Below the pieces are notes generated by a model. That model made no database searches and had not been told where the DNA came from. It was given only the letters and a program-made list of their open reading frames with translations. Made by a program: the position numbers and the translations under genes. Positions 1 through 64,000 of a stretch of DNA of 64,000 nucleotides are shown here, one piece after another (positions within the stretch are counted from its first letter, which is position 1; the number at the start of each line of letters is the position of its first letter). The DNA comes from Paenibacillus sp. FSL K6-3182 (lineage in GTDB: Bacteria > Bacillota > Bacilli > Paenibacillales > Paenibacillaceae). Location: the NCBI RefSeq assembly GCF_037976325.1, contig NZ_CP150265.1, forward strand, positions 4,273,501 through 4,337,500. The letters are read 5' to 3'.

Positions 1-574
1 GTTGATCATAAGTATGGGTCGTCGTGATGGAAGGGTAGTTGGCTTTACTGGTGTTCAAGTTGTGGTTGTATCGATGTACGCCTGCTTCAGCAAGTCGCCT
101 AGCTTGATCATCCCCAAGAATACCCAAACATGCGCAAATCTTTAGAGGCATCGATTGACGAATTTCTTTTACTGCAGCCACCACTTGGTCTAGCTCCCTG
201 TTTGTTGGGCCTTTCCCGGACGCAACAATACAATAGGTTCCGGCTTTACGCGCCATCGCTTCACGTGCGCCTGTAAGCAATGTGTCTTTATCAAGCAGAG
301 AGTATTTTTTAACTGGGGCCGTCGAAACAAGCGATTGCGAGCAATAGCCGCAATCCTCGGGGCAAAGGCCGCTTTTGGCGTTGATGATCATATTCAGCTT
401 CACTTTTTTACCGTAAAAATGTTTTCTAATCGTAAACGCTGCTTGCATGAGCAGCAGCAGCTCATCATCGTCGGCTTCAAGCACTGCGAGCCCCTCTTCT
501 AACGTTAAACATTCTCCTTGCAATGTTTTTCGGGCAAGCAATTGCCACTCCGTCTCTACTTTAATTGTTTTCAT
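1..574 (-). CDS. bioB: Biotin synthase, N-terminal part (runs off the window)
   Basis: Radical SAM enzyme that inserts sulfur into dethiobiotin to form biotin, the last step of the pathway, in the cytoplasm. About 191 residues are visible. The cluster motif CPEDCGYC gives the three cysteines (about C71, C75, C78) that hold the SAM-binding 4Fe-4S centre, in the usual BioB context NAKSGLCPEDCGYCSQS. The ATG at 574 follows a GGGAGGATGATAGAG ribosome binding site that overlaps the end of bioD, 5 bases away, so the genes are translationally close. The reading frame continues through base 1, so the C-terminal half lies outside. Family assignment is secure. Confidence 0.95.
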   Translation of the reverse strand, partial: MKTIKVETEWQLLARKTLQGECLTLEEGLAVLEADDDELLLLMQAAFTIRKHFYGKKVKLNMIINAKSGLCPEDCGYCSQSLVSTAPVKKYSLLDKDTLLTGAREAMARKAGTYCIVASGKGPTNRELDQVVAAVKEIRQSMPLKICACLGILGDDQARRLAEAGVHRYNHNLNTSKANYPSITTTHTYDQ

Positions 575-579
575 CTCTA

Positions 580-1335
580 TCATCCTCCCATAGATTTAAC
601 TGCAAATGCCTCTCTAATAGGCGCGAAATGTATGAATTCTTGTAAGGTATGTATAAGCATCTGTGGAGTCTCTTCGGTACGCAAACGAGGAAACCGTCCG
701 AGAACCTTAAGGCCGCTGTACTGTTCAATTAGTTGAGCATTCGTAGCAACACTTGGATCGTCATCTGTTTCCGTTAATTCCCCATCGTTCAGGATGACGC
801 CAACAATAGGAATCCCTCGATGTTGAAGGAAAGAAGCGGTCAGAAGTGTATGGTTAATTGTCCCAATACTGGAACGAGCTACAATTAGAGCAGGAATCCG
901 AAGCTCCGCTATGAAGTCCACCATGAGGGTGTCATCGGTCAATGGCACAGCGACGCCACCAGCCCCTTCGACCAGCAGTGCTTCATAATCTTTTGTGAGC
1001 GGTAAACCAGCTGTAATTAGCTCTTTCAGTGTAAGAATCACACCAGCCTGCTTAGCTGCGAGCATTGGCGTAAGCGGAGCTTCGAATGTAAATGGCGCGA
1101 CTGCCTCAGGCCGTTCGTTAATTCCCGTGCTTCTTATCAGCCGCTCAGCATCGGTTAGTCCGCAGCCAATACGAGCACCGGTTTGAATCGGCTTCCAGAC
1201 ACCCACATTCATTCCTTCAGCACGGAGCATAGCGGTTATGGCTGCCGTTATAACCGTCTTCCCGACGGCTGTATCTGTTCCTGTCACAAATAATCCGCGT
1301 ATCAAATCATAGTTATAAACGTTCAAAATACTCAC
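580..1335 (-). CDS. bioD: Dethiobiotin synthetase
   Basis: ATP-dependent carboxylase that closes the ureido ring of dethiobiotin from 7,8-diaminopelargonate and CO2. The 251-residue protein has the family P-loop GTDTAVGKT (about residues 19-27) and the motif VEGAGGVAVPL typical of BioD; length is normal. The start is a GTG that overlaps the bioA stop (GTGTGA), preceded by CGAAGGGGT, so it is translationally coupled to bioA. It forms one operon with bioA upstream and bioB downstream and should be repressed by BirA through the operator at 2711-2744. Confidence 0.95.
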   Translation of the reverse strand: MSILNVYNYDLIRGLFVTGTDTAVGKTVITAAITAMLRAEGMNVGVWKPIQTGARIGCGLTDAERLIRSTGINERPEAVAPFTFEAPLTPMLAAKQAGVILTLKELITAGLPLTKDYEALLVEGAGGVAVPLTDDTLMVDFIAELRIPALIVARSSIGTINHTLLTASFLQHRGIPIVGVILNDGELTETDDDPSVATNAQLIEQYSGLKVLGRFPRLRTEETPQMLIHTLQEFIHFAPIREAFAVKSMGG

Positions 1336-2684
1336 ACCCCTTCGGTGACGTGAAGTATCGATTCCATCAAAATATTTGTCATGGCATCCAGTTCAGCAAC
1401 ATTACTCGAGAGCGGAGGAATAAAGACGATCACATTGCCGAGCGGCCTTGTTAGCATTCCAAGCTCTCTTGCCCGCAAGGTTGTGCGAACTCCAATTCGA
1501 TCTGCCCAGTCATATGGCTCTCGTGAAACCTTATCGCGAACGAGCTCTATTCCGATCATTAGTCCCTTTTGCCGGATTTCACCGACATGCTGGTAATCCT
1601 TTAGCGCTGCGAGCTTTTGCTGGACAAATGACGCCTTTGCTCTTACTCCTTCGATCATATTGCGCTCTTCAAATAGCTTTAAGCTTGCCAAAGCAACGGC
1701 ACAGCCAAGCGGGTTACCGGTATAGGAATGACCGTGGAAAAATGTTTTCTGCTCTTCGTAATCAGCATAAAACGCTTCATACACCTCGTCAGTTGCAAGT
1801 GTCGCTGCTACAGGCAAATACCCACCGGTCAACCCTTTGCCAATCACCATCAAATCAGGTGAAACATCTTCGAGATTACAAGCGAACATCGCGCCTGTCC
1901 GACCGAAACCAGTCGCCACCTCGTCAGCGATGAGCAGTACGCCATACTCACGGCACAGCGCAGCCATCTGGCGTAAACAGCCTGAAGGCATAACGATAAT
2001 GCCCCCAGCCCCTTGCACAATCGGCTCCACGATAAGAGCCGCAATTTCATCCGACTTTGTCTCAAGCAAATGACGCAGTTCCACTAACGTATCTTCCATT
2101 GCCTGCGTCTCACCGCCTGCATGACGATATGCATAGGGATATGGGATAGTGTAAGAAGAAAACAACATGGGGCGAAAAGTGTCATGATACAGAGGAATGG
2201 CACCGACGCTTACCGCGCCAATTGTATCGCCATGGTACGCTTGGTTCATCGTTACAAACTTCGTCTTACCTCGTATCCCCTTGTTATGCCAGTATTGAAA
2301 CGCCATTTTGATCGCGATCTCGACACCGGTTGCTCCTGAATCGGAGTAAAACACTTTGTTTAGTCCTTCCGGAGTAATTTCCACCAATTTTTCTGCAAGC
2401 TCAATTGCCGGAACATTAGCCATACCGAGAAGGGTGGAATGGGCCACTCGCCCTAACTGTTCTCTAATCGCCTGATTTAGCTCCGGCACGTTGTGTCCAT
2501 GTACGTTAAGCCAGACGGATGAGAAACCGTCATAATATGCGCGTCCTTGGACGTCATAAAGCATGATGCCTTCTCCGCGTTCAATAATGAGTGGATCAGC
2601 GTTATTGTAATCTTTCATTTGAGTAAAAGGATGCCATAGGTGGTTCTTATTCATGGCAGCAAGCCGTTCGAAATTTGTTATCAC
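1332..2684 (-). CDS. bioA: Adenosylmethionine-8-amino-7-oxononanoate aminotransferase
   Basis: PLP-dependent class III aminotransferase that converts KAPA to DAPA, the step before BioD. The 450-residue protein shows the BioA N-terminus HLWHPFTQMKDY, the motif ADEVATGFGRTG with the PLP-contacting Asp, and the lysine context GKGLTGGYLPVAATL. The likely start is a GTG at 2684 with only a weak upstream purine run; an ATG further in (AAMNKNHLWHP) is an alternative. It is the first gene of the bioA-bioD-bioB operon, directly behind a BirA box. Confidence 0.94.
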   Translation of the reverse strand: MITNFERLAAMNKNHLWHPFTQMKDYNNADPLIIERGEGIMLYDVQGRAYYDGFSSVWLNVHGHNVPELNQAIREQLGRVAHSTLLGMANVPAIELAEKLVEITPEGLNKVFYSDSGATGVEIAIKMAFQYWHNKGIRGKTKFVTMNQAYHGDTIGAVSVGAIPLYHDTFRPMLFSSYTIPYPYAYRHAGGETQAMEDTLVELRHLLETKSDEIAALIVEPIVQGAGGIIVMPSGCLRQMAALCREYGVLLIADEVATGFGRTGAMFACNLEDVSPDLMVIGKGLTGGYLPVAATLATDEVYEAFYADYEEQKTFFHGHSYTGNPLGCAVALASLKLFEERNMIEGVRAKASFVQQKLAALKDYQHVGEIRQKGLMIGIELVRDKVSREPYDWADRIGVRTTLRARELGMLTRPLGNVIVFIPPLSSNVAELDAMTNILMESILHVTEGV

Positions 2685-2710
2685 AAATGATCACCATCCA
2701 ATATTTTTAA

Positions 2711-2744
2711 TTGTTAACCTAAAATAATAAATTAAGGTTAACAA
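2711..2744 (-). promoter_or_regulatory. BirA operator (biotin box)
   Basis: TTGTTAACC (2711-2719) and GGTTAACAA (2736-2744) form a perfect inverted repeat with a 16-base spacer, 27 bases upstream of the bioA start. This matches the known Firmicute biotin operator bound by the BirA repressor/biotin ligase. Repression of bioADB by biotin-bound BirA is inferred from that match. Confidence 0.92.
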
Positions 2745-2916
2745 TCGGATTTTGCTATTCTAGCAGACCTGCACTCCTCTGTAAAGAGAATTCAAAATGA
2801 AAGATTGAAGATTAACACCGCGAGGTAGCAACCAAAAAACATATGAATAATAACAAAATATAGAAATATTCATTTGTTCAGATACTCGAAAAAATACTAA
2901 AATAGAAACAACAAAA

Positions 2917-2943
2917 ACCCTTCTGTTTGGATCACAAAAGGGT
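2917..2943 (-). terminator. Terminator of the cnt operon
   Basis: ACCCTT (2917-2922) pairs with AAGGGT (2938-2943), with an inner TGT/ACA extension. On the minus strand it is followed by TTTTTGTTGTTT. It lies about 80 bases after the end of cntE, so it probably ends the nine-gene metallophore transcript. Confidence 0.75.
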
Positions 2944-3024
2944 CGATTTTTCAAATTATGAAATATGATTTACTATTTTTCTAGCTTGCACATGTGTGTG
3001 AATAATAAATATTTTCAAGCCCTG

Positions 3025-4212
3025 CTATCGTTGTCGAACAGACATTTTCCCTCGATCATAAGCAACAATGATCATCGTAGCGCCTAAGCCAGCACAGATC
3101 ATATACATCATAGAGTATGATGTGAAATCAGCTATTGGCCCCATAATAACGCCACCCAGTGAAATTCCTAAATCAGCCATAGCAATAAAAAGACCGATTA
3201 ACACATTGCGGCTCTTCTGCGGCAAAACAAATGTTAAATAGGTTGTTAATGTAGGGTAGATGAGAGCTTGAGCCGTTCCCATTAAAATGGAACCCGCATA
3301 GAAGAAAACAGCTCCTCCCGTTACAGAAAAGCTCACGCTTTGCGCCGCCAATGTCAAAAGGAGCATATTCCCCATCATAAACGATGAATGCCATTTACCG
3401 TCCGAAGGAATCTTTTTTCTTAAAGCAAAACGGGCCAAAACAACGGTACACGCTTGAAGCATAAGATAGATTCCAGCATTGCCGTTTTTTAATTCCGAAG
3501 CGTATAAAGGAATAAAGGTGGTAACTGCTCCAAATACCATTGAAGCTACCAACATCAACATGCTGCACTTAAACAAGGATGGGTTAGCTACTAACTGACC
3601 GAAGGATTTAAACATACTTTCTGACTGCCCGGTCTGATTTGCAGCAGTCTGGTCGCTTCCTTGATCCATTTTGGTACCATAACCGAACACCCCCGTAAAG
3701 ATCGCAATCGCAATCATGACCATCGTAAAATAATTCATATCCCCCGTTTGCCAAATACCCAAAGCCAGAACAGGGCCAAGGATACCCGGCATATACGTAA
3801 ATAAAGAATAAAGTGAAATGCCTTGGGAGCGATCCTTCTCTGGCAGTGAATCAATGATGCCGATCTGCAATGCCATTGAGAAAAAAGCGGTAGAAACTCC
3901 TTGTAAAATACGGGCAATTAAATAACCCTCTAAACCCGTAATCGTATAGAGGATTAAAGCAAAACCATTGACGATAAGAATAATGCGTAGCACTTTTATC
4001 GGTCCGTGCATTTGAATAATTCGGCCTGCCCACGGTCGAAAGAACATGGTTGTGAACAAATACGCCCCCATGATTAAACCGATCGTTGTGTTGCTGGCTC
4101 CGAGTGACTCTCCACGCAAAGGTATAATGACATTTAATATGGAATTGCCGCTGAAATAAAGAAGAGCCAGCATATACAATCGTATAAAAGGCCAAGATAA
4201 TGCTCCACTCAC
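3025..4212 (-). CDS. cntE: MFS metallophore exporter CntE-like
   Basis: Major facilitator transporter of about 395 residues with roughly 12 hydrophobic segments. Last gene of the cntKLMABCDFE-order locus, the place of the staphylopine exporter CntE in S. aureus, so its likely job is release of the newly made metallophore from the cytoplasm. Evidence for the family is the hydrophobic pattern and motifs such as FRPWAGRI (MFS loop 2-3 type) and ARILQGVSTAFFS. I prefer a GTG start at 4212 because TTAGGAGGAAGG lies 8-14 bases before it; the upstream ATG at 4239 lacks a site. MFS substrate cannot be read from sequence; export of the metallophore is inferred from synteny. Confidence 0.85.
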   Translation of the reverse strand: MSGALSWPFIRLYMLALLYFSGNSILNVIIPLRGESLGASNTTIGLIMGAYLFTTMFFRPWAGRIIQMHGPIKVLRIILIVNGFALILYTITGLEGYLIARILQGVSTAFFSMALQIGIIDSLPEKDRSQGISLYSLFTYMPGILGPVLALGIWQTGDMNYFTMVMIAIAIFTGVFGYGTKMDQGSDQTAANQTGQSESMFKSFGQLVANPSLFKCSMLMLVASMVFGAVTTFIPLYASELKNGNAGIYLMLQACTVVLARFALRKKIPSDGKWHSSFMMGNMLLLTLAAQSVSFSVTGGAVFFYAGSILMGTAQALIYPTLTTYLTFVLPQKSRNVLIGLFIAMADLGISLGGVIMGPIADFTSYSMMYMICAGLGATMIIVAYDRGKMSVRQR

Positions 4213-4270
4213 AACTTCCCTTCCTCCTAACTTCTGCATGCAAATATCCTATTCTCCAAAACTCATTCAG

Positions 4271-5005
4271 CTAAAAAGTGATAAGCATCTGCAACAATTT
4301 TTTCGCATATTCCGACTTGACGTCTTTTAATTGTTCGATTCTCACTATTTCTTCAACTTGACCATCTCTAAAAATAATGACTCTATCGCAAATATAGGCC
4401 GCAACCTGTATATCATGTGTGATAAATACATAACTCATGTTGTACATTTTTTTTAAATCTTTTAATAAATCAAGCACTTGGGTTTGAACAGATACGTCTA
4501 ATGAGCTGATTGCTTCATCTAACACAATGCATTTTGGTTCTGTGGAGATGGCTCTTGCAATACATACCCTCTGTACCTCTCCGCCCGATAGTTCATGTGG
4601 ATATTTTGTTCTGTATGATGGATGTAATCCAACTTGATTTAACAGCGTATCAACCATACTATGTTTTTTTTTATACCTTTTTATTGGCTCCATAATGGCT
4701 TCTTCGACCGTAAAAAAAGGATTAATGGACGACTTATAGTCTTGAAATACCGCGCTAATGTTACCAAAGCGCACTTTTCTATCCCCTACACTCTTGCCAT
4801 CAAATAAAACGCTGCCTCGATCAGGCTTTTCAATGCCTAATAACAATCGCCCTAAGGTTGATTTTCCGCTGCCGCTCTCTCCAATAATACCGAGACATTC
4901 GCCAGCTCCACATTCAAAACTAATATCATTCAACACTTTTTGTCTCTTTTTCGAAAATAATCCGCCTTTTTCATACGATTTATCCACATGATCAATTTTC
5001 AGCAT
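4271..5005 (-). CDS. cntF: Metallophore ABC transporter ATPase CntF
   Basis: Cytoplasmic ATPase of the Dpp/Opp/Nik type (244 residues). Walker A GESGSGKST, signature LSGGEVQRV, Walker B CIVLDEAI and a switch histidine in FITHD are all present. It lies 3 bases after cntD on the same strand, and both ATPases sit next to the permeases CntB and CntC. In S. aureus the equivalent complex imports metal-loaded staphylopine. Assignment as the F rather than D subunit follows position and its closer likeness to DppF. Ordinary dipeptide or nickel uptake is the alternative if context is ignored. Confidence 0.9.
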   Translation of the reverse strand: MLKIDHVDKSYEKGGLFSKKRQKVLNDISFECGAGECLGIIGESGSGKSTLGRLLLGIEKPDRGSVLFDGKSVGDRKVRFGNISAVFQDYKSSINPFFTVEEAIMEPIKRYKKKHSMVDTLLNQVGLHPSYRTKYPHELSGGEVQRVCIARAISTEPKCIVLDEAISSLDVSVQTQVLDLLKDLKKMYNMSYVFITHDIQVAAYICDRVIIFRDGQVEEIVRIEQLKDVKSEYAKKLLQMLITF

Positions 5006-5008
5006 GGT

Positions 5009-5815
5009 TCAACCCTCCCCCATAATCAGCTTAAAATGATTACTCAGCGCCAATCTAGTAGACAACAAATATTTTGTATATTCATGCACTGGTTCTGAAA
5101 AAACAGCTCGGATGCTCCCTTGTTCGACAATCTCTCCATCCTTCATGACCAAAACGTCATCAGCCATTTTTTTTACAACGCCGAGGTCATGAGAAATAAA
5201 GATCATCGAGCAGCCCATTCGCTCACGCAATTGCATAAATTGTTCAATTACTTCAAATTGTGAAATGGTATCCAGACCTGTTGTTGGCTCATCTGCGATA
5301 ATAATGTCAGGCTCCAGTACTAATGCGAGCGCAATCATAACTCGCTGCAGCATGCCCCCAGATAGCTGATGCGGATACTTATTCATCACTTCGATCGGAT
5401 TGTTCAACATCACGCTTGCCAAAGCTTTTTTCATTTTTTCTACGATTTCGTTCGTACTCCAGCCGAAATGTTCATAAAGGGTTTCCTTCAAATGAATGCC
5501 GATCACACACGAAGGGTCGAATGCACTCATCCCATTTTGCATAATCATACATAGCTGCTTTCCCCTTTTATTCCTCATTTCATGTTCAGAAAGCTGATTT
5601 AGATGTTCACCTTTGAATACGATATCTCCAGATTGGCGCAGCCAGGCTTTATTCAACCTCATAATCGACCTGCTGGTGACAGACTTGCCGCTCCCGCTTT
5701 CCCCTACTATAGCGAGGCAGCTGCCTTGCTTTAACTCGAATGAGCTGTTATGAATGATCACATGATCCGTTTTCATATCCCATACTTTTAAGTTTTTCAC
5801 CGCTAATACATTCAT
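5009..5815 (-). CDS. cntD: Metallophore ABC transporter ATPase CntD
   Basis: Second ATPase of the importer, 268 residues. Walker A GESGSGKSV, signature LSGGMLQRV, Walker B IIIADEPTT and ISHDLGVV switch region are intact, so both nucleotide sites of the complex look functional. It sits 4 bases from cntC and 3 bases from cntF, an arrangement expected of one mRNA. The C-terminal portion (FSEPVHEYTKYLL) is the Opp/Dpp family tail region. Energises uptake of the metal-metallophore complex; the substrate is inferred from the linked biosynthesis genes. Confidence 0.9.
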   Translation of the reverse strand: MNVLAVKNLKVWDMKTDHVIIHNSSFELKQGSCLAIVGESGSGKSVTSRSIMRLNKAWLRQSGDIVFKGEHLNQLSEHEMRNKRGKQLCMIMQNGMSAFDPSCVIGIHLKETLYEHFGWSTNEIVEKMKKALASVMLNNPIEVMNKYPHQLSGGMLQRVMIALALVLEPDIIIADEPTTGLDTISQFEVIEQFMQLRERMGCSMIFISHDLGVVKKMADDVLVMKDGEIVEQGSIRAVFSEPVHEYTKYLLSTRLALSNHFKLIMGEG

Positions 5816-5819
5816 GGCT

Positions 5820-6716
5820 TTAATCTGCCACCTCTTTTTCGCGAAGTCTGTTTTTAGTCACGATTCGTTTCTCTTGATGCTTAGCATTAGAGGTCATTAA
5901 CTGAGGATCCAATGCAACCTGAAGGGCATCTGACAAGAAATTAAATGCCGAAACAATAATAATAATAGCTATGCCTGGGGCTAACATGAGCTCAGGTCTT
6001 GTAAACATAACTTCTCGCGCTTCATTCAGCATCATTCCCCATTCCGCGTCAGGCGCTTGAATGCCTAATCCTAGAAACGAAAACCCTGATATTTGTAAAA
6101 TCATCGAACCGATCGCGCTGCTCGAGATGACTGTTATGTCCGCAAATGTAACCGGAATCATGTGCTTATAAATAATTTTTGCATTGCTGATGCCAGATGC
6201 TTTGGAAAATTTGACATAATTAAGTTCGGAATACTGCATCACAGACGTTCTGATTACCCGAGCAAACCATGCCCATTTCATGACAACAAACGCTATCATA
6301 ATGTTTTCAAGACCTACGCCTAAAATGCCGACTATCGCCAGTGTCATAACATATAGCGGGAAAGAAAGCATGATATCGCAAATTCGCATAATAAAGGCAT
6401 CTACTTTTCCTCTAAAGTAACCCGCGATAAAGCCTAATAGAGCGCCTATCCCTATCGATATCGCTAATGCAGCCAATACCCACAGGACACTGGGACGAAT
6501 GCCATAAATTAATCGGGATAGAATACATCTCCCCAAGTGATCGTTCCCGAGCAGGTATTCCCAGGACGAGGACGCATATCTTACGCTCATCTTGATTTCG
6601 TTAGGATCATGCGGGGCAAAAAAAGAGGGGAATAATCCGACAATAAGCGTTGCAGCAATAACAATTAAGGATAAGCTGCCTATTTTATCTTCGCTTATGT
6701 TTTTTAATCGTTTCAT
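5820..6716 (-). CDS. cntC: Metallophore ABC transporter permease CntC
   Basis: Membrane subunit of the DppC/OppC/NikC family, 298 residues. It has an N-terminal transmembrane segment, the family block SWEYLLGNDHLGRCILSRLIYGIR (quoted in part: LLGNDHLGR), and several further membrane helices. The cytoplasmic coupling region lies near residues 165-190 (SKASGISNAKIIYKHMIP). The ATG starts immediately after the cntB stop codon, and the ribosome site AAGGAGATCTAG lies inside the end of cntB, so the two are coupled. It should pair with CntB to make the translocation channel. Confidence 0.9.
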   Translation of the reverse strand: MKRLKNISEDKIGSLSLIVIAATLIVGLFPSFFAPHDPNEIKMSVRYASSSWEYLLGNDHLGRCILSRLIYGIRPSVLWVLAALAISIGIGALLGFIAGYFRGKVDAFIMRICDIMLSFPLYVMTLAIVGILGVGLENIMIAFVVMKWAWFARVIRTSVMQYSELNYVKFSKASGISNAKIIYKHMIPVTFADITVISSSAIGSMILQISGFSFLGLGIQAPDAEWGMMLNEAREVMFTRPELMLAPGIAIIIIVSAFNFLSDALQVALDPQLMTSNAKHQEKRIVTKNRLREKEVAD

Positions 6717-7649
6717 CTAGATCTCCTTCCTCATTTTAGGATTCAAAGCGGCATTTACGATGTCCGAAACGGTATTAAATAATACAAATGCGACTGCCAC
6801 TATCAGAACATAGGCTTGAATCACAGGGAAATCTCTGCTTAGAATCGATCTTATACTTAAACTCCCTAACCCTGGCCACGCAAAAACATTTTCAACAACG
6901 ACGGTGCCTCCTAATATAATCGGGATAGCCATACCGAATATCGAAATGGCAACCTGCAAGGAATTTCTTAATATATGCATCGTAATTTTTTTCTCAGACA
7001 AGCCAGATGCCCTGCCATATAGAACATAGTCTTCATTTAGATTGCTTATCATCGAGCTTCTGACGTTTCGAAAATAAATCCCTGCATAACTTATCGCAAT
7101 CACAGTTACCGGCAAAATATAGCTTTTATACGAATCCATTCCGCTCGTAGGCAGCAAATCCAATTTAACGGATATATACCAAATTAAAATAGCTGCAAGC
7201 CAGTATGACGGCATGGATGTTAATAAAAATGAGATGCCCCTTACTGATTTGTCTATCATTTTCCCTTCATTTATTGCACTAAGCACCCCCAATAGGATGG
7301 ACAAAACAATAACAACGATAGATGAAACTAGCGTTAGCTTTAACGTATTCAGTAAAGCTGGACCTACCAATGACCAAATCGGTTTTCCTGTGACATATGA
7401 ATCTCCAAAGTCTAGTTGCATGCAGGCAACGACCCAATGTAAATAACGAATGATAAATGGCTGGTTCAAGCCAAGTTCTTCTTTCGTCTGAGCAATTAAA
7501 TCATTTGTTATATTGGGTATGCCTTGCGCTTGCAATACCAATTGGGCCGGATCTTGGGGAGAGAGATTAATGAATACAAACGTTATAAACGAAATAATTA
7601 ATAGAAGAGGGATTGCTAATAATAGCCTTCTATAGATGTACCTTGCCAT
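6717..7649 (-). CDS. cntB: Metallophore ABC transporter permease CntB
   Basis: Membrane subunit of the DppB/OppB/NikB family, 310 residues, opening with the typical MARYIYRRLLLAIPLLLIIS helix. Family features include FGDSYVTGKPIW in the first external region and the coupling stretch YGRASGLSEKKITMHILRNSL. About six membrane segments are visible. It lies between cntA and cntC in the S. aureus gene order. The 96-base gap to cntA carries no obvious terminator, so it is likely co-transcribed. Confidence 0.9.
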   Translation of the reverse strand: MARYIYRRLLLAIPLLLIISFITFVFINLSPQDPAQLVLQAQGIPNITNDLIAQTKEELGLNQPFIIRYLHWVVACMQLDFGDSYVTGKPIWSLVGPALLNTLKLTLVSSIVVIVLSILLGVLSAINEGKMIDKSVRGISFLLTSMPSYWLAAILIWYISVKLDLLPTSGMDSYKSYILPVTVIAISYAGIYFRNVRSSMISNLNEDYVLYGRASGLSEKKITMHILRNSLQVAISIFGMAIPIILGGTVVVENVFAWPGLGSLSIRSILSRDFPVIQAYVLIVAVAFVLFNTVSDIVNAALNPKMRKEI

Positions 7650-7745
7650 ATAAAAATCTCCTTTCTACAGAAAATATCAAATGACTCTATCCTTCTTTAC
7701 TCAAAATAAAAAAGGGAGTAATCCTCCCCTTTAATTTTTCGCGTT

Positions 7746-9362
7746 CTATTCAAAGCTCATTCGCTCGAATGGCAGCTCAAATTGTGTTTGTTTAAACGAG
7801 ATATCTTTTATCTCTTTTGGCGCCACGATAGTGACACTGCCATTCGAGATTGGAATAAAGACAGCTTCGTCATGAACGATTGTCATAATATCAGCATATA
7901 ACGCTTGCCGTGTTGCCTCATCCTTGGATACCATGACCTCATCAATTTTCTTGTAAAGCTCACTTGCTTCCGCAATTCCGCTTGTTGTATGCAAATAAGC
8001 ATTCTCAGAAGTAAAAGCAGAGATGGTGCTTTGCGGATCATAAGCAAGTCCCCATGTTTGATTGAATAATAAATGATAATCTCCGGTTGATCTTCTTTTG
8101 GCGATTGAGGTTGATTCCTCACCGATAATTTCCAATTGAATACCTATCTCCTTCAAAGAGCTTTGAATAAATTCAGCCTGTGTTTTTTGGGAAGAAGAAT
8201 TGCTGTCATAATATAATTGGATTGCTAATGTTTTATCATCCTTTACTCTAGCAGCAGCGCCTTTCTCCAGTTTCCATCCTGCACCTTCCAATAGCTGCTT
8301 CGCTGCTTCCATATCATAGTCTCGTTTCTTCAAATCGACATTCGCATAATTGACGTTAGCTGAAAATAGGGAATGGGCTGCTGATTCAGTCCCATTTAAA
8401 ATATCCTTACTAATCGTATCTCTATCAATAGAGTGCCAGATGGCTTCACGAACAGCTTTTTCACTTACGGGATGATCGGATTTACTGCTGTTGGCCACGA
8501 TCATTTTTGTGTTCATCGCTTCACTTCTAACAAGCTGATAATTGCCTGTTTCAATTAATTGTTCCATCGCTTCAACATCGATACTGTCTGCACCGCGATC
8601 GTCAGTGAATACAAAGTTCACTTCACCCTTTTGCAAAGCTAGGAATGTCGTCTCTCCTGCTGGGAGAACTTTAGAAGTAATTTTTTTAATTTTAGGTGCG
8701 CCGCCCCAGTATGCGTCATTTGATTCAAACGAAGCATACTCATCAGTTTTATGGTCCATAAGCTTATATGGTCCTGTTCCGTTGTAGCCATTTACGCCAT
8801 TTTTCGTTTCTCCATCAATAAAGTTTTTAGGGGAGATGAATACGTAAGGCCTAGTCATGGATAATTCAACTAAGGTTGGATAATAGGATTCAGACAGTGT
8901 GAGTTCAACTGTATATTCATCTACCGCTTTAACGCTTACTATTTTTGTCGACAGCTTGATCCAAGTATGCTTTTCTTTATTATGTTGTACCGCTTCAATA
9001 TTTTGCTTTACAGCCTCTGCGTCAAAAGGTTCACCATCATGGAACTTCACATCTTTCCTCAAATGAAAGGTATATATTTTGCCATCTTCAGAAATTTCCC
9101 ATGATTCCGCCAGTAAAGGCATGATTCCCTCCTTTGTGTTTTCGACTAAAGATTCGTACACCATTCCTTGTGCTGGCATTGAACCTGCATACAGATGTGG
9201 ATTCATATCATTAATGTCTTTGGCCGATGCATACACGAGTTCTGTTTTCTTTTCCTTATTTGCTGAATTCGATTTCGCATCTTTGACGTCGCTGCAGCCT
9301 GCCAGTACAATTAAAAGCATCAGCATGGATAAAACAACAACAAGCAAATTTCCTTTTTTCAA
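7746..9362 (-). CDS. cntA: Metallophore-binding lipoprotein CntA
   Basis: Extracellular solute-binding protein of family 5 (DppA/NikA/OppA type), about 538 residues, anchored to the membrane. The signal peptide is hydrophobic and ends in the lipobox LAGC. The family fold is shown by YTFHLRKDVKFHDGEPFDAEAV and the late AFTSENAYLHT region. I choose a TTG start at 9362 because TAGGAGGAAGTATT precedes it directly; the longer ATG form at 9392 would put that site inside the gene. In S. aureus CntA binds staphylopine-metal complexes; the same ligand type is inferred here from the flanking cntKLM genes. Confidence 0.9.
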   Translation of the reverse strand: MKKGNLLVVVLSMLMLLIVLAGCSDVKDAKSNSANKEKKTELVYASAKDINDMNPHLYAGSMPAQGMVYESLVENTKEGIMPLLAESWEISEDGKIYTFHLRKDVKFHDGEPFDAEAVKQNIEAVQHNKEKHTWIKLSTKIVSVKAVDEYTVELTLSESYYPTLVELSMTRPYVFISPKNFIDGETKNGVNGYNGTGPYKLMDHKTDEYASFESNDAYWGGAPKIKKITSKVLPAGETTFLALQKGEVNFVFTDDRGADSIDVEAMEQLIETGNYQLVRSEAMNTKMIVANSSKSDHPVSEKAVREAIWHSIDRDTISKDILNGTESAAHSLFSANVNYANVDLKKRDYDMEAAKQLLEGAGWKLEKGAAARVKDDKTLAIQLYYDSNSSSQKTQAEFIQSSLKEIGIQLEIIGEESTSIAKRRSTGDYHLLFNQTWGLAYDPQSTISAFTSENAYLHTTSGIAEASELYKKIDEVMVSKDEATRQALYADIMTIVHDEAVFIPISNGSVTIVAPKEIKDISFKQTQFELPFERMSFE

Positions 9363-9406
9363 AATACTTCCTCCTAAAAAATATAAGTTCATTATGGTTT
9401 CAACAA

Positions 9407-10711
9407 TTACGCTTTTAAATATTTTCCAATTTCATTACAAATTCTGTTCAAGTCTTCTTCAAAGCTTTGAACAGCAAATGCAGCAGATAACCTAATTTCC
9501 TTATGGGATTGAGCAACTTCTTCCAATTTACTCTCATAGGTAAGTATGAATTTATCGATAGTAGGGCAGCTCGAATCTGTATATTTTGCAATTCCCTGAA
9601 TGATTTTCAGACGATAATAATCCTCCTTTGGCATTCTTGGAATATCCAAATCACCTTCTCTATTAATGAACATCTTTCTGATAGGGACTGCAGAAAAGTC
9701 AAAATATTTCCCATCCTTATCAGGTTCAGAAAAAGGATCGATCAATAGCGAGGTATAACGGATATACAACAAATACTCTTGATGAATCGTTTCGAAAATT
9801 GGAAAGTTTTCTATATCATGACGTGATAAACTTTCGAGTCTTACCGGATAATTGTCATCCGTCATAAATTTAAGTAAATTTATACCTTTTATATGCAGCT
9901 TACTGATAATATTCATAATTTCTTTCCAATGGGCCAACATCTCACGAATAAGTAATGGTGTAATTGGCCCTTCAGGATAAATTTTATAAACATATTTTTT
10001 GGTATCCTGATCACCGAATATGGCGCTTAATGAAACCTCATTCATAAAGAGCGGCGGATGAACGTATAACGAAATATTTCTTGTTTCTGCTTCAATCGGC
10101 GATTCCATTATGTCTATCGCAATACCTAAATGTTTGTATGCTTTACAGAGTTCTTCAACATTAGGTGATGGGTAATTTGTAGAGCCAATAAATACTTTTT
10201 TCTTAACCGCTGTCGTTAGGACATGATTTGTAGGTCTAGCATGCATCCATCTTGTATCGCCAAAGTAGGTGGAAAAACTAATAATCTCCACACTCGGATT
10301 AAAATCATTCATATAATGGCGAATTAAGCTATGCGAGCCTAAGGTCGGGGAAATTAATAGCATACACTTTACTTTCCTTAGAACCTTAGGATCGATTAGT
10401 TTCAACACTTCGATATAGGCATCCGTTGTGACAGCAAATATAAGGGTATCCCATTCACCTGTAATCGTTTCGTACCCTTTAAATATGTAATCAACAAAAC
10501 ATTCACCCTCCAAAGCACGATGTTTCTCATTCTGAATGCTTACACGTAAACGTTGATTGCTCTGTTCAAGCGCATCATAAAATGACCCAGAACGTACAGA
10601 TTCTCTCCCTACAATCGCTACAGTGCAATCCCAACATTTTTTTAGCTTCAAAGCTAGTTGAATTGAAGCTGGTCCCGTGCCTAACAGCAAAACATGTTTG
10701 AAATCACTCAT
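9407..10711 (-). CDS. cntM: Opine metallophore dehydrogenase CntM
   Basis: NAD(P)H-dependent enzyme that reductively condenses a 2-oxo acid with the nicotianamine-like intermediate to give the finished opine metallophore. It has 434 residues. An N-terminal dinucleotide-binding GTGPAS motif (11-16) and Arg36 at the end of the second strand fit NADPH preference. The segment FSTYFGDTRWMH carries Asp152, which by local alignment corresponds to S. aureus position 150, where Asp gives pyruvate selectivity and Ala allows 2-oxoglutarate. The ATG at 10711 follows GGAAGGAAGGCCTTT. It sits between cntL and cntA, 29 bases from cntL. Cofactor and substrate choice are predictions from those residues. Confidence 0.93.
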   Translation of the reverse strand: MSDFKHVLLLGTGPASIQLALKLKKCWDCTVAIVGRESVRSGSFYDALEQSNQRLRVSIQNEKHRALEGECFVDYIFKGYETITGEWDTLIFAVTTDAYIEVLKLIDPKVLRKVKCMLLISPTLGSHSLIRHYMNDFNPSVEIISFSTYFGDTRWMHARPTNHVLTTAVKKKVFIGSTNYPSPNVEELCKAYKHLGIAIDIMESPIEAETRNISLYVHPPLFMNEVSLSAIFGDQDTKKYVYKIYPEGPITPLLIREMLAHWKEIMNIISKLHIKGINLLKFMTDDNYPVRLESLSRHDIENFPIFETIHQEYLLYIRYTSLLIDPFSEPDKDGKYFDFSAVPIRKMFINREGDLDIPRMPKEDYYRLKIIQGIAKYTDSSCPTIDKFILTYESKLEEVAQSHKEIRLSAAFAVQSFEEDLNRICNEIGKYLKA

Positions 10712-10740
10712 AAAGGCCTTCCTTCCTATCCAAAAGCAGA

Positions 10741-11535
10741 CTATGCTTTTTGGTACAATGCAATATCAAACAAATGATCTGGACGTCTTACCTGTTCAAC
10801 CAACTTCCATTTTTGAGCGTTCACCGCTTTCATTGGGAAATTGAATAATGATTTTATTTGTTCTCCATATCTCATTGCCACAACGACATGCTTATTGGTC
10901 AATGAATAGAGTTGATCCAATATGTCATATTTATTTTCAACGGTTGAGCTAAAAATGATATGGGTCGCCACTTTCGTAAAATCAAGATTTTCCACCAGCC
11001 TATTCTCTAATCGAATATTAAAGCCAATGCTAAATTTCTCTACAACGCTCCTGCCAAGCTCAATAGCTTCATCGTCAATATCTAAACCAACGACCTCCGC
11101 TCCAGTGCGCTTCGCAATCAAAATGGGCGTCATCGGAAATGCACCTGAGCCTATTAATAACACTTTTGAATCCGAGGATAGTTGGAAGCTCCCAAATTCT
11201 TCTTCGATGCACGATTCTATGTTTTTGAAATAATCGGTTATCTCAGCATTTCCTTCATGAAGCTTTAATGCACGATATTTCTCCATAATCGCAACGCAAA
11301 ATGCCGATTTTCTTCTCAGATCCACCACAAGTTGAAGGATATCATTGGAATCATGATGTCCAAGTAGATCCCAAGCTTCATGGTTACTTCTGTTTGTTAC
11401 GAATTTCGAATATTCATCTATTAAATTTTCCATCTCCGAGCTATTGTTAACCGTATGATCATATCGACCTGCTAAACTATCAAATTTATCTGAAAATTCA
11501 ATCAATTTATTTTGAAAACTCTCCACCTTATTCAT
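10741..11535 (-). CDS. cntL: Nicotianamine-synthase-like aminobutanoyltransferase CntL
   Basis: Transfers an aminobutyrate unit from S-adenosylmethionine onto histidine (D-histidine when CntK is present), the middle step of opine metallophore synthesis. The 264-residue protein has the NAS/CntL SAM-binding motif LLIGSGAFPMTPILI (about residues 126-140) followed by the acidic strand VVGLDIDDEAIELG. Its N-terminal third is helical, as in characterised CntL (about 270 residues). Start: ATG at 11535 after GCAGGGGGAAAACA; a longer frame to 11562 would overlap cntK. Sits 26 bases after cntK. Distinct from the second NAS-like gene at 14419-15312. Confidence 0.93.
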   Translation of the reverse strand: MNKVESFQNKLIEFSDKFDSLAGRYDHTVNNSSEMENLIDEYSKFVTNRSNHEAWDLLGHHDSNDILQLVVDLRRKSAFCVAIMEKYRALKLHEGNAEITDYFKNIESCIEEEFGSFQLSSDSKVLLIGSGAFPMTPILIAKRTGAEVVGLDIDDEAIELGRSVVEKFSIGFNIRLENRLVENLDFTKVATHIIFSSTVENKYDILDQLYSLTNKHVVVAMRYGEQIKSLFNFPMKAVNAQKWKLVEQVRRPDHLFDIALYQKA

Positions 11536-11561
11536 TGTTTTCCCCCTGCTATAAAAAATCA

Positions 11562-12395
11562 CTACACTTCTATAAAAGCTTTGCCCTGCGCAACAATTCC
11601 AACAGATCCTTCAATTTTAAGACTTGCAAGTACTTCTTTATAACAATCCGCCATTACTTTAATCGTGCCACCGGGTTGTTTTATTTGTGCAACAACTCCC
11701 TTCTTATTTTTCCATGCTAGATAAGCACCCAATGAAGCAGTACCTGAACCGCAACCCCTTTCCCAGATCATACTGTCTAGATGCGGAACATAAATCAGCG
11801 GAGCTAATTCAGCAGATTGTGATTTATACAATAAAATGCCAACCAAGTTTGCTTTTAAAGTTGATCCAAATAATTTAGCTAATCTTTGCGCTTTATCTCT
11901 ATTCCATTTATCAAATTGCTCTACTTCTATCACAATATGAGTAAACTCCTGGTAACTCACTAGAATAACATCCAGATCGCAACCGTCATGTTTAATCGTT
12001 CTCTTTTCTATCTTGTTAGGAACTGGCATAGCAACTTGACATAAATATTCATTTGCCATTTTTCTTACCTGGCACATGATTAATTTATCTGTTCCTGATA
12101 CCTCTAATCGTAATTCCGCCAAGGCATCCTGATCTAACCCTTTTTCTGACGCAATAAAAGCTGCCAATGACATGCACGCATTCCCGCAAAACTCACCTCC
12201 AGCCATGATCAAATGTGCATCCGCTTCTTTTTTATTCGATTTTTCGATAAAACCTACTTGCTCCGCATTCACGTTGTCATAGGACATCATTTTTGTTGCA
12301 ATATGCTTATACTCATCAACAGGATGATTCGATTTAACTAAAATCGTCATATTTTGTGTTGGATTAAATTTAATAAAATCTATTTCCTGTTTCAT
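11562..12395 (-). CDS. cntK: Histidine racemase CntK
   Basis: Diaminopimelate-epimerase-fold enzyme that, in the cnt context, converts L- to D-histidine, the first step of staphylopine synthesis. About 277 residues. The two acid/base cysteines of the fold are visible, in GGEFCGNACMS (about C70) and ERGCGSGTAS (about C215), both with intact surroundings, so the enzyme should be active. Start ATG 12395 with AGGGTAGTTGTG upstream; a TTG at 12410 is an alternative. It is the first gene of the operon, directly downstream of the Zur-like boxes. A housekeeping DapF is the alternative family member, but position next to cntL and cntM argues for CntK. Confidence 0.92.
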   Translation of the reverse strand: MKQEIDFIKFNPTQNMTILVKSNHPVDEYKHIATKMMSYDNVNAEQVGFIEKSNKKEADAHLIMAGGEFCGNACMSLAAFIASEKGLDQDALAELRLEVSGTDKLIMCQVRKMANEYLCQVAMPVPNKIEKRTIKHDGCDLDVILVSYQEFTHIVIEVEQFDKWNRDKAQRLAKLFGSTLKANLVGILLYKSQSAELAPLIYVPHLDSMIWERGCGSGTASLGAYLAWKNKKGVVAQIKQPGGTIKVMADCYKEVLASLKIEGSVGIVAQGKAFIEV

Positions 12396-12467
12396 CACAA
12401 CTACCCTCAACCCTCCGATTTTTTATTGGTATTCCTTTAATGTGTACAGTTTCCCAAGTTATAAAGT

Positions 12468-12509
12468 GTAATTATTACGATATAACATTGTTTTAAATGT
12501 AATGATTAC
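12468..12509 (-). promoter_or_regulatory. Two Zur-like boxes upstream of cntK
   Basis: GTAATGATTAC (12499-12509) and GTAATTATTAC (12468-12478) are both near-perfect palindromes flanked by CGAT-type bases, giving TCGTAATnATTAC on the minus strand. This fits the Bacillus Zur box core TCGTAATNATTACGA. Their centres are 31 bases apart, about three helical turns, so two dimers would sit on the same DNA face. They lie just downstream of the -10 element and should block transcription when zinc is plentiful. A Fur role cannot be excluded because Fur and Zur boxes overlap in sequence. Confidence 0.82.
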
Positions 12510-12529
12510 GATTATCACTCACAGGTTTG

Positions 12530-12557
12530 ATTATAGCATGATGTTAAACTGTGTCAA
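12530..12557 (-). promoter_or_regulatory. SigmaA promoter of the cnt operon
   Basis: On the minus strand TTGACA (12552-12557) and TATAAT (12530-12535) are both perfect consensus hexamers with a 16-base spacer. Such a strong promoter makes sense only with tight repression, here by the Zur-like boxes immediately downstream. The leader to cntK is about 130 bases; no riboswitch fold was recognised in it. Confidence 0.8.
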
Positions 12558-12645
12558 TATTGATTTTGGTTTTTTTTGGATTTTCAATACTATTTGACGC
12601 TACTAAACAGCGGTTGCGCGGAATTTTGTGTTTTTCAAAAAGAAA

Positions 12646-12667
12646 AAGCCACCTAATAAGGCGGCTT
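12646..12667 (-). terminator. Rho-independent terminator
   Basis: AAGCCACC (12646-12653) pairs with GGCGGCTT (12660-12667) and, on the minus strand, runs into TTTTTCTTTTTG. It probably ended the gene whose remnant lies at 12862-13200. The stretch 12558-12861 otherwise holds no gene that I can support. Confidence 0.7.
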
Positions 12668-12861
12668 ACAATCAAAAAGAGTGCAAAAGAATATTTTCCA
12701 TTCCCCACTCCCAGCTTTAAATCCAATAACAAAGGAACAATTCCCTCCCATTAACCTTTTTCTTCTGTCCTCGACTGGATGAAAATGCTCTGATTAACGA
12801 GAGCTCCTCCATTGTTCATGCTTTTAAAATTCTCTACTGACTTACTATTGTAAATTGTTTT

Positions 12862-13200
12862 TTATCCAGCTAAGCAGTGACTCTTCCTTAGGGCCCAACC
12901 AAGTAAATTTCTTGCGTGAGCCGCACGTACACGGCTGTTCGAAGCGATGGCAAAACGCGCCCAATCCCCAAGCTCTGCAATCGCCTCGTTTGCGGACCAG
13001 CTTATCGTCTTGCCGCCAAAGCCTAGCGCCTCACTGACCGATTTGGCGATGTCCCCGTACGATTCCTCTCCATTTTCGGCAAAGAAATATGATGCGGAAG
13101 GTGCTTTTTCAAGTGCCAACACATACAGCTGAACCAAATCCTTGATGTGTACATTGGACCAGCGGTTTACACCTTTACCAAAACTCATGTGCCGCTCCAA
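12862..13200 (-). pseudogene. C-terminal remnant of an NAD-dependent epimerase/dehydratase
   Basis: About 112 residues read as the second half of an extended SDR (NAD-dependent epimerase family): GVNRWSNVHIKDLVQLYVLALE, then YFFAENGEESYGDIAKSVSEALG and a final NSRVRAAHARNLLGW region. The Rossmann half with the glycine motif and the YxxxK pair, normally about 180 residues, is absent upstream, and no good start or ribosome site is visible. It is therefore a broken gene, probably inactive. It sits between the cnt operon and a GNAT gene in a region with other fragments. Confidence 0.75.
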
Positions 13201-13397
13201 TCTTGATTACGCTCAGCGTAGGCAAAGAAGTTGATTTAAAGTTCATCGTCGTATTCTCTAACGATTCAATGAGCGGAGCGAGCTGGGAATACAACTCCTT
13301 TACCAAGCGGGAATACAGTTCTATAAAATATTGTTGATATCAGTAAAAGTAAGTATAGAGCCGTTTTAATCAAATAAAACAATTACACAGAAGAAAA

Positions 13398-13422
13398 ACC
13401 TTCCAGCAATCGCTTAGAAGGT
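13398..13422 (-). terminator. Terminator after the GNAT gene
   Basis: ACCTTC (13398-13403) pairs with GAAGGT (13417-13422). Both sides carry T-rich tails (GGTTTTTC on the minus strand, CCTTTTTG on the plus), so it may act in both directions. It lies about 85 bases after the end of the acetyltransferase. The rest of 13201-13506 holds no recognisable gene. Confidence 0.65.
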
Positions 13423-13506
13423 CCTTTTTGTTGCTTTTAGTGAAGCTTTTCGTCATACAAAAAACGGTCCAAAAGCTTTCTTGAAGACAGTTTTTTGCAC
13501 AGTTTG

Positions 13507-14058
13507 TTACGTAGCAATATCATGTTGCATGACTTTATTGCAATCTAAAAAGTCTAACCGCTCCACTTTATACAAATCATAGATCTGTTGCGCATTATTT
13601 ATCGATTTATATATTTGATGGTTTATATCATTTGCTAATTTGGCATACGGTAATTTTTCTATCGCCTTCCTCGATCGAATATTTTGTTTACGGACTTTCA
13701 AAAATACCGTTTCGATATTATGCTCAAGGAATAGTTCACTAAAAAAAGATTCCTTCGCTCGTTGGTTATAACCTTTTCCAAAATAAGGAGTTCCAATCCA
13801 TGTGGCTAAAAAGCCGGTTTTATTAACAATATCATATAGATCAATGGTACCAATGGGATGTCCATTCTCATTTATAATTGTTCTAGATATACATGTCTCC
13901 TGTTCTTCTTCAACGATCAACTGTTTGGTTATGAATAAGTATTGTTCATATAATTGGCAATTATAACGAACGTAAGGAAAAACCGCAGGATCCATCATTA
14001 AGTCATACAGTGAATGGCATTCCTGCAAATCACGTTTTTTTAACATTAAATCTACCAC
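13507..14058 (-). CDS. GNAT family N-acetyltransferase, RimJ/RimL type
   Basis: Cytoplasmic acetyl-CoA-dependent transferase of 183 residues. The fold is shown by an N-terminal strand-helix, HPIGTIDLYDIVNKTGFLATWIG (central beta strands), the acetyl-CoA pyrophosphate loop region YFGKGYNQRAKESFF and the late RKQNIRSRKAIEKL motif in which Asn/Ser-Arg-Ala is typical of RimJ/RimL members. The substrate cannot be read. It stands alone between debris and the orphan NAS-like gene, with a terminator on each side, so it is probably its own transcript. Confidence 0.85.
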   Translation of the reverse strand: MVDLMLKKRDLQECHSLYDLMMDPAVFPYVRYNCQLYEQYLFITKQLIVEEEQETCISRTIINENGHPIGTIDLYDIVNKTGFLATWIGTPYFGKGYNQRAKESFFSELFLEHNIETVFLKVRKQNIRSRKAIEKLPYAKLANDINHQIYKSINNAQQIYDLYKVERLDFLDCNKVMQHDIAT

Positions 14059-14276
14059 CTAGTCCTTTTATTTCGCTTATTCTAACCATTAAAGTATATA
14101 AAAGAACTTCGATGCTTTAATTAATTCTATATGGTCTTTGTGTAAATTCATCGTAGAAATTACTTACACTTTAACTGCGGCAGAAAATGATGTGAGCTGA
14201 TCTTATCAGCTTGTCCACCATCCCTCATTTAAAGCGTATCCTATAGCAGATAGGTCTCTAGATGAGCAATAAAAAT

Positions 14277-14296
14277 AGCCACCTCGAAGGGTGGCT
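14277..14296 (-). terminator. Terminator of the orphan NAS-like gene
   Basis: AGCCACC (14277-14283) pairs with GGTGGCT (14290-14296); on the minus strand the hairpin is followed by ATTTTTATTG. It lies about 120 bases after the NAS-like stop codon. The hairpin and its right-hand flank resemble the terminator at 12646-12667. Nothing else was recognised in 14059-14418. Confidence 0.75.
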
Positions 14297-14418
14297 CGCA
14301 CTAAAAAAGTACAAAAGTATAGACTGCTCGACTTATCCCAAACTCCTCATGCAAATCAGATCCTCAAGATCTTCGCCAATAATGTCGATAGCTTTGACGT
14401 TATGTACACGATACGATG

Positions 14419-15312
14419 TCAACCAGGTATAGCAGGAGTAGTCATACTTTCAAGAAACAAGGTCGAATTAATGACTAGCGTTTCTTCAGGCCAAGTTCGC
14501 GTCAGAATCCGCCACCCTTGCTTTTTCAACTGTGATTCATCAACCGCTTCGTACATGATTCGCTTCATTCCCTCAGCTGTTCGAACAGCTACTAGAGAAT
14601 CTGGGGATGTACGTTTAATTTGATTCAGCACCCCAAGCTTATCTCTAACGAGACTAGCTACGAATACTCTACTATAAGAGCTATAATCAAAATCTGATCC
14701 ATTCTCCAATACAACAGTCACTTTATTCCCTAATCCCATACGCTTGAGCAAAAAACATGATGCATCATAGGCCACAGGATCAATTTCCAAGCAGAGAACC
14801 TCAACATCCCCGATAAGATGCAAAATAATAGGACTTAGAGGCATCGGCCCACTTCCAACAAAGACAATCCGAGACTTCACTTTCTGACCATCCGCTCGAG
14901 TAATCCGGCGAAGAGTGGACAGCTCCTCACTAACTAAGGCCATATAAATGTTCCAGTAAGACAGCCTTCGAATGTTATCCAAGACGGAATCCTCTGATTT
15001 GCTAATGTGAAGAGAATCGCCTAACTCTACTAAAAATTCGGCTTCTGACAACTTATCCTGCAAATTTCGTTGGTTCATTCGAATATATTCGTTGCTTAGA
15101 ACGGCCTGTACCTCCTCCGGTAAGTAGTGGGAACGTAATTGAAGTGAAAGGCGCCTAATCATGTTCGCAACTAATTGATTAGCAGGAGACAGATCAACTT
15201 CTTTTTGAAGAAGTTCATTTACTTCACGGATAAAAGCGATAAAGCCGTCAACCATTTGTATTCTTGTTGTGTTGCTTGTAAGTAAAATAGAACCAGATGA
15301 ATAAACCTCCAT
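14419..15312 (-). CDS. Second nicotianamine-synthase-like protein (orphan)
   Basis: 297 residues related to nicotianamine synthase. The diagnostic SAM-binding motif FVGSGPMPLSPIIL (about 151-164) is closer to the canonical NAS GSGPLPLTS form than CntL's is, and is followed by the acidic strand EVLCLEIDP. The N-terminal half is helical, as in NAS. A family enzyme joins aminobutyrate units from S-adenosylmethionine to an amino acid or to each other. The ATG at 15312 follows AAGGAGGAAATGGGTAA. It has its own terminator and no partner racemase, opine dehydrogenase or transporter beside it; the cnt operon lies 2 kb downstream. No Zur-like box was seen upstream. Acceptor and product are unknown; it might supply an alternative scaffold to CntM. 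Confidence 0.82.
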   Translation of the reverse strand: MEVYSSGSILLTSNTTRIQMVDGFIAFIREVNELLQKEVDLSPANQLVANMIRRLSLQLRSHYLPEEVQAVLSNEYIRMNQRNLQDKLSEAEFLVELGDSLHISKSEDSVLDNIRRLSYWNIYMALVSEELSTLRRITRADGQKVKSRIVFVGSGPMPLSPIILHLIGDVEVLCLEIDPVAYDASCFLLKRMGLGNKVTVVLENGSDFDYSSYSRVFVASLVRDKLGVLNQIKRTSPDSLVAVRTAEGMKRIMYEAVDESQLKKQGWRILTRTWPEETLVINSTLFLESMTTPAIPG

Positions 15313-15413
15313 TTACCCATTTCCTCCTTCATTCTCGATCCAATTTCTTACTACAGAATATATTCATATGATTAAGGTTGTATACGAATATAGGAACGTG
15401 GATGGAACAAAGT

Positions 15414-15441
15414 AAGGGGACGCGAATGTTCGCGTCCCCTT
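15414..15441. terminator. Strong bidirectional terminator hairpin
   Basis: AAGGGGACGCGAA and TTCGCGTCCCCTT form a 13-base perfect stem with a 2-base loop. T-rich flanks lie on the plus side (TTTTATCTCTTTC). It follows the reductase fragment on the minus strand and probably terminated that gene. Confidence 0.8.
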
Positions 15442-15508
15442 TTATCTCTTTCACTAGTCACTCACTCAAATACTTACTAAGAACCAAATGCACTCCTCAA
15501 AATGACTT

Positions 15509-15790
15509 TTATTTCGTATATAAGCTTTTCATCAGTTCACGGTTTTTTTTCCTAAACAAGTCATTGTGCGAGGATACCATTCCATTCGCATTTGCATCCG
15601 GATTCACGTATTGCTTCGCTTTATTAACTGCGTTCGCAGCGTCCTGGATCGCCCCCGCAATGAGATGCAGCTTTCCATCATGGTGTAAAATATCGCCTGC
15701 TGCATAGATGCCTGGCATCGATGTTTCGCTCATCGGAGATCCAGAAATCCAATGATCATGGAGCACAACACCATCAGTTGCTAGCTTAAT
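15509..15790 (-). pseudogene. C-terminal fragment of ferredoxin-NADP reductase (YumC/TrxB-like)
   Basis: The open frame ends in a block typical of the YumC-type flavoprotein C-terminus: SMPGIYAAGDILHHDGKLHL, with the FAD-contacting GD, followed by IAGAIQDAANAVNKAK and the tail VSSHN. About 94 codons remain of a protein normally near 330 residues; an in-frame TAG lies just upstream (15791-15793) and the FAD and NADPH domains are missing. It is a decayed or truncated copy, with its terminator still in place at 15414-15441. Confidence 0.8.
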
Positions 15791-15939
15791 CTAAATCGGA
15801 AAATCAATACATATGATTATCTAATTTATTTGTGTATGCGGATGGAGACACACCAAATTTTCTTCGACAATAAATGATGTGGCGTAAGAGGTTTTCCTAT
15901 TTCAAGCAGAACCTTTCGCTGGAATAACTTTAATCACAA

Positions 15940-15978
15940 AAACCGCCTGAAGGCTGTGACAGCCGGTTCAGACGGTTT
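15940..15978 (-). terminator. Terminator of the NmrA-like operon
   Basis: AAACCG at 15940 pairs with CGGTTT at 15973, with inner CTGAA/TTCAG and GCTG/CAGC pairs. On the minus strand the stem ends in GGTTTTTGTG. It begins 29 bases after the stop codon of the gene at 16008. Confidence 0.8.
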
Positions 15979-16007
15979 GGTTTGTGGAACACGCTTTTTA
16001 CAGATGC

Positions 16008-16874
16008 CTACCGAAATATTTCCACATTCTCTTGCAGAAACCCGTCCAGCGTTCGGGGCTGTCTGCCGAGCAAACGCGTGACATCGTCCGTTGGCCTTTC
16101 CGGCACCAACGTAGACATCGTCTGAATTTCCACAACGTGGTTTGCGAGCCAAGGTGGCATGCGCCCTTGATCAGTCAGATTGCGAAGCATCACTTGAGGC
16201 TCCACGTTTATGTAGCGAATCGTCTTGCCTAGCAAAGCGGATAGCTTATCCGCGATCTGCGGATAGCTGTAGATCTCCGATCCGGTAAGCGTATAAATAC
16301 GTCCGGCGGCCTCCTGGTTGGTCAGAATTTCTGCTGCAACGTCCGCTATATCCCGGCAATCGATGAAATTGCAAGGCGCATCGCCCATGACGCCGAAGAA
16401 AGCACCTTGAGCTGTAATCGTCGGAACATGGCGCAGCAAATTTTGCATGAACGCATAGGGACGCAATACCGTGCTAGTCATACCGGACTCGCTCAAAAAC
16501 GATTCGATATCGCGATGCCAGCCGGCGACTGCCACGGGCGAGAGCTCCTCGAAGGCTGGACTGGATATTTTGACGATATGCTCGATGCCAGCTTCGGCGG
16601 CGAGGCGAATAATCGTCATTTCCATCTCGGCCTGTCTCGGGCTGTTGGATATGGTCAAGAAGAGCTGCTTCACTCCCGCAAACGCGCGACGAAGCGATTC
16701 GGGATCGGCGGCATCTGCCCCTGCCACCTCGATCGTGGATTTATCTGCATCTCCGAGCCGGTTGCGCAGCATCTCCGGTTCCCTGCTGAGTGCCCGAGCG
16801 GGCACCCCAAGATCGGCCAAACGTTTCAAAAGTTCGCTCCCTATCGTGCCTGTTGCTCCAATAATCGCTATCAT
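16008..16874 (-). CDS. NmrA-like NAD(P)H-binding oxidoreductase
   Basis: Atypical SDR of 288 residues. The N-terminal MIAIIGATGTIGSELLKRL is the NmrA/HSCARG-type dinucleotide motif GxxGxxG. The middle shows VKQLFLTISNSPRQAEMEM and SGMTSTVLRPYAFMQNLL, as in NAD(P)H-quinone reductase-like members (QorB class). It lacks the classical catalytic YxxxK, so it may be a redox sensor or a quinone reductase. It overlaps the upstream membrane-protein gene by 4 bases and shares its MarR-controlled operon, which fits a role in electrophile or quinone stress. Cytoplasmic. Confidence 0.85.
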   Translation of the reverse strand: MIAIIGATGTIGSELLKRLADLGVPARALSREPEMLRNRLGDADKSTIEVAGADAADPESLRRAFAGVKQLFLTISNSPRQAEMEMTIIRLAAEAGIEHIVKISSPAFEELSPVAVAGWHRDIESFLSESGMTSTVLRPYAFMQNLLRHVPTITAQGAFFGVMGDAPCNFIDCRDIADVAAEILTNQEAAGRIYTLTGSEIYSYPQIADKLSALLGKTIRYINVEPQVMLRNLTDQGRMPPWLANHVVEIQTMSTLVPERPTDDVTRLLGRQPRTLDGFLQENVEIFR

Positions 16875-17380
16875 CTTCGATCTCCTCCGTTTAACGTATC
16901 ATTTTTTTCCAACACCTTGCGCCAACGCCATGTTATGATCGTGCTTGCAATCGTGCCGGATAATGGAAAATCGATCCATATGCGATCAAACCAAATCGAA
17001 TAGTCGCTCAAACGAACTGTATCCGGCACTTTGTTCGTCACCCATGCGGCGTAAAAGCCGAGCGAAGCGCAGATTATCGCGAACATGACAACGACTAGCA
17101 AACGAGGCGGTCCAACAACCCATCGTTTGCTTCTCCCCCGTTTACGCAGCCAAAGCCCCAACAGCCATGCGATCAGCGCGGACGTTCCCCCAATTGTGGT
17201 TAACGCAGCGATCTGAAGACTCTTGTCGCCTGTGATCAGTCCCCCGATGCCTGCCATGACGGCGGGCGAAACATAGGCCATCAGTACTTCGCGCCATAGC
17301 ACAAAACCTTTCAATTCGGGACCCTCCGATGCAAGGCTATAAGCAGGATCTGTTTTGTGCGAATGCTTCACATTGTTCAT
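16871..17380 (-). CDS. Small membrane protein of unknown function in the MarR operon
   Basis: 169 residues with about four hydrophobic segments (around VLMAYVSPAVMAGIGGLI, ALTTIGGTSALIAWLLGLWL, LLVVVMFAIICASLGFYAAW and PLSGTIASTIITW). I do not recognise a named family. The start ATG at 17380 follows GAAAGGGGTGACAAC; a longer frame to 17473 would run through the 32-base operator at 17424-17455 and is rejected. It overlaps the NmrA-like gene by 4 bases and is co-transcribed with it. A channel or efflux accessory role is possible but unproven. Confidence 0.75.
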   Translation of the reverse strand: MNNVKHSHKTDPAYSLASEGPELKGFVLWREVLMAYVSPAVMAGIGGLITGDKSLQIAALTTIGGTSALIAWLLGLWLRKRGRSKRWVVGPPRLLVVVMFAIICASLGFYAAWVTNKVPDTVRLSDYSIWFDRIWIDFPLSGTIASTIITWRWRKVLEKNDTLNGGDRR

Positions 17381-17423
17381 GTTGTCACCCCTTTCTTCCA
17401 AGATTTGCTGCAACTGTTTATAT

Positions 17424-17455
17424 CGCCATATAATTAGGCACCTAACTATATGGCG
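17424..17455. promoter_or_regulatory. 32-base palindrome, probable MarR operator
   Basis: CGCCATATA (17424-17432) and TATATGGCG (17447-17455) enclose TTAGGCACCTAA, giving a nearly perfect 32-base inverted repeat. It lies between the MarR gene and the membrane protein, 44 bases upstream of the latter's start. The core GGCACCTAA recurs in the promoter of the MarR gene at 18067-18075. This is the arrangement expected if the adjacent MarR regulator controls both units. Confidence 0.8.
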
Positions 17456-17485
17456 GTAAATATGGGCTAGCATGACTAGCCCGTT

Positions 17486-18055
17486 TTACCCTTTCTGTAT
17501 GCTACCATTTTCCTTGGATGCGCCCTGCTCGTCGCTCAATGCTGACATGCCTTGCGTCACCCGGCCTAACAAATCGAGAAATACACTGCGCTCCTCGACC
17601 GTAAGCAAGCGGACCATCGCTTCCAGTCTCTCGAAGTGCTCTGAAGCCATGTCGCGAAGCTTGCTCGCTCCATTCTCAGTTAAGATGACTGACTTCTGAC
17701 GGCCATCCGCCGAACTGGTCCGGCGGGATACGTAACCGTCCCGTTCGAGATTGTCGATAAGCCCCGTCACGGTAGCACGCGTTACGCCTAGATGCTCCGC
17801 TAATTGCGAGGGCAGCTCTTCGCCTTGATGATCTTCAAGATCCGCTAATAAACGATACCGGCCTGTGGACAAACCGAATCTGGAAAAATGAATTTCCGCG
17901 GCATGTTCAAGCTTGGCTCCAGCGGCCATCAGCCTAGACGCGACAAGTACGGCTTGCGCATCGACGTTCAACCCGTAGCGCTCAATCTGACGTTTCGTTT
18001 GGACAAGTGAAGGAACAGCTTGACTATCCATCATTACATTTTTATCGTTCGTCAT
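17486..18055 (-). CDS. MarR family transcriptional regulator
   Basis: Winged-helix regulator, about 189 residues from the chosen ATG at 18055. The DNA-binding part shows LSTGRYRLLADLEDHQGEEL, then QLAEHLGVTRATVTGLIDNLERDGYVSR (recognition helix) and the wing SADGRQKSVILTENG. A longer frame to 18109 has a ribosome-site-like GAGGAGCTGGG, but its first 18 codons span a promoter with the operator core, so the shorter form is preferred. If transcription starts near 18055 the message would be leaderless or start at MMDSQ a little downstream. Likely autorepressor and repressor of the membrane protein/NmrA operon, responding to an unknown small molecule. Confidence 0.9.
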   Translation of the reverse strand: MTNDKNVMMDSQAVPSLVQTKRQIERYGLNVDAQAVLVASRLMAAGAKLEHAAEIHFSRFGLSTGRYRLLADLEDHQGEELPSQLAEHLGVTRATVTGLIDNLERDGYVSRRTSSADGRQKSVILTENGASKLRDMASEHFERLEAMVRLLTVEERSVFLDLLGRVTQGMSALSDEQGASKENGSIQKG

Positions 18056-18061
18056 AAATGT

Positions 18062-18090
18062 AGTATGGCACCTAATCATTTTTGAGTCAA
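18062..18090 (-). promoter_or_regulatory. Promoter of marR gene with embedded operator core
   Basis: On the minus strand TTGACT (18085-18090) and CATACT (18062-18067) are spaced by 17 bases. The core TTAGGTGCC lies between and over the -10, matching the centre of the 32-base palindrome at 17424. Autorepression by the MarR protein is inferred. Confidence 0.6.
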
Positions 18091-18182
18091 TATTTTTTTT
18101 CGCTGTCATCCCAGCTCCTCTCCCCCTCGTGAGTGTCTAGTAACACAAATGGGCGAATGCGCATAGACTAGCGCTGAATATC

Positions 18183-18899
18183 ATGATTCTTTGGGCATTG
18201 GAGATGCGAGAATTGAGCAATACAAAAACAACTAAGGATAAAGCACAGCAATTTTCCATGAAAAAACTTTCACCCGTAAGCATTGTAAGAGAGCTTCCTC
18301 CCGTCCGCGGTAATTTAAGGACCTCCTCCTCAAATTCTAAGCCCTCCGATAATCAAATGGGCACAATATCGGCTATCGATGCATGCGTAGATCGCGCTTT
18401 TCGAATTCCTATATTTTTGAGTACAACAAACTCAGTAAATGACCTGCAAGGACAATTTCTGAATCGTCTTATTACGGAAATTGAAGATGCATTGCTTTTT
18501 CCCCGCACATTGCCTGTAAGCGAACAATATCCAGAGAGCATCCTCACGAATATACGACGCTTGGTTTTTTCAAGCTACGGGTTGCTCGCGATCAACTTCC
18601 GCAAATTTTTTGTTGAAATTCTTCAATCCAATGTGGGGCAGCCGCCATCGAGCACTCCGTTCTGGGAAGGATCGACTTTCTCTCAAATCGAGCCTGCCAT
18701 GGCTTTTCAATTCGGAATTCCAATATTATTAGTTAGAGAGAAAGGAACTGACGTCAATAATGGCGTTTGGGCTGGTGGAATCACACCTCTCAACATATTT
18801 ATTGATTGGGATTCCGACAACCAATCCGTTGACGATTTCTTTAACAGTGTTCAATGGAGAGAGGTCTTTGCAAATTGGACTGCAGAGGTAAGAAAGTAA
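18183..18899 (+). CDS. Uncharacterised protein with Rossmann-like (TIR/nucleoside deoxyribosyltransferase-like) domain
   Basis: 238 residues on the plus strand, among minus-strand neighbours. I do not recognise a named family. After a polar, probably disordered N-terminus (1-70), the rest alternates strands and helices: IPIFLSTT, LQGQFLNRLITEIEDAL, VFSSYGLLAINFR, then SQIEPAMAFQFGIPILLVREKG. The last block, a helix bearing Glu followed by a hydrophobic strand, resembles the position of the catalytic Glu in nucleoside 2-deoxyribosyltransferase, SLOG and TIR folds that act on nucleotides such as NAD. The start is uncertain: no strong ribosome site precedes 18183, and ATGs at codons 8 and 26 are alternatives. 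A nucleotide-cleaving or nucleotide-sensing role is only a hypothesis. Confidence 0.6.
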   Translation: MILWALEMRELSNTKTTKDKAQQFSMKKLSPVSIVRELPPVRGNLRTSSSNSKPSDNQMGTISAIDACVDRAFRIPIFLSTTNSVNDLQGQFLNRLITEIEDALLFPRTLPVSEQYPESILTNIRRLVFSSYGLLAINFRKFFVEILQSNVGQPPSSTPFWEGSTFSQIEPAMAFQFGIPILLVREKGTDVNNGVWAGGITPLNIFIDWDSDNQSVDDFFNSVQWREVFANWTAEVRK

Positions 18900-18946
18900 C
18901 CCAAGTGTATAGAGCGTGTGCAAGTGATTAAGCCTAAAAAAAAGAC

Positions 18947-18965
18947 AACCTTCATCAAAAAGGTT
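18947..18965 (-). terminator. Terminator between converging genes
   Basis: AACCTT (18947-18952) pairs with AAGGTT (18960-18965). On the minus strand it is followed by GTCTTTTTTTTAGG, so it serves the glycerophosphodiesterase gene; on the plus strand it lies 47 bases after the gene at 18183-18899. Confidence 0.75.
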
Positions 18966-19013
18966 ATCCTTTAAACAGTTAACTATGTTATTCATGTGCT
19001 TGTAAACGTCTTT

Positions 19014-19739
19014 TTAAGATATGTGTAATTCGGGATGTTTGCGGTAGAAATCCGCCCAAAGCTCCAGATTGTCAGTTGTAACCAGAGATGTCGGATAATT
19101 TTTTGCGATTAACTCCATATCCTCAATCGTATCAATCGGCCAAGGGCCGGATTCAATGCCGTGCTCCGCAATCATTTCCGCATATTTCGGCGTCATAAAT
19201 TGTTTATGCACCCCAAGATACGTACAGCGGATCTCCTTCATAAACGGGAAAACGTAAGGCATACTGCCACCGCAAATCATTCCCAATTCAATATTAGGAT
19301 CAAGTTCTCTAGTACGTGCTATGGAAAAATGGTCGAAGCTGATAATCCGCGATTGGTCCAATGTATTCGTACGGCGAACAACATCCAGCACCGCTTCTTC
19401 CAGCCCTGGATACCGGTCTCCAGTTTGCTTTAATTCGATAAGCACAGAAATGTTGCCCTTGAGCAATTTCATCGCTTCCTCCAGCGTCGGGATCGTTTCT
19501 ATTTCCTTCACACGGAACCTTTTCAATTCCTCCAACGTATAATCCCGGATCAAACCTTGCCCGTCCGTCATACGGTCAATGGCAAAATCGTGCATCAGCA
19601 CGGGCACGCCGTCCTTAGTCAAATGGACGTCCAGCTCCAAGTGGGTAAAGGACAAGTTAATGGCCGCCTGAAACGAAGATAATGTGTTTTCCGGCAATTT
19701 CACCGGATAACCCCTATGCGCTACACCTCTGATTTTCAT
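19014..19739 (-). CDS. Glycerophosphodiester phosphodiesterase (UgpQ type)
   Basis: TIM-barrel enzyme, 241 residues, that hydrolyses glycerophosphodiesters to glycerol 3-phosphate and an alcohol. The opening VAHRGYPVKLPENTLSSF holds the general acid/base His-Arg pair; ELDVHLTKDGVPVLMHD carries the metal-binding Glu/Asp and the second catalytic His; LIELK supplies the later acidic ligand. No signal peptide from the chosen ATG at 19739, which follows GTGGAGGAAAAGACT, so it is probably cytoplasmic. The longer frame to 19814 has no site. It lies after a truncated mgtC gene and stands as a short transcription unit. Confidence 0.9.
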   Translation of the reverse strand: MKIRGVAHRGYPVKLPENTLSSFQAAINLSFTHLELDVHLTKDGVPVLMHDFAIDRMTDGQGLIRDYTLEELKRFRVKEIETIPTLEEAMKLLKGNISVLIELKQTGDRYPGLEEAVLDVVRRTNTLDQSRIISFDHFSIARTRELDPNIELGMICGGSMPYVFPFMKEIRCTYLGVHKQFMTPKYAEMIAEHGIESGPWPIDTIEDMELIAKNYPTSLVTTDNLELWADFYRKHPELHIS

Positions 19740-19817
19740 AGTCTTTTCCTCCACTATTATGAATTTATGAATAGGCATTCGGCTGATAAAGTAAACAGCA
19801 GAATCTGCAAGCAAATT

Positions 19818-20198
19818 CTAGTATTTCTTAACTGTCAGATTCAAATCCGCCGCCGAAGTTAATCCCTTCACCTTCAATCCATCTTTCAGAATAACACCCG
19901 CCCCGAGAAAACCGAGCCCCGCCACAATCTGAGCGGCCAGCCTCATAGGGTCCATCATCGTGTTTTGATATTGACCACTTAGAATGCCGACGCTGTGAAT
20001 GGAAATCAGCGTAATTAAGGAGCAAGCTACGCAGACGTACATATATGTTTTCAAGCCAGCAGGCTTGCTCTTGGTCTCCCTGTCCCAGCCAACGGCTAAA
20101 CCGACAAGCGCACTTAGGACGATTCGCACATACGCTTCGTAGTATAGTTTGAAATGACGTACGATATCTGACACGGCGCCTGCCAGAGCATCATTCAT
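19818..20198 (-). pseudogene. Truncated MgtC/SapB family membrane protein
   Basis: 126 residues with the MgtC hallmarks: VRIVLSALVGLAVGWDRETKSKPAGLKT in the first loop and QIVAGLGFLGAGVILKDG in the third/fourth helix. The protein breaks off shortly after GLTSAA, where intact relatives continue with another membrane helix and a soluble domain; here it changes to DLNLTVKKY and stops. The start is good (ATG after GGAGTGGAGGCAAGGCA). It therefore looks like a C-terminally truncated, probably inactive copy, with the deletion joining it to the region upstream of the glycerophosphodiesterase. Confidence 0.75.
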
Positions 20199-20240
20199 TG
20201 CCTTGCCTCCACTCCAGAGCGATCTTTTTAGTTTGTACCA

Positions 20241-21071
20241 CTAAAACATCATGATTTGATCCCGATCCGCGTTTTGCCCATATGCATTTAATGGCCGATG
20301 ATACAGAGGTAATTTTTCATATAAAACCTGCGCAGCTCTTACTAATTCTTCATCCTCGATGGCTACAATTCGGGTGCGAACTTCAGACTTATCGATTTCC
20401 ACGATGCGTATGGAAGGATGACACAAGCCTGCAGCAGTTTGAATAAAGTTCCATTGCCCTTCCTTTACAATGGAGTGTACGTGATTGTGGCCGTTGAAGT
20501 AAAAACAGTTTCCTTGTCTTTTTTGTAATATGGCTCGCATATCAATCGTAGGATCAATATGCATCTTCTCATCCAGTGACCCGGTTGTCGTGTTATATAG
20601 GGGATGATGGGCAAAAACCAAGATTGGCTTAGATGGAGAAACGAGCATTTGTGCCTCCAACCATTCCAATTGTTCCGGATTAAGATGACCGCTATAATCT
20701 TGCGGGTCCATTTCTCTAGTAGAATCAACAAACACGAACAGGGCTTCACTTGTTTCAAATACATCGTTTAATGGTTGATCAATCAAAGATTGAAGTTTTG
20801 TTTTAGGTAATTCATATGCATCGTGATTCCCTAGTACTTGTCGAAACGATACACCGGAGCTACAAATATACTGATATACGTTTTCGAATTCTGCCTCCGT
20901 TCCCATGTGGGTCAAGTCGCCAAGGGAGATGTGTAAATCCGCCTCGATTTCGAATAGCTTTTGCAAATATTTTTCATAGAAACATTCTTTAGCCCTTAAC
21001 AGTTCTTCATTTCCTTGCACAAATTTGTTATCAAAAAAATGCAAATCTCCAAATAGCGCCAAACGCATCAT
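20241..21071 (-). CDS. Calcineurin-like metallophosphoesterase
   Basis: 276 residues with the complete two-metal signature in order: GDLHF (8-12), GDLTHMG, GNHDAY, HHPLY and NGHNHVH. Such enzymes hydrolyse phosphomonoesters or diesters, including cyclic nucleotides (CpdA-like) and phospholipid head groups. No signal peptide, so cytoplasmic. Start ATG 21071 after AGGAGAGAGATAAA. The next gene upstream, the GH43 enzyme, ends 36 bases away on the same strand, so the two may be co-transcribed. The substrate cannot be told. Confidence 0.88.
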   Translation of the reverse strand: MMRLALFGDLHFFDNKFVQGNEELLRAKECFYEKYLQKLFEIEADLHISLGDLTHMGTEAEFENVYQYICSSGVSFRQVLGNHDAYELPKTKLQSLIDQPLNDVFETSEALFVFVDSTREMDPQDYSGHLNPEQLEWLEAQMLVSPSKPILVFAHHPLYNTTTGSLDEKMHIDPTIDMRAILQKRQGNCFYFNGHNHVHSIVKEGQWNFIQTAAGLCHPSIRIVEIDKSEVRTRIVAIEDEELVRAAQVLYEKLPLYHRPLNAYGQNADRDQIMMF

Positions 21072-21107
21072 TTTATCTCTCTCCTATCTAAATTTGAGTC
21101 GATTTCA

Positions 21108-22055
21108 TTATTCGCCAGAAGGCACATCAATTGGCTGATCGATTGGGACCGGAATTCCGAAATCGGGATTACCTTGTTCATCCCATCCGAATTTTTGTGC
21201 TCTAGTACTTCTATGCGCACTTCCTGCTCCTGATACTGAAATAGCGTGGTAGATTATCCAATCTTCCTTGCCATCAGGTGACTTAACAAAACTATTATGC
21301 CCTGGCCCAAACACTTCGTTTTCCAAGCTCTTTTGGAATACTGGACTTTCGGTTTTTATCCAAGATTTTGGATTCATCAAATTATCCTGTTCAGAGCACG
21401 TCAGCAAACCTAGTGAATAGTCATCAGACCAACAAGTGCTAGCCGAGAACACAAGAAAAATCTTCCCGTTATTTTTCAAAATGACAGGGCCCTCATTAAT
21501 CGCCATACCACCTTGCAATTCCCAAGGGTCCGTTGGTGCACTTAGCAGGACGTTTTCTCCTTCTAATGTCCAAGGATTGATCATTTTTGCCATATAAATT
21601 GCAGACCCATACTCCGGAAAATGGCCATATCCTGCATATAGGAAAAAAAGACTGCCCATATGTTCAAATACCGTACCGTCCAAGCCTGCATATTCTGTAT
21701 TAATAAATCCTTTATCCGTCCAGGTTCCTTCAAAAGGGTCTTCTTCCTCATTCTCAAGGACGAATATTTTACGAGTACTGTCCCCGCCCCCATCATTCGC
21801 CGTATAATATACATACCATTTTTTGTTAATATAATGAATTTCTGGAGCCCAAAGATTATTACTGTTAATTCCGGTCTCTTCCGGGATCCAGATTGTTTTT
21901 TTGTCACCGTTGGCGATATTCGTAATATTGTCTGATCTCCATAGGTCTAGACGATTCCTTCTTGTAACCATGAAATAATAGCTTCCATCTTCATGTTTAT
22001 ACATCCAAGGATCCGCGCCATGCACTAGTAATGGATTCACAAAAGTTTTGCTCAT
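21108..22055 (-). CDS. Glycoside hydrolase family 43 protein
   Basis: Five-bladed beta-propeller enzyme of 315 residues, probably an arabinofuranosidase or xylosidase. The first blade holds NPLLVHGADPWMYK, whose Asp is the general base; NLWAPEIHYINKKWYVYYTA is the family signature of blade two; INEGPVILKNNGKIFL carries the expected general-acid Glu. There is no signal peptide, so it would act on imported oligosaccharides. The ATG at 22055 follows GAGTGGGGAATCGT; an alternative GTG lies at 22067. It is outside the PUL at 26.8-39 kb but would fit the same diet of plant cell-wall side chains. Confidence 0.88.
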   Translation of the reverse strand: MSKTFVNPLLVHGADPWMYKHEDGSYYFMVTRRNRLDLWRSDNITNIANGDKKTIWIPEETGINSNNLWAPEIHYINKKWYVYYTANDGGGDSTRKIFVLENEEEDPFEGTWTDKGFINTEYAGLDGTVFEHMGSLFFLYAGYGHFPEYGSAIYMAKMINPWTLEGENVLLSAPTDPWELQGGMAINEGPVILKNNGKIFLVFSASTCWSDDYSLGLLTCSEQDNLMNPKSWIKTESPVFQKSLENEVFGPGHNSFVKSPDGKEDWIIYHAISVSGAGSAHRSTRAQKFGWDEQGNPDFGIPVPIDQPIDVPSGE

Positions 22056-22555
22056 ACGATTCCCCACTCTTCTAAATTATTTGAAGTTCGTTTTTAGTCA
22101 ACAGGTGAAGATCTATGCTTATAGTAGTAGTCTTGGCCTGTCGATCCATAGACCCGCCGTAACTTTTATTTCCCAACTTCACACTTTTTTGAAGGCAAGC
22201 ATGGAGTAATGCCTCCATTTCCTATTTTTTAATACCATGCCTAGATATTTGTGTTCATTATACTTAGGATATTTTAAAAGTTATATATTAAATTTAGTAC
22301 ATAATATATAAGTTATAATAAAGAGTATGAGCTGTTGGTCTAATTGAAGAAATCATCGCAGATTTCGCATTTTCAGTGTATACCTCATTAACCGCCATAT
22401 ATTCCGAGAATGCAAAAAAGACAGCTGATAAGGTTGTTTAAATTAGCATTTCGCTTAATAATGCTTTATGAAATAGCCTTTAATTTGGAATACCCTCATT
22501 AGATTCGTATTAATATACTTTTCACTATTAACCCTATGATAGCTCCGATAACCTT

Positions 22556-23310
22556 AGTATCATTCAGGAACAAACATCCAATCACTACATTCTATAAATA
22601 CATATTATATATGATGGTAAAAACGCTACGAGACGAAGTGAATAATGCACAATAACCTTGGTACGATTCTGGTGTTTTTCATTCTATTAGTGATTATTGC
22701 TTGTAGTTGAGGTGTCCTCGGCCGCAATGATAGAAGAGAAGAAATATCTATCCAGAAGGCCCATAGTTTGGGTCTTTTGTGTTCTAAAATTCATATCTAG
22801 AGCTTCAATATTCAATCTAGTCACTCATCACCGCAGAGAAAACGTCCAATCCCAAAGCATCATCCGCACATAATCTACATAGCGCTTAAAAATTGGGATG
22901 TGATTGTTTAGCAACATAACCTTCCGGTACAAACGTTTGAGTTCTCAAGCAATGCAAAACTGTACGTTCACACACATTGTCCTAGCCTTTTATAAACGGC
23001 TAGTATCATACCAGAACAAACATCCAATCACTAAGTTCTATCAGTACATACTCTACATGGAAATCAATACACAGGGAGGCGAATTAAAAAACACGCAATA
23101 ACCTAGGTACGATTTTTGTGCTTTTCATTTATTGGACATCATCTCTTGTGATTGCAACGTCCACAGTAGCAATGAGAGACACGATGAGAGAACGCGACGA
23201 AAAACGTGAAGAAACAATCAGCTTCATCAACAACAACAAAGTCTATTAATTGCGTAACCTACATTCGTTAACTCATATAATATCATTAATGAGCAAGTCC
23301 ATTCTTTGGG
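22556..23310 (+). repeat. Degenerate tandem duplication in a gene-poor region
   Basis: Two copies of an approximately 200-300-base unit: 22556-22775 and about 23008-23310. Shared blocks include GAACAAACATCCAATCACTA, then AATAACC(T/A)(A/T)GGTACGATT and a TTTTCATT-containing segment, ending near a TTTGGG(C)TC motif. A third, weaker copy of the first block is near 22826-22882 (GTCCAATCCCAAAGCATC). The first copy contains the tiny gene at 22645; the second has lost the matching ATG but stays open downstream for about 49 codons. The rest of 22056-23347 holds no other gene that I can support. Confidence 0.6.
22645..22710 (+). CDS. Tiny hydrophobic peptide, possibly YjcZ-like
   Basis: A 21-residue reading frame, MHNNLGTILVFFILLVIIAC and one more residue, composed of a short polar start and one hydrophobic segment. 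The pattern resembles YjcZ/SscA-type sporulation membrane peptides (polar N-terminus, then an FxLIVVLFILLIIVG-like helix). The ribosome site is weak (GAAGTG, 6 bases upstream), and the length is too short for certainty. Conservation of the corresponding hydrophobic stretch in the second repeat copy is the main support. Confidence 0.4.
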   Translation: MHNNLGTILVFFILLVIIACS

Positions 23311-23347
23311 CTCGTTTTATAAAAATTAATGTGAAAGGAGGATTCTA

Positions 23348-24478
23348 ATGAAAAGTAGAAGGAAACTTAAAGTATGGGTCATGACAAATGAATTTCATCC
23401 AAATATTGTTGGGGGACTCGGTATTGTCGCAACCAATTTGACTAAAATGCTGAGCAAGCTCGATGTAGAAGTTATGGTGTTATGCTCCAGTGACTCTAAG
23501 CAACTTTCGTTTTCAAACCCTAACGGCAGACTGCGAATCGTTAGGATTCCCAAAAACTTACGTTACTATAGTCATCACACTCGAGCGTTCAAAGCTAGTA
23601 CCGTTCTGCGGGCTGCAGTAGCCATGGGCTCCGGCAAACCAGACCTCATTCATGTTCATAGTACGGATTTCGCTGCAGTTGCTTTGGCAGCAGGAAGCTT
23701 GTACCGTATTCCTATTATTTATACATGCCATTCAATGGCTTCAAAAGGAATCACTTCATCATCAGGAAAAAACCAAGCCAAACTGTTTCTCACCGCGAAA
23801 CGGATCGTCGTTCCGAGCAGGTGGCAAGCAAATGAAATCAAGCGGCTGAATCCACGTAAACAAGGCAGTATAACCGTCATTCCTAACGGTGTGAAAGCCA
23901 AGTCGAAGCAAACTAAAGGTTCTCCTACCAAATTGCTCTATGTCGGAAGACTTCTTCCTTCGAAAGGCATTAACCCCTTAATCAAAGCTGTTGCTTTGTT
24001 AAACCACAATCACAAGAATGTTAGTTTAACAATCGTCGGAAGCGGCTCAGTGGCTTATCAAAATAGTCTACATGCCCTCGCAAAGCGATATGGCATTGCT
24101 GAACGCATTCATTGGATTAAAAAGAAACCGAACGATGCGGTACAGCGGATGTACGCTACTTATGGGGCCGTTGTTGTTCCGAGCAAAAAAGAGTCGTTCT
24201 GCCTTGTCGCGCTCGAAGCGATGGCAAACGGTGTACCACTTGTATCCACATTGTCTGGCGGGCTAAAGGAATTTGTGAACACTCGGAATGCCCAAGTTAT
24301 TCATTCCGTTGATAGCTCCACTATCGCCGATGCAATTGCAGCGCTGTGGAAAAATCCGGAGAAGAAAAAGCAGCGTCTGACCAACGCCCATTCGACTGCC
24401 GCTCGTTATAGATGGCCTTCAATCGCTCGCCGCTACAAATCACTATATATGAAACTGAGGAAGGTGAATTCGCCTTGA
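23348..24478 (+). CDS. GT4 family glycosyltransferase (spore-coat associated type)
   Basis: GT-B retaining glycosyltransferase, 376 residues. N-terminal Rossmann half: NEFHPNIVGGLGIVATNLTKML (donor/acceptor loop with the GG motif) and LIHVHSTDFAAV. C-terminal half: KLLYVGRLLPSKGINPLIKAV and VPSKKESFCLVALEAMANGVP, the EX7E motif of the family with sugar-nucleotide contacts. ATG at 23348 after GTGAAAGGAGGATTCTA. It is coupled to the next gene, a CotS-like kinase, by overlapping stop and start codons. The pair resembles spore-coat glycan genes of Bacillus (CotSA/CotS), so a role in coat assembly during sporulation is inferred. Confidence 0.88.
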   Translation: MKSRRKLKVWVMTNEFHPNIVGGLGIVATNLTKMLSKLDVEVMVLCSSDSKQLSFSNPNGRLRIVRIPKNLRYYSHHTRAFKASTVLRAAVAMGSGKPDLIHVHSTDFAAVALAAGSLYRIPIIYTCHSMASKGITSSSGKNQAKLFLTAKRIVVPSRWQANEIKRLNPRKQGSITVIPNGVKAKSKQTKGSPTKLLYVGRLLPSKGINPLIKAVALLNHNHKNVSLTIVGSGSVAYQNSLHALAKRYGIAERIHWIKKKPNDAVQRMYATYGAVVVPSKKESFCLVALEAMANGVPLVSTLSGGLKEFVNTRNAQVIHSVDSSTIADAIAALWKNPEKKKQRLTNAHSTAARYRWPSIARRYKSLYMKLRKVNSP

Positions 24479-25473
24479 GTGAGCAACCGATTTCTAGTAT
24501 CGCAGAACGATTTGGAATAAAGGCAAGCAGAATAAAGAAAATTCGGAAAGGAGTTTATCGGGTTGTAACACCTAGCGGGAAAATATTCAGCTTGAAACGA
24601 ATGCCAAAGCAGCTTGCGCGTTTGCAGTGGACCGATCGAGTACTGCGACGTGTCCAAAATAGCGGACCACTTCTTGCTTGGCGCAATCCACAAATGCCAG
24701 AAGGACGAAGGCTTTATGTAATCTCGCAAAAAGGAGAGCCTTACGTACTTACACCATGGATCTCAGGGAGAGAGCCTTCTCCCCGTTCTTTAAGCGATAT
24801 GCGAGCATGCGGCGTCGCCTTAGCACAATTTCATTTGGCTGGACGTACCGGACTTAAAGGTAAAATCGCTCATAGCAGGATCGGATCATGGCACTCTACT
24901 CTTCGTTATCGGCAACGGAATCTACAAAAAAAGATTACCAAGGCGATTAGAAATGGTTTCAGTCCTCCGATTAACCGCTTTGTACAACAGCACCGCTCGG
25001 AAATTTTGCATTATTCGAGCCAAGCGGGAGCGCTGCTGCGAAGCAGCGGATATCGAGCTTATTGCCGTAGTCCACGCCAAAACGGAGTACTATCACACGG
25101 CGATGGAGGGCCCAGCAATTTTATTCTAAATAAAAAAGGAACATATCTTATCGACTTCGAAACGCTGCACGTCGATTTGCGCGCCTATGACCTGTTTCGA
25201 GTCATCTATAATTCGTGCAAAGATTACAATTGGAATTTCGCGATTGCTAAAGCTATTCTGACAGGTTACCGCAAGGTAGCGAAACTGAGTAAAACCGATT
25301 ATGAACTTATTCAAGTCTGGTTACGGTTTCCGTACACTACGTACTTGGTGCTATCTCCTTTTGAGAGGTTTCCTTTAACTACAAGCTGGTTGCAATGGGC
25401 GCTTGCATCAGAAAGGAAAATCGGCTCGTTCCTGCAAAAACTCGACAATTATGCCGCGAAGCATAGCCAATAA
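24475..25473 (+). CDS. CotS/YutH-like spore coat kinase-fold protein
   Basis: 332 residues with an aminoglycoside-phosphotransferase/kinase fold of the CotS family. Key blocks: KIFSLKRMPKQL (nucleotide lysine region), LSHGDGGPSNFIL (catalytic loop, His-Gly-Asp...Asn) and YLIDFETLHVDLRAYDLFR, where the DFE Asp would bind metal. I choose a TTG at 24475 that overlaps the TGA of the glycosyltransferase and follows GAGGAAGGTGAATTCGCC; the ATG at 24412 lies inside the previous gene. Operon with the GT4 gene matches the cotSA-cotS arrangement. Whether it phosphorylates anything is unknown. Confidence 0.85.
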   Translation: MSEQPISSIAERFGIKASRIKKIRKGVYRVVTPSGKIFSLKRMPKQLARLQWTDRVLRRVQNSGPLLAWRNPQMPEGRRLYVISQKGEPYVLTPWISGREPSPRSLSDMRACGVALAQFHLAGRTGLKGKIAHSRIGSWHSTLRYRQRNLQKKITKAIRNGFSPPINRFVQQHRSEILHYSSQAGALLRSSGYRAYCRSPRQNGVLSHGDGGPSNFILNKKGTYLIDFETLHVDLRAYDLFRVIYNSCKDYNWNFAIAKAILTGYRKVAKLSKTDYELIQVWLRFPYTTYLVLSPFERFPLTTSWLQWALASERKIGSFLQKLDNYAAKHSQ

Positions 25474-25850
25474 ATTTGCGGTAAAATCACTGGTTTGAAT
25501 ATTTCATTTACTCCGGTCTCGACTTTCTAAAAGAAGCTGCTCTTCCTTCGCAGGCAGTAATAATAATAGAGTAGACTCAACAAACGTAATTGCTTCTTTC
25601 CCATTCAGGGATTGAACTGTAGAAATATCGGATTCACTTAGATACTTCGTCATCATCAAGTTGGCCATTAAAACAACCACATTATTAATAAGTTTCTTCC
25701 ACTTCAGTCTCACCCTCAATAACAGCAAGGCATCTCTGGCATTAAAATTACACTAGCCTGCTGGAGAATCAAAAACGATTGATTTTACCATTTTTGAATT
25801 TTAGCACTTTAATTAAAAAAATAAACAATGAGATAGCTTAAAAACGAAAA

Positions 25851-25881
25851 TAGCGAGTAAACCAATAAGGTCTACTCGCTA
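25851..25881. terminator. Bidirectional terminator
   Basis: TAGCGAGTA (25851-25859) pairs with TACTCGCTA (25873-25881). On the plus strand it is followed by TTTTTTTCT and on the minus strand by TTTTCG. It can end the GT4/CotS-like transcript (378 bases upstream) and the small decayed gene at 25948. The interval 25474-25850 shows no convincing gene. Confidence 0.8.
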
Positions 25882-25947
25882 TTTTTTTCTAGTTCATTAT
25901 GATTTGCTAACTCTTAAGTTCATTAACATAAGCTTCTTCCCTCTTAT

Positions 25948-26112
25948 TCATGAAGGTCCAAGTTTGCTGTTTTCTGCCTTGGCTTCCATCTCTAGTGCTT
26001 CCCGCTGTTGATCAGTCAAGAACAATGAAATTTGTCGCTTGCATTTCTTAATTCCTTATTTTTGTCCAGCACTCATTCGAGCTCCGCATCGATTCTTTTG
26101 GTTTTCAATCAT
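25948..26112 (-). pseudogene. Decayed small ribbon-helix-helix-like gene
   Basis: One reading frame of 55 codons with a single internal TAA at codon 19. The second part reads KKCKRQISLFLTDQQREALE followed by MEAKAENSKLGPS, which resembles an Arc/MetJ-type ribbon-helix-helix regulator (strand K-x-I-S-L-x-L, then DQQREALEMEAK helix). The internal stop suggests a small DNA-binding protein that has been lost, or a shorter protein starting after it. No clear ribosome site. Low certainty because of the short length. Confidence 0.4.
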
Positions 26113-26777
26113 TCTATTATCCATCCACCTTATAAATTAACAATCAAGATCCTAATCCGATGGAACAGATCTATATTCGTTTTAAATTTGTCTCCAGCGA
26201 TAGATACCTAGACTCATCTTCTTCTGATTGCTATGTCCTCACCTCGCTCTACCAATTATTGATACCTCCTCATGGTCAGCTTCACCCGTTATTGCCCATA
26301 GCATACGTTCTTTGATCAAGCCATTGATTTCACAATTTCGTGACTGCTTCCCACGCCATATTCAAATTCATCTAATAGCCCGAAATATCGTGGATGTTTG
26401 ACCTCCACAAAGGAGACAATCGAAGGGCCTTTTGAAATATCCGAATAAAAAGGTGGACCGTTCTAATACACCTGTGGGAAAGTACCTGATTCAATTGGTG
26501 GCTAATATACTCGTTATCTTCAATGAATACTTTAGTGAAAATCTAGGTGACTTAACTAGCGACAACAATAAAAATGAAAAAAAAAAAGACGTTGGAATAA
26601 AAATATCAAATACTCTATCATTTTATATAGTTTCTTTCTATGTCTAACGGCAGCTGTTACTTTTATATTATTGCTCTTTACCTCAGCACATGCTCGCCTT
26701 CTCCTCCACTGTCATGAGAGAAGCCATTCCTTTATTTTCACTTGTTTCATTTATTCATCCACCTTAACCCTACACCC
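26113..26777. other. Gene-poor interval
   Basis: Between the decayed small gene and the ABC permease I see no reading frame with both a ribosome site and a protein-like composition. A plus-strand frame at 26432-26647 is AT-rich and lysine/asparagine-rich with no recognisable domain. No strong terminator for the large PUL operon was found just after 26778. Confidence 0.5.
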
Positions 26778-27659
26778 TTACCCCTTCACTGCACCAATCG
26801 TAATCCCCTTGATAAGATACTTTTGGAAAAAGGGATACATCACCATAATCGGCAGAACACCGATCACAGCAATCGCCATCTTCACCGTCGTACTCGGCAA
26901 GTTAGCTCCAGCCTCACCTAGCTGAGCACTAAACTTGCTCTCCGTCAGAAACTGGATGTCGGTTAGCATTCGATTCAATATGTTCTGTACGCTGAACAGC
27001 CTGGAATCAGTCACGTAGATCATCCCATTAAACCAATCGTTCCAATAAATAATCGTCTGAATCAAACCTACTGTAGCTACAATCGGCATCGATAGCGGCA
27101 CAATTATTTTCCAGAATATTTTGAATTCTCCTGATCCGTCGATTTGCGCCGCCTCGATAAGTGCCGGCGGGATCGTCGTCATGAAGAATGTCCGCATTAG
27201 GAGCACATTAAAGCCATTCATGAGCAAGCCTGGTACGATCAAGGCCATTATGGTGTTTTTAATATCGAAGTATTGGACATAAACCAAGTAGGTTGGTGTA
27301 AGTCCACCGTTGAATAGCAGCGTGAAAAATACAAAAAATGCAATTCCGTTACGTAAAGGTACTCCCTGTCTGGACATTGGGTAAGCAAGCATCGAGGTCA
27401 TCAGCAGACTTGCTGCCGTGCCGAAGACCGTAATAAACACTGTGATCCCATAAGCACGGGCGAGCTGCTCCGAGTGATCCCATAGATAGCTATAAGCGCC
27501 CAATCCCAATTGATCCGGAAAGAAGGTATATCCCTGCCGCAGAATTGAGCTCTCATCGGAGATCGATGAGATTACAAGCAGCAGGAACGGCAGCACGCAG
27601 GCCACCGCCAGGGCCATCATCGGAAGATGAAGCCATATTCCCTTGTTGATCGTTTTCAT
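26778..27659 (-). CDS. Carbohydrate ABC transporter permease, LplC/YtcP type
   Basis: Inner-membrane subunit of a CUT1 sugar importer, about 293 residues with six hydrophobic segments. The coupling EAA loop reads PPALIEAAQIDGSGEFKIFWKIIVPLSMP. The family C-terminus ends FFQKYLIKGITIGAVKG, typical of LplC. I start it at the ATG of MKTINKG (27659), preceded by CTGGAGTGTAGAAGC; a GTG at 27680 is an alternative. It follows the LplB-type permease by 24 bases and is the last gene of the nine-gene operon. The ATPase is not encoded here, as usual for LplBC systems that share MsmX. Confidence 0.92.
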   Translation of the reverse strand: MKTINKGIWLHLPMMALAVACVLPFLLLVISSISDESSILRQGYTFFPDQLGLGAYSYLWDHSEQLARAYGITVFITVFGTAASLLMTSMLAYPMSRQGVPLRNGIAFFVFFTLLFNGGLTPTYLVYVQYFDIKNTIMALIVPGLLMNGFNVLLMRTFFMTTIPPALIEAAQIDGSGEFKIFWKIIVPLSMPIVATVGLIQTIIYWNDWFNGMIYVTDSRLFSVQNILNRMLTDIQFLTESKFSAQLGEAGANLPSTTVKMAIAVIGVLPIMVMYPFFQKYLIKGITIGAVKG

Positions 27660-27683
27660 GCTTCTACACTCCAGTCCCACGCC

Positions 27684-28616
27684 TTAGAACAATGCGCTGT
27701 CCTTGTTGAATTTGCGCACCGCGTAATTCGATAACAGTACCAGTATAAAGCCGACTACGGACTGATATAGCCCCGCTGCCGAAGACATTCCAATATCGCC
27801 TAAATTCATAAGCGCCCTGTATACATAGGTATCGATAACCTGTGTCGTATCATTCAGTGCCCCAGAGCCGAGTGGAACTTGATAAAATAGACCGAAATCA
27901 GAATAGAAAATTTTGCCGATGGCAAGCAAGGTCATCATGATGATAATCGGATACAATAATGGTAGAGTAATATAGCGAATTTGCTGCCATTTGGAAGCCC
28001 CGTCTAGTTTTGCTGCCTCATAATATTCCGGATCAATCCCGATGATCGCAGCCAGATAGATGACGCATAAGAACCCGGCGCCTTTCCATAAGCTGATAAT
28101 CGTCAGAATGAATGGCCAATATTGCGATTCGCTATACCATGAAATACCCTCTATCCCCAGACTGGAAAGAATGGTTTTGTTAATAAATCCAGTCTCCATG
28201 CTGAGCAGGGAATAGGCCAAATAACTTACGATAACCATCGATATCAAATGGGGCAACAGTAATACACTCTGGTAAAACCGCGACATAAAGCGGCTGCGAA
28301 TTTCATTCAGTGCAATTGCAATTCCCAGTGCAAAAGCAGTATTTAAGATGATGAAACAAAAATTGTACAATATCGTATTGCGTGTAATGATATACGCATC
28401 CTGCGTTTTGAATAAATACTCAAAATTTTTCAGGCCAACCCAGTCACTGCCGAGTAGTCCCTTCGCAAAATTGTAATCCTTGAAAGCGATAATTAGCCCG
28501 AACATCGGCAAATAATTGTTGATGAGCAAGTAGACAAGCCCCGGTATCATCATAAGCAGCAGTACGTAGTACTTTCGCACACTGCTCTTCCGGCGGGGCC
28601 GATAGGTTTGTTCCAT
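27684..28616 (-). CDS. Carbohydrate ABC transporter permease, LplB type
   Basis: CUT1 permease of about 310 residues with six membrane segments and a long N-terminal cytoplasmic lead (RRKSSVRKYYVLLLMMIPGL). The coupling loop is DPEYYEAAKLDGASKWQQIRYITLPLL. ATG at 28616 overlaps the stop region of the hydrolase gene and follows GCGGGGAGTA, so translation is coupled. With the LplA-like binding protein and LplC it imports the oligosaccharide released from pectin by the other genes of the operon (inferred from context). Confidence 0.92.
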   Translation of the reverse strand: MEQTYRPRRKSSVRKYYVLLLMMIPGLVYLLINNYLPMFGLIIAFKDYNFAKGLLGSDWVGLKNFEYLFKTQDAYIITRNTILYNFCFIILNTAFALGIAIALNEIRSRFMSRFYQSVLLLPHLISMVIVSYLAYSLLSMETGFINKTILSSLGIEGISWYSESQYWPFILTIISLWKGAGFLCVIYLAAIIGIDPEYYEAAKLDGASKWQQIRYITLPLLYPIIIMMTLLAIGKIFYSDFGLFYQVPLGSGALNDTTQVIDTYVYRALMNLGDIGMSSAAGLYQSVVGFILVLLSNYAVRKFNKDSALF

Positions 28617-28617
28617 A

Positions 28618-31317
28618 TTACTCCCCGCTTCCCTGGCTGATCGCAGATGAACCAATAATGTTAACTGGACCCAGCAAGCCAGAGGGCTCCTGCTGGACGA
28701 ACTTGGAGAACCAGTCCTGCTGATTCTTCGCTAGTGTATTGGTCACCTCAATAGTCACTTCATTCTCTCCTTGCTTCCAATAGCAAGCGATATTCCATAC
28801 ATAAGGCGCACACAGCTTCACACCCACATCCTGACCATTGACCCACACCTGTGCAATCTCATAAACCTGCCCCAGATCCAGCCATATCGGGTCAGTTATT
28901 TCACCAGTTAATTCACCAGTTACAACACACTCATACTTCATTGTGCCAGAAAATCTCGGCAACAGGTCGCGTGAGCTCATATTACGCAGCTCCTTCATGG
29001 TCCCCCAAGGTGTGAACGCTGGATATTCTTTGGCTGTAGAGAGGGAAATGCTCCACTGGACATTCTCAATCAAACGTCTGGATAAAGCACGATCCGCACT
29101 GGCATGCAGGCTCAAATCTGTCCCAAGTGGAGCACGCTGCCACTGGCCTATTGGTGCCGGTAGATTCCCCTCTTCTCCATCCGGTACACGAAGCAAAATT
29201 AGTGATTCATAAGCGCTCAGTCGCAAATCAAGCTGATACTTTTCTCCTGCCCCTACGTGATCCACCTTGTTAGTGAAGGCATCATAACGAAGCCATACAC
29301 CAGAGCCTGGGAGCGTAATGCTAGTCTCAATCGGCTGATCTGGATTCTCATTGAACAGCATAAGAACTTCCAATTGATCATGACGGTACTGGTAGGCTCG
29401 TAGATAAGGCTGTTTGTCCCTGAGCACCAGCTCATTCATCCCTCGGTCGATAAGCGTCTCTGCCAGAAGCTTCAATGGAGTTATAGTAACTTGAGGGTAA
29501 GCCGCCAGCTTCTTCAGCACTTCCTCGCATGGTACAGATTGGCTCGCTCTTACTGGCAATGCATCAATGAAGATAATAGACAAACCAGCTGATGCGAGCT
29601 CAGTAAGCTTATCCAGCCATTCTATTGGCAGCGCCTCGGCATAAGGTACGATTAGGCAGCTATAGCGTTCTTTGTGCACCGCTAGCTCCCCATCGATAAC
29701 TTCCGAAGAAACCAAGATATCGATCGGCAGCACATCGCAGTCGATTTGGCTCTGCATCAACTGCTTCACCGGCTCCTGGAACAGCATGTATTCCCCGGAC
29801 CATTCAGCCTCAGCGTGATATAGTACAGCAGCACTCGCAATATGCTCCCCGTCATTCAACAAGTGGCATACCCGGTTCGTATAGTCATTAAGCAGTCGGT
29901 AATACCTGAACTGCGGATTATACCCTCTGGCATAGAAGTGCGGCGGGCAATCCCAGTCAGGAAACTCTTTCTGAGAAAAAGCATGCGGCACAAAATGATT
30001 GACGCCTCTAACCAGCATATGGTCGGTCAGCCACTTCATCAGCTTCAGCCCTTCCGCCCAGCCATAAGCGCCGAAGATTTCGCAAAAGGTTCTTCCTTGC
30101 TTCCTAGGGTCGATATGTCCCAGTGAAGTAGCTAGTTTGGTCATCCCGTAATGGAAAAAGACGCTGTCTGTCTTCCCACCCATCCATGAGAAAGACATTT
30201 CATCAAACCCGGGTACAATTTGCCATAACACGACATCCAGACCAGACATGTCCTGCCCCTCCAGCGCACGGAAGAAATGCCCTGCTCCGCAGCCCAGTCT
30301 GGCGTGTACATTATTGTCCTCCATTAGATGGCCGATATAGGCTACGCCGCGTTCTCGGCACCAGTCTCCAATCCGCCTGCTGAAGTGCTCCGCATACAGC
30401 TTGCTCACTACGTTCATGTAGGCGTAGCGCACAGCAAACGTCTGAGTTCCTCCCTCATGCCAGAGCAGAGGCAGATGCTGCCGCAGGTTCTGACCGTATT
30501 CTGCTTCCAGCAGCTCCAGCAAATCGGAACGCCACGGCAGAGCCATCTTGGCATCGCCAAGTCCCGAAGCATAATCGTACGATGCTTTGCTGTTATAGAA
30601 GCCAGGCTCATCCGAGAAGAAACCTGCGAATGCGACGCCAAAATCATCCTTGTATCGTGCGTAATAGGCTTCGTAGATTGTATCGATCAGAATCTGCGTC
30701 GATTCCGGCACGATCGGGTTCAAATAATCTTTGCGGCGATCATCCCCGCCTTCCCTGGTGACGACGAACAAGCAGATCGTCCAGTAGCCTTCCGGCACAG
30801 GCCAATAAAGAACCCCGTCTTGCACTGAAGCATCGAGATCTATTGCAATAAACTCCCCATCCAGCTCGCCCGTAACTGGATCACGCCTAGCTGCAGCAGC
30901 ACCGACAGGTCTTGCTCCATCTAGCACCGACCAGGGGCGCAGCAGGAATGAAGCTTCAGAATCGGGACCGCGTGCATCAATTCGACGCTCTGAGAGGAAC
31001 TGCCGCTGGTGTTCCAGCGGCGCGTCCTTCACCTTACCTGCTGCGTGTCCTGTCGGAAAGTGATCATCGTCGAAGACCCAAATTTGCATGCCATGCTTCC
31101 GGGCTTCATCCATAATGATATCCATATCCTTCCACCACTGTGGACCAAGCATATCAGGGTGGGGACGGGATTCCACACATACGGCATGGATGCCCGCTTC
31201 CCGTATACGAGCCAGCTCCTCACGAATGACCGCCTCTTCTTCTCCGCGCTGCCAGAAGAACGGAAGAATATAATTCCGTTCCTCACCATTTAGCAATTCA
31301 TGAAGTTTACGACTCAT
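28618..31317 (-). CDS. GH106-like glycoside hydrolase (probable alpha-L-rhamnosidase)
   Basis: Large intracellular enzyme of 899 residues with no signal peptide. The N-terminal barrel opens with ILPFFWQRGEEEAVIREELARI, then GIHAVCVESRPHPDMLG and HGMQIWVFDDDHFPTGHAAGK, matching the GH106/glycosyl-hydrolase-related group in which a Trp/Asp-rich strand follows the DEARKHGM helix. The C-terminal part (about 790-895) is a galactose-binding-like beta-sandwich: EITDPIWLDLGQVYEIAQVWVNG and NEVTIEVTNTLA. The ATG overlaps the stop of the binding-protein gene (ATGA). Family level is fairly sure; rhamnose specificity is inferred from the neighbouring pectin-acetylesterase gene. Confidence 0.72.
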   Translation of the reverse strand: MSRKLHELLNGEERNYILPFFWQRGEEEAVIREELARIREAGIHAVCVESRPHPDMLGPQWWKDMDIIMDEARKHGMQIWVFDDDHFPTGHAAGKVKDAPLEHQRQFLSERRIDARGPDSEASFLLRPWSVLDGARPVGAAAARRDPVTGELDGEFIAIDLDASVQDGVLYWPVPEGYWTICLFVVTREGGDDRRKDYLNPIVPESTQILIDTIYEAYYARYKDDFGVAFAGFFSDEPGFYNSKASYDYASGLGDAKMALPWRSDLLELLEAEYGQNLRQHLPLLWHEGGTQTFAVRYAYMNVVSKLYAEHFSRRIGDWCRERGVAYIGHLMEDNNVHARLGCGAGHFFRALEGQDMSGLDVVLWQIVPGFDEMSFSWMGGKTDSVFFHYGMTKLATSLGHIDPRKQGRTFCEIFGAYGWAEGLKLMKWLTDHMLVRGVNHFVPHAFSQKEFPDWDCPPHFYARGYNPQFRYYRLLNDYTNRVCHLLNDGEHIASAAVLYHAEAEWSGEYMLFQEPVKQLMQSQIDCDVLPIDILVSSEVIDGELAVHKERYSCLIVPYAEALPIEWLDKLTELASAGLSIIFIDALPVRASQSVPCEEVLKKLAAYPQVTITPLKLLAETLIDRGMNELVLRDKQPYLRAYQYRHDQLEVLMLFNENPDQPIETSITLPGSGVWLRYDAFTNKVDHVGAGEKYQLDLRLSAYESLILLRVPDGEEGNLPAPIGQWQRAPLGTDLSLHASADRALSRRLIENVQWSISLSTAKEYPAFTPWGTMKELRNMSSRDLLPRFSGTMKYECVVTGELTGEITDPIWLDLGQVYEIAQVWVNGQDVGVKLCAPYVWNIACYWKQGENEVTIEVTNTLAKNQQDWFSKFVQQEPSGLLGPVNIIGSSAISQGSGE

Positions 31318-32846
31318 TGCACACCTTCGGCTTTCGCCCATTCATCCAGCTGGCTCTGCTTATCCGCAATAACCTTATCGATTCCTGCGGCCTTCAGCTT
31401 CTCAATAAATTGCGGCAAAACCTTATCTGGGTCCACAGAGCCTGTTTCCAGGACGAGATAATATTGCGCGATGACGTTGGATACTGCCGCTATTTCTGTT
31501 TTGACGGACTCCGGATTCATCGTAAAGCCCATCGCCTTGGATTTAATCGCCTGCTCATTAAAATCCTTCATCTTCTGCCAAATATCCGGGTCTTCACCCT
31601 CAAATACATAAGAGAGGAACTGGTTGCCAAACAGCCAGCTCATATTTAAATTGTAGCCGTTCGTCAGCATCGTGACGCCTTCTGGGTATTTGATGACATG
31701 ATCGGACACTTTGACATAATGCTTGCCTTCAATACCCCAATCCAGTAGATTAACAAGCTCAGCATCCCCATACATCAGATCCAGAAACTTCATAGATGCC
31801 ACCGGATTCTTAGCTTGACGCGGAATCCCCCACATAATGTTCAGCACATGATCTGTCATGGATACAGGATTAGACAAGGTTGCACTAATCATTTCCTTGC
31901 CAATGGATCTGGACTCCTGCGCATCAAATCCCGGTTTCAGCTTAGAGAGATAACCAAAAGCTCTATCAGCCTTCATTAATTCGATTTGACTCGACTTGTT
32001 GGTTGCTGAATCTTTCAACGTATAACCCGCTTCATACCAGTTCCTCATCCGTTTCAGGAGCGCTGCATATTCCGGAGACTCGATGCTATTTACAAGCTTC
32101 AGACCATTATCGTAGCCTGGTAGCACGCCCATCCCGTTGCTAAGACCATCATGCCAGCTGTAGCTGGTCAGAAAGGAGAAGCCTGCTCCGCTAGGAATTA
32201 GTGGCGTAATGTCTGGTTCATTATCTTTAATGATTTTGAGCGCTGCTTCTACATCATCCAGTGTTTTAATCGCACTCGCGTCGATTCCATGCTTATCTGC
32301 AAGATCCTTGCGCATTGTAAATCCGTTGGCTGTTGCCAAGTCTCTCACAGGCGTGACGCCGTAAACCTTTCCATCTACCTTACTAGCGTTCAAGTAGTCC
32401 GGGTCAAGCGCCTTGCGAATATTTTCCCCATTCTTCTCCAGCAGCTCATCAAGCGGCAACAGCTGTCCTCTGGACACTTGGGAGCTAAATCCAAACGGTG
32501 ATCCAACGACAATCAGATCCAGCTTCTCATTGCTCGTCAGCATTAAGTTAACCTGCTGGGCATAAGCGCCGTAATTGATTGGCATCAGATTAACCGTTAC
32601 ATTGATTTTTTCCTTTGTTATCTTGTTAATCTCATCCTCTACAGCCTTCATATCCGGTGGCGTGCCGGTAACACTGAGAAATGCGACATTCAATTCATCG
32701 ATCTTTTGCGATGCTTCCTCACCTGTTGTTCCGGGGCTGTTAACCGGATCTTTCGCCAATCCGCCTGAATTTCCATTCGAACCACATGCTGATATGAGCA
32801 GCGATAGACTCACTAGACTTGCGAATAACCATGTCTTCTTGCGCAT
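31314..32846 (-). CDS. LplA-type extracellular sugar-binding lipoprotein
   Basis: 510 residues. The signal peptide ends in the lipobox LLISACGSN, so the mature protein is anchored by Cys on the outer face of the membrane. The body has CUT1 family 1 features: LNVAFLSVTGTPPDMKAVEDEINKI at the mature N-terminus and KEKINVTVNLMPINYGAYAQQVNLML, as in LplA and YtcQ-like proteins for pectin oligosaccharides. ATG at 32846 follows CCAGGGGGAAAACAAA. Overlaps the GH106-like gene by 4 bases. The ligand is presumed to be a rhamnogalacturonan or related oligosaccharide. Confidence 0.9.
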   Translation of the reverse strand: MRKKTWLFASLVSLSLLISACGSNGNSGGLAKDPVNSPGTTGEEASQKIDELNVAFLSVTGTPPDMKAVEDEINKITKEKINVTVNLMPINYGAYAQQVNLMLTSNEKLDLIVVGSPFGFSSQVSRGQLLPLDELLEKNGENIRKALDPDYLNASKVDGKVYGVTPVRDLATANGFTMRKDLADKHGIDASAIKTLDDVEAALKIIKDNEPDITPLIPSGAGFSFLTSYSWHDGLSNGMGVLPGYDNGLKLVNSIESPEYAALLKRMRNWYEAGYTLKDSATNKSSQIELMKADRAFGYLSKLKPGFDAQESRSIGKEMISATLSNPVSMTDHVLNIMWGIPRQAKNPVASMKFLDLMYGDAELVNLLDWGIEGKHYVKVSDHVIKYPEGVTMLTNGYNLNMSWLFGNQFLSYVFEGEDPDIWQKMKDFNEQAIKSKAMGFTMNPESVKTEIAAVSNVIAQYYLVLETGSVDPDKVLPQFIEKLKAAGIDKVIADKQSQLDEWAKAEGVQ

Positions 32847-32942
32847 TTTGTTTTCCCCCTGGCTTGATCATTTGGCTTTCTCTTGCCATTATAGCGGGAA
32901 GAGGACCGCATCCTCTGCTTCAGGTTCGACCTTTGACTGACG

Positions 32943-34550
32943 TCATTTCGACTTTGCAAGGGGGGCACCTCGTTGGTGCTGGCGAAACTCGATTGGGCTT
33001 AAGCCTGACTGAGCCTTGAACAACTTTGCAAAATGAGAAAAGTTCGAATAGCCCGTAGCCATCGCCACGGCGCTTACAGGAAGCTCAGAATGAATAAGCA
33101 GCTGCCTAGCCAGCTTGATTCTCTCCTGCAAAATATACTCTGGAATCGTACAGCACAGCTCTTTTTTAAATAAGCGGGTCAAATAGTCCGGGTGCAAGTA
33201 TACGTGGTTCGCTGTCGTTTCTCTGGACAGATTCTGATCCAGATTGGATACAATATAGCGTGTCGCCCTTTCAATCACATCGCTAATCGAGGACGGATGT
33301 GTGGTATTCACAGCCTTCATAATCACATGGGCAAGCCAGCGCTCCAGATCGGTAAGCGAGCGGGATGCTGCTTCCGCCAGACGCAGGCTCTCCTCATCAC
33401 AGAACATCAGATGTGCCTGAACCCCTTGCTGCTGCAGGACTGCATGGGCCATTTGCAAAAAATTCTCTTTCAGCGCACGCAAATAATCGCCATCTATTCC
33501 CCTATGATCCCGCAGTCCATGGATGCAAGCTCTCGCTTCTTCCAACAGCCGCTCCTTCACGCCTTGCCTCATCATCGCTGCCCAGCCACTCATATCTGGC
33601 AAAGCTGGAGGCGCTGCTGCAAGACGCTTTGCCTCATTCAGAGCAACATAATGGATTCCGGTCACATTATCTCTGTCTAAATTGTGTAATTGAGCCAGCT
33701 GAGCAGGGAGTTCATGTCCTTGTACTGGTCGTCCCCCATAGCAATATAATTCACAGTATAAATGTACACGACAAAACTCAACCAAGCGGCTACACATAAT
33801 GGCAAGTTCGTTCTCTAGCTGTTCCTGTTCCACAGGCATAATCAGCAACCAAGCGTCATTCCCGGCAGGTACAACGACACTGCCTAACGTAAGTCTTCCC
33901 AGCATCTCTTTGCCTGCGTTCTTGAGCCCATATTCCAGCAGCTTCCGATCTCTGACCAGGAAGTCCTGCTGCCAACCACGTATGATCATTAACACTGGCA
34001 GAACCAAGGAGTCCGCAGGGAGAGATACTTGCCTTGCCGCCGCTTCCTTTGCAAAAATCTCACTCACTGCCGGAATGGTTTCATTCAGAACATCCAGCCA
34101 GAAGCGCTCACGATTTATATCCTGCTGCCGAGACCACCAGTTCTTAACCTGCTGCGCATCCGCCAGTTCTTGCTCGCGCTTCACAGCGTCTGCCGCCTTG
34201 CACAGTGCGGCTTCCAGCTCTTCCTTGGTCAGCGGCTTCAACAAATAATTGGAGCAGCCCAGACGTACAGCTTCTTGGGCGTAATGAAAATCCGCATGGC
34301 AGGTCATCAGCACAGGAACGGTGCGAATTCCCTTCTCCCGCATCCACTTCAGCAGCTCTAGTCCGCTCCGCTGCGGCATTTCAATATCGCATAGCAGAAT
34401 ATGAATCTCCTGTACCTCAAAAATCCGCTCCGCCGCAGTCGGATTGTAAGCGACATAAACGTTGGAAATGCCAAGCTGCAACCAGTCCACCATTTTTTTA
34501 ACCGCTTTCACAAAATGAATCTCATCATCTATGATCAGCACGTTCAGCAA
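32943..34550 (-). CDS. YesN-type response regulator (AraC output)
   Basis: 535 residues. N-terminal receiver domain: LNVLIIDDE and phospho-acceptor Asp55 in LLCDIEMPQRSG, Lys of the active site in NYLLKPL. C-terminal AraC/XylS helix-turn-helix pair (about 435-530) with TANHVYLHPDYLTRLFKKELC and ATGYSNFSHFAKLFKAQSGLSPIEFR. The start is a TTG at 34550 preceded by GGAGAGGAGGGCACAAC, overlapping the end of the kinase gene by 7 bases. Pairs with the YesM-type kinase encoded just upstream and should activate the sugar-uptake genes downstream of it. Confidence 0.93.
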   Translation of the reverse strand: MLNVLIIDDEIHFVKAVKKMVDWLQLGISNVYVAYNPTAAERIFEVQEIHILLCDIEMPQRSGLELLKWMREKGIRTVPVLMTCHADFHYAQEAVRLGCSNYLLKPLTKEELEAALCKAADAVKREQELADAQQVKNWWSRQQDINRERFWLDVLNETIPAVSEIFAKEAAARQVSLPADSLVLPVLMIIRGWQQDFLVRDRKLLEYGLKNAGKEMLGRLTLGSVVVPAGNDAWLLIMPVEQEQLENELAIMCSRLVEFCRVHLYCELYCYGGRPVQGHELPAQLAQLHNLDRDNVTGIHYVALNEAKRLAAAPPALPDMSGWAAMMRQGVKERLLEEARACIHGLRDHRGIDGDYLRALKENFLQMAHAVLQQQGVQAHLMFCDEESLRLAEAASRSLTDLERWLAHVIMKAVNTTHPSSISDVIERATRYIVSNLDQNLSRETTANHVYLHPDYLTRLFKKELCCTIPEYILQERIKLARQLLIHSELPVSAVAMATGYSNFSHFAKLFKAQSGLSPIEFRQHQRGAPLAKSK

Positions 34551-36310
34551 GTTGTGCCCTCCTCTCCTTCCGGGAATGACTTCATGGGTAAGCGAACTTC
34601 GACTCGAGCCCCGCCTGAATGAAGATTAAGAAAGGTAAGGTCCGCTTTTCCGCCATACAATAGCTCCAGTCTGCGCCATGCATTCCAGATGCCATGCCTG
34701 CTGCCGTCCTCACGCTCCAAGTTCCTCTTCTCATTTAAGAGCTGCAGCAGCTCTGGGGTAAATCCTTCTCCGGTATCTTCAATAACGAGTAGAATGCGAG
34801 GCAGCTGACCATCTGATTCCAGCTTTCCATGAATCGATAGCCGGAATGGCGCTTCCAGCGTAAAGGCGTGCTTGATGGCATTCTCCACAAAGGTTTGAAT
34901 CACAAGCGGGGGTATAGCGAGGTTCAGCAGATAAGATGGCACCTCAATTTCACTGCTCAGCTGATCTGGAAACCGCAGCTCCTGAATACGTATATAATTG
35001 CGCATATGCATCAGTTCATCCCCGAGAGAGACGAGTGACACATGACTACGGAAAATGTAACGGAAATAGTCCGAGAGACAGCGCGACATCTCCTGGATTA
35101 ATTCATAATTGCGTACAGCAGCCAAACTGTGCAGCATATTAAGGGAATTTAAATAAAAATGAGGATTAATCGTTGTCTGCAGCTGCCTAAGCTCCGCCTG
35201 CTGTTTGCTTAATTGTTCCTCATAAACATGGATTTTTAGCTCTCTAATGTGGGAAAGCATTTGGTTAAAATGATCGTTAACGACGCGAAATTCTTCGGTT
35301 GAGGCTTTAGATTCTGGAATCCCTTGCATATGCCCTTCACCGATTCGATTCATGGCAGATAGCAGTCTTCTGATCGGAAGCAAAATCATCTTGCGAAGCA
35401 GCACCAAACTCAAGGGAATCAGCAATATAGAACCCACAGAGACAAACCTATTCCAGCTCCAGAGATTGAAAAAACCTTTCAAAATATCTTTCTCCGGTAT
35501 AAGCGCAACCAGTCGGAAACCACCATGCCGGGATCGTTCACCTACCGTCAGATAACGTTCGGGACCACCTGATAAGCTATATCCACCAGAGGCAAAGCTT
35601 AAATCAATTTGTTTTTCGCGAACCACTTCAGCATGCAGCATAGGCTCTCCAGCTTCTGTAGAAAATAGCGAAAAACCGCTCTCGCCTAAATTAATCAGGT
35701 TAAACGGAATGAGAAGTGTGTCCGCCTTGACCCAGGCGCCAACATAAGTGTTGGGAGCTGCCTGAAGCAAGCGGAGAATATAATAGCTGCCATCGATCTG
35801 TCGTACAAGCCAGTCACGCCCCCCAAGCTCAGACTGTGTGGGGGACGCATTCAGCTTACGGGTAACCTCATCGGATACCGCTACTCTTTCCATATAGGAT
35901 GGGCGTGGACTGAATGCTTCTATGAAGCTTGCATCTAGTGTGCTATAAATAAAAAAGCCGTCCACTGCTCCATTACGGGAGTTTTCGTTCCATAGCTGCT
36001 TGGACAGTTGTACCTTTAGCAGTGCCGTCTCGGCTTCTGGCTGCCTTCGGTCCAGCAGCAGCAGGTTCGAGTCAGAAGCCACCATGTTAATTAAGAAGCT
36101 GTCGATTTCATCGAGCAGTCCATCAATTTGATTCATATAGAGGGTGATAAAGCTCTGATTGCTCTCAGCGACTTGCTTACGTACTACTTGAGCGGCATAA
36201 TATTGGTTGAAATTGAGCAGCACAATGAGCGGAACCAAAATGGCGGCTACGCCCACAATGAGTTTGAATCGCATCGTATTTCGAAGCTTGATTCTGCGCT
36301 GTGTATTCAT
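34544..36310 (-). CDS. YesM-type sensor histidine kinase
   Basis: 588 residues. N-terminal membrane helix (LIVGVAAILVPLIVLL), a large extracellular sensor region, a second helix near residue 285-310 (GSILLIPLSLVLL), HAMP-like linker (MNRIGEGHMQGIPE), then the YesM phosphotransfer region with QTTINPHFYLNSLNML (His in NPHFYLN) and a HATPase domain with VETFVENAIKHAF, DTGEGF and a final GGARVEVRLP. ATG at 36310 overlaps the TetR stop (ATGA) with GGGAAAAGCA before it. It should sense a sugar or its bound binding protein and phosphorylate the partner at 32943. Confidence 0.93.
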   Translation of the reverse strand: MNTQRRIKLRNTMRFKLIVGVAAILVPLIVLLNFNQYYAAQVVRKQVAESNQSFITLYMNQIDGLLDEIDSFLINMVASDSNLLLLDRRQPEAETALLKVQLSKQLWNENSRNGAVDGFFIYSTLDASFIEAFSPRPSYMERVAVSDEVTRKLNASPTQSELGGRDWLVRQIDGSYYILRLLQAAPNTYVGAWVKADTLLIPFNLINLGESGFSLFSTEAGEPMLHAEVVREKQIDLSFASGGYSLSGGPERYLTVGERSRHGGFRLVALIPEKDILKGFFNLWSWNRFVSVGSILLIPLSLVLLRKMILLPIRRLLSAMNRIGEGHMQGIPESKASTEEFRVVNDHFNQMLSHIRELKIHVYEEQLSKQQAELRQLQTTINPHFYLNSLNMLHSLAAVRNYELIQEMSRCLSDYFRYIFRSHVSLVSLGDELMHMRNYIRIQELRFPDQLSSEIEVPSYLLNLAIPPLVIQTFVENAIKHAFTLEAPFRLSIHGKLESDGQLPRILLVIEDTGEGFTPELLQLLNEKRNLEREDGSRHGIWNAWRRLELLYGGKADLTFLNLHSGGARVEVRLPMKSFPEGEEGTTC

Positions 36311-36939
36311 TGCTTTTCCCATAGGCTAAGCAGAAAATCCTTATAACGCGCATTCTGCTCCAGCTCTTCTGCCTTGGTTGCGTCACCGTTCTGCCGGCAA
36401 ATCAAGACAGACTTTTGTAAATAAATGAAGTACAAATGTGTAATCATTCGCGTCCGTTCGATCCAAGCCAGCTTCTCATCATTAGGAATTTCGGCTGCGC
36501 GCTCAGTGGCAAAAGCACTCATCGACAAGCGTGTCTCCTCGCTGATCAGCTCCTTGAATGCCTCCAGTTCCGCCGGATTCTTGCCCATACTGGCGTAATA
36601 CACACTAAAGAGCGAATCATAATAGAGAAGATCTGGCTGGTGCTCTCTTAACCACAAATACTTGTCGAGAATGGCTTCAATAGAAGCACGCGGGGATTTA
36701 AAATCGAACTCCACCAGCAAGCGTCCGAACATGCGCTTCAGATTATCTACATACACTTCAGTGGCCAGCTCCTCCTTATCCTTAAAATGATGGTACAAGG
36801 TACGTCTGGATGCGCCTGAGCGGGTAGCAACGAGTACCAAATCCGCACCCTCAATCCCCTTCTCGCAAAAGGCGGCCAGCGCCGCCTCTTTAATCATTTC
36901 TCTGGTAAGCTGCAGTTGTTTCTCTCTAAGCTTCATCAT
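36307..36939 (-). CDS. TetR family transcriptional regulator
   Basis: 210 residues. The N-terminal helix-turn-helix is complete: KEAALAAFCEKGIEGADLVLVATRSGASRRTLYHHFKDKEELATEVY (conserved RRTLYHHFKDKEEL recognition helix). The C-terminal ligand domain is helical with no recognised specificity. ATG at 36939 after ATAGGGGAGCAC, 8 bases from the pectin-acetylesterase-like gene; overlaps the kinase gene by 4 bases. Embedded in the operon it probably controls. The palindrome at 39125-39144 at the operon's transcription start is a candidate operator. Confidence 0.9.
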   Translation of the reverse strand: MMKLREKQLQLTREMIKEAALAAFCEKGIEGADLVLVATRSGASRRTLYHHFKDKEELATEVYVDNLKRMFGRLLVEFDFKSPRASIEAILDKYLWLREHQPDLLYYDSLFSVYYASMGKNPAELEAFKELISEETRLSMSAFATERAAEIPNDEKLAWIERTRMITHLYFIYLQKSVLICRQNGDATKAEELEQNARYKDFLLSLWEKQ

Positions 36940-36947
36940 GTGCTCCC

Positions 36948-38153
36948 CTATCCTGTAGTGCTAAGCTCTTCAGCAGCACTCGGGCCCGCTTCTGCATCGT
37001 TATGCAGGAAGCGTGTGCCTCGAGAGCTGCGTTCTTGCTTGTGAATAATGCTATCCAGCCATGCCACTAATTTCTGCCCTTCCTCCTCAGCCTCATAGAA
37101 GGCTTGCATCGGCAGCAGCGTATGCGGAGTCGTGTGATTCTCCTTATCATAGCCGTATTCTGTAAGAAAATAATAAAAATTAGGCAGTTGTTCGTCAAGC
37201 TGGCGGGTAGCCGCTCGAAACTGCTGGCTCCATGCCTCCAAACTTTGCGGGTCAATATCGTCTCCTTTGCCATTAAGACGGTTCTGGAATGAGGTGAGAA
37301 CCTTGTCATTAATCGTACAAGCATGCATGAGCACAGCATGAGCAGGCATGGCCTTCGCATTGTGGCGGAACGCCGCCCCAATCATATCGGTCTCCATCGG
37401 AAATGCGAACTGGCGTGTGAAATCAGTATTCCACTGCTTGTTTACAATACTCGGCCATTGCTTGGAAGCAAGGAAGGAGCTGTCAGAGAGATGATAGATT
37501 TCTGCATCTGCATAATGGCTCGCAATGTCACTGGCATAGAAGGCTGAACCAAACCCACCAGCACTGGAGCCTGTAATCAGAAGCTTATCCGGTGTGTCGA
37601 AATTAGCATACACCCATTGCAGCGCTTCCTCCACATTATTCCTGCCATTATGACGGATATGCCGCACCTTCTTTCCCTTCTCATCGCTGTAAGTAACTGC
37701 AGCATTGCCGGTATGGAAGTCAGCTGAGACATAAGGAATGAAGACGACATTCCACTCGGAGAACGGGTTGTCTGGACGTTGATCGAAGATCCCACGATGC
37801 ATATTAAAGATGTAGAACGGAATTCGGGCGAAATAATAGCCAAATTGCCCGTACTTGAGATAAGAACGCAGGGACAACGGGATCTTCGCTGTCTCTGCAT
37901 CCCAGCAGGCCCCGCCCCCGCAGAAATAGACCATCAAATTTCGGCTGCTGCCTTTGCGAGAATACAAGCAAAACGTTGAACCATCTGTGGCCATTGTCTG
38001 CTTGCTAAGCTTTACCTTGTTCCACTTGCCCGGTTTCGTATCACGGAAGCTATTCATTTGGCTTGGTCTTTTGAAAACCTTACGGCTGACAAAGACAATG
38101 GAAAGGACTGCCACTGCAACAATAAAAAAGAATGTTCGCTTCAGCCTTTGCAT
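36948..38153 (-). CDS. Pectin-acetylesterase-like serine hydrolase
   Basis: 401 residues with one N-terminal membrane helix (FFFIVAVAVLSIVFV), so anchored with the enzyme outside or secreted. The body matches the plant/bacterial PAE family: YFCGGGACWDAETA (oxyanion and disulfide region), nucleophile motif ITGSSAGGFGSAF with catalytic Ser, and a late His in the DNEKENHTTPHT-like region. These enzymes remove acetyl groups from pectin, which exposes it to lyases and glycosidases. It overlaps the upstream hydrolase gene by 13 bases (ATG after GAGGGGAATTAGC). The family is clear; pectin specificity is inferred. Confidence 0.82.
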   Translation of the reverse strand: MQRLKRTFFFIVAVAVLSIVFVSRKVFKRPSQMNSFRDTKPGKWNKVKLSKQTMATDGSTFCLYSRKGSSRNLMVYFCGGGACWDAETAKIPLSLRSYLKYGQFGYYFARIPFYIFNMHRGIFDQRPDNPFSEWNVVFIPYVSADFHTGNAAVTYSDEKGKKVRHIRHNGRNNVEEALQWVYANFDTPDKLLITGSSAGGFGSAFYASDIASHYADAEIYHLSDSSFLASKQWPSIVNKQWNTDFTRQFAFPMETDMIGAAFRHNAKAMPAHAVLMHACTINDKVLTSFQNRLNGKGDDIDPQSLEAWSQQFRAATRQLDEQLPNFYYFLTEYGYDKENHTTPHTLLPMQAFYEAEEEGQKLVAWLDSIIHKQERSSRGTRFLHNDAEAGPSAAEELSTTG

Positions 38154-39103
38154 GCTAATTCCCCTCTTCTCTCATAATTAACAGCCTTCAGTCCTTGTGA
38201 ATGGACACCGCTCCAGCCTTTATTGCGGTACAGCTCCGGATGCTCTCCAGTAAAAGCTGCCGCTGCATCTGAATCATCGGCCAACCGATAACGCAGCCAT
38301 GCGGTCAAATAACCTCTATGCATGCCGCCCTGCCCCATGCTCTCTAGATGATGAGCCGCTCTCGTCATCGCCATAACAGCTGCTTGGCCTGATCGAACCG
38401 CTGCGTAGGCACTCCGATTGGAGGACTTTGGCGAGATCATAAAGTCATGTGTTCCCGCCATGAAAAATAATGCAGCAGTTTGCGTTTCGATCTTATAAAT
38501 ATCCTTGGATTCACACCACATCTGAGCAGGCAGCGCAATCGTAACCACCGTCTGAAGCGGCTCATCCAGATAATTCTCTGCATTCAGGACCCCTGTCGCG
38601 CCTTGGGAATGACCCACTGCACCAATGCGGTCTATCAGCAGCTTGCGATAAAAAGGGCTCGCAGGATTAGCATTCTCCTGCAGGGCATAACGGACCGTAT
38701 CTGCAACTTCTCGGCCTGTGCCCGTATGACGGCAATAGCTGTCGATTACAACAAAGCCCCACGTCGCCAAATGAAGCAGCAGCGCATCATAATTCTCAGG
38801 CTGAGCATCCGACCCATTGCCCCAAACAATAACAGGACAAGCTTCGTCCATCTCCTCCGGGCAATAGATTTTGTATTGCGGATTCCCATCCTCTTCCTTA
38901 ATTACCACACTTCTACTACGATGCGGCCCTAGTTCGCCATAACACTGCTCCACAGGTTCTGGCTGATAGTGGTAAAGCCACCTTCGTAATTTAAGCGGAT
39001 ACATCATTAGCAGATAGACCGGAATTAAAATCCACTTTACCCAGGAGCGGGAAGCTGGCTTCTCTGATGTTATCATCCGTGCTTGCCATCCTCTCATTTT
39101 CAT
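38141..39103 (-). CDS. Alpha/beta hydrolase, dienelactone-hydrolase/PETase-like, membrane anchored
   Basis: 320 residues with an N-terminal hydrophobic segment (WILIPVYLLMMYPL). The esterase core shows PVIVWGNGSDAQPENYDALL (oxyanion loop), nucleophile elbow AVGHSQGATGV (Ser), acid in AGTHDFM and a C-terminal His in AAHHLES, all expected for the dienelactone hydrolase or cutinase-like branch. Start: ATG 39103 has little ribosome site; ATG at 39076 (MITSEKP) lies after GAGAGGATGG and may be the true start. First gene of the PUL operon. It could remove an ester decoration from pectin; the substrate is not readable. Confidence 0.8.
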   Translation of the reverse strand: MKMRGWQARMITSEKPASRSWVKWILIPVYLLMMYPLKLRRWLYHYQPEPVEQCYGELGPHRSRSVVIKEEDGNPQYKIYCPEEMDEACPVIVWGNGSDAQPENYDALLLHLATWGFVVIDSYCRHTGTGREVADTVRYALQENANPASPFYRKLLIDRIGAVGHSQGATGVLNAENYLDEPLQTVVTIALPAQMWCESKDIYKIETQTAALFFMAGTHDFMISPKSSNRSAYAAVRSGQAAVMAMTRAAHHLESMGQGGMHRGYLTAWLRYRLADDSDAAAAFTGEHPELYRNKGWSGVHSQGLKAVNYERRGELACKG

Positions 39104-39124
39104 TTCACATTACACCAAGATCAC

Positions 39125-39144
39125 TTACTGCACACCGTGTGTAA
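39125..39144. promoter_or_regulatory. Palindrome at the PUL transcription start, candidate TetR operator
   Basis: TTACTGCACACCGTGTGTAA is an imperfect inverted repeat with the central CACACCGTGTG part perfect. It begins about 5 bases after the -10 element of the promoter at 39149, i.e. over the transcription start. The operon encodes a TetR protein, the most obvious binder. Binding is inferred. Confidence 0.65.
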
Positions 39145-39148
39145 TGAA

Positions 39149-39177
39149 AGTATAATAAAGGACACCACCACTGTCAA
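39149..39177 (-). promoter_or_regulatory. Promoter of the pectin/rhamnogalacturonan operon
   Basis: On the minus strand TTGACA (39172-39177, perfect) and TATACT (39149-39154) are 17 bases apart, 46 bases upstream of the first gene. No other terminator or strong promoter interrupts the nine genes down to 26778, although internal promoters are possible. Confidence 0.78.
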
Positions 39178-39410
39178 TGCTGGATTTGTGAAGTTGCGTA
39201 TTGTTATGTCTAGTGACGATAATAGGGCGGAAAAGAGTAGCGTGTTCAGGCTTTTGTGTGGAGGGGAATCCTAATCCTTTAATCGTGGCGTTGTTGAGGG
39301 TTCTGGAGAGGATAGGGCTATTGGACCTTCGCCAATAGCACTTTCTTGTACCGTTTCAGTCTCATCGTTCGGTCTTTGTTTCCTATACCGTTGCTTGCTT
39401 ATAACGCATA

Positions 39411-39447
39411 AAAGGCCGGAATCACCTTAATGTGACTACCAGCCTTT
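39411..39447 (-). terminator. Terminator after the ger operon
   Basis: AAAGGC (39411-39416) pairs with GCCTTT (39442-39447) with inner GG/CC and CAC/GTG pairs. It lies 6 bases after the gerC-type stop codon. On the minus strand the stem ends in CCTTTTATG. Confidence 0.65.
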
Positions 39448-39452
39448 ATGAC

Positions 39453-40592
39453 TCAAGAAGTAAAATTCGTATGATCTATTCTCGTATGCACCTGTATGTC
39501 AAATTTCACTTCCGGATAGTACTCCTCCCAATTATCCTTCATTTTACGCCAATATTTTGGCTGCTTACGATGAATCATTTCTCCTATCCCTAGCATATCA
39601 ACCTTATTTTTCTTGGAAAATTGGATAAACCGATCGATCTCTTGGGTAATGCTTTCATTTAGCGCTCTCTCCCAAGCGGCTACCTCTTTCGAATCGATCT
39701 TCGTATCTGCGCATTGTAAACTAGTTAAATTCAGATCCGCATAAATTTCTATTTTGACAATTGCTTTGAGCTGCTGATCCACATTAGGATGTATGACGCT
39801 GCGGTTATTAATGTTTTCAAATGTCAGCATCTCCTTCTTTCGCCCGCACCCGATCGTTTCGGAAGAACCATTCATCTGGCCTGAAGCACGAAGGAAACCT
39901 TTTGTCTCCTGTACATGCAAGAAACCGACGAGATGATCACCTTTAAAAGCAAAAAGTCCCTTCGTCTGCAACAATTGAAGTTTTTTATCTACCTGGTCAC
40001 TAACAATCTCTACCGACGGAATGCTTATGTCTTTGTACTGGTTAATTAATTCTTGATAGACATCAATGAAAGTAGTTTTATGGGTTAAGGCCGTCGTGTT
40101 CCCTCCCTCGGATAAACCCCTTAGTGCTTGAGAAGATATGGATACGTTTGGCATAGATACTTTTAACGCTTCAAAGGCAGTACCTTCCTTTACGTATACT
40201 AAAGTTGAATTCCTAAATTGTCTTAACCGTCGGATATCCTCTAACATCTTATCAATTCCGCTCCTGGCTAGGTCCGCACTAAATATAATGGCCGACGTGT
40301 GGCCCCAAAGCAGCGTTCGGTCCGATTTCGATCTCATGAGACGGGCGGCCTCGAATAAGCTTCTACCCTCCGTGGATAAAAAAAACGTTCGCTCCTGCAT
40401 CCCCTTCGGCTGTTGTCCGCCAGTTGTCAGCCTCGCAATTTCAGCCGTTAATCTAACCGCACCGTTCTCCCCTTTGTCAATGGCAATGGAATGTACAATA
40501 TGGAGCTCGTTAAGCTCCATACTGCCCTTGCAGCCCGTATTAATAAAACAAACAACAATTACCGCGACAGCAAACCATTTTCTTGCTTTCAT
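39453..40592 (-). CDS. Spore germination receptor C subunit (Ger(x)C lipoprotein)
   Basis: 379 residues. Signal peptide with lipobox FINTGCKG. The protein has the Ger(x)C layout: N-terminal region with SIAIDKGENGAVRLTAEIA, and a C-terminal domain with HPNVDQQLKAIVKIEIYADLNLT and QKFSKKNK-type helix near the end. It sits outside the inner spore membrane, bound to the A and B subunits. ATG at 40592 overlaps the A-subunit stop (ATGA). Third and last gene of the AB-AA-AC operon, which would respond to an unknown germinant. Confidence 0.93.
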   Translation of the reverse strand: MKARKWFAVAVIVVCFINTGCKGSMELNELHIVHSIAIDKGENGAVRLTAEIARLTTGGQQPKGMQERTFFLSTEGRSLFEAARLMRSKSDRTLLWGHTSAIIFSADLARSGIDKMLEDIRRLRQFRNSTLVYVKEGTAFEALKVSMPNVSISSQALRGLSEGGNTTALTHKTTFIDVYQELINQYKDISIPSVEIVSDQVDKKLQLLQTKGLFAFKGDHLVGFLHVQETKGFLRASGQMNGSSETIGCGRKKEMLTFENINNRSVIHPNVDQQLKAIVKIEIYADLNLTSLQCADTKIDSKEVAAWERALNESITQEIDRFIQFSKKNKVDMLGIGEMIHRKQPKYWRKMKDNWEEYYPEVKFDIQVHTRIDHTNFTS

Positions 40593-42046
40593 CTTTGCTT
40601 ACCCGAGAATCGCCTGTTTTGAATCGAACGAAACAATCCGGGCCGTTTATTGCTCATGGAATGCGGCCTACGAACGATAATGTCCGTTAATTCTTCGAAC
40701 TTAAATGGTGAAGCAGGTCCCAAATAAGGTATGCCGAAAGAGCGAAGCGAAGCGAGGTACGTCAAGAGCATAATGATTCCAATCATCACTCCGACATATC
40801 CTAGCAAGGAAGCAAGCAGCGTCATTCCGAACTGAAGCATACGAATGACATAGTTAACAGCCGTAGGAGGCAGCGTAAACGTGCAAATTCCGGTTAGAGC
40901 AGCGACGATAACCATAATGGGGGATACGATTCCAGCTGCTACGGCTGCTTGCCCCAATATGAGGGCGCCTACGATGCTGACAGCTTGTCCGACCTGCTTC
41001 GGCATGCGGATGCCCGCTTCGCGCATAATTTCGAAAGCGATCATCATCATGAAGCTTTCCACCACCGCCGGAAAAGGAACAGGCTCTTTCGCCGATGCTA
41101 TGCTCTGCAGTAACGTCGTCGGTACCAGCTCATGGTGAAACGTAACCGTAGCTACGTAAAAGGCAGGAAGCAGCATGCCGATCATTGCGCTGAGAAATCG
41201 AATTAGGCGCATCACAGAGCCTATATAGTAATTCCAGGCGTAGTCCTCGCTCACTTGGAATGCTTGCAAAAAAACGAACGGCAGAAGCATTACAAAAGGC
41301 GTTCCTTGCACAATGACCGCAATTCTGCCGTCAAGCAATGCGCCGATAACTCGATCAGGCCTCTCTGTCGATTCAATTAACGGAAATAAGGTCCCGCGGT
41401 TATCGGTAATCCACTCCTCCACGTAGTTGCCTTCCAGTATCGTATCCGCTGGAATTTCGCTGATTCTTAAGTGGACTTCCTTTAAAATTTCCGGATTCGT
41501 TATTCCACCAAGTGACAGAATGATGAGGTTTGTTTTACTCAAGTGACCTACCTTGCGGTATTCAACCTTTAAGATGGGAGACGGAAAATGATAACGGATT
41601 AAAGCTAGATTATTGGTCAAGGACTCCGTAAATCCGCTTCTTGGACCTTTCACTACCGCTTCAGTTACCGGTTCATCCACGCTTCGCAGTTGAATTCCGA
41701 GCGTATTGATGGATATCGCATATTCTTTTTCATCAAAAAGTAGTACCGATAGGCCAGCCGCAAGAGAGTCCGCGGCATCCTCGATGGTGTAGACCTTCTC
41801 GTCCATTTGGAAAGCAGTCAGCAGGTTTTCGTCTTCTTTATATCGAATCAGCATAAGATCAAGCTTCCTCGTATCAGTCATTTCATTTAGATAACATACC
41901 GTAGCAGACTGGCCCTGACTAAGGGTGGAATGAACCATAACCAGATCATCCGTCGCTTGCATGTATTCCTTTAGCAATCGTTTGTTATCGCAAACGTTGC
42001 TCGTGAGCTTTGTTTTGTTGTTACTGTTGTTGCCCACAGCATTCAC
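40589..42046 (-). CDS. Spore germination receptor A subunit (GerAA type)
   Basis: 485 residues. Large N-terminal hydrophilic domain with IDGRIAVIVQGTPFVMLLP-like core (here LLDGRIAVIVQGTPFVMLLPFVFLQAF) and EDYAWNYYIGSVMRLIRFLSA, then about five membrane segments and a C-terminal hydrophilic tail (SPFKFEELTDIIVRRP). This is the GerAA/GerKA/GerBA family, thought to act with the B subunit in germinant detection in the inner spore membrane. Probable start GTG 42046, overlapping the B-subunit gene by 26 bases; the ribosome site is weak. Which nutrient it recognises cannot be read. Confidence 0.95.
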   Translation of the reverse strand: MNAVGNNSNNKTKLTSNVCDNKRLLKEYMQATDDLVMVHSTLSQGQSATVCYLNEMTDTRKLDLMLIRYKEDENLLTAFQMDEKVYTIEDAADSLAAGLSVLLFDEKEYAISINTLGIQLRSVDEPVTEAVVKGPRSGFTESLTNNLALIRYHFPSPILKVEYRKVGHLSKTNLIILSLGGITNPEILKEVHLRISEIPADTILEGNYVEEWITDNRGTLFPLIESTERPDRVIGALLDGRIAVIVQGTPFVMLLPFVFLQAFQVSEDYAWNYYIGSVMRLIRFLSAMIGMLLPAFYVATVTFHHELVPTTLLQSIASAKEPVPFPAVVESFMMMIAFEIMREAGIRMPKQVGQAVSIVGALILGQAAVAAGIVSPIMVIVAALTGICTFTLPPTAVNYVIRMLQFGMTLLASLLGYVGVMIGIIMLLTYLASLRSFGIPYLGPASPFKFEELTDIIVRRPHSMSNKRPGLFRSIQNRRFSGKQR

Positions 42047-43142
42047 CTGCTTTTTTTTTCATATTCTCTTTGATCAAAGCAATAAACAGCAGCAAGGCTG
42101 GAATGAATAGCTGAAACATAACAAAATACCAAGCCTGGCTGTCATAAAAGGCAGATAGCTCGATTAATCCCCATACTTTGAACTTGGAGACGATAACAAA
42201 ACCAATGGCCATCGGAATAATGAACATGTGAGGCTTGCGGAGCCGCAGCAATTGTGAAAGACCTTGGTGCGCGGACCAGAAGTATGCCGTTATTTTGATA
42301 AACGAGCTCATCACCCAAACAACAACGAGCGCGGCATCAAACCGTTCTATGTTGCTGAACAGCTTTATATTTTGAATGAGACTAATGCTCGGGTAAGTAA
42401 AGGTTGCCGTCGTCTTGCCCCCAAACAGCATCGTGCACGATAAGATCGACATCAAAAGCAGAAGCAAAGTAATGCCCACGGCACTCATGGCATAAGCAGT
42501 CGTGTGCTTCGTCTTACGAACATGCTGCAGGACCATTGATATAAACATCAAATCACCAAACCATGACATGGAAAGTAAAAGCCCCCTGAGCGGCTGAGCC
42601 AGACCGTTTTCCAGTATTGGAAGCAAATATTCGGGGTGATATTGGTTGATCAGCAGCATGTAGATCAACAAAAAGGTGGTTACCGTAACAAAGAATATTA
42701 TTTCCGAAACACGCGCAAACACTTCAAGGCCATGATAAGCCGCGTACGCACACATGATAGCACCGGCAGACAAATACCAGATCTGCGGAATGAGCGGATT
42801 TAAAACGATAATAAAAAACTGGGAAAACTCGCGTAAAACCCAAGACGTTACGTCAATAAAATAGCAGATAAATAAAAAGGCCATAACGCTTCCGATCCAA
42901 GAACCAAGCAGATGCGTACAAATGGAAATGATATTTTTATTCGGGTAAAGTTGATTGAGCTTCAAAAAAACGAACAAATTTATGAGCCCCATTATTCCTC
43001 CCGCCACTGCCAAGTACCAAGAGTTTCGTTCCGCATAATCGGCAAATGTTGCAGGGGCGTAAAGACTCGAGGTTCCGATCGTTGAAATGACGATTAGGGT
43101 CATCATTTGAAAGTTGCTTATTGTAGTGACACGACGTTCCAT
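42021..43142 (-). CDS. Spore germination receptor B subunit (GerAB type)
   Basis: 373 residues, about ten hydrophobic segments, of the APC/amino acid permease superfamily (GerAB/ArcD/ProY). Start ISNFQMMTLIVISTIGTSSLYAPATFA is the family's first helix with the unwound TIGTS motif that binds the germinant in GerAB. ATG at 43142 after GTAAGGGAGGTTCAAT. It is the first gene of the operon. Gene order B-A-C rather than A-B-C is a known variant in Paenibacillus and Bacillus receptors. Confidence 0.95.
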   Translation of the reverse strand: MERRVTTISNFQMMTLIVISTIGTSSLYAPATFADYAERNSWYLAVAGGIMGLINLFVFLKLNQLYPNKNIISICTHLLGSWIGSVMAFLFICYFIDVTSWVLREFSQFFIIVLNPLIPQIWYLSAGAIMCAYAAYHGLEVFARVSEIIFFVTVTTFLLIYMLLINQYHPEYLLPILENGLAQPLRGLLLSMSWFGDLMFISMVLQHVRKTKHTTAYAMSAVGITLLLLLMSILSCTMLFGGKTTATFTYPSISLIQNIKLFSNIERFDAALVVVWVMSSFIKITAYFWSAHQGLSQLLRLRKPHMFIIPMAIGFVIVSKFKVWGLIELSAFYDSQAWYFVMFQLFIPALLLFIALIKENMKKKAGECCGQQQ

Positions 43143-43166
43143 ATTGAACCTCCCTTACCGATTGCT

Positions 43167-43197
43167 TCATTATGCGCTGTAATTGGTAATTTATTCG
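43167..43197 (-). promoter_or_regulatory. Candidate sigmaG promoter for the ger operon
   Basis: On the minus strand GAATAA (-35-like, within 43191-43197) and CATAATGA (43167-43174) are about 16-17 bases apart, 25 bases before the B-subunit ATG. Both resemble forespore sigmaF/sigmaG elements. A similar CATAATT lies on the plus strand near 43201 for the divergent gene. Forespore expression is inferred. Confidence 0.5.
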
Positions 43198-43250
43198 TAG
43201 CATAATTGGGTTGCGCATAAGGAATAATAGCTCAGAGGTGAGATATCATT

Positions 43251-43460
43251 GTGAAAGCTTATATCATCGTGTCTACTTTTTCAGCCGTCTGGCTTGTTAT
43301 GGTGTATGTATTTTTATCTGACTACTATTGGTACCAAAGGATAGCTGCTGGAACATGGGGATTTATACTCGTGAATGCCATTACGCTGGTTCCCGTACTG
43401 CTATGTTTCTTTATTGCTGATCGGCTTCAGCCTGTCGAGAAATCGGTAGATTCGCAATAA
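43251..43460 (+). CDS. Small two-helix membrane protein, probable germination receptor D subunit
   Basis: 69 residues, two predicted membrane segments (about 4-25, VSTFSAVWLVMVYVFLS, and 33-57, AGTWGFILVNAITLVPVLLCFF), short ends. Start GTG 43251 after AGAGGTGAGATATCATT. The size, two helices and divergent position directly upstream of a gerA-type operon match the small D subunits described for some germinant receptors (for example gerKD). There the D subunit modulates receptor activity. No sequence motif proves it, so the call rests on context. Confidence 0.7.
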   Translation: MKAYIIVSTFSAVWLVMVYVFLSDYYWYQRIAAGTWGFILVNAITLVPVLLCFFIADRLQPVEKSVDSQ

Positions 43461-43600
43461 ATTGATTTTATGCGTTCTTCGTTATCAAGTGAGTTTATAT
43501 TGCACCTCTCTCTTAATACAAATAATGCCAATGAAGATATTAAGAAGTATTCGGGTTCGGGCAGTTCGCTACAGGAATACGGATGTATTATAAATAAAAA

Positions 43601-43640
43601 AACTGCGATAATCCCACACTTATTTGGGGTTATCGCAGCT
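43601..43640 (-). terminator. Terminator of the DUF1349 gene
   Basis: AACTGCGATAA (43601-43611) pairs with TTATCGCAG (43630-43638). On the minus strand the stem is followed by TTTTTTTATT. It lies 66 bases after the DUF1349 stop. Confidence 0.8.
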
Positions 43641-43705
43641 TAATCAGTTTCTTATACCTTGGAAAAAACCTCTTTATATTTGTTAACGAACATATTCGAA
43701 TCCAG

Positions 43706-44311
43706 TTATACCCCATACCGAATATTGTTAACCTTTGTATTTGTCAATGAAAAGTTTTGAAAGACTCGTTCTCCACCTTTTCCTATTGGCGCTTGCGCTA
43801 CAAGTCCCACCTTGATTGTCTTATCGACTGGTAAGCTAAAGAATCGCATCATATCAAACTTAACCCCATCCAACGAATAATGGAATGAAAATGAGTTATC
43901 AACTCTTGCAACCTGTAACCATACATGATTTCCCTTAATGTTACACCCGTTAGCGTCATCCGAATGATGATTCGTGACAACACTTACTACAGCATGTGTA
44001 CCAAAATCTGTCTGTTCGAAGCATGCTTTAGCCCACACCTGAAGATCTTGCATAACCATAATGGTCGCCGCATCGTAAGTATCCCTGAAATCATGAGAAA
44101 CCTGAACACGCATCACAAAATCTCCAGTAACTTCTTTGTAATAAAATGGTGCATTGCAAAGATTTTCCGGTGTAATTCCTGTTTCGGAAACGGGGCCATT
44201 ATTACAGAAGAAATCACTTTCTGCAGGGGCTTCAATAATCAATTTGTCATTTTCAAAGGTTGCCTTGCTTTCATTAATCCACTTAAAATTGTCAAATATT
44301 GAATTTCCCAT
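43706..44311 (-). CDS. DUF1349 domain protein (concanavalin-like)
   Basis: 201 residues with the DUF1349 layout: FKWINESKATFENDKLIIEAPAESDFF at the start, AATIMVMQDLQVWAKACFEQ in the middle and HVWLQVARVDNSFSFHYSLDGVKFDMMRFFSLP later, a jelly-roll beta-sandwich. Members are cytoplasmic and of uncertain role; some are annotated as regulation-of-enolase proteins, and one branch may bind sugars. ATG at 44311 after AAAGGAGAATCTCAA. Lies alone with its own terminator. Confidence 0.88.
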   Translation of the reverse strand: MGNSIFDNFKWINESKATFENDKLIIEAPAESDFFCNNGPVSETGITPENLCNAPFYYKEVTGDFVMRVQVSHDFRDTYDAATIMVMQDLQVWAKACFEQTDFGTHAVVSVVTNHHSDDANGCNIKGNHVWLQVARVDNSFSFHYSLDGVKFDMMRFFSLPVDKTIKVGLVAQAPIGKGGERVFQNFSLTNTKVNNIRYGV

Positions 44312-44814
44312 TTGAGATTCTCCTTTGTTTAGATAAAATATGATGCAAAGTACTAGTTTAAAGTAGCTGATTGCTTAAATACATAGTACCATTTTAAGCT
44401 GAGACAACGATATATTAACCTAATCAATCTCATTCAAATTAGAAAACCGACATGTTTGACAGTTAAATTAAACAGTTTTTAATTAACCCAATAATTCACT
44501 AGTAAGAGTTAATGATTACATTTGAACATTTTGGAGATGGAAGCAAACGATTCATCGAGGTAGGAAGTCCCAACTGATTTCTGTGTTGATTGTAATAATG
44601 AAAATAGCGGCTTATCTCACTTTTTAATTATTTCAAACTCTTACATTTTTATCAATAAAATAATCGTTTATATGCCCGATGATAGACTCCTGAGGAGCTT
44701 ATATCATTTGAATAGACTGTAGGTGTTTATTTGTATCTGTATACATCAAAGATAAGAGATACTGCTCTTTTGGATCATTCTCTGCACTACCGCTATAAAC
44801 CAAAACTATACCAG
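44312..44814. other. Interval without a recognised gene
   Basis: AT-rich, with stop codons in all frames and no recognisable RNA element. It probably holds the promoter of the DUF1349 gene on its left side and debris from the broken MFS gene on its right. Confidence 0.5.
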
Positions 44815-45072
44815 TTACATTAAATTCAATCTTGAGCACCGTTTCCTTATTTTTCGTTTACTTATCTCGTTTAACCACTTTCCGGTTAAAGGTCTTGAAA
44901 TAACCGCAGTAATAACAAAAAACGCGATAACAAGTCCGATGCCTACCCTACTCCCATGCAGCTCATCGAGGACAAATTGCGGTAAGGTAACGGCTAACAT
45001 ATAAAAGGTCAAGAAGATAAAAAAATGACTTAAACAAATCGTTACAAAATCCCGACTCCATAATCTGCCCAC
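44815..45072 (-). pseudogene. N-terminal remnant of an MFS transporter
   Basis: About 85 residues reading VGRLWSRDFVTICLSHFFIF and LAVTLPQFVLDELHGSRVGIGLVIAFFVITAVISRPLTGKW, i.e. the first two to three helices and the RPLTGKW loop motif of an MFS efflux protein. The frame then degenerates (ISKRKIRKRC...) and stops; about 300 residues are missing. Start is a GTG at 45072 following GAAGTGGGCAAC. The divergent ArsR relic next to it suggests a lost regulator/efflux pair. Confidence 0.75.
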
Positions 45073-45204
45073 GTTGCCCACTTCTTTCTTTAAAACAAAA
45101 CAATTCACCTCCCACACTTTGCAGTTTTTCTTAATATAATGATAATCGAGCAACTGCCAAGGCAAAACCACGGTCCAGTTTGCGTTTAATTAGTTCTATT
45201 CTAA

Positions 45205-45468
45205 TTGAAAAATAAAACAACAGTTTTATATGCATTGAGCGATCCCCTTCGATTGTTAATTGTTTCAAACTTCTACAAAGGTTGTGTACTGCCATGTGCG
45301 GACTTCGCCTCCCTCTGTGATATCCACAATGTCCAACACTCAATGCATTTCTTTGGATACTCAAAATGTGATAGTACTGTTTGCACATTTCAAGAATGGC
45401 TAACGGTTGATTCAGCACGCTATCTTTTCATGCCAGGTCAAAATTTTTGGACAGATTTAATTAGATAG
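45205..45468 (+). pseudogene. Degraded ArsR family regulator
   Basis: The plus-strand frame contains VLYALSDPLRLLIVSNFYKG, a clear match to the ArsR/SmtB N-terminal helix (ALSDPTRLxIV), then LPCADFASLC-like second helix. Beyond that, the usual LSHHFKVL recognition helix is distorted (HSMHFFGYSK), and the end (FMPGQNFWTDL) recalls the family tail FPGLLDLI. Frameshifts or substitutions must have broken it. It is divergent from the MFS relic, the common arrangement for an ArsR/efflux pair, and overlaps the LysR gene by 12 bases. Confidence 0.6.
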
Positions 45469-46350
45469 TCCAAGTTTTCTTATTTGTTCTTGAAGAAGCT
45501 CGGTAAATTTTAGAACTGTTTGCCCCCTATATTTCTCCTTGTGATAAATTAGTCCAACTTGCCGACTAAATGGGGCTTCCTCAATACTCAATGTTCTTAT
45601 TCCAGGCCTATTCCACTGCTTAATCAAGGTTTCAGAAAGGATGGAGCCCCCTACTCCTGCTTCAATAAGGTTGATAATTGATTCAATAGAATCGGTTTCG
45701 ATGGCAGGTCGTAAATGAATATTCCTGAGGCTGCAGATGGCATCAATCTGCTGCCGACACTGATAATTCTCCGGAAACAAAACAAGAGAGATGTCCTTAA
45801 GATCCTCTAAGCTTACTTGGGTTCTCTCCGCTAGGGGATGTTCAGCATTGACTACTAAATAAAGCATATCGTTGTATAGGGGCTGAGAATCGATTCGTTC
45901 ATCATGAACAGGAGTAATAGTAAGAGCAAGGTCGATCTCGTTATGAAGCAAGCGTTCCGCAACATTGTCCGCGGTAATGATTCTAACCTGCACTTCTGAA
46001 TAGGCATCATGAAAATCCGGCAGCAGCCGGCAAACAAGCGAATTTAATTCGCCTGGCAAAACTCCCACGGATAGACGCCCTCGTTTGATTTCTTGCAGTT
46101 CCTGAATTTCTTCCCTTACGCTTTCAAGGCTGTGAAATACGGTTTGGCAATGTTTTAGCAAAATAAATCCTGCCCCAGTAATTGCTATCTTCTTTCCTAT
46201 CCGATCGAATAAAGGTAAACCCAATTCGTCTTCAAGTGCTTTTATCTGGTGGCTAAGTGTAGGCTGCGTGACACCTAACTTCTCGGATGCTCTTGTAAAA
46301 TGCAGCTCGTGACAAATTTCCATGAAATATTCCAATTGTCGGATTTCCAT
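45457..46350 (-). CDS. LysR family transcriptional regulator (CynR/YwqM-like)
   Basis: 297 residues. N-terminal winged helix-turn-helix is complete (MEIRQLEYFMEICHELHFTRASEKLGVTQPTLSHQIKALEDELG) and the effector-binding domain (residues 90-290) has the usual two-lobed pattern with LSVGVLPGELNSLVCRLLPDF and DNVAERLLHNEIDLALTITPV. Effector unknown. ATG at 46350. It faces the same way as the HD-domain gene upstream but is separated from it by a terminator, so it has its own promoter. What it regulates is unclear. Confidence 0.93.
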   Translation of the reverse strand: MEIRQLEYFMEICHELHFTRASEKLGVTQPTLSHQIKALEDELGLPLFDRIGKKIAITGAGFILLKHCQTVFHSLESVREEIQELQEIKRGRLSVGVLPGELNSLVCRLLPDFHDAYSEVQVRIITADNVAERLLHNEIDLALTITPVHDERIDSQPLYNDMLYLVVNAEHPLAERTQVSLEDLKDISLVLFPENYQCRQQIDAICSLRNIHLRPAIETDSIESIINLIEAGVGGSILSETLIKQWNRPGIRTLSIEEAPFSRQVGLIYHKEKYRGQTVLKFTELLQEQIRKLGLSN

Positions 46351-46449
46351 CCTGTACCCCCAGTTTCCTGAATTCTTTATAAAATCATATTTTAATCAAC
46401 GATTTAGAGTCATAGTCAGCTTGCATTATAGATAATTTTAGATAAACAA

Positions 46450-46483
46450 AACAATCCCCGACTGCTGTCCGACGGGGATTGTT
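46450..46483 (-). terminator. Terminator of the HD-domain gene
   Basis: AACAATCCCCG (46450-46460) pairs with CGGGGATTGTT (46473-46483); TTTGTTTATC follows on the minus strand. It lies 38 bases after the HD gene's stop. Confidence 0.85.
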
Positions 46484-46521
46484 AAGAGCAGCCTTTAAAG
46501 ATTCGCTTTCGCTAAAAAAAC

Positions 46522-47160
46522 TTACTCATGCCATGGCGAATGAAGTACACAATCGCAAAAGTCGATTCGTTTGAATCCCGGAAGCAACCGGGCACATACA
46601 TCTGCCTTGATATTGCCAAAGGTCGTTTCCGGTTTATGAGCAAACCCCTCAAGAAATGCCGGTAAAATTTTGTTCTTAAATCCATCGCGCGGATAAGCCG
46701 ATGTTACTTGGTTTCGCATCTCTTCGGTAAGCGCATCAAAGTTTTCTCCCATCACATCATAGCCAACGCCAGAGTAAATCAAAGCGACTTCCGATTCTTT
46801 ATACTGGGCCACTCCAATGGTTGTATGCAAGGCGATGGCATCCCATACGAGCCGTGCAGATTCTTCCGGTACTCCATAACTTCGTAAAAAGTTACGTGCT
46901 GCATTAGCTCCATCGACCTCAAAACGTTTATCTGGACTGCTGTAGTGCTTGGTAAGTCCTAGGTCGTGGAACAAAGCGCTGATATACAGCAGCTCTGAAT
47001 CATACTTAACTTTATCTCTTTTTCCCATCAGTGCACCAAATAGATACACCCGGTGGGAATGATTCCACAGTAAGTCGTTTCCATACTCTCGAAGTATCTC
47101 TGCGGCTGCTTTAGCCAGCGAGCTGTCTGGTATTTGAATATCTGCAACAAAGTTTGACAT
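46522..47160 (-). CDS. HD-domain metal-dependent hydrolase (cyanamide-hydratase-like)
   Basis: 212 residues with the HD signature: His in NHSHRVYLFGALMG, the HD pair in ISALFHDLGLTKHY, His in WDAIALHTTIGV, and a later Asp/Asn. The family includes phosphohydrolases and the cyanamide hydratase-type HD proteins, whose overall layout (N-terminal SLAKAAAEILREYG, HSHRVYLF, HDLGLT) it resembles. Cytoplasmic. ATG at 47160 after ATAAGGAGGATCTGTTC. Its neighbour downstream is a LysR regulator of the CynR group, which would fit cyanamide or nitrile metabolism, but this is a guess. Confidence 0.82.
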   Translation of the reverse strand: MSNFVADIQIPDSSLAKAAAEILREYGNDLLWNHSHRVYLFGALMGKRDKVKYDSELLYISALFHDLGLTKHYSSPDKRFEVDGANAARNFLRSYGVPEESARLVWDAIALHTTIGVAQYKESEVALIYSGVGYDVMGENFDALTEEMRNQVTSAYPRDGFKNKILPAFLEGFAHKPETTFGNIKADVCARLLPGFKRIDFCDCVLHSPWHE

Positions 47161-47383
47161 GAACAGATCCTCCTTATAAGTGAGTTTAATTAGGGTTGTT
47201 TACGAAGTTAATTGTATGTTTTCAATAATCATAGATCAATATTATTGTTTCTATCATTATCATAGATATTACGCATGATTTTATCCATAAATACTTGGGG
47301 ATCGTCATACTCTCAACCCAGATGTGACAACAGGAAAATGGCAGCTATCAGCAGAAAATAAAGTTTTCTTTGAAATAAAAAAA

Positions 47384-47467
47384 AACATATCCACTTGAAG
47401 TGCACTTGATATGTTAGATGTTTACACAAAGCAGTCGCCCCAAGCTATGAACCCGCTTGAGGCGACT
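47384..47467. terminator. Two consecutive hairpins after the PhyH gene
   Basis: First: AACATATC (47384-47391) with GATATGTT (47408-47415). Second: AGTCGCCCCAAG (47433-47444) with CTTGAGGCGACT (47456-47467). The second lies only 9 bases after the stop codon of the in-frame extension that follows the PhyH gene. Both can terminate minus-strand transcription. Confidence 0.65.
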
Positions 47468-47476
47468 GGATTTTAT

Positions 47477-47641
47477 TTATTTGATTAGGGTTGGAACCGC
47501 CAAGCTAACAAAATCGGTCAATTCACGGTCAAGCTGATCCAGAACAAACACTTTCACTGGATAGGATATTTGTGCAGAATCTTTGAAATCAAAGAAAGCA
47601 GCGAACTCTTTACTAGTATACAATTCATATATCAAAACTGC
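47477..47641 (-). other. 54-codon open extension in frame after the PhyH stop codon
   Basis: Directly after the PhyH TAA (47642-47644) the same frame stays open for 54 codons to another TAA at 47477. It reads AVLIYELYTSKEFAAFFDF, then ISYPVKVFVLDQLDRELTDF and ends SLAVPTLIK, which looks protein-like. It has no start codon of its own. It may be a remnant of a longer C-terminus cut off by a stop mutation, or of another gene; I do not recognise the sequence. Confidence 0.35.
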
Positions 47642-48640
47642 TTATTCGTCTTTTTCCGTTCCAATTGGCATCATCATACCATTATCCATCCCCATCATTG
47701 TAATGCTGCTCGATTCTTCTTCTCCGTCTGCCAAATAAACCTCAGTTCCAAATGCTGGCTCAGCATAAGGGAGGTTTGTGTTTCCGCGGACGAGAATTTG
47801 ACGGTAATTCCCTGAATGACCTTCGAATCCATCATGGTCCCATGGAACCCAAGAACGTGCATTGCAATAATGGCAAACGAATGAGCGACGGTAGCGATCC
47901 TGGGTACGATTCGGATAAGAGCGATGAAGTAGATGCGAATGGAAAAATAAAACATCTCCAGGACTTAGCCGAACGGGTATGGCAGGAGGATAGTATGCGA
48001 CAACCTTAGATAGCGTATTCACACTATCGTCTAGATGGCTCACATTCTGCACACCATTCAAATCCTCGAATGCATCCACCGCGTGCACATTTCCTCCTCC
48101 AACACCATCAGGAGGATATATGGGCTCGTGGTTCGAACCGGGGACAACCCATAAGCAGCCATTTTCTTCATCTGCTTCCTCTAAGGCGATCCACGCTCCG
48201 ATTAACGTATCCGGATGCGTCTTAATATAGCATGCATCCTGATGCCAGCCTTGACCGCCTTTTCCAGGAGGATTTAAGAAAAGCATGGACTGAAGGGCGT
48301 ATACATCCGGCCCGACCAATGCCTCTGTAACATCGACTATTCGAGGGTTAAGCATGCCCCTCTCCGCTGCTCCGCTGAAACGAGACATCATGTGAATTCG
48401 TGTCGCCTTTGCAAATTCCTCCTTGAGAGGGTCCTTACTATCACGATCTGCCTGATTATCCAGCTGAAGGCTATTAAGCCTTGATTGCTCTGCTAATTCA
48501 TATAACTCGTCGATGTCTTCTTTTGACAATAAGTTTCTGACAATTAAATAGCCTTCTCTGTGATAGTGGGAATAATCCTTCACGCTTACTAAATAGCGGT
48601 TATCCCTCGCACGTGATTTAGGTATATAAAACTTCCCCAT
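47642..48640 (-). CDS. Phytanoyl-CoA dioxygenase (PhyH) family protein
   Basis: Fe(II)/2-oxoglutarate-dependent oxygenase of 332 residues. Iron ligands: GWHQDACYIKTHPDTLIGAWIALEEAD (His-x-Asp) and HSHLLHRSYPN (distal His), with the 2-oxoglutarate Arg in RYRRSF just after. Opening YLVSVKDYSHYHREGYLIVRNLLSKEDI is the usual N-terminal helix. ATG at 48640 after GAGGGAGTGAACTGGTT. It follows the AraC regulator by 93 bases on the same strand and may be its target. Members hydroxylate small molecules; the substrate here is unknown. Confidence 0.87.
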   Translation of the reverse strand: MGKFYIPKSRARDNRYLVSVKDYSHYHREGYLIVRNLLSKEDIDELYELAEQSRLNSLQLDNQADRDSKDPLKEEFAKATRIHMMSRFSGAAERGMLNPRIVDVTEALVGPDVYALQSMLFLNPPGKGGQGWHQDACYIKTHPDTLIGAWIALEEADEENGCLWVVPGSNHEPIYPPDGVGGGNVHAVDAFEDLNGVQNVSHLDDSVNTLSKVVAYYPPAIPVRLSPGDVLFFHSHLLHRSYPNRTQDRYRRSFVCHYCNARSWVPWDHDGFEGHSGNYRQILVRGNTNLPYAEPAFGTEVYLADGEEESSSITMMGMDNGMMMPIGTEKDE

Positions 48641-48733
48641 AACCAGTTCACTCCCTCGATTTATATGCCTACCCCCTAATTTTAGCGTGATAAGGCAGCA
48701 CTCTCCATAGTCTAAAACAGGCAAATGATGTGT

Positions 48734-49648
48734 TTATTTGACCAAGGAATTCACCAAAATATTTCGATTTAAAGGATAAGGCGTGTATGGGTCCAATACG
48801 GATACCGTGTGGCGAAATAAGGGATCCTGGCACCTTTTTATGTAATCCGATGCCGTTATTCCACGAACTTTTTTATACATTTTTGAGAAATGGTGTTCAT
48901 CACCGAAGCCTACCGAATAGGCAATCTGTTTCACTGTGCCGGTGCCCCTCATCATCAATATCTCAGCACGGCGAAACCGTAATTCGAGCAGCATCCGTTT
49001 GGGGGACATGCCCGTGGTAGCGACAAACATTCGTGTGAAGTATTCATGTGACCAGCCCGATATCGCTGCGATTTCTTCAATTTTTACGGGATCGCTCAAA
49101 TGCTCTTCCATATAGGTAATCGCGTGTTGAACAGGAACAGGCAAGGGAATCGCTTCCCCTTCCGCAACTTGTGAGGAAAAGGACGATAGTTCTTCTAGAG
49201 AGGCGGAAATCAAAACGGAAAGCCTTCTCCGCCAATATGCAGGCTGCTGATTCGCAATCCAAAGTATTTTCTCCATTAAGCCAGTTACGAGCATATGGCG
49301 CCCTGCCAGGAACATATGCCCTTCTCGGAGCAAGGCCACGAATCGTTCGTCCGCATTCCGCAGTGAGGCATAATCAAAATGCACAAACAAATGCCGTACG
49401 TTTTTTTCCGGCGCGAACCGGTAGGTATGCCAGTCACCTGGGCGTGTGAATATGAAGCATGGCTCATTAAGAACAAATAAGCTTCCGCCTATCTCATATT
49501 CCGTTTGGGTACCATCGGGAAAGTAGACTAATTCAAAATCGTCAATTTGCCTGGGCCCGAGCACAAACCCAGCTTGGATGACAAAGTCTCCTGCGTTATG
49601 GACTAACGGCAATTGAAAGGCCTCTTGCTCTTGTTCACTCATATTCAT
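48734..49648 (-). CDS. AraC family transcriptional regulator with cupin sensor
   Basis: 304 residues. N-terminal cupin-like arm (about 15-120, GDFVIQAGFVLGPRQIDDFELVYFPDGT) for effector binding, followed by the AraC double helix-turn-helix: KIEEIAAISGWSHEYFTRMFVATTGMSPKRMLLELR and IAYSVGFGDEHHFSKMYKKVRGITASDY. Start uncertain among TTG 49651, ATG 49648 and ATG 49642; a GAGAGGGAG site lies just upstream. Encoded before the PhyH gene, which it may activate in response to a sugar or polyol. Confidence 0.88.
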   Translation of the reverse strand: MNMSEQEQEAFQLPLVHNAGDFVIQAGFVLGPRQIDDFELVYFPDGTQTEYEIGGSLFVLNEPCFIFTRPGDWHTYRFAPEKNVRHLFVHFDYASLRNADERFVALLREGHMFLAGRHMLVTGLMEKILWIANQQPAYWRRRLSVLISASLEELSSFSSQVAEGEAIPLPVPVQHAITYMEEHLSDPVKIEEIAAISGWSHEYFTRMFVATTGMSPKRMLLELRFRRAEILMMRGTGTVKQIAYSVGFGDEHHFSKMYKKVRGITASDYIKRCQDPLFRHTVSVLDPYTPYPLNRNILVNSLVK

Positions 49649-49931
49649 CAACTCCCTCTCTATCTAATATGTACAGTCAAAGGAATTATTTTATTAGTCC
49701 CTTCGCTTGAAGATATCATATAAATAGTCTAATGCTAAAAAAGAAAAATACCTACTAGTATACATTCAGTCGATACTCGCTGCTGATCCCCTCCGGACAG
49801 TATGTATGGAAAAACGAAGCCATATCTTTCCCTCCACTCAACTTTATCTTCACAAAAAAAATGGACATCTTCGTTCCTAAGAAACGGATGCCCACATATG
49901 TTGTGTAACAATATATAAAAATACTAAGAAT

Positions 49932-50160
49932 TATAGGTTCGTCAACGTAATAGATAACGGAGAGAAGAAACTGCATACGGAATACCACAACCTGTATGGC
50001 CACGATGAAGCTGAAGCAACTTATAATGCTTATGTGAAGCATAAAAAGCGGACAAGAGGTTTGGCAATTTGTAAAAGAAGTTGAAGATATCAGCCGAAAG
50101 TACATTACGATGCGTTATGACGAAGAGCTGAAAAAAGTAAAAGCTGCTAATAACAAATAA
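49932..50160 (+). pseudogene. Frameshifted remnant of an unrecognised plus-strand gene
   Basis: From 49932 the frame reads YRFVNVIDNGEKKLHTEYHN, continues YGHDEAEATYNAYVKHKKR, then a frame change near 50050 continues as SGQEVWQFVKEVEDISRKYI and ends EELKKVKAANNK with a TAA at 50158-50160. The combined text is clearly protein-like, but no start is present, so this is the decayed 3-prime end of a gene. I do not recognise the family. The flanks 49652-49931 hold nothing else that I can support. Confidence 0.45.
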
Positions 50161-50248
50161 TTCTATAATACAGGGTTCGCGGACATCGCTGTATGATAAG
50201 GAAACGGATGGAGGTCTCTTAGGTCTCAACCCGTTTTTTATGATCGTT

Positions 50249-51082
50249 TTATCCTTTTATGCCGGACAGTGTTACCCCTTCAATAATATAACGTTGTCCG
50301 ATCATGTAAACGACCAATACCGGGAGCAGAGCGATTGAAGCACCAGCCATCATCAGCGTCCAGTCCGTCGCATACATGCCGCGGTATAGATTCAGCATCA
50401 TAGGTACCGTAAATTGCTCCGGGCTGTTGAGAAAGATAAGCGGATAAAAGAAATTGTTCCACATGCCCAGAAAAGTGAATATGCCGAGTGCTGAAAGCGC
50501 AGGCTTGACTAGCGGAAGCATGATGCGCGTATAGATCGTAAAGCGATTGGCACCATCCACAATGGCTGCCTCTTCCATTTCCTTCGGGATGCCTCTAAAA
50601 AATTGGCGGAGCAGAAAAACGCCAAAGGCATTTAATAAAGCAGCAGGCACGATGATCGACTGATGCGTATCGAGCCAGCCGAAATTTTTCATCATCAAGT
50701 ACAGCGGGATGATTGTCACTTGTCCGGGCACCATCATCGTTGCCAGAAACAATATGAACAGCGGTTCCCGGAATGGGAACCGGATTTTGGCGAAAGCGTA
50801 TGCAGCCATTGAGCATGTTATCAGCTGCGCGAATACGACGATGACATTAATATAGAAGCTGTTAAAGTAAGCTCGCCCGAAAGGCAAGGCCGTCAACGAA
50901 GTTTTGAAATTGGACCATACGAACGGTTCAGGAATCCATTTAGGCGGAACGACGAATACTTGGGACAAATCTTTTAGCGCACTGAGTATCATCCATAGGA
51001 AAGGCAGCCCCATGACGCAGGCCCCAATGATCAGCACGACATGAAGCACCATCGTAGAGGGTTGAAGCTTTTTCGAATTCAT
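50249..51082 (-). CDS. Carbohydrate ABC transporter permease (CUT1, MalG/AraQ type)
   Basis: 277 residues with six membrane segments. The coupling loop reads IPKEMEEAAIVDGANRFTIYTRIMLPLVKP, and the C-terminus ends IEGVTLSGIKG. It forms a heterodimer with the permease encoded just upstream. ATG at 51082; the two permease genes are 24 bases apart. Third gene of a binding-protein/permease/permease set; sugar unknown. Confidence 0.93.
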   Translation of the reverse strand: MNSKKLQPSTMVLHVVLIIGACVMGLPFLWMILSALKDLSQVFVVPPKWIPEPFVWSNFKTSLTALPFGRAYFNSFYINVIVVFAQLITCSMAAYAFAKIRFPFREPLFILFLATMMVPGQVTIIPLYLMMKNFGWLDTHQSIIVPAALLNAFGVFLLRQFFRGIPKEMEEAAIVDGANRFTIYTRIMLPLVKPALSALGIFTFLGMWNNFFYPLIFLNSPEQFTVPMMLNLYRGMYATDWTLMMAGASIALLPVLVVYMIGQRYIIEGVTLSGIKG

Positions 51083-51106
51083 GAGTTTTCTCCTTCCCGG
51101 TCATCC

Positions 51107-52051
51107 TTATTCTTCGTAATGAACCCAACGTTTGGATATTTTCATCTGCAGCAAGGTCAGCGTCAAAATCATCGCAAACAGCGTGACAGCGGCCGATGTG
51201 CTTGTACCGAAGGTAAAATCAACAAATGCCGAGTCATAAATGTGGTATACAAGTGTATAACTGGCTTTTGCCGGTCCACCCGAGGTCATGACAAAGGATT
51301 GATCAAACACCTGGAAAGATCCGATCACGGACATGATGGTGACAAAAAATGTAGTCGATGACAACAAAGGAACCGTAATATGGCGCAGCTGCTGCCATTT
51401 GCTGGCGCCGTCAATTTGTGCAGCCTCGTAATATGTCGCGGATATTCCTTGTAATCCGGCAAGGAAAAGCACCATACTGCCTCCAAGTCCCATCCATATG
51501 CTAAGCAGCGCAATGGAAGGCATTACGAACCGCGTGTCTGTCAGCCAACGGGGACCTTCAATGCCGAACCAATCTTTTAAGTATAAATTAATCAGCCCGA
51601 AATCCGCGTTAAAGAGCCACATGAAAACGACTGCTACCGCTACGGACATCGTAATGTTAGGCATGAAATAAATAAGCCGGTAAAGGATCTTTCCTTTTAC
51701 TTTATTTAAGCCAATAGCAACAAGCATAGCCAGAATGATGCCGGTCGGTACGGTGAGAACGGTATAATATAGTGTGTTAACAAGCGCGATTCTGAAATCG
51801 GGATCTTTAAACTGCCCCACGAAATTGTCTAGTCCGACAAAGGTCCGTTCACCGAAGCCGTCCCAGCTCATTAGACTGATGGCGAAAGCTAATATAAGCG
51901 GAATCAACGAAAAGATAACCAAACCGACCATTTGCGGAAAGATGAAAAAATATCCCCAAAGACTGTCCACCGTCTTCGTCCTCATGAAGTGACGTTTCGA
52001 ATCTGTTTGGTCTATTGACGGAGAGGGCCCATTATTAACGGCCGTTTTCAT
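51107..52051 (-). CDS. Carbohydrate ABC transporter permease (CUT1, MalF/UgpA type)
   Basis: About 314 residues. Six membrane helices, coupling loop EAAQIDGASKWQQLRHITVPLLSS, and the N-terminal WGYFFIFPQMVGLVIFSLIPLILAF helix. The ATG at 52051 follows AAAGGTGGCTTACATCGAT; longer frames to 52201 overlap the binding-protein gene and have no ribosome site. Works with the MalG-type partner and the lipoprotein at 52152. The ATPase is not encoded locally, so MsmX-type sharing is likely. Confidence 0.92.
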   Translation of the reverse strand: MKTAVNNGPSPSIDQTDSKRHFMRTKTVDSLWGYFFIFPQMVGLVIFSLIPLILAFAISLMSWDGFGERTFVGLDNFVGQFKDPDFRIALVNTLYYTVLTVPTGIILAMLVAIGLNKVKGKILYRLIYFMPNITMSVAVAVVFMWLFNADFGLINLYLKDWFGIEGPRWLTDTRFVMPSIALLSIWMGLGGSMVLFLAGLQGISATYYEAAQIDGASKWQQLRHITVPLLSSTTFFVTIMSVIGSFQVFDQSFVMTSGGPAKASYTLVYHIYDSAFVDFTFGTSTSAAVTLFAMILTLTLLQMKISKRWVHYEE

Positions 52052-52151
52052 ATCGATGTAAGCCACCTTTCTTCTATTATAGTAAGAAGGAAGGGATTTC
52101 CGAATGTTCGAAAGGCCCCTTCCATTTCCTTGTGAAAGGACTGCTGGCTGC

Positions 52152-53492
52152 TTATTTTTTTCCTTTGTATTCCTCAATCTTCTTGTTCGCCAATTCCTCA
52201 ATTTCCTTCATTGCTGTATCCAAATCCTCATTTTTCAGCCATAGCGCCTCAAAACGGGAATTAATATCATTACTTAGACCGGGAATACCCGCTTCAAACG
52301 GAGTTAATGCATAACCGATTTCCCGAGCATCTAGGAAAAACTGCGCATGCTCGGGAAGGTTCCCTTCAAGCACCACTTCGTCTGCTCCCGATACCGAAGG
52401 AACGGCATTGCCGCCTCCTTGAAGACGATAGGTTTGACCTTCCTTATTGACGAATTCCGACAAGAAGGTGTACGCCGCCTCTTTATGCTTGGTAGTCTTG
52501 TTCAGTACCATATAGGCTGTAGGAATACCTGCGGGCTCGATTTTATTGCCAGTATTTGTCGGCCAGGTGACGATATCGTACTCGAGGCTATCGTTTTTCT
52601 TGAACAGTGGAAGGTACCAGCGCCCTGCGCCGACAAAGCCAACCTGATTGGACATAAACATCGCATCGCCGCCTTGTCCTTTTGGAAGCGTACCGGCAAA
52701 TGTAATGTTTTTACTCTTGACGTTATCATATAAGAATCGGAAAGCTTCGACCGCTTTCGGATCCGTGTAGCCGATATATTTGCCATTGTCGTCATAAACC
52801 TTTCCGCCGTTAGAGGTTACCCAACTGTGTGTGCTGTTCCATGCATTATCAAGTACGTAACCATATTTGCCGCTTTCGCGGATTTTGTCGGTCATTTCCT
52901 TAAAAGCGTCCCAGTTCCACTGACCATTTATCTGCAAATCGGCGGGCATTTCAGTAATGCCTGCGTCCTTTAAAACCTTCTTGTTATACCAAAGCACCAT
53001 CGGGTTATTGTCTACCGTGGCCCCGTATATTTTGCCGTCGCGCTCAGCGGCTCCCCATAGGCCCGGGAAGAAATCCTCTTTCTTAACCGCGCTTCTTGCA
53101 TCATCCATTAACGGTGTGAGTTCCTCAATGCTGCCGTTTTCAATCAGTTTAACAATAAATGCGTCACCGGCATAAAAAATGTCAGGGGCCGTTCCGCCAC
53201 TCAATTGCGTTAAGATTTTTTGATCGTACTCCCCCGGGATCGGGATTAACTCCGCTTCAATTTCAGGATGCTTCTTATTAAAATCATTTGTGAAATCTTG
53301 AAACCTTGTTAATTCTCCCGGATTTCCCCATGTAGCCCATTTGATTTTTACTTTCCCCTCTTTTGGACTGTTTGTTCCGGCTTCTTCTCCATTAGACACC
53401 CCGTTGTTGCCACCACCGCCCGTTCCACAGGCTTGAATCAAAGCAGATACAGCAATAATCATGATGAGTAGAGACCATTTGAGCTTTTTCAT
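52152..53492 (-). CDS. Sugar-binding lipoprotein, CUT1 family 1
   Basis: 446 residues. Signal peptide with lipobox ALIQACGTG. Mature part: VKIKWATWGNPGELTRFQDFTNDFNKKHPEIEAELIPIPGEYDQKILTQLSGGTAPDIFYAG, the classic family-1 solute-binding opening. ATG at 53492 after GGGAGGAAAAAGAGA. A cre-like site lies about 50 bases upstream, so carbon catabolite repression of the transporter is expected. Ligand unknown; the neighbouring two-component system is of the type that senses oligosaccharides. Confidence 0.93.
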   Translation of the reverse strand: MKKLKWSLLIMIIAVSALIQACGTGGGGNNGVSNGEEAGTNSPKEGKVKIKWATWGNPGELTRFQDFTNDFNKKHPEIEAELIPIPGEYDQKILTQLSGGTAPDIFYAGDAFIVKLIENGSIEELTPLMDDARSAVKKEDFFPGLWGAAERDGKIYGATVDNNPMVLWYNKKVLKDAGITEMPADLQINGQWNWDAFKEMTDKIRESGKYGYVLDNAWNSTHSWVTSNGGKVYDDNGKYIGYTDPKAVEAFRFLYDNVKSKNITFAGTLPKGQGGDAMFMSNQVGFVGAGRWYLPLFKKNDSLEYDIVTWPTNTGNKIEPAGIPTAYMVLNKTTKHKEAAYTFLSEFVNKEGQTYRLQGGGNAVPSVSGADEVVLEGNLPEHAQFFLDAREIGYALTPFEAGIPGLSNDINSRFEALWLKNEDLDTAMKEIEELANKKIEEYKGKK

Positions 53493-53538
53493 TCTCTTTT
53501 TCCTCCCTCAAGATATCTAATTTTTATTCAACAATATT

Positions 53539-53553
53539 TTGTAAGCGCTTTAA
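53539..53553. promoter_or_regulatory. cre-like site upstream of the binding-protein gene
   Basis: TTGTAAGCGCTTTAA fits the Bacillus catabolite-responsive element consensus WTGNAARCGNWWWCA with one mismatch at the end. It lies 46 bases upstream of the lipoprotein start, between it and the response regulator, in the likely promoter region. CcpA repression is inferred. Confidence 0.65.
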
Positions 53554-53630
53554 TTATAGTTTATTGTCAAAGTAGGTTTGAACGGTTTATATTCCGAAAG
53601 AGTGTCTTGTTTTCCGCAAATAGCATTATT

Positions 53631-55187
53631 TTATTTTCGCAACAAACCTTGAAATTCGGCTGGAGATACACCTACGATCTTTTTAAATTGCTTGCTAAAA
53701 TATTTTACGTCGTTAAAACCAGACTGCTCGGCTACCTCATACACCTTGAGCGATGATCCCTGCAGCAACTCCTTCGCTTTCTTTACACGCAAGGCGATCA
53801 GGTGGTCGATGAAGTTCTCTCCTGTCACACGTTTGAACATTTCGCTGAAATAATTCCTGCTTACATTTACCGCATCAGCCACTTCCTGCAAGGAGATCGA
53901 TTCCCTATAATGACACTTGATATAGTCAGCGGCCTCCATTACGATCCTTTGGTGCAATGTTTTATCCGGCCGCGGAGAGTCTTCACCGCCCACGATTGTT
54001 TGGTAGCCATCTTTTACATGTTGAATGACCTCAGTGACATAACACAGCCTGCCGAGCTCCCGGATTTTCCGTATGATGGAAGAATCTGCGTCTTTGAATA
54101 CGGCAAACAGGCTAAGCAATTCCTCTGCCTCCTGCAGCACTTCCTCTTTCGATCGATATTGCGGTAACCAATGCTTCATGATTTCATTTATCATTTGTTC
54201 TGATCTGGAATGAAATCCCATCGTTAACGACACTTTGAGATCGTGTAAGGCTTCCGCAAAAGGATAGGGCCATGCCGAAATGGAATCCGTTTGCTCCTCA
54301 GCAGCAAGCAAGCGACACGGTCCGAGGAAGAAACCGACCGCGAGCATTTTCTTCGCCTCCATGGAGGCATTCTGAAGGTCAAGATAATTCTCATAAACGA
54401 CGCTGAGTCCTATGGATACTTGCAATAGGTGCGACTCGGTATGCTGCGAAAACTGCTCGATAAGCTCATAACACCTGACATGCAGGTTTGGGTGTACAGG
54501 AAGAGCAGCCACAAGCAAGTCCGGACGAAGCATGACCGACACAAAGGAACCAAATGTTTGATAGAGTACCTGTTTGAGCACTTCTCCCAGCTCCGTTAGG
54601 AGATCATTCCTTTCAGCATCCGTTTTGCCAAATACGTTGATCTCCAAAGCGGCAATACGGTAGCTTTCTTCCGGGCATTCTGTCTTTATTCGTTCGATAG
54701 CAGCCAGGTCACCGCACAGCGCCTTGCAGAATGTCTTCTCCAGTTTTTTCAGTTTATTAGCGAGCTGTTGGTCTTCAAACTGCTGAACGATTTGTCTGTT
54801 CTCGCTTTCTTCCTGAAGCTTTTTTTTCATTTGATTCAGAACCGTTATGAGTGAATCCGAATTAAGTGTCGGCTTCAAGATGTAATCGCTGGCCCCTAAC
54901 CGGATTCCTTCCCGTACATATTCGAAATCATTATGACAGCTGAGCAGCAACACCTTGACCCAAGGACATAATTCTTTAGTCTTGCGCGTGAGCTCGAGTC
55001 CATCCATCACAGGCATAGCAATGTCGGTGATCAATATATCAATTTCTTGATTCTGAATCCATTTCATTGCGTTTTGCCCGTTTGACGCTTCACCTACCAA
55101 TGTAAATCCGTGTCTCTCCCAATCAAAAGTGGTACGAAGCCCGATTCGCGCTATCTTCTCGTCATCAACCAATAGCACTCTGTACAT
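53631..55187 (-). CDS. YesN-type response regulator (AraC output)
   Basis: 518 residues. Receiver: MYRVLLVDDEKIARIGLR, phospho-acceptor Asp55 in ILITDIAMPVMDG, active-site Lys in DYILKPT. C-terminal AraC helix-turn-helix pair: VADAVNVSRNYFSEMFKRVTGENFIDHLIALRVKKAKELL and SGFNDVKYFSKQFKKIVGVSPAEFQ. ATG at 55187 lies 22 bases inside the kinase gene's end and follows AAAGGAGGAAACTT. Partner of the YesM-type kinase; the ABC genes come next in the same direction, so it probably activates them. Confidence 0.94.
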   Translation of the reverse strand: MYRVLLVDDEKIARIGLRTTFDWERHGFTLVGEASNGQNAMKWIQNQEIDILITDIAMPVMDGLELTRKTKELCPWVKVLLLSCHNDFEYVREGIRLGASDYILKPTLNSDSLITVLNQMKKKLQEESENRQIVQQFEDQQLANKLKKLEKTFCKALCGDLAAIERIKTECPEESYRIAALEINVFGKTDAERNDLLTELGEVLKQVLYQTFGSFVSVMLRPDLLVAALPVHPNLHVRCYELIEQFSQHTESHLLQVSIGLSVVYENYLDLQNASMEAKKMLAVGFFLGPCRLLAAEEQTDSISAWPYPFAEALHDLKVSLTMGFHSRSEQMINEIMKHWLPQYRSKEEVLQEAEELLSLFAVFKDADSSIIRKIRELGRLCYVTEVIQHVKDGYQTIVGGEDSPRPDKTLHQRIVMEAADYIKCHYRESISLQEVADAVNVSRNYFSEMFKRVTGENFIDHLIALRVKKAKELLQGSSLKVYEVAEQSGFNDVKYFSKQFKKIVGVSPAEFQGLLRK

Positions 55188-56937
55188 AAGTTTCCTCCTT
55201 TGAATCAGCAATCGTAATAAGCACCCGGGTCCCTTCGTTTTTGATGCTTGAGATGCTGAGACCGTATGTACTTCCGTAATATAACTGGATGGTCTGATGA
55301 ACATGATTCAGCCCGATATTGGTCATCCCTTTATTGCTGCGCTCTTTATCGTTCATCTGCAGTTGATGAAGCCTTCCCTCATCTATTCCGATACCGTCGT
55401 CGGTTATTTTGACCACGATATTTTTTCCGTTTTGTTCGACTTCGATATCAATTGATCCATCTGCATCCTTTGGAGCGATCCCATGGAAAATGGCGTTCTC
55501 GACGATGGGCTGAAGCAGCATTCGGGGAATTTGTATTTTTTTGAGCTCCTCTCGGCAATGGATATTTAAGCTGATTTTGTTATCATAGCGGTATTCCTGA
55601 ATGATCATATATTTCTGGAGCAGTTCAAGCTCCTCCCCGAGCGGAATAAAAACGCCATTCCGTTCAAGACTGCCTTCTAATATTTGAACCAGCGTAGTGA
55701 CGGCGTTATCTACATCATTTGTTCGGTTCAATTTAGCCATCCACCTAATTGAGTTCAGCGTATTATAAAGAAAGTGAGGGTTAATTTGATAGCGGAGCGC
55801 TCGTACCTCCGCCTTTTTTTTCTCCGATTCCTCCTTGGCGATTCGGGCGATTAACAAATCGATCTGTTTGATCATTTTATTAAAACTGCGGCCCAGCTGC
55901 CCAATTTCGTTCCGGCCGACGCTCTTGCTCCGGACGCTCAGGTCGCCGTTCTCCCCTTTACGCATCAATCGGCTCAGATTAACTAACGGATTACCGATTT
56001 TACGAGTTACGAAATACCCCATGCCCATTGCAGAAAGGATGCAGCAAAGTGCAATCCACATCGTGAATTTCCGAATACTGGCCGAATCGGCTGTCAGTTC
56101 CTCGAGAGGTACGACCCCAACCACATCCCAGCCGTTATATAGGCGTTCAGGAATCACCAGCGTGCTTTTGTTGTCTTTGTTATATTCTGTCGCTTGCGAA
56201 GGAAGGATGAGCTTGGACTCTTTTCCATACTGATTGGAATCCGGATGATAGAAATAACGGTTCTCGCTATTGGTGACATAGATGTAACCCGTATCCCCAA
56301 ATTGAACGCGGTCAAGCTCATCGATCAGAACCTCGCCCATAATTTCAAAGAACATCACGCCGATAATATCGCCGGTTTCCCAGCTTCGTATGGCGCGGCC
56401 AAGGCCGAATACAGGAAACCCCATTTCCGTTTTCTTTAAATAAGAGTTTTGAGAGAGTCCGAACCAAACGCTATTACCGTTTGCTTCCAATATCGCTTTA
56501 TACCAGTCGGAATCCCATTGATCCAGAGACACCAAGGAGTCCGAACTTAATACCGAATTGTTGCGGTTCACATCAAATATATAGATATCGAGGATTTCTG
56601 ACGAATTGATCATGATGGATGTTAGAATGTCTTGTCCATCTTGAATCTTGAGCGTGGTTTCATACAACTTCTCTTTCGATTGTTCCTTCAAAATATTGTG
56701 GATGACCTTACTGTTTAACAGCATCATAGACGAATCATCAAGCTTTTTGAAATAAAGGTTCAGCTTGTCACTCACCTGTGTAATAGTAAGCGAGGCTACC
56801 TTACTGACTTGTTCCTCTACGATAGAGGACGATTTATGGTAAGACAAAAAACCCATGACCAGAACGGGAAGCGTCATGCCAATAAAGCAGAACCAAAAGA
56901 GTTGGGCTACAATGGAATGAAAATGACGGAAACGCAT
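55165..56937 (-). CDS. YesM-type sensor histidine kinase
   Basis: 590 residues. Two membrane helices flank a dCache-like extracellular sensor (about 35-290) containing DIYIFDVNRNNSVLSSD and YIYVTNSENRYFYHPDSNQYG. Then HAMP (MRKGENGDLSVRSKSVGRNEIGQLGRSF), the phosphotransfer segment RYQINPHFLYNTLNSIRWMA and the HATPase domain (PIVENAIFHGI, DDGIGIDE, GTRVLITI). ATG at 56937. A cre-like site lies 58 bases upstream. It should sense an extracellular carbohydrate for the adjacent ABC transporter. Confidence 0.94.
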   Translation of the reverse strand: MRFRHFHSIVAQLFWFCFIGMTLPVLVMGFLSYHKSSSIVEEQVSKVASLTITQVSDKLNLYFKKLDDSSMMLLNSKVIHNILKEQSKEKLYETTLKIQDGQDILTSIMINSSEILDIYIFDVNRNNSVLSSDSLVSLDQWDSDWYKAILEANGNSVWFGLSQNSYLKKTEMGFPVFGLGRAIRSWETGDIIGVMFFEIMGEVLIDELDRVQFGDTGYIYVTNSENRYFYHPDSNQYGKESKLILPSQATEYNKDNKSTLVIPERLYNGWDVVGVVPLEELTADSASIRKFTMWIALCCILSAMGMGYFVTRKIGNPLVNLSRLMRKGENGDLSVRSKSVGRNEIGQLGRSFNKMIKQIDLLIARIAKEESEKKKAEVRALRYQINPHFLYNTLNSIRWMAKLNRTNDVDNAVTTLVQILEGSLERNGVFIPLGEELELLQKYMIIQEYRYDNKISLNIHCREELKKIQIPRMLLQPIVENAIFHGIAPKDADGSIDIEVEQNGKNIVVKITDDGIGIDEGRLHQLQMNDKERSNKGMTNIGLNHVHQTIQLYYGSTYGLSISSIKNEGTRVLITIADSKEETYVQSAIG

Positions 56938-56994
56938 GGTCGTTCCTCCTTTATATTCAACATTAGTTTGCTGAACTCTATATTACTCAAACTA

Positions 56995-57010
56995 TAACAG
57001 CGCTTACAAT
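56995..57010. promoter_or_regulatory. cre-like site upstream of the histidine kinase
   Basis: TAACAGCGCTTACAAT reads on the minus strand as ATTGTAAGCGCTGTTA, matching WTGNAARCGNWWWCA well. It lies 58 bases before the kinase ATG. Together with the site at 53539 it suggests CcpA control of both halves of this transport locus. Confidence 0.65.
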
Positions 57011-57189
57011 AGTTCATATTAAAAAAATAGATTATCTTCTACTCTTTCTTTTTTTTTATGAAGGTGCATTTTGCAATAATCAAAGCCCCCGAACCATAAG
57101 GTTTTCTGAGCATAATAAAGAGACTTCACCCTGACTTGGAGAAGTTTTCAAGTAACCAACCCGAAAACGAGCCAAGCAAGTGAAGTCAC

Positions 57190-57798
57190 TTGTATATTCT
57201 CCAAGAAATCCTATTATTCTTTAACAAACTGCAAGCACCGCTTGAGAACATCGATACATTTACCGGTCTGCATCGCCGTTTGGACGTGGATCTTGGCTCC
57301 CGTTACCATTGCAGGCTTCGGCTTGATCGGGAAGCTCCTTCGGTAGCGACGTTAATCCGCATCTTCGCCGAGAAGACAAATCAAGAACTTGCTAAGCGCC
57401 TATTTAATGATCTTGTCACACGCTGTATGCAAGAAGCAGTCATCGATGGGAGTCACATGGCTGTCGATAGTACAGCGATTCATAGCTATGAGAAGAAGCA
57501 ACCGAAACGCAAATTAGAACTGACTGGAAATGCCAACTGGGGTGCGAAGTTCGACTCCTTCCGCAACAAAGCCGAGTGGTTCGGCTACAAGCTTCATCTT
57601 GCCGTTGGTACCACAAGAGCGCTACCTATGACGCTATCGATTACACCGGATCATGTTAATGACGGCGATATGGCCCCCGGCTCTGATAAAAGATACCGAT
57701 ACCGAAAACCAATAATAAATATGGCAGTTTTGACGATCTTCTTAACGAACGGGCAATCGCATTTGAAATTGGATTATAACCTCTGGACAAAAGAATAA
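57190..57798 (+). pseudogene. Truncated IS transposase (IS5/IS1182-like DDE)
   Basis: The frame holds the N-terminal and first catalytic part of a DDE transposase: LRLDREAPSVATLIRIFAEKTNQELAKRL, then EAVIDGSHMAVDSTAIHSYE (first Asp) and GAKFDSFRNKAEWFGYKLHLAVG, with the second Asp region at HVNDGDMAP. After DMAPG it changes to unrelated sequence and stops, so the C-terminal third and the final Glu are lost. Translation may begin at a TTG at 57190. A dead insertion sequence; the right end was not identified. Confidence 0.8.
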
Positions 57799-57929
57799 TG
57801 ACAGAACTCATAATCGAAAAAACTAATTCTCAAAAAAGTTACAGAAATAGATCTCGAATGGGGGGAAATAGCGGTGATTTATTTTATTACGTCCTTGTAT
57901 AGGAATAATGAGGTTTTTTTCAAAAAAAA

Positions 57930-57943
57930 CGCCCCGAAGGGCG
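57930..57943 (-). terminator. Terminator after the duplicated kinase gene
   Basis: CGCCCC and GGGCG form a short GC-rich stem around GAA; on the minus strand it is followed by TTTTTTTTG. It is 219 bases after the stop codon of the kinase gene at 58163. Two related CTATCG(T)ACCCG-type repeats follow on the plus side (57959-58060), of unknown meaning. Confidence 0.6.
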
Positions 57944-58162
57944 AAGCATGTTCCTCCACTATCGTACCCGTTAGCTTAATAAAATGAGCATGCCAATGTA
58001 GTGACTGCTCATACATGTGTGTTTTTCAACTATCGTTACCCGATAATTGAATAGAAACGTGGGTTCAGGCTTAATATCATACGTAATCTGACCCCAGCCA
58101 TACCAGGTAGATAATGCGAATGTTGCTCTTTCAGAGTCGTTTCAGAGTGTGTACTCCACCAC

Positions 58163-59428
58163 CTACGTCATGGCCTCAAGATGCTGGAAAGCTGAAGGCA
58201 GCGACTCTTCTTCGAGGCGCTGGCGGATCAAGGCGGCACACTCTTCGGAACTAAGCACCGAGGTGTCAACCTCCAGATCATAGATTCCAAGCATATGGAC
58301 AGCCTGCTGCCACAATCTCACCGGCTTTGGCACAGATCCGTCCTCTTCGTAGCCGGAATTCCAAGTAACGATCCTCCGCTGCATAACAACCTCTAATGGG
58401 CATCGCACAGCAACAAACAAAACCGGCAGTCCACTTAGAGTCCGGGCACAGCTGGGAAGAATCCCCCGCGGGATCGAATAAGCATCGTGGTGACCGACAT
58501 CAACTACAACATTCAGTCCCAAGCGGCTGTGCGCAGCAATAGACTCATACATGGCTTGATAAAGGGTCACTATGAGTGGCTCAAGGTCGGGGCGTTCCCC
58601 ACCTGGCCTAAGCCCAATCCCTGGCCGGTAGCGTTCTGGGGTCATCTGCATGAACCGGTCGACTCCCATGTTCATCCACACACCCTCGAACGTATTCTGA
58701 ATCACAGTGGCAATACTGGACTTCCCTGACCGCGGAGTCCCGTTTAAAATAATAATCTGTCCGGGCACATCTACCTGTAACATTTGCTTCCCCCTTGATT
58801 GTAATGAATAAAAGTTCCTGCTCTCAACCTCAAGACGTTGGAACTCCGGCCACTCTTGGAGGCGCTGGCGGATCAGAGCGGCACACTCTTCAGAACTGAG
58901 CACCGAGGTGTCAACCTCCAGGTCATAGTTACCAGGCATATGGACAGCCTGCTGCCATAATCTCACTGGCTTTGGCACAGATCCGTCCTCTTCGTAACCG
59001 GAATTCCAGGTAGCGATCCGCCGCTGCATGACAACCTCTAATGGGCATCGTACACCCACAAACAAAACAGGCAATCCACTCAGGATCCGGGCACAGCTCG
59101 GAAGAATCCCCCGCGGAATCGAATAAGCATCATGATGCCAGACATCCACCACGACATTCAGTCCCAGACGGCTGTGTGCAGCAATGGCTTCATACATGGC
59201 TTGATACAGGATCACAATTAGAGGCTCAAGTTCAGGACGTTCCCCACCTGGCCGAAGCGAGATCCCAGGCTGGTAGCGTTCGGGGGTCATTTTCTTGAAC
59301 TGACTGCCCCCAACGTTCATCCATACACCCTCAAACATATTCTGGATCGCGGTGGCAATGCTTGACTTCCCAGCCCGCGGATTGCCGTTCAGAATGACTA
59401 TTTGTCCGAGTTTATCTTCTTGTGACAT
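58163..59428 (-). CDS. Tandem-duplicated chloramphenicol-phosphotransferase-like P-loop kinase
   Basis: 421 residues made of two closely similar halves, the second starting 215 codons after the first. Each half carries a P-loop (GNPRAGKSS near 15-23, GTPRSGKSS in the second) and the same downstream blocks (SRLGLNVVVDV.HHDAYSIPRGIL; VLFV.VRCPLEVVMQRRI; LEVDTSVLSSEECAALIRQRL). The family member CPT phosphorylates chloramphenicol using an Asp after the P-loop. The second half keeps it (MGVDRF, Asp257) while the first reads VGGSQF (Ser42), so only the second half may be catalytic by that scheme. ATG at 59428 follows TATGGAGGGAAACGC. A second ATG at 58783 has its own ribosome site. The substrate is unknown; chloramphenicol is not proven. 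Confidence 0.85.
   Translation of the reverse strand: MSQEDKLGQIVILNGNPRAGKSSIATAIQNMFEGVWMNVGGSQFKKMTPERYQPGISLRPGGERPELEPLIVILYQAMYEAIAAHSRLGLNVVVDVWHHDAYSIPRGILPSCARILSGLPVLFVGVRCPLEVVMQRRIATWNSGYEEDGSVPKPVRLWQQAVHMPGNYDLEVDTSVLSSEECAALIRQRLQEWPEFQRLEVESRNFYSLQSRGKQMLQVDVPGQIIILNGTPRSGKSSIATVIQNTFEGVWMNMGVDRFMQMTPERYRPGIGLRPGGERPDLEPLIVTLYQAMYESIAAHSRLGLNVVVDVGHHDAYSIPRGILPSCARTLSGLPVLFVAVRCPLEVVMQRRIVTWNSGYEEDGSVPKPVRLWQQAVHMLGIYDLEVDTSVLSSEECAALIRQRLEEESLPSAFQHLEAMT
58781..58797 (-). promoter_or_regulatory. Internal ribosome site and ATG inside the duplicated kinase
   Basis: On the minus strand CAAGGGGGAAGCAA precedes an in-frame ATG at 58783, the first residue of the second half (MLQVDVPGQIII). 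The spacing is normal. The second half could therefore also be made as a separate protein of about 206 residues, which suggests two formerly separate genes fused in frame. Confidence 0.6.
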
Positions 59429-60372
59429 GCGTTTCCCTCCATACAAAGATTTCGTTCATACTGTGAATGTTTTTTTCATCTTTGGAAGTTACAATATAGA
59501 TTGTAGCAACTATACGGCTAATGGAATAGTCTGTAATTTTAATATAATAAGGCGTAAAATTGAATTAGAACATAATCTTATCTTGTTGTGCTATTCTGCC
59601 CGTTCATATTATGATTCAACTAGATAGATCCTTATGCCGCAGCCATTGTCAGATAGGTCACTTAATAAGCAAAAAAAACCACCCCGAAGGGTGGTCCGTA
59701 CTCATGATGAGCACTATCGGATTTGGATTGGAGTGGAGAGTCCTGTCCTGAACCTTTAGCTTTTTAGTGTTAAACACATTCATGTCTTTCAACTTCAATA
59801 ACCGATTAATGAAGGATGTATTCGACACTAGGTTACCCTCCAAAAAAAACGAAACCTGTAAAGACGATGAGTCCAATCAAGGTTTGTTGGTCGCAACTTT
59901 GGATCTCCACGACCCCCTATGCCTTTACTCCGAGCACCTCTGATTTTCGTTGAAGCAAATCGTATTGTGTAAGCAGATGCTCTTTTTTGGCTAACTTCGT
60001 ACCGTGCCTGATGCCAACCGAACAGCTTACAGCGGCTTTCCTTTACGGTTGCGATGTTTTATTATCGTGGAATTTAGGGGGGGATGAATGAATCTTGATT
60101 TTTGTAGCTGACGACGCGTATCCGGATGAAGCTTTCAGCGGTAGATTCAAACGCTGTGCTCCTCCACCTTCGGCTACGTCTACGCTTCACTGAACCCCTG
60201 ACCAATTTTGGTCCAGCGAAGAGCTCTCCATCAGAGCTATGATAAATCCTGATACTGAACTTCAATTCTTTGGGTTAGCGTAACAAATCCCTCCATGCTC
60301 CCGTGGTGGTTCGTTGCCATGACCAGAATTGTCAAACTTAAGGCATGTACCTTGACACGGTACATACCACGC
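59429..60372. other. Gene-poor interval with one terminator
   Basis: No reading frame here shows a recognisable domain with a ribosome site; the open frames at 59658-59876 and 60074-60265 on the minus strand look random. A terminator hairpin lies at 59677. The rest looks like decayed sequence between the kinase gene and the SDR remnant. Confidence 0.5.
59677..59695 (-). terminator. Rho-independent terminator
   Basis: AACCACCC (59677-59684) pairs with GGGTGGT (59689-59695); TTTTTTTTGC follows on the minus strand. It could end transcription from the operon at 60.4-63.8 kb. Confidence 0.7.
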
Positions 60373-60774
60373 TCAGTGGACGCCGCTTTTTTTGAACCGC
60401 TGGGATTGCCTTGAAGGCATAATAGTCAGTACCGGAATGTTGACATGCTCAGGCTGCTCCAGTGCATAGAGTGCTGCTTCTGCAACATCATCGGGGTGTA
60501 ACGGCAAAACTTTCGAAGTAAACGCACGAACTTCAGCCAGTTGTATATCGGCAGGTACCGCCAAAACCTCGTACAATTCCTCTTTATGCAAGTCTTGAAC
60601 CAGCTCATCCAATCGTTCCCGACGGCGTGCCACTAAGGCTACATATGCGCCACGCTTTGCCAGTTTCCTGGAAATCGATACCCCGATGCCACTGCTGGCG
60701 CCAGTCACCAAGGCTACTTTTCCTGCTAGACTCTCCTTAGCATTCTAAGATAGCTCCAAATCATCCAGTTTCAT
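60373..60774 (-). pseudogene. Broken SDR with in-frame stop and internal deletion
   Basis: Begins at a good ATG (60774, after GGGAGGATGCGAA) and reads MKLDDLELS, then a TAG, then NAKESLAGKVALVTGASSGIG. The Rossmann motif TGASSGIG is intact, but after AVPADIQLAEVRAFT the sequence jumps to the family's end (VLPLHPDDVAEAALYALEQP) and the catalytic Ser and YxxxK are absent. About 110 residues remain of about 240. Two lesions, so inactive. It is the last member of the operon that starts at 63842. Confidence 0.85.
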
Positions 60775-60797
60775 TTCGCATCCTCCCGGATCCAACA

Positions 60798-61958
60798 TTA
60801 TTTTGTTAAAAGCACGCGATGTAAACCCTGGCTGCCTCCAGGTGCCGTTCCTATATATAAATATCCGTTATGACTTACAGCCGTAGTTACACCATATAGT
60901 GAGCCTTCTGGATCATGCCAGCTTTCGATAAGCTCTCCCTGCGGACTGAACACAGCAGCAAGCCCATGCTTCGCCGGTGCGCTTGCACCGCTAAGCAGCG
61001 ATTCTGGCAATTTGGCCATGGTACCGGCCAACCAAGGGCTGCGATGCATCTGATCTACAAAAGAGATGCGATTCGTGAAGATGCCCACCCAGAATTGACC
61101 ATGCTCATCACGTGTAATATTGTCTGGGAAGCCTGCGAGATTTTCCGCAAAAATATCAGATGTCCCCTTCTTTGTTCCCTTGAGCCAGTATCTAGTCAAC
61201 TGGTAATGATATGATTCCGCAACAAGCACAAAATCTTCATCCGCAGACAAGGCAACCCCGTTTGCAAAATAGAGGCCTTCCAACAGGACGGTCGTCTGTT
61301 TGGTCATTGGATCGTACTTCAGCAAACGTCCATGCGGCTTATTCTCGGCAATTTCTTTAAATGTCACCTTGCCATAGTTCGAGGTATCGGAAAAATAAAT
61401 TGAGCCGTCCTGGGCAATATCAAGCTCGTTAGCTAAATAGATCGGCTGGCCGTCCACTTGATCAGCCAATACCTCTATGCTCCCGGAAGGGTTTATAGAC
61501 AGCAGTCCCTTCTGGATATCAGTAACGATCAAATCGCCATTGGCATCGAATTTAAGCCCATTAGGCGTTCCTTTAGTGTCTGCAAATACTTGGGCTTCTT
61601 GCGGATTGCCATCTGCATCGAAACCAACCTTGTAAATTTTCCCGTCAGAATCTCCTGTATATAGCGTACCCTCTTTATCAAACGTAATGAATTCCGGAGA
61701 TTTAGGGGCATCCGTAACAAGCTCAGCTGAGCTGAGTTTATTGTTCTGTTGCCACGGACCAGGTTCCTTAAAAGAGGGACCTGTCGGCGCGATCCATTTT
61801 GCTGGTGTGATAGGTGAAGGTACAAGTGAAAAAATGATTATTCCAAGAAGCATCACCGCAAGCAATGATAATACCACTCTTCGAGCTTTACGACTCGGGC
61901 GTTTAGGACTATTCAAGCCTTCATTAGATTTAACGGAACGAACTGGTTTATTGGGCAT
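60798..61958 (-). CDS. SMP-30/strictosidine-synthase-like beta-propeller, membrane anchored
   Basis: 386 residues. N-terminal cytoplasmic lysine/arginine-rich tail and one membrane helix (VVLSLLAVMLLGIIIFSLVP), then a six-bladed beta-propeller outside. The strictosidine-synthase/APMAP-type block is clear: FANGVALSADEDFVLVAESYHYQLTRYWLKG, with GFPDNITRDEHGQFWVGI later. Family members hydrolyse lactones or esters or bind small molecules. ATG at 61958; 31 bases after the MDR gene's stop. Function in this operon unknown. Confidence 0.82.
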   Translation of the reverse strand: MPNKPVRSVKSNEGLNSPKRPSRKARRVVLSLLAVMLLGIIIFSLVPSPITPAKWIAPTGPSFKEPGPWQQNNKLSSAELVTDAPKSPEFITFDKEGTLYTGDSDGKIYKVGFDADGNPQEAQVFADTKGTPNGLKFDANGDLIVTDIQKGLLSINPSGSIEVLADQVDGQPIYLANELDIAQDGSIYFSDTSNYGKVTFKEIAENKPHGRLLKYDPMTKQTTVLLEGLYFANGVALSADEDFVLVAESYHYQLTRYWLKGTKKGTSDIFAENLAGFPDNITRDEHGQFWVGIFTNRISFVDQMHRSPWLAGTMAKLPESLLSGASAPAKHGLAAVFSPQGELIESWHDPEGSLYGVTTAVSHNGYLYIGTAPGGSQGLHRVLLTK

Positions 61959-61989
61959 TATAGCGCCTCCTATGTCATGTCAGTGAGAT

Positions 61990-63003
61990 TTAAATTTGGA
62001 CTACGATTTTACCGAAATATTGCTTTCCTTCAGCCAAGAGCGCGAATGCTTCTCCAATTCGATCCAGAGGGAATACGTGGTCGATGACAGGATGTAAATG
62101 ATGATGGGCAATCGCTCGATTCATCTTTTCAAAGTGATCACGGTTGCCGACTTGACTGCCGCGAATAGTTGCGGCTTTCTGCAAGATGCCAGTGACATCG
62201 TATTCCGGAATGGTCAAGCCCGTTAAGAACCCGACCATACTCAAGGTCCCTCCAACACGTAGCGCATTGATGGATTTTACCATTGTTGCCGCTCCGCCAA
62301 TATCCAGAACATGATCGACGCCGCAGCCAGTCACCTCTAACACCGCCTTATCCCAATCGGGAACTTCCGAATAATTGATCGTTTCCCATGCGCCAAGAGC
62401 TTTTGCTCGTTCCAGCTTGGCGTTGCTGCTCGATGTGATGATGGCCCGCGCTCCAGCCATAAGAGAGAACTGAAGCCCGAAGATGGAAACACCCCCTGTT
62501 CCTTGCAGCAGCACGGTATCACCCGCTTTCAAACCACCGTATTCCATTAGCATGCTCCATGCGGTTAAAGCTGCGATCGGCAAGGTGGAAGCCTCCTCCC
62601 ACGTGAGGTGATCGGGAATAGGAACGACTCCGTTTTCATTCAGAACGACATACTCGGCCGCCACTCCGTTCAACGGACCTCCCAGACTGTCTCTTAACAC
62701 CTTTGCTCTTGGGCTGCCGGCAATGAATTGCTGTTGAAAATTACCAGCTACTCGGTCTCCAACCTGAAACTTTGTTACTCCTTGGCCAACGGCTATAACT
62801 TCTCCCGCTCCGTCTGATATTGGAATGAAGGGAAATTTGATGTCGATCGGCATTAATCCGCTCAGAATCACTAGATCCCGGTAATTAAGAGAAGCTGCCC
62901 TCATGCGGATCAGCACCTCCTGAGGACCCGGCGTTGGTATTTCAAGTTCCACCAGGGTTAATTCCTCAAATCCAAATCCGTTTTTCAGTTGTATAGCTTT
63001 CAT
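61990..63003 (-). CDS. MDR family NAD(P)H oxidoreductase (zinc-type alcohol dehydrogenase-like)
   Basis: 337 residues of the medium-chain dehydrogenase/reductase superfamily. GroES-like N-terminal domain with RAASLNYRDLVILSGLMP, PISDGAGEVIAVGQGVTKFQVGDRV, then the cofactor domain with GDTVLLQGTGGVSIFGLQF (glycine-rich motif) and ELKLERAKALGAWETINY-type segment. Structural and catalytic zinc ligands of classic ADH are not evident, so a quinone-oxidoreductase-like enzyme is likely. Its ATG overlaps the SDR's stop (ATGA). Operon context suggests a small-molecule oxidation pathway. Confidence 0.9.
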   Translation of the reverse strand: MKAIQLKNGFGFEELTLVELEIPTPGPQEVLIRMRAASLNYRDLVILSGLMPIDIKFPFIPISDGAGEVIAVGQGVTKFQVGDRVAGNFQQQFIAGSPRAKVLRDSLGGPLNGVAAEYVVLNENGVVPIPDHLTWEEASTLPIAALTAWSMLMEYGGLKAGDTVLLQGTGGVSIFGLQFSLMAGARAIITSSSNAKLERAKALGAWETINYSEVPDWDKAVLEVTGCGVDHVLDIGGAATMVKSINALRVGGTLSMVGFLTGLTIPEYDVTGILQKAATIRGSQVGNRDHFEKMNRAIAHHHLHPVIDHVFPLDRIGEAFALLAEGKQYFGKIVVQI

Positions 63004-63842
63004 CGTATTGTCCTCCCTGAAAGATCAGATTGATTACCCGAATTCCTATTATTACTGGATCCATTGCGCGGACGAAGCATGCTTCCAACAAGCCGAAGAC
63101 CTTGCTTTCGTGTAATGAAACGCCCTAACTGCGCCCCGATATAGTTCTGCATACCAGGAACGACATACATTTTCCCTTCCTTTAATGCACGAAGTGCAAC
63201 CTCTACGACTCTTTCCGGAGTGTCTTTCTTTCCGACGGAGGCTTCTTCCGCTCCTACGACATTAAAGAAACTGGTATCCGTCGAACCGGGACAAAGTGCG
63301 AAGAATTTTATGCCGCGATCGCGGTTTTCCCAATATAACGCTTGAGTAAACGACAAGACAAAAGCTTTCGTCGCCCCATATACGGCCATATAGGGAAGCG
63401 GCTGAAATCCGGCGGTTGAAGCAACATTGATAACTGTACCTGAGCTTCTGCGCAACATGTCCGGCAAGAACAAGTGGGTCATATCTACAACAGCGGCGAC
63501 ATTGAGCATAACTTCTTCATGTTGACGCTCACCTGACACTTCTTCAAACAAACCATGTGTAGCAAAGCCAGCATTGTTGATCAGCAGTTCAATATCCACT
63601 TTCAAAAATCGACATTGCTGAAATATTTCGCTAGGTGCACCCTCCTTCGCAAGATCCATTGTGATAACCTCTGCTTTGATGCCATACTTCTTTCTGAGCT
63701 CTGATGCCAGGCTATCAAGCTTGCTCTTCGACCTTGCCACGAGAACCAAATTACTGCCTTGTTTTGCCAGTTGTCTCGCGAATTGCTCTCCAATACCGGA
63801 AGAAGCTCCCGTAATAAGTGACCATTTTCCTTGAATTGTCAA
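63000..63842 (-). CDS. Short-chain dehydrogenase/reductase
   Basis: 280 residues. N-terminal LITGASSGIGEQFARQLAKQG (TGxxxGIG motif), NNAG in LLINNAGFATHGLF, catalytic Ser in INVASTAGFQ and the YxxxK pair in AVYGATKAF, all in order. Resembles SDRs of the DltE/YqjQ group that carry a C-terminal extension. ATG at 63842. It is the first gene of the operon with the MDR and SMP-30-like genes. A redox role on a hydrophobic substrate is a guess. Confidence 0.93.
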   Translation of the reverse strand: MTIQGKWSLITGASSGIGEQFARQLAKQGSNLVLVARSKSKLDSLASELRKKYGIKAEVITMDLAKEGAPSEIFQQCRFLKVDIELLINNAGFATHGLFEEVSGERQHEEVMLNVAAVVDMTHLFLPDMLRRSSGTVINVASTAGFQPLPYMAVYGATKAFVLSFTQALYWENRDRGIKFFALCPGSTDTSFFNVVGAEEASVGKKDTPERVVEVALRALKEGKMYVVPGMQNYIGAQLGRFITRKQGLRLVGSMLRPRNGSSNNRNSGNQSDLSGRTIR

Positions 63843-63879
63843 GTGTCAACTCTCCTTTTAAATACAATGTTTTATTATA

Positions 63880-63965
63880 GAAACAATGTTACCAAAACCC
63901 CAAAAGTTATCCCCACTTCCCGAGGGAGTAAGGAATCGTTGTGTTATGTTTGGTAACAGTGTTTC
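63880..63965 (-). promoter_or_regulatory. Paired inverted operator repeats upstream of the SDR operon
   Basis: GAAACAATGTTACC (63880-63893) and its near-exact reverse complement GGTAACAGTGTTTC (63952-63965) lie 38 and 110 bases before the SDR ATG. Each is itself a near-palindrome, GWAACAnTGTTWC, of the kind bound by TetR/AcrR repressors. The regulator is not in the window; it may lie beyond base 64000. The -10/-35 elements were not pinned down. Confidence 0.6.
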
Positions 63966-64000
63966 TTATTGGTTTCATTGTAACTGCCCTTTTTTAGAAA

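Follow-up and report, generated by a model that had tools for sequence, protein, structure and literature searches.

The reference used here among opine metallophore loci is the cnt locus of Staphylococcus aureus, whose genes we take to lie in the order cntK-L-M-A-B-C-D-F-E. Pseudopaline and yersinopine types have no histidine racemase and carry an EamA exporter, and racemase-less cntLM loci with Ala or Ser at CntM position 150 occur within Paenibacillaceae. Two sequence rules for such systems appear in a 2020 survey (PMC7438024), namely that the presence of a CntK racemase means that D-histidine is used, and that Asp at position 150 of S. aureus CntM selects pyruvate while Ala allows 2-oxoglutarate. 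The survey describes the bacillopaline locus of P. mucilaginosus as a racemase-containing type with an MFS exporter, and already reports a mixture of Asp and Ala in this cluster. It also lists the zincophore cluster of strain FSL A5-0031 among those with an additional transferase, with an extra cntL homologue and a transport system noted upstream, and counts transferases on the same strand and up to seven ORFs away as cluster members (PMC7438024).

We analysed a stretch of 64,000 nucleotides from the soil bacterium Paenibacillus sp. FSL K6-3182, hereafter the window, which contains a complete opine metallophore operon that is very probably functional and of the staphylopine type, with staphylopine, a small zinc scavenger, as the predicted product.

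Organization of the cnt operon

Nine uninterrupted full-length ORFs on the minus strand (3025-12395) correspond to cntK-L-M-A-B-C-D-F-E, the content and order taken for S. aureus, and the gaps between them (-1 to 96 bases) resemble those of a single operon. Their family matches lie far above chance, and the claim of the first-pass annotation that all nine genes are present and intact was borne out. The putative histidine racemase gene cntK (11562-12395, 277 aa from ATG) scored 239 bits against the staphylopine equivalog NF033599 (E 8e-71), missing its cut-off of 300, and matched PDB 6l4l at E 1.5e-46. The gene for the D-histidine 2-aminobutanoyltransferase, cntL (10741-11562), reached 290 bits against the equivalog NF033601 (cut-off 350, missed) and matched the solved CntL structures at E 5e-62. 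It sits directly upstream of the PF10100-type opine dehydrogenase gene cntM (9407-10711; PF10100 9e-202, staphylopine dehydrogenase structures E 7e-122). The ATG at 12395 was taken as the start of cntK, the mechanical ORF beginning at a TTG at 12410, and cntL was kept with its listed GTG start, an in-frame ATG lying nine codons further downstream.

The importer CntABCDF and the exporter CntE are all encoded, the second ATPase being assigned by position only. The substrate-binding lipoprotein gene cntA (7746-9392) scored 982 bits against NF047575 (cut-off 800) and is strongly similar (E 4e-190) to PDB 5yh8, an entry titled nickel ABC transporter substrate-binding protein that we take to be S. 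aureus CntA. The permease genes cntB (6717-7649) and cntC (5820-6716) passed the nickel/cobalt permease (Opp1B) model NF045469 (499 bits, cut-off 380) and NF047573 (490 bits, cut-off 440), respectively, and the ATPase gene cntD (5009-5815) passed NF047578 (468 bits, cut-off 380) and the CntF model too. The second ATPase gene (4271-5005) matched ABC_tran (4e-32) with NikE-type models closest, and reached no CntF cut-off in the family model search. The MFS metallophore exporter gene cntE (3025-4239; NF047574, 694 bits, cut-off 235) and the racemase gene distinguish the operon from the pseudopaline and yersinopine types.

Catalytic residues and the predicted product

Cys70 and Cys215 of the window CntK, in FCGNA and GCGSGTA, fall opposite FCGNA and GCGSGTAS in PDB chains 6l4l and 6jis, both titled diaminopimelate epimerase and presumably S. 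aureus CntK, which upheld the earlier claim that both catalytic cysteines are in place. In the structure-chain alignment, Asp152 of the window CntM stands without gaps opposite Asp150 of the staphylopine dehydrogenase chain, as the first-pass annotation had placed it, while the pseudopaline dehydrogenase chain has Ala there. The alignment that it had proposed as a check thus reads Asp in the window and in S. aureus CntM, and Ala in the enzymes of P. aeruginosa and P. mucilaginosus (P0123). The two rules to which it had appealed were traced to PMC7438024, and the residue readings for both hold in the window. Asp152 together with both CntK cysteines supports its prediction of a product built from D-histidine, aminobutyrate and pyruvate, that is staphylopine, as a prediction made from sequence.

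The operon thus shares with the S. aureus locus the CntK cysteines and the Asp at CntM position 150, and differs from it in that its CntK, CntL and CntM fall under the NCBI staphylopine equivalog cut-offs. Since all three do so, the product type is assigned by the residue rule, which concerns a single residue tested in few enzymes, and not by the NCBI names. The window CntM scored 531 bits against the staphylopine dehydrogenase model (cut-off 675), which the enzymes of P. mucilaginosus (514), P. methanolicus (526) and P. caseinilyticus (526) fail as well, so that this cut-off does not separate product types among the four. As a whole protein, the window CntM is hardly more "staphylopine" by score than that of P. 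mucilaginosus.

It is improbable that the operon is of the bacillopaline type, with a CntM that takes 2-oxoglutarate in spite of Asp152, or is promiscuous, and yields bacillopaline or a mixture. The CntM proteins of the window and of P. mucilaginosus share 66% identity and score alike against the staphylopine model, and the CntA model NF047575 accepts both locus types (954 bits for CntA from an Ala-type locus, cut-off 800), but the selector position carries Asp as in S. aureus and not the Ala of P. mucilaginosus, and the keto-acid rule as given in PMC7438024 speaks for pyruvate. Because an Ala-type locus passes the CntA model too, this model was discarded as useless for confirming product type, and the importer gives no independent confirmation of the product.

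Zur-like boxes and the proposed pathway

Two Zur-operator-like boxes lie upstream of cntK, at 12466-12480 and 12497-12511, each with 2 mismatches to the Zur box consensus TCGTAATNATTACGA. A box with at most 2 mismatches was found in 108 of 118 cntK upstream regions, compared with roughly 0.25 in each set of single-base shuffled sequences. This conserved box in cntK upstream regions is an addition made by this analysis. Within the window the motif shows no enrichment (5 occurrences vs an expectation of 3.8, allowing up to 3 mismatches), and genome-wide it shows little (65 vs a control value of 51, allowing up to 2). The genome-wide search was set aside as unspecific at two mismatches in favour of the footprint across related species. 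Support for the boxes comes from position and from conservation across related species, which are not independent. Near cntL, a box was present in one of 21 loci (20 racemase-less places and G293), in several of which cntL is not the first gene.

Onto the observed gene content, residues and box conservation a pathway can be laid whose reactions, product and regulator would follow characterised homologues. Under zinc shortage a Zur-like repressor would come off both boxes, allowing the operon to be transcribed. CntK would convert L-histidine to D-histidine, CntL would attach aminobutyrate taken from S-adenosylmethionine, and CntM would couple the CntL product to pyruvate to give staphylopine, pyruvate being the proposed substrate because Asp152 disfavours 2-oxoglutarate. 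CntE would send staphylopine out and CntABCDF would bring the metal complex back in. Natural CntK-CntL fusions exist, though they are rare (one in L128), and their occurrence ties the racemase to the transferase.

Genes upstream of the operon

Upstream of cnt and on the same strand, the window carries an acetyltransferase gene (13507-14058) and a nicotianamine-synthase (NAS) gene (14419-15312). Both are likewise found in FSL A5-0031, which the genome tool assigns to the same species and which also has an Asp-type operon, with a CntM 90% identical to that of the window. FSL A5-0031 differs in carrying a FecCD-type transport system just ahead of the NAS gene, for which the window has no counterpart. 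It also has LysR, DJ-1/PfpI-like and intact epimerase-like genes ahead of cntK, and in the window these are absent or reduced to remnants.

That one or both of these genes act in the pathway and give a further modified product is less probable still than a bacillopaline-type operon. Their shared strand and placement in both strains, their low dN/dS (0.11 for the acetyltransferase gene and 0.12 for the NAS gene) and the seven-ORF rule in PMC7438024 would favour it. However, among 80 named loci with flanks covered, the pair stands beside cnt only in FSL A5-0031, and in the window remnants or foreign genes separate the acetyltransferase gene from cntK. Of 51 genomes of the genus, 36 have the NAS gene, and 20 of these 36 have no CntM match. 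Across 21 loci no neighbouring gene is found consistently at one position, and a Zur-like box was found upstream of the NAS gene in none of 30 cases at up to 3 mismatches, equal to chance. The NAS gene is thus unlikely to be a cntL duplicate or pathway member, since it is separated from cnt in other members of the genus and has no box upstream, and the acetyltransferase, adjoining cnt in one of 80 named loci, is unlikely to be a tailoring enzyme.

We tentatively consider it possible, though on balance doubtful, that the NAS gene gives rise to a separate nicotianamine-like metal chelator, unconnected with either the opine dehydrogenase or the zinc box. A secreted ligand would fit, because uptake systems adjoin the gene in FSL A5-0031 and in L151 (G370), where it lies just upstream of an oligopeptide-type system. 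In the text searched of PMC12454661, from the literature on standalone bacterial NAS, the word "Paenibacillus" does not occur, and a word search of PMC10248798 for catalytic residues gave no usable answer in the text covered.

A cnt operon that is present yet silent or decaying is the least probable reading, for although a nearby reductase gene and an epimerase/NmrA-like gene that encodes 299 aa in FSL A5-0031 are degraded to pieces in the window, and cntM is broken in some relatives (e.g. G339 and G378), all nine ORFs are open and their dN/dS of 0.11-0.30 against FSL A5-0031 places the operon under purifying selection.

Distribution among Paenibacillaceae

The predicted staphylopine type is also the default among the Paenibacillaceae loci examined. 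Of the 80 nearest named loci, 79 combine a racemase with Asp, and 79 carry the genes in precisely the run K-L-M-A-B-C-D-F-E. Across the family the two features coincide at 79 of 102 CntM places, a count that omits fifteen full-length places of genus g5 as well as fragments and broken copies (G050, G116, G156, G244, G280, G323, G337, G339, G378). The combination of Ala and a racemase is rare (1/80 nearest named loci, 2/102 places), Asp without a detected cntK was seen at a single one of the 102, and 20 of the 22 Ala/Ser enzymes lack cntK. These racemase-less loci, some in the window's own genus, share CntL and CntM homologues with the operon studied here but have no cntK found and a separate CntM clade. 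CntM of P. caseinilyticus has Asp and is 80% identical to that of P. mucilaginosus, which has Ala. The suggestion that metallophore type may vary inside Paenibacillus therefore stands as far as residue 150 is concerned, with its emphasis reversed, as the racemase-plus-Ala type of P. mucilaginosus, the one studied by experiment, is the exception.

The window operon is of an already described kind; to this the analysis adds the conservation of the box, evidence that the NAS gene is separate, the contrast in CntM residue 150 that sets P. caseinilyticus apart from P. mucilaginosus, and the CntK-CntL fusions. The two sequence rules from the literature hold cleanly for one further genome. The P. caseinilyticus and P. 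mucilaginosus enzymes offer a ready natural test of keto-acid choice, as the fusions do of D-histidine hand-over. If the NAS gene does make its own chelator, Paenibacillus would have two separate aminobutyrate-based metal ligands. P. mucilaginosus, its type being exceptional among the loci examined, should not stand for the genus.

The cnt operon and its predicted product type

The genes cntK-L-M-A-B-C-D-F-E were recovered by ORF calling as uninterrupted reading frames on the minus strand of the window, from 12395 to 3025, with intergenic gaps of -1 to 96 bases. CntM matched PF10100 (Pfam, 9e-202), CntE, CntA, CntC and CntD scored above the curated NCBIfam cut-offs, and the NCBI staphylopine models matched CntK, CntL and CntM, all under their equivalog cut-offs. 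These nine open frames and family matches bear out the complete, intact locus proposed in the first-pass annotation. The genome is a single contig of 7.56 Mb with a CntM count of one, and dN/dS ranged from 0.11 to 0.30 across the nine genes when compared with strain FSL A5-0031. The locus is real and was read correctly; it adds to a well-described kind, and PMC7438024 already includes a cluster of the same species in its 2020 listing.

Both rules behind the predicted staphylopine-type product are stated in that paper with citations of primary work, namely that a CntK racemase leads to D-histidine and that position 150 of CntM (S. aureus numbering) goes with pyruvate when Asp and with 2-oxoglutarate when Ala (PMC7438024). 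The alignment suggested earlier as a check placed Asp152 of the window CntM (FSTYFGDTRW) opposite Asp150 of the staphylopine dehydrogenase structures, as had been claimed, with Ala at this selector position in the pseudopaline dehydrogenase chain and in CntM of P. mucilaginosus KNP414 (P0123). The two catalytic cysteines ascribed to CntK are also present, Cys70 and Cys215 lying within two motifs common to PDB chains 6l4l and 6jis; chain 6jiw has Ser at the first of these positions. We take all three chains to be S. aureus CntK, the PDB titles reading diaminopimelate epimerase.

Distribution of the selector residue and the racemase

CntM matches were found in 118 of the 394 genomes of the window's family. 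The 102 full-length places examined came from 94 of these 118, a set that leaves out fifteen full-length places of genus g5 and broken copies. Asp together with cntK accounted for 79 of the 102 places, Ala without cntK for 16, Ser without cntK for four, Ala with cntK for two and Asp without a detected cntK for one. For the 23 places of the window's genus the respective counts were 16, five, two, zero and zero. Among the nearest named loci, taken as the best 80 of 134 relatives, 79 showed precisely the gene order K L M A B C D F E, single genes sometimes occurring in extra copies, and L172 deviated from it solely by a cntA split into two ORFs; cntK was found in all 80, with Asp in 79 and Ala in one (P. 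methanolicus).

A CntM tree was built by a quick method from 82 of the 102 rows, with the Asp rows of genus g5 thinned and the 14 columns around the selector removed. Racemase-associated and racemase-less enzymes formed separate groups in it, with three changes of residue and two of racemase association, and L068, a locus with Ala and a racemase, was placed unsurely because of its long branch. At L062, L096, L098-L103, L105, L107, L119, L120, L127, L131 and L133-L136, cntL and cntM stand without a racemase gene, and CntM carries Ala or Ser as its residue 150. Genomes G274, G282, G081 and G113 encoded a racemase-less locus as well as a racemase-plus-Asp locus, from which two metallophore types would be predicted in one cell.

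An in-frame CntK-CntL fusion of 557 aa was observed in genome G350 (L128 10300-11970, minus strand); a second fusion of 561 aa shares 52% identity with it and a third is shorter (proteins P0241 and P0250), and the 557 aa fusion itself was missing among the protein-database matches listed. PF26317 was joined to GNAT acetyltransferase domains in P0261-P0263 and P0265-P0268, one of which is named Patescibacteria, and the same search also listed PF26317 for most CntK relatives.

Zur-like boxes

We scanned 118 distinct cntK upstream regions of up to 250 bases for TCGTAATNATTACGA, taken here as the Gram-positive Zur operator core. With at most two mismatches it occurred in 108 of them, single-base shuffles giving about 0.25 per set. 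Two such boxes lie upstream of cntK in the window, at 12466-12480 and 12497-12511, each within two mismatches. Around the cntL start of the racemase-less places the motif was found in one of 21 (20 places and G293, without detected cntK), a scan that would miss boxes farther upstream in several loci where transporter genes precede cntL. Upstream of the nicotianamine-synthase-like (NAS) gene it was found in 0 of 30 regions at three mismatches or fewer (shuffles 0.35). The motif was not enriched across the window (5 found against 3.8 expected at three mismatches or fewer) and hardly enriched across the genome (65 against 51 in the control at two or fewer), which weighs against a strong Zur-box claim.

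The NAS gene and its surroundings

The NAS gene (14419-15312, minus strand) matched PF03059 at 1e-21, against 3e-4 for cntL, and is the closer of the two to the nicotianamine synthase family; it probably lies outside the cnt pathway. FSL A5-0031 (L161; also G357/L121), assigned to the same species as the window, carries the same gene, and for this strain PMC7438024 notes a further cntL homologue together with a transport system. Within the genus, 36 of 51 genomes carry the gene, counted as PF03059 matches of at least 48 bits not beside cntM, and 20 of the 36 have no CntM match. The gene usually stands apart from cnt; where other species have both on one contig, they are tens of kb or more apart (e.g. 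about 92 kb in G350, 208 kb in G358).

No neighbour family recurred at a fixed place across 21 NAS loci, the commonest, a broad one, being present at 16 in scattered positions. An oligopeptide-type ABC transporter follows the gene on the same strand in L151 (G370), and its immediate upstream neighbours in FSL A5-0031 encode a binding protein, a pair of FecCD permeases and a pyridine-nucleotide reductase (L121 733-3873 and L141 4472-5551); these two contexts hint at a role together with uptake. The protein looks like an active enzyme, since Glu96 and Tyr123 were invariant in all 118 aligned relatives, and its dN/dS against FSL A5-0031 was 0.12.

The FecCD-type uptake system is absent from the window, and since the reductase is retained only as a C-terminal piece of 86 residues (15512-15769, minus strand), we read this as either loss in the window or gain in FSL A5-0031. 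A second remnant (12848-13179, minus strand) corresponds to an epimerase/NmrA-like gene, whole at 299 aa in FSL A5-0031 (L121 7950-8849), where it adjoins LysR and DJ-1/PfpI-like genes that have no similar-size counterpart in the window gap. Between the NAS gene and cntK lies a GNAT acetyltransferase (13507-14058, minus strand; dN/dS 0.11 against FSL A5-0031), found beside cnt only in the window's species among the 80 named loci (the best of 134 relatives). Elsewhere, a single ORF of 427 aa (58163-59446, minus strand) encodes a tandem pair of chloramphenicol-phosphotransferase-like domains (PF07931), which resemble each other closely by eye.

Selector change among close relatives

Among the 120 listed of 803 relatives of P. 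caseinilyticus CntM, the query's own record included, 117 have Asp and three have Ala, these being P. mucilaginosus, P. methanolicus and one further protein. CntM of P. caseinilyticus (P0121, locus L179) carries Asp whereas that of P. mucilaginosus (P0123) carries Ala, the two being 80% identical. Because of this split, and judging from identities, the selector residue probably underwent more than one change among these relatives. The P. caseinilyticus and P. mucilaginosus enzymes form a natural pair for testing the selector rule.
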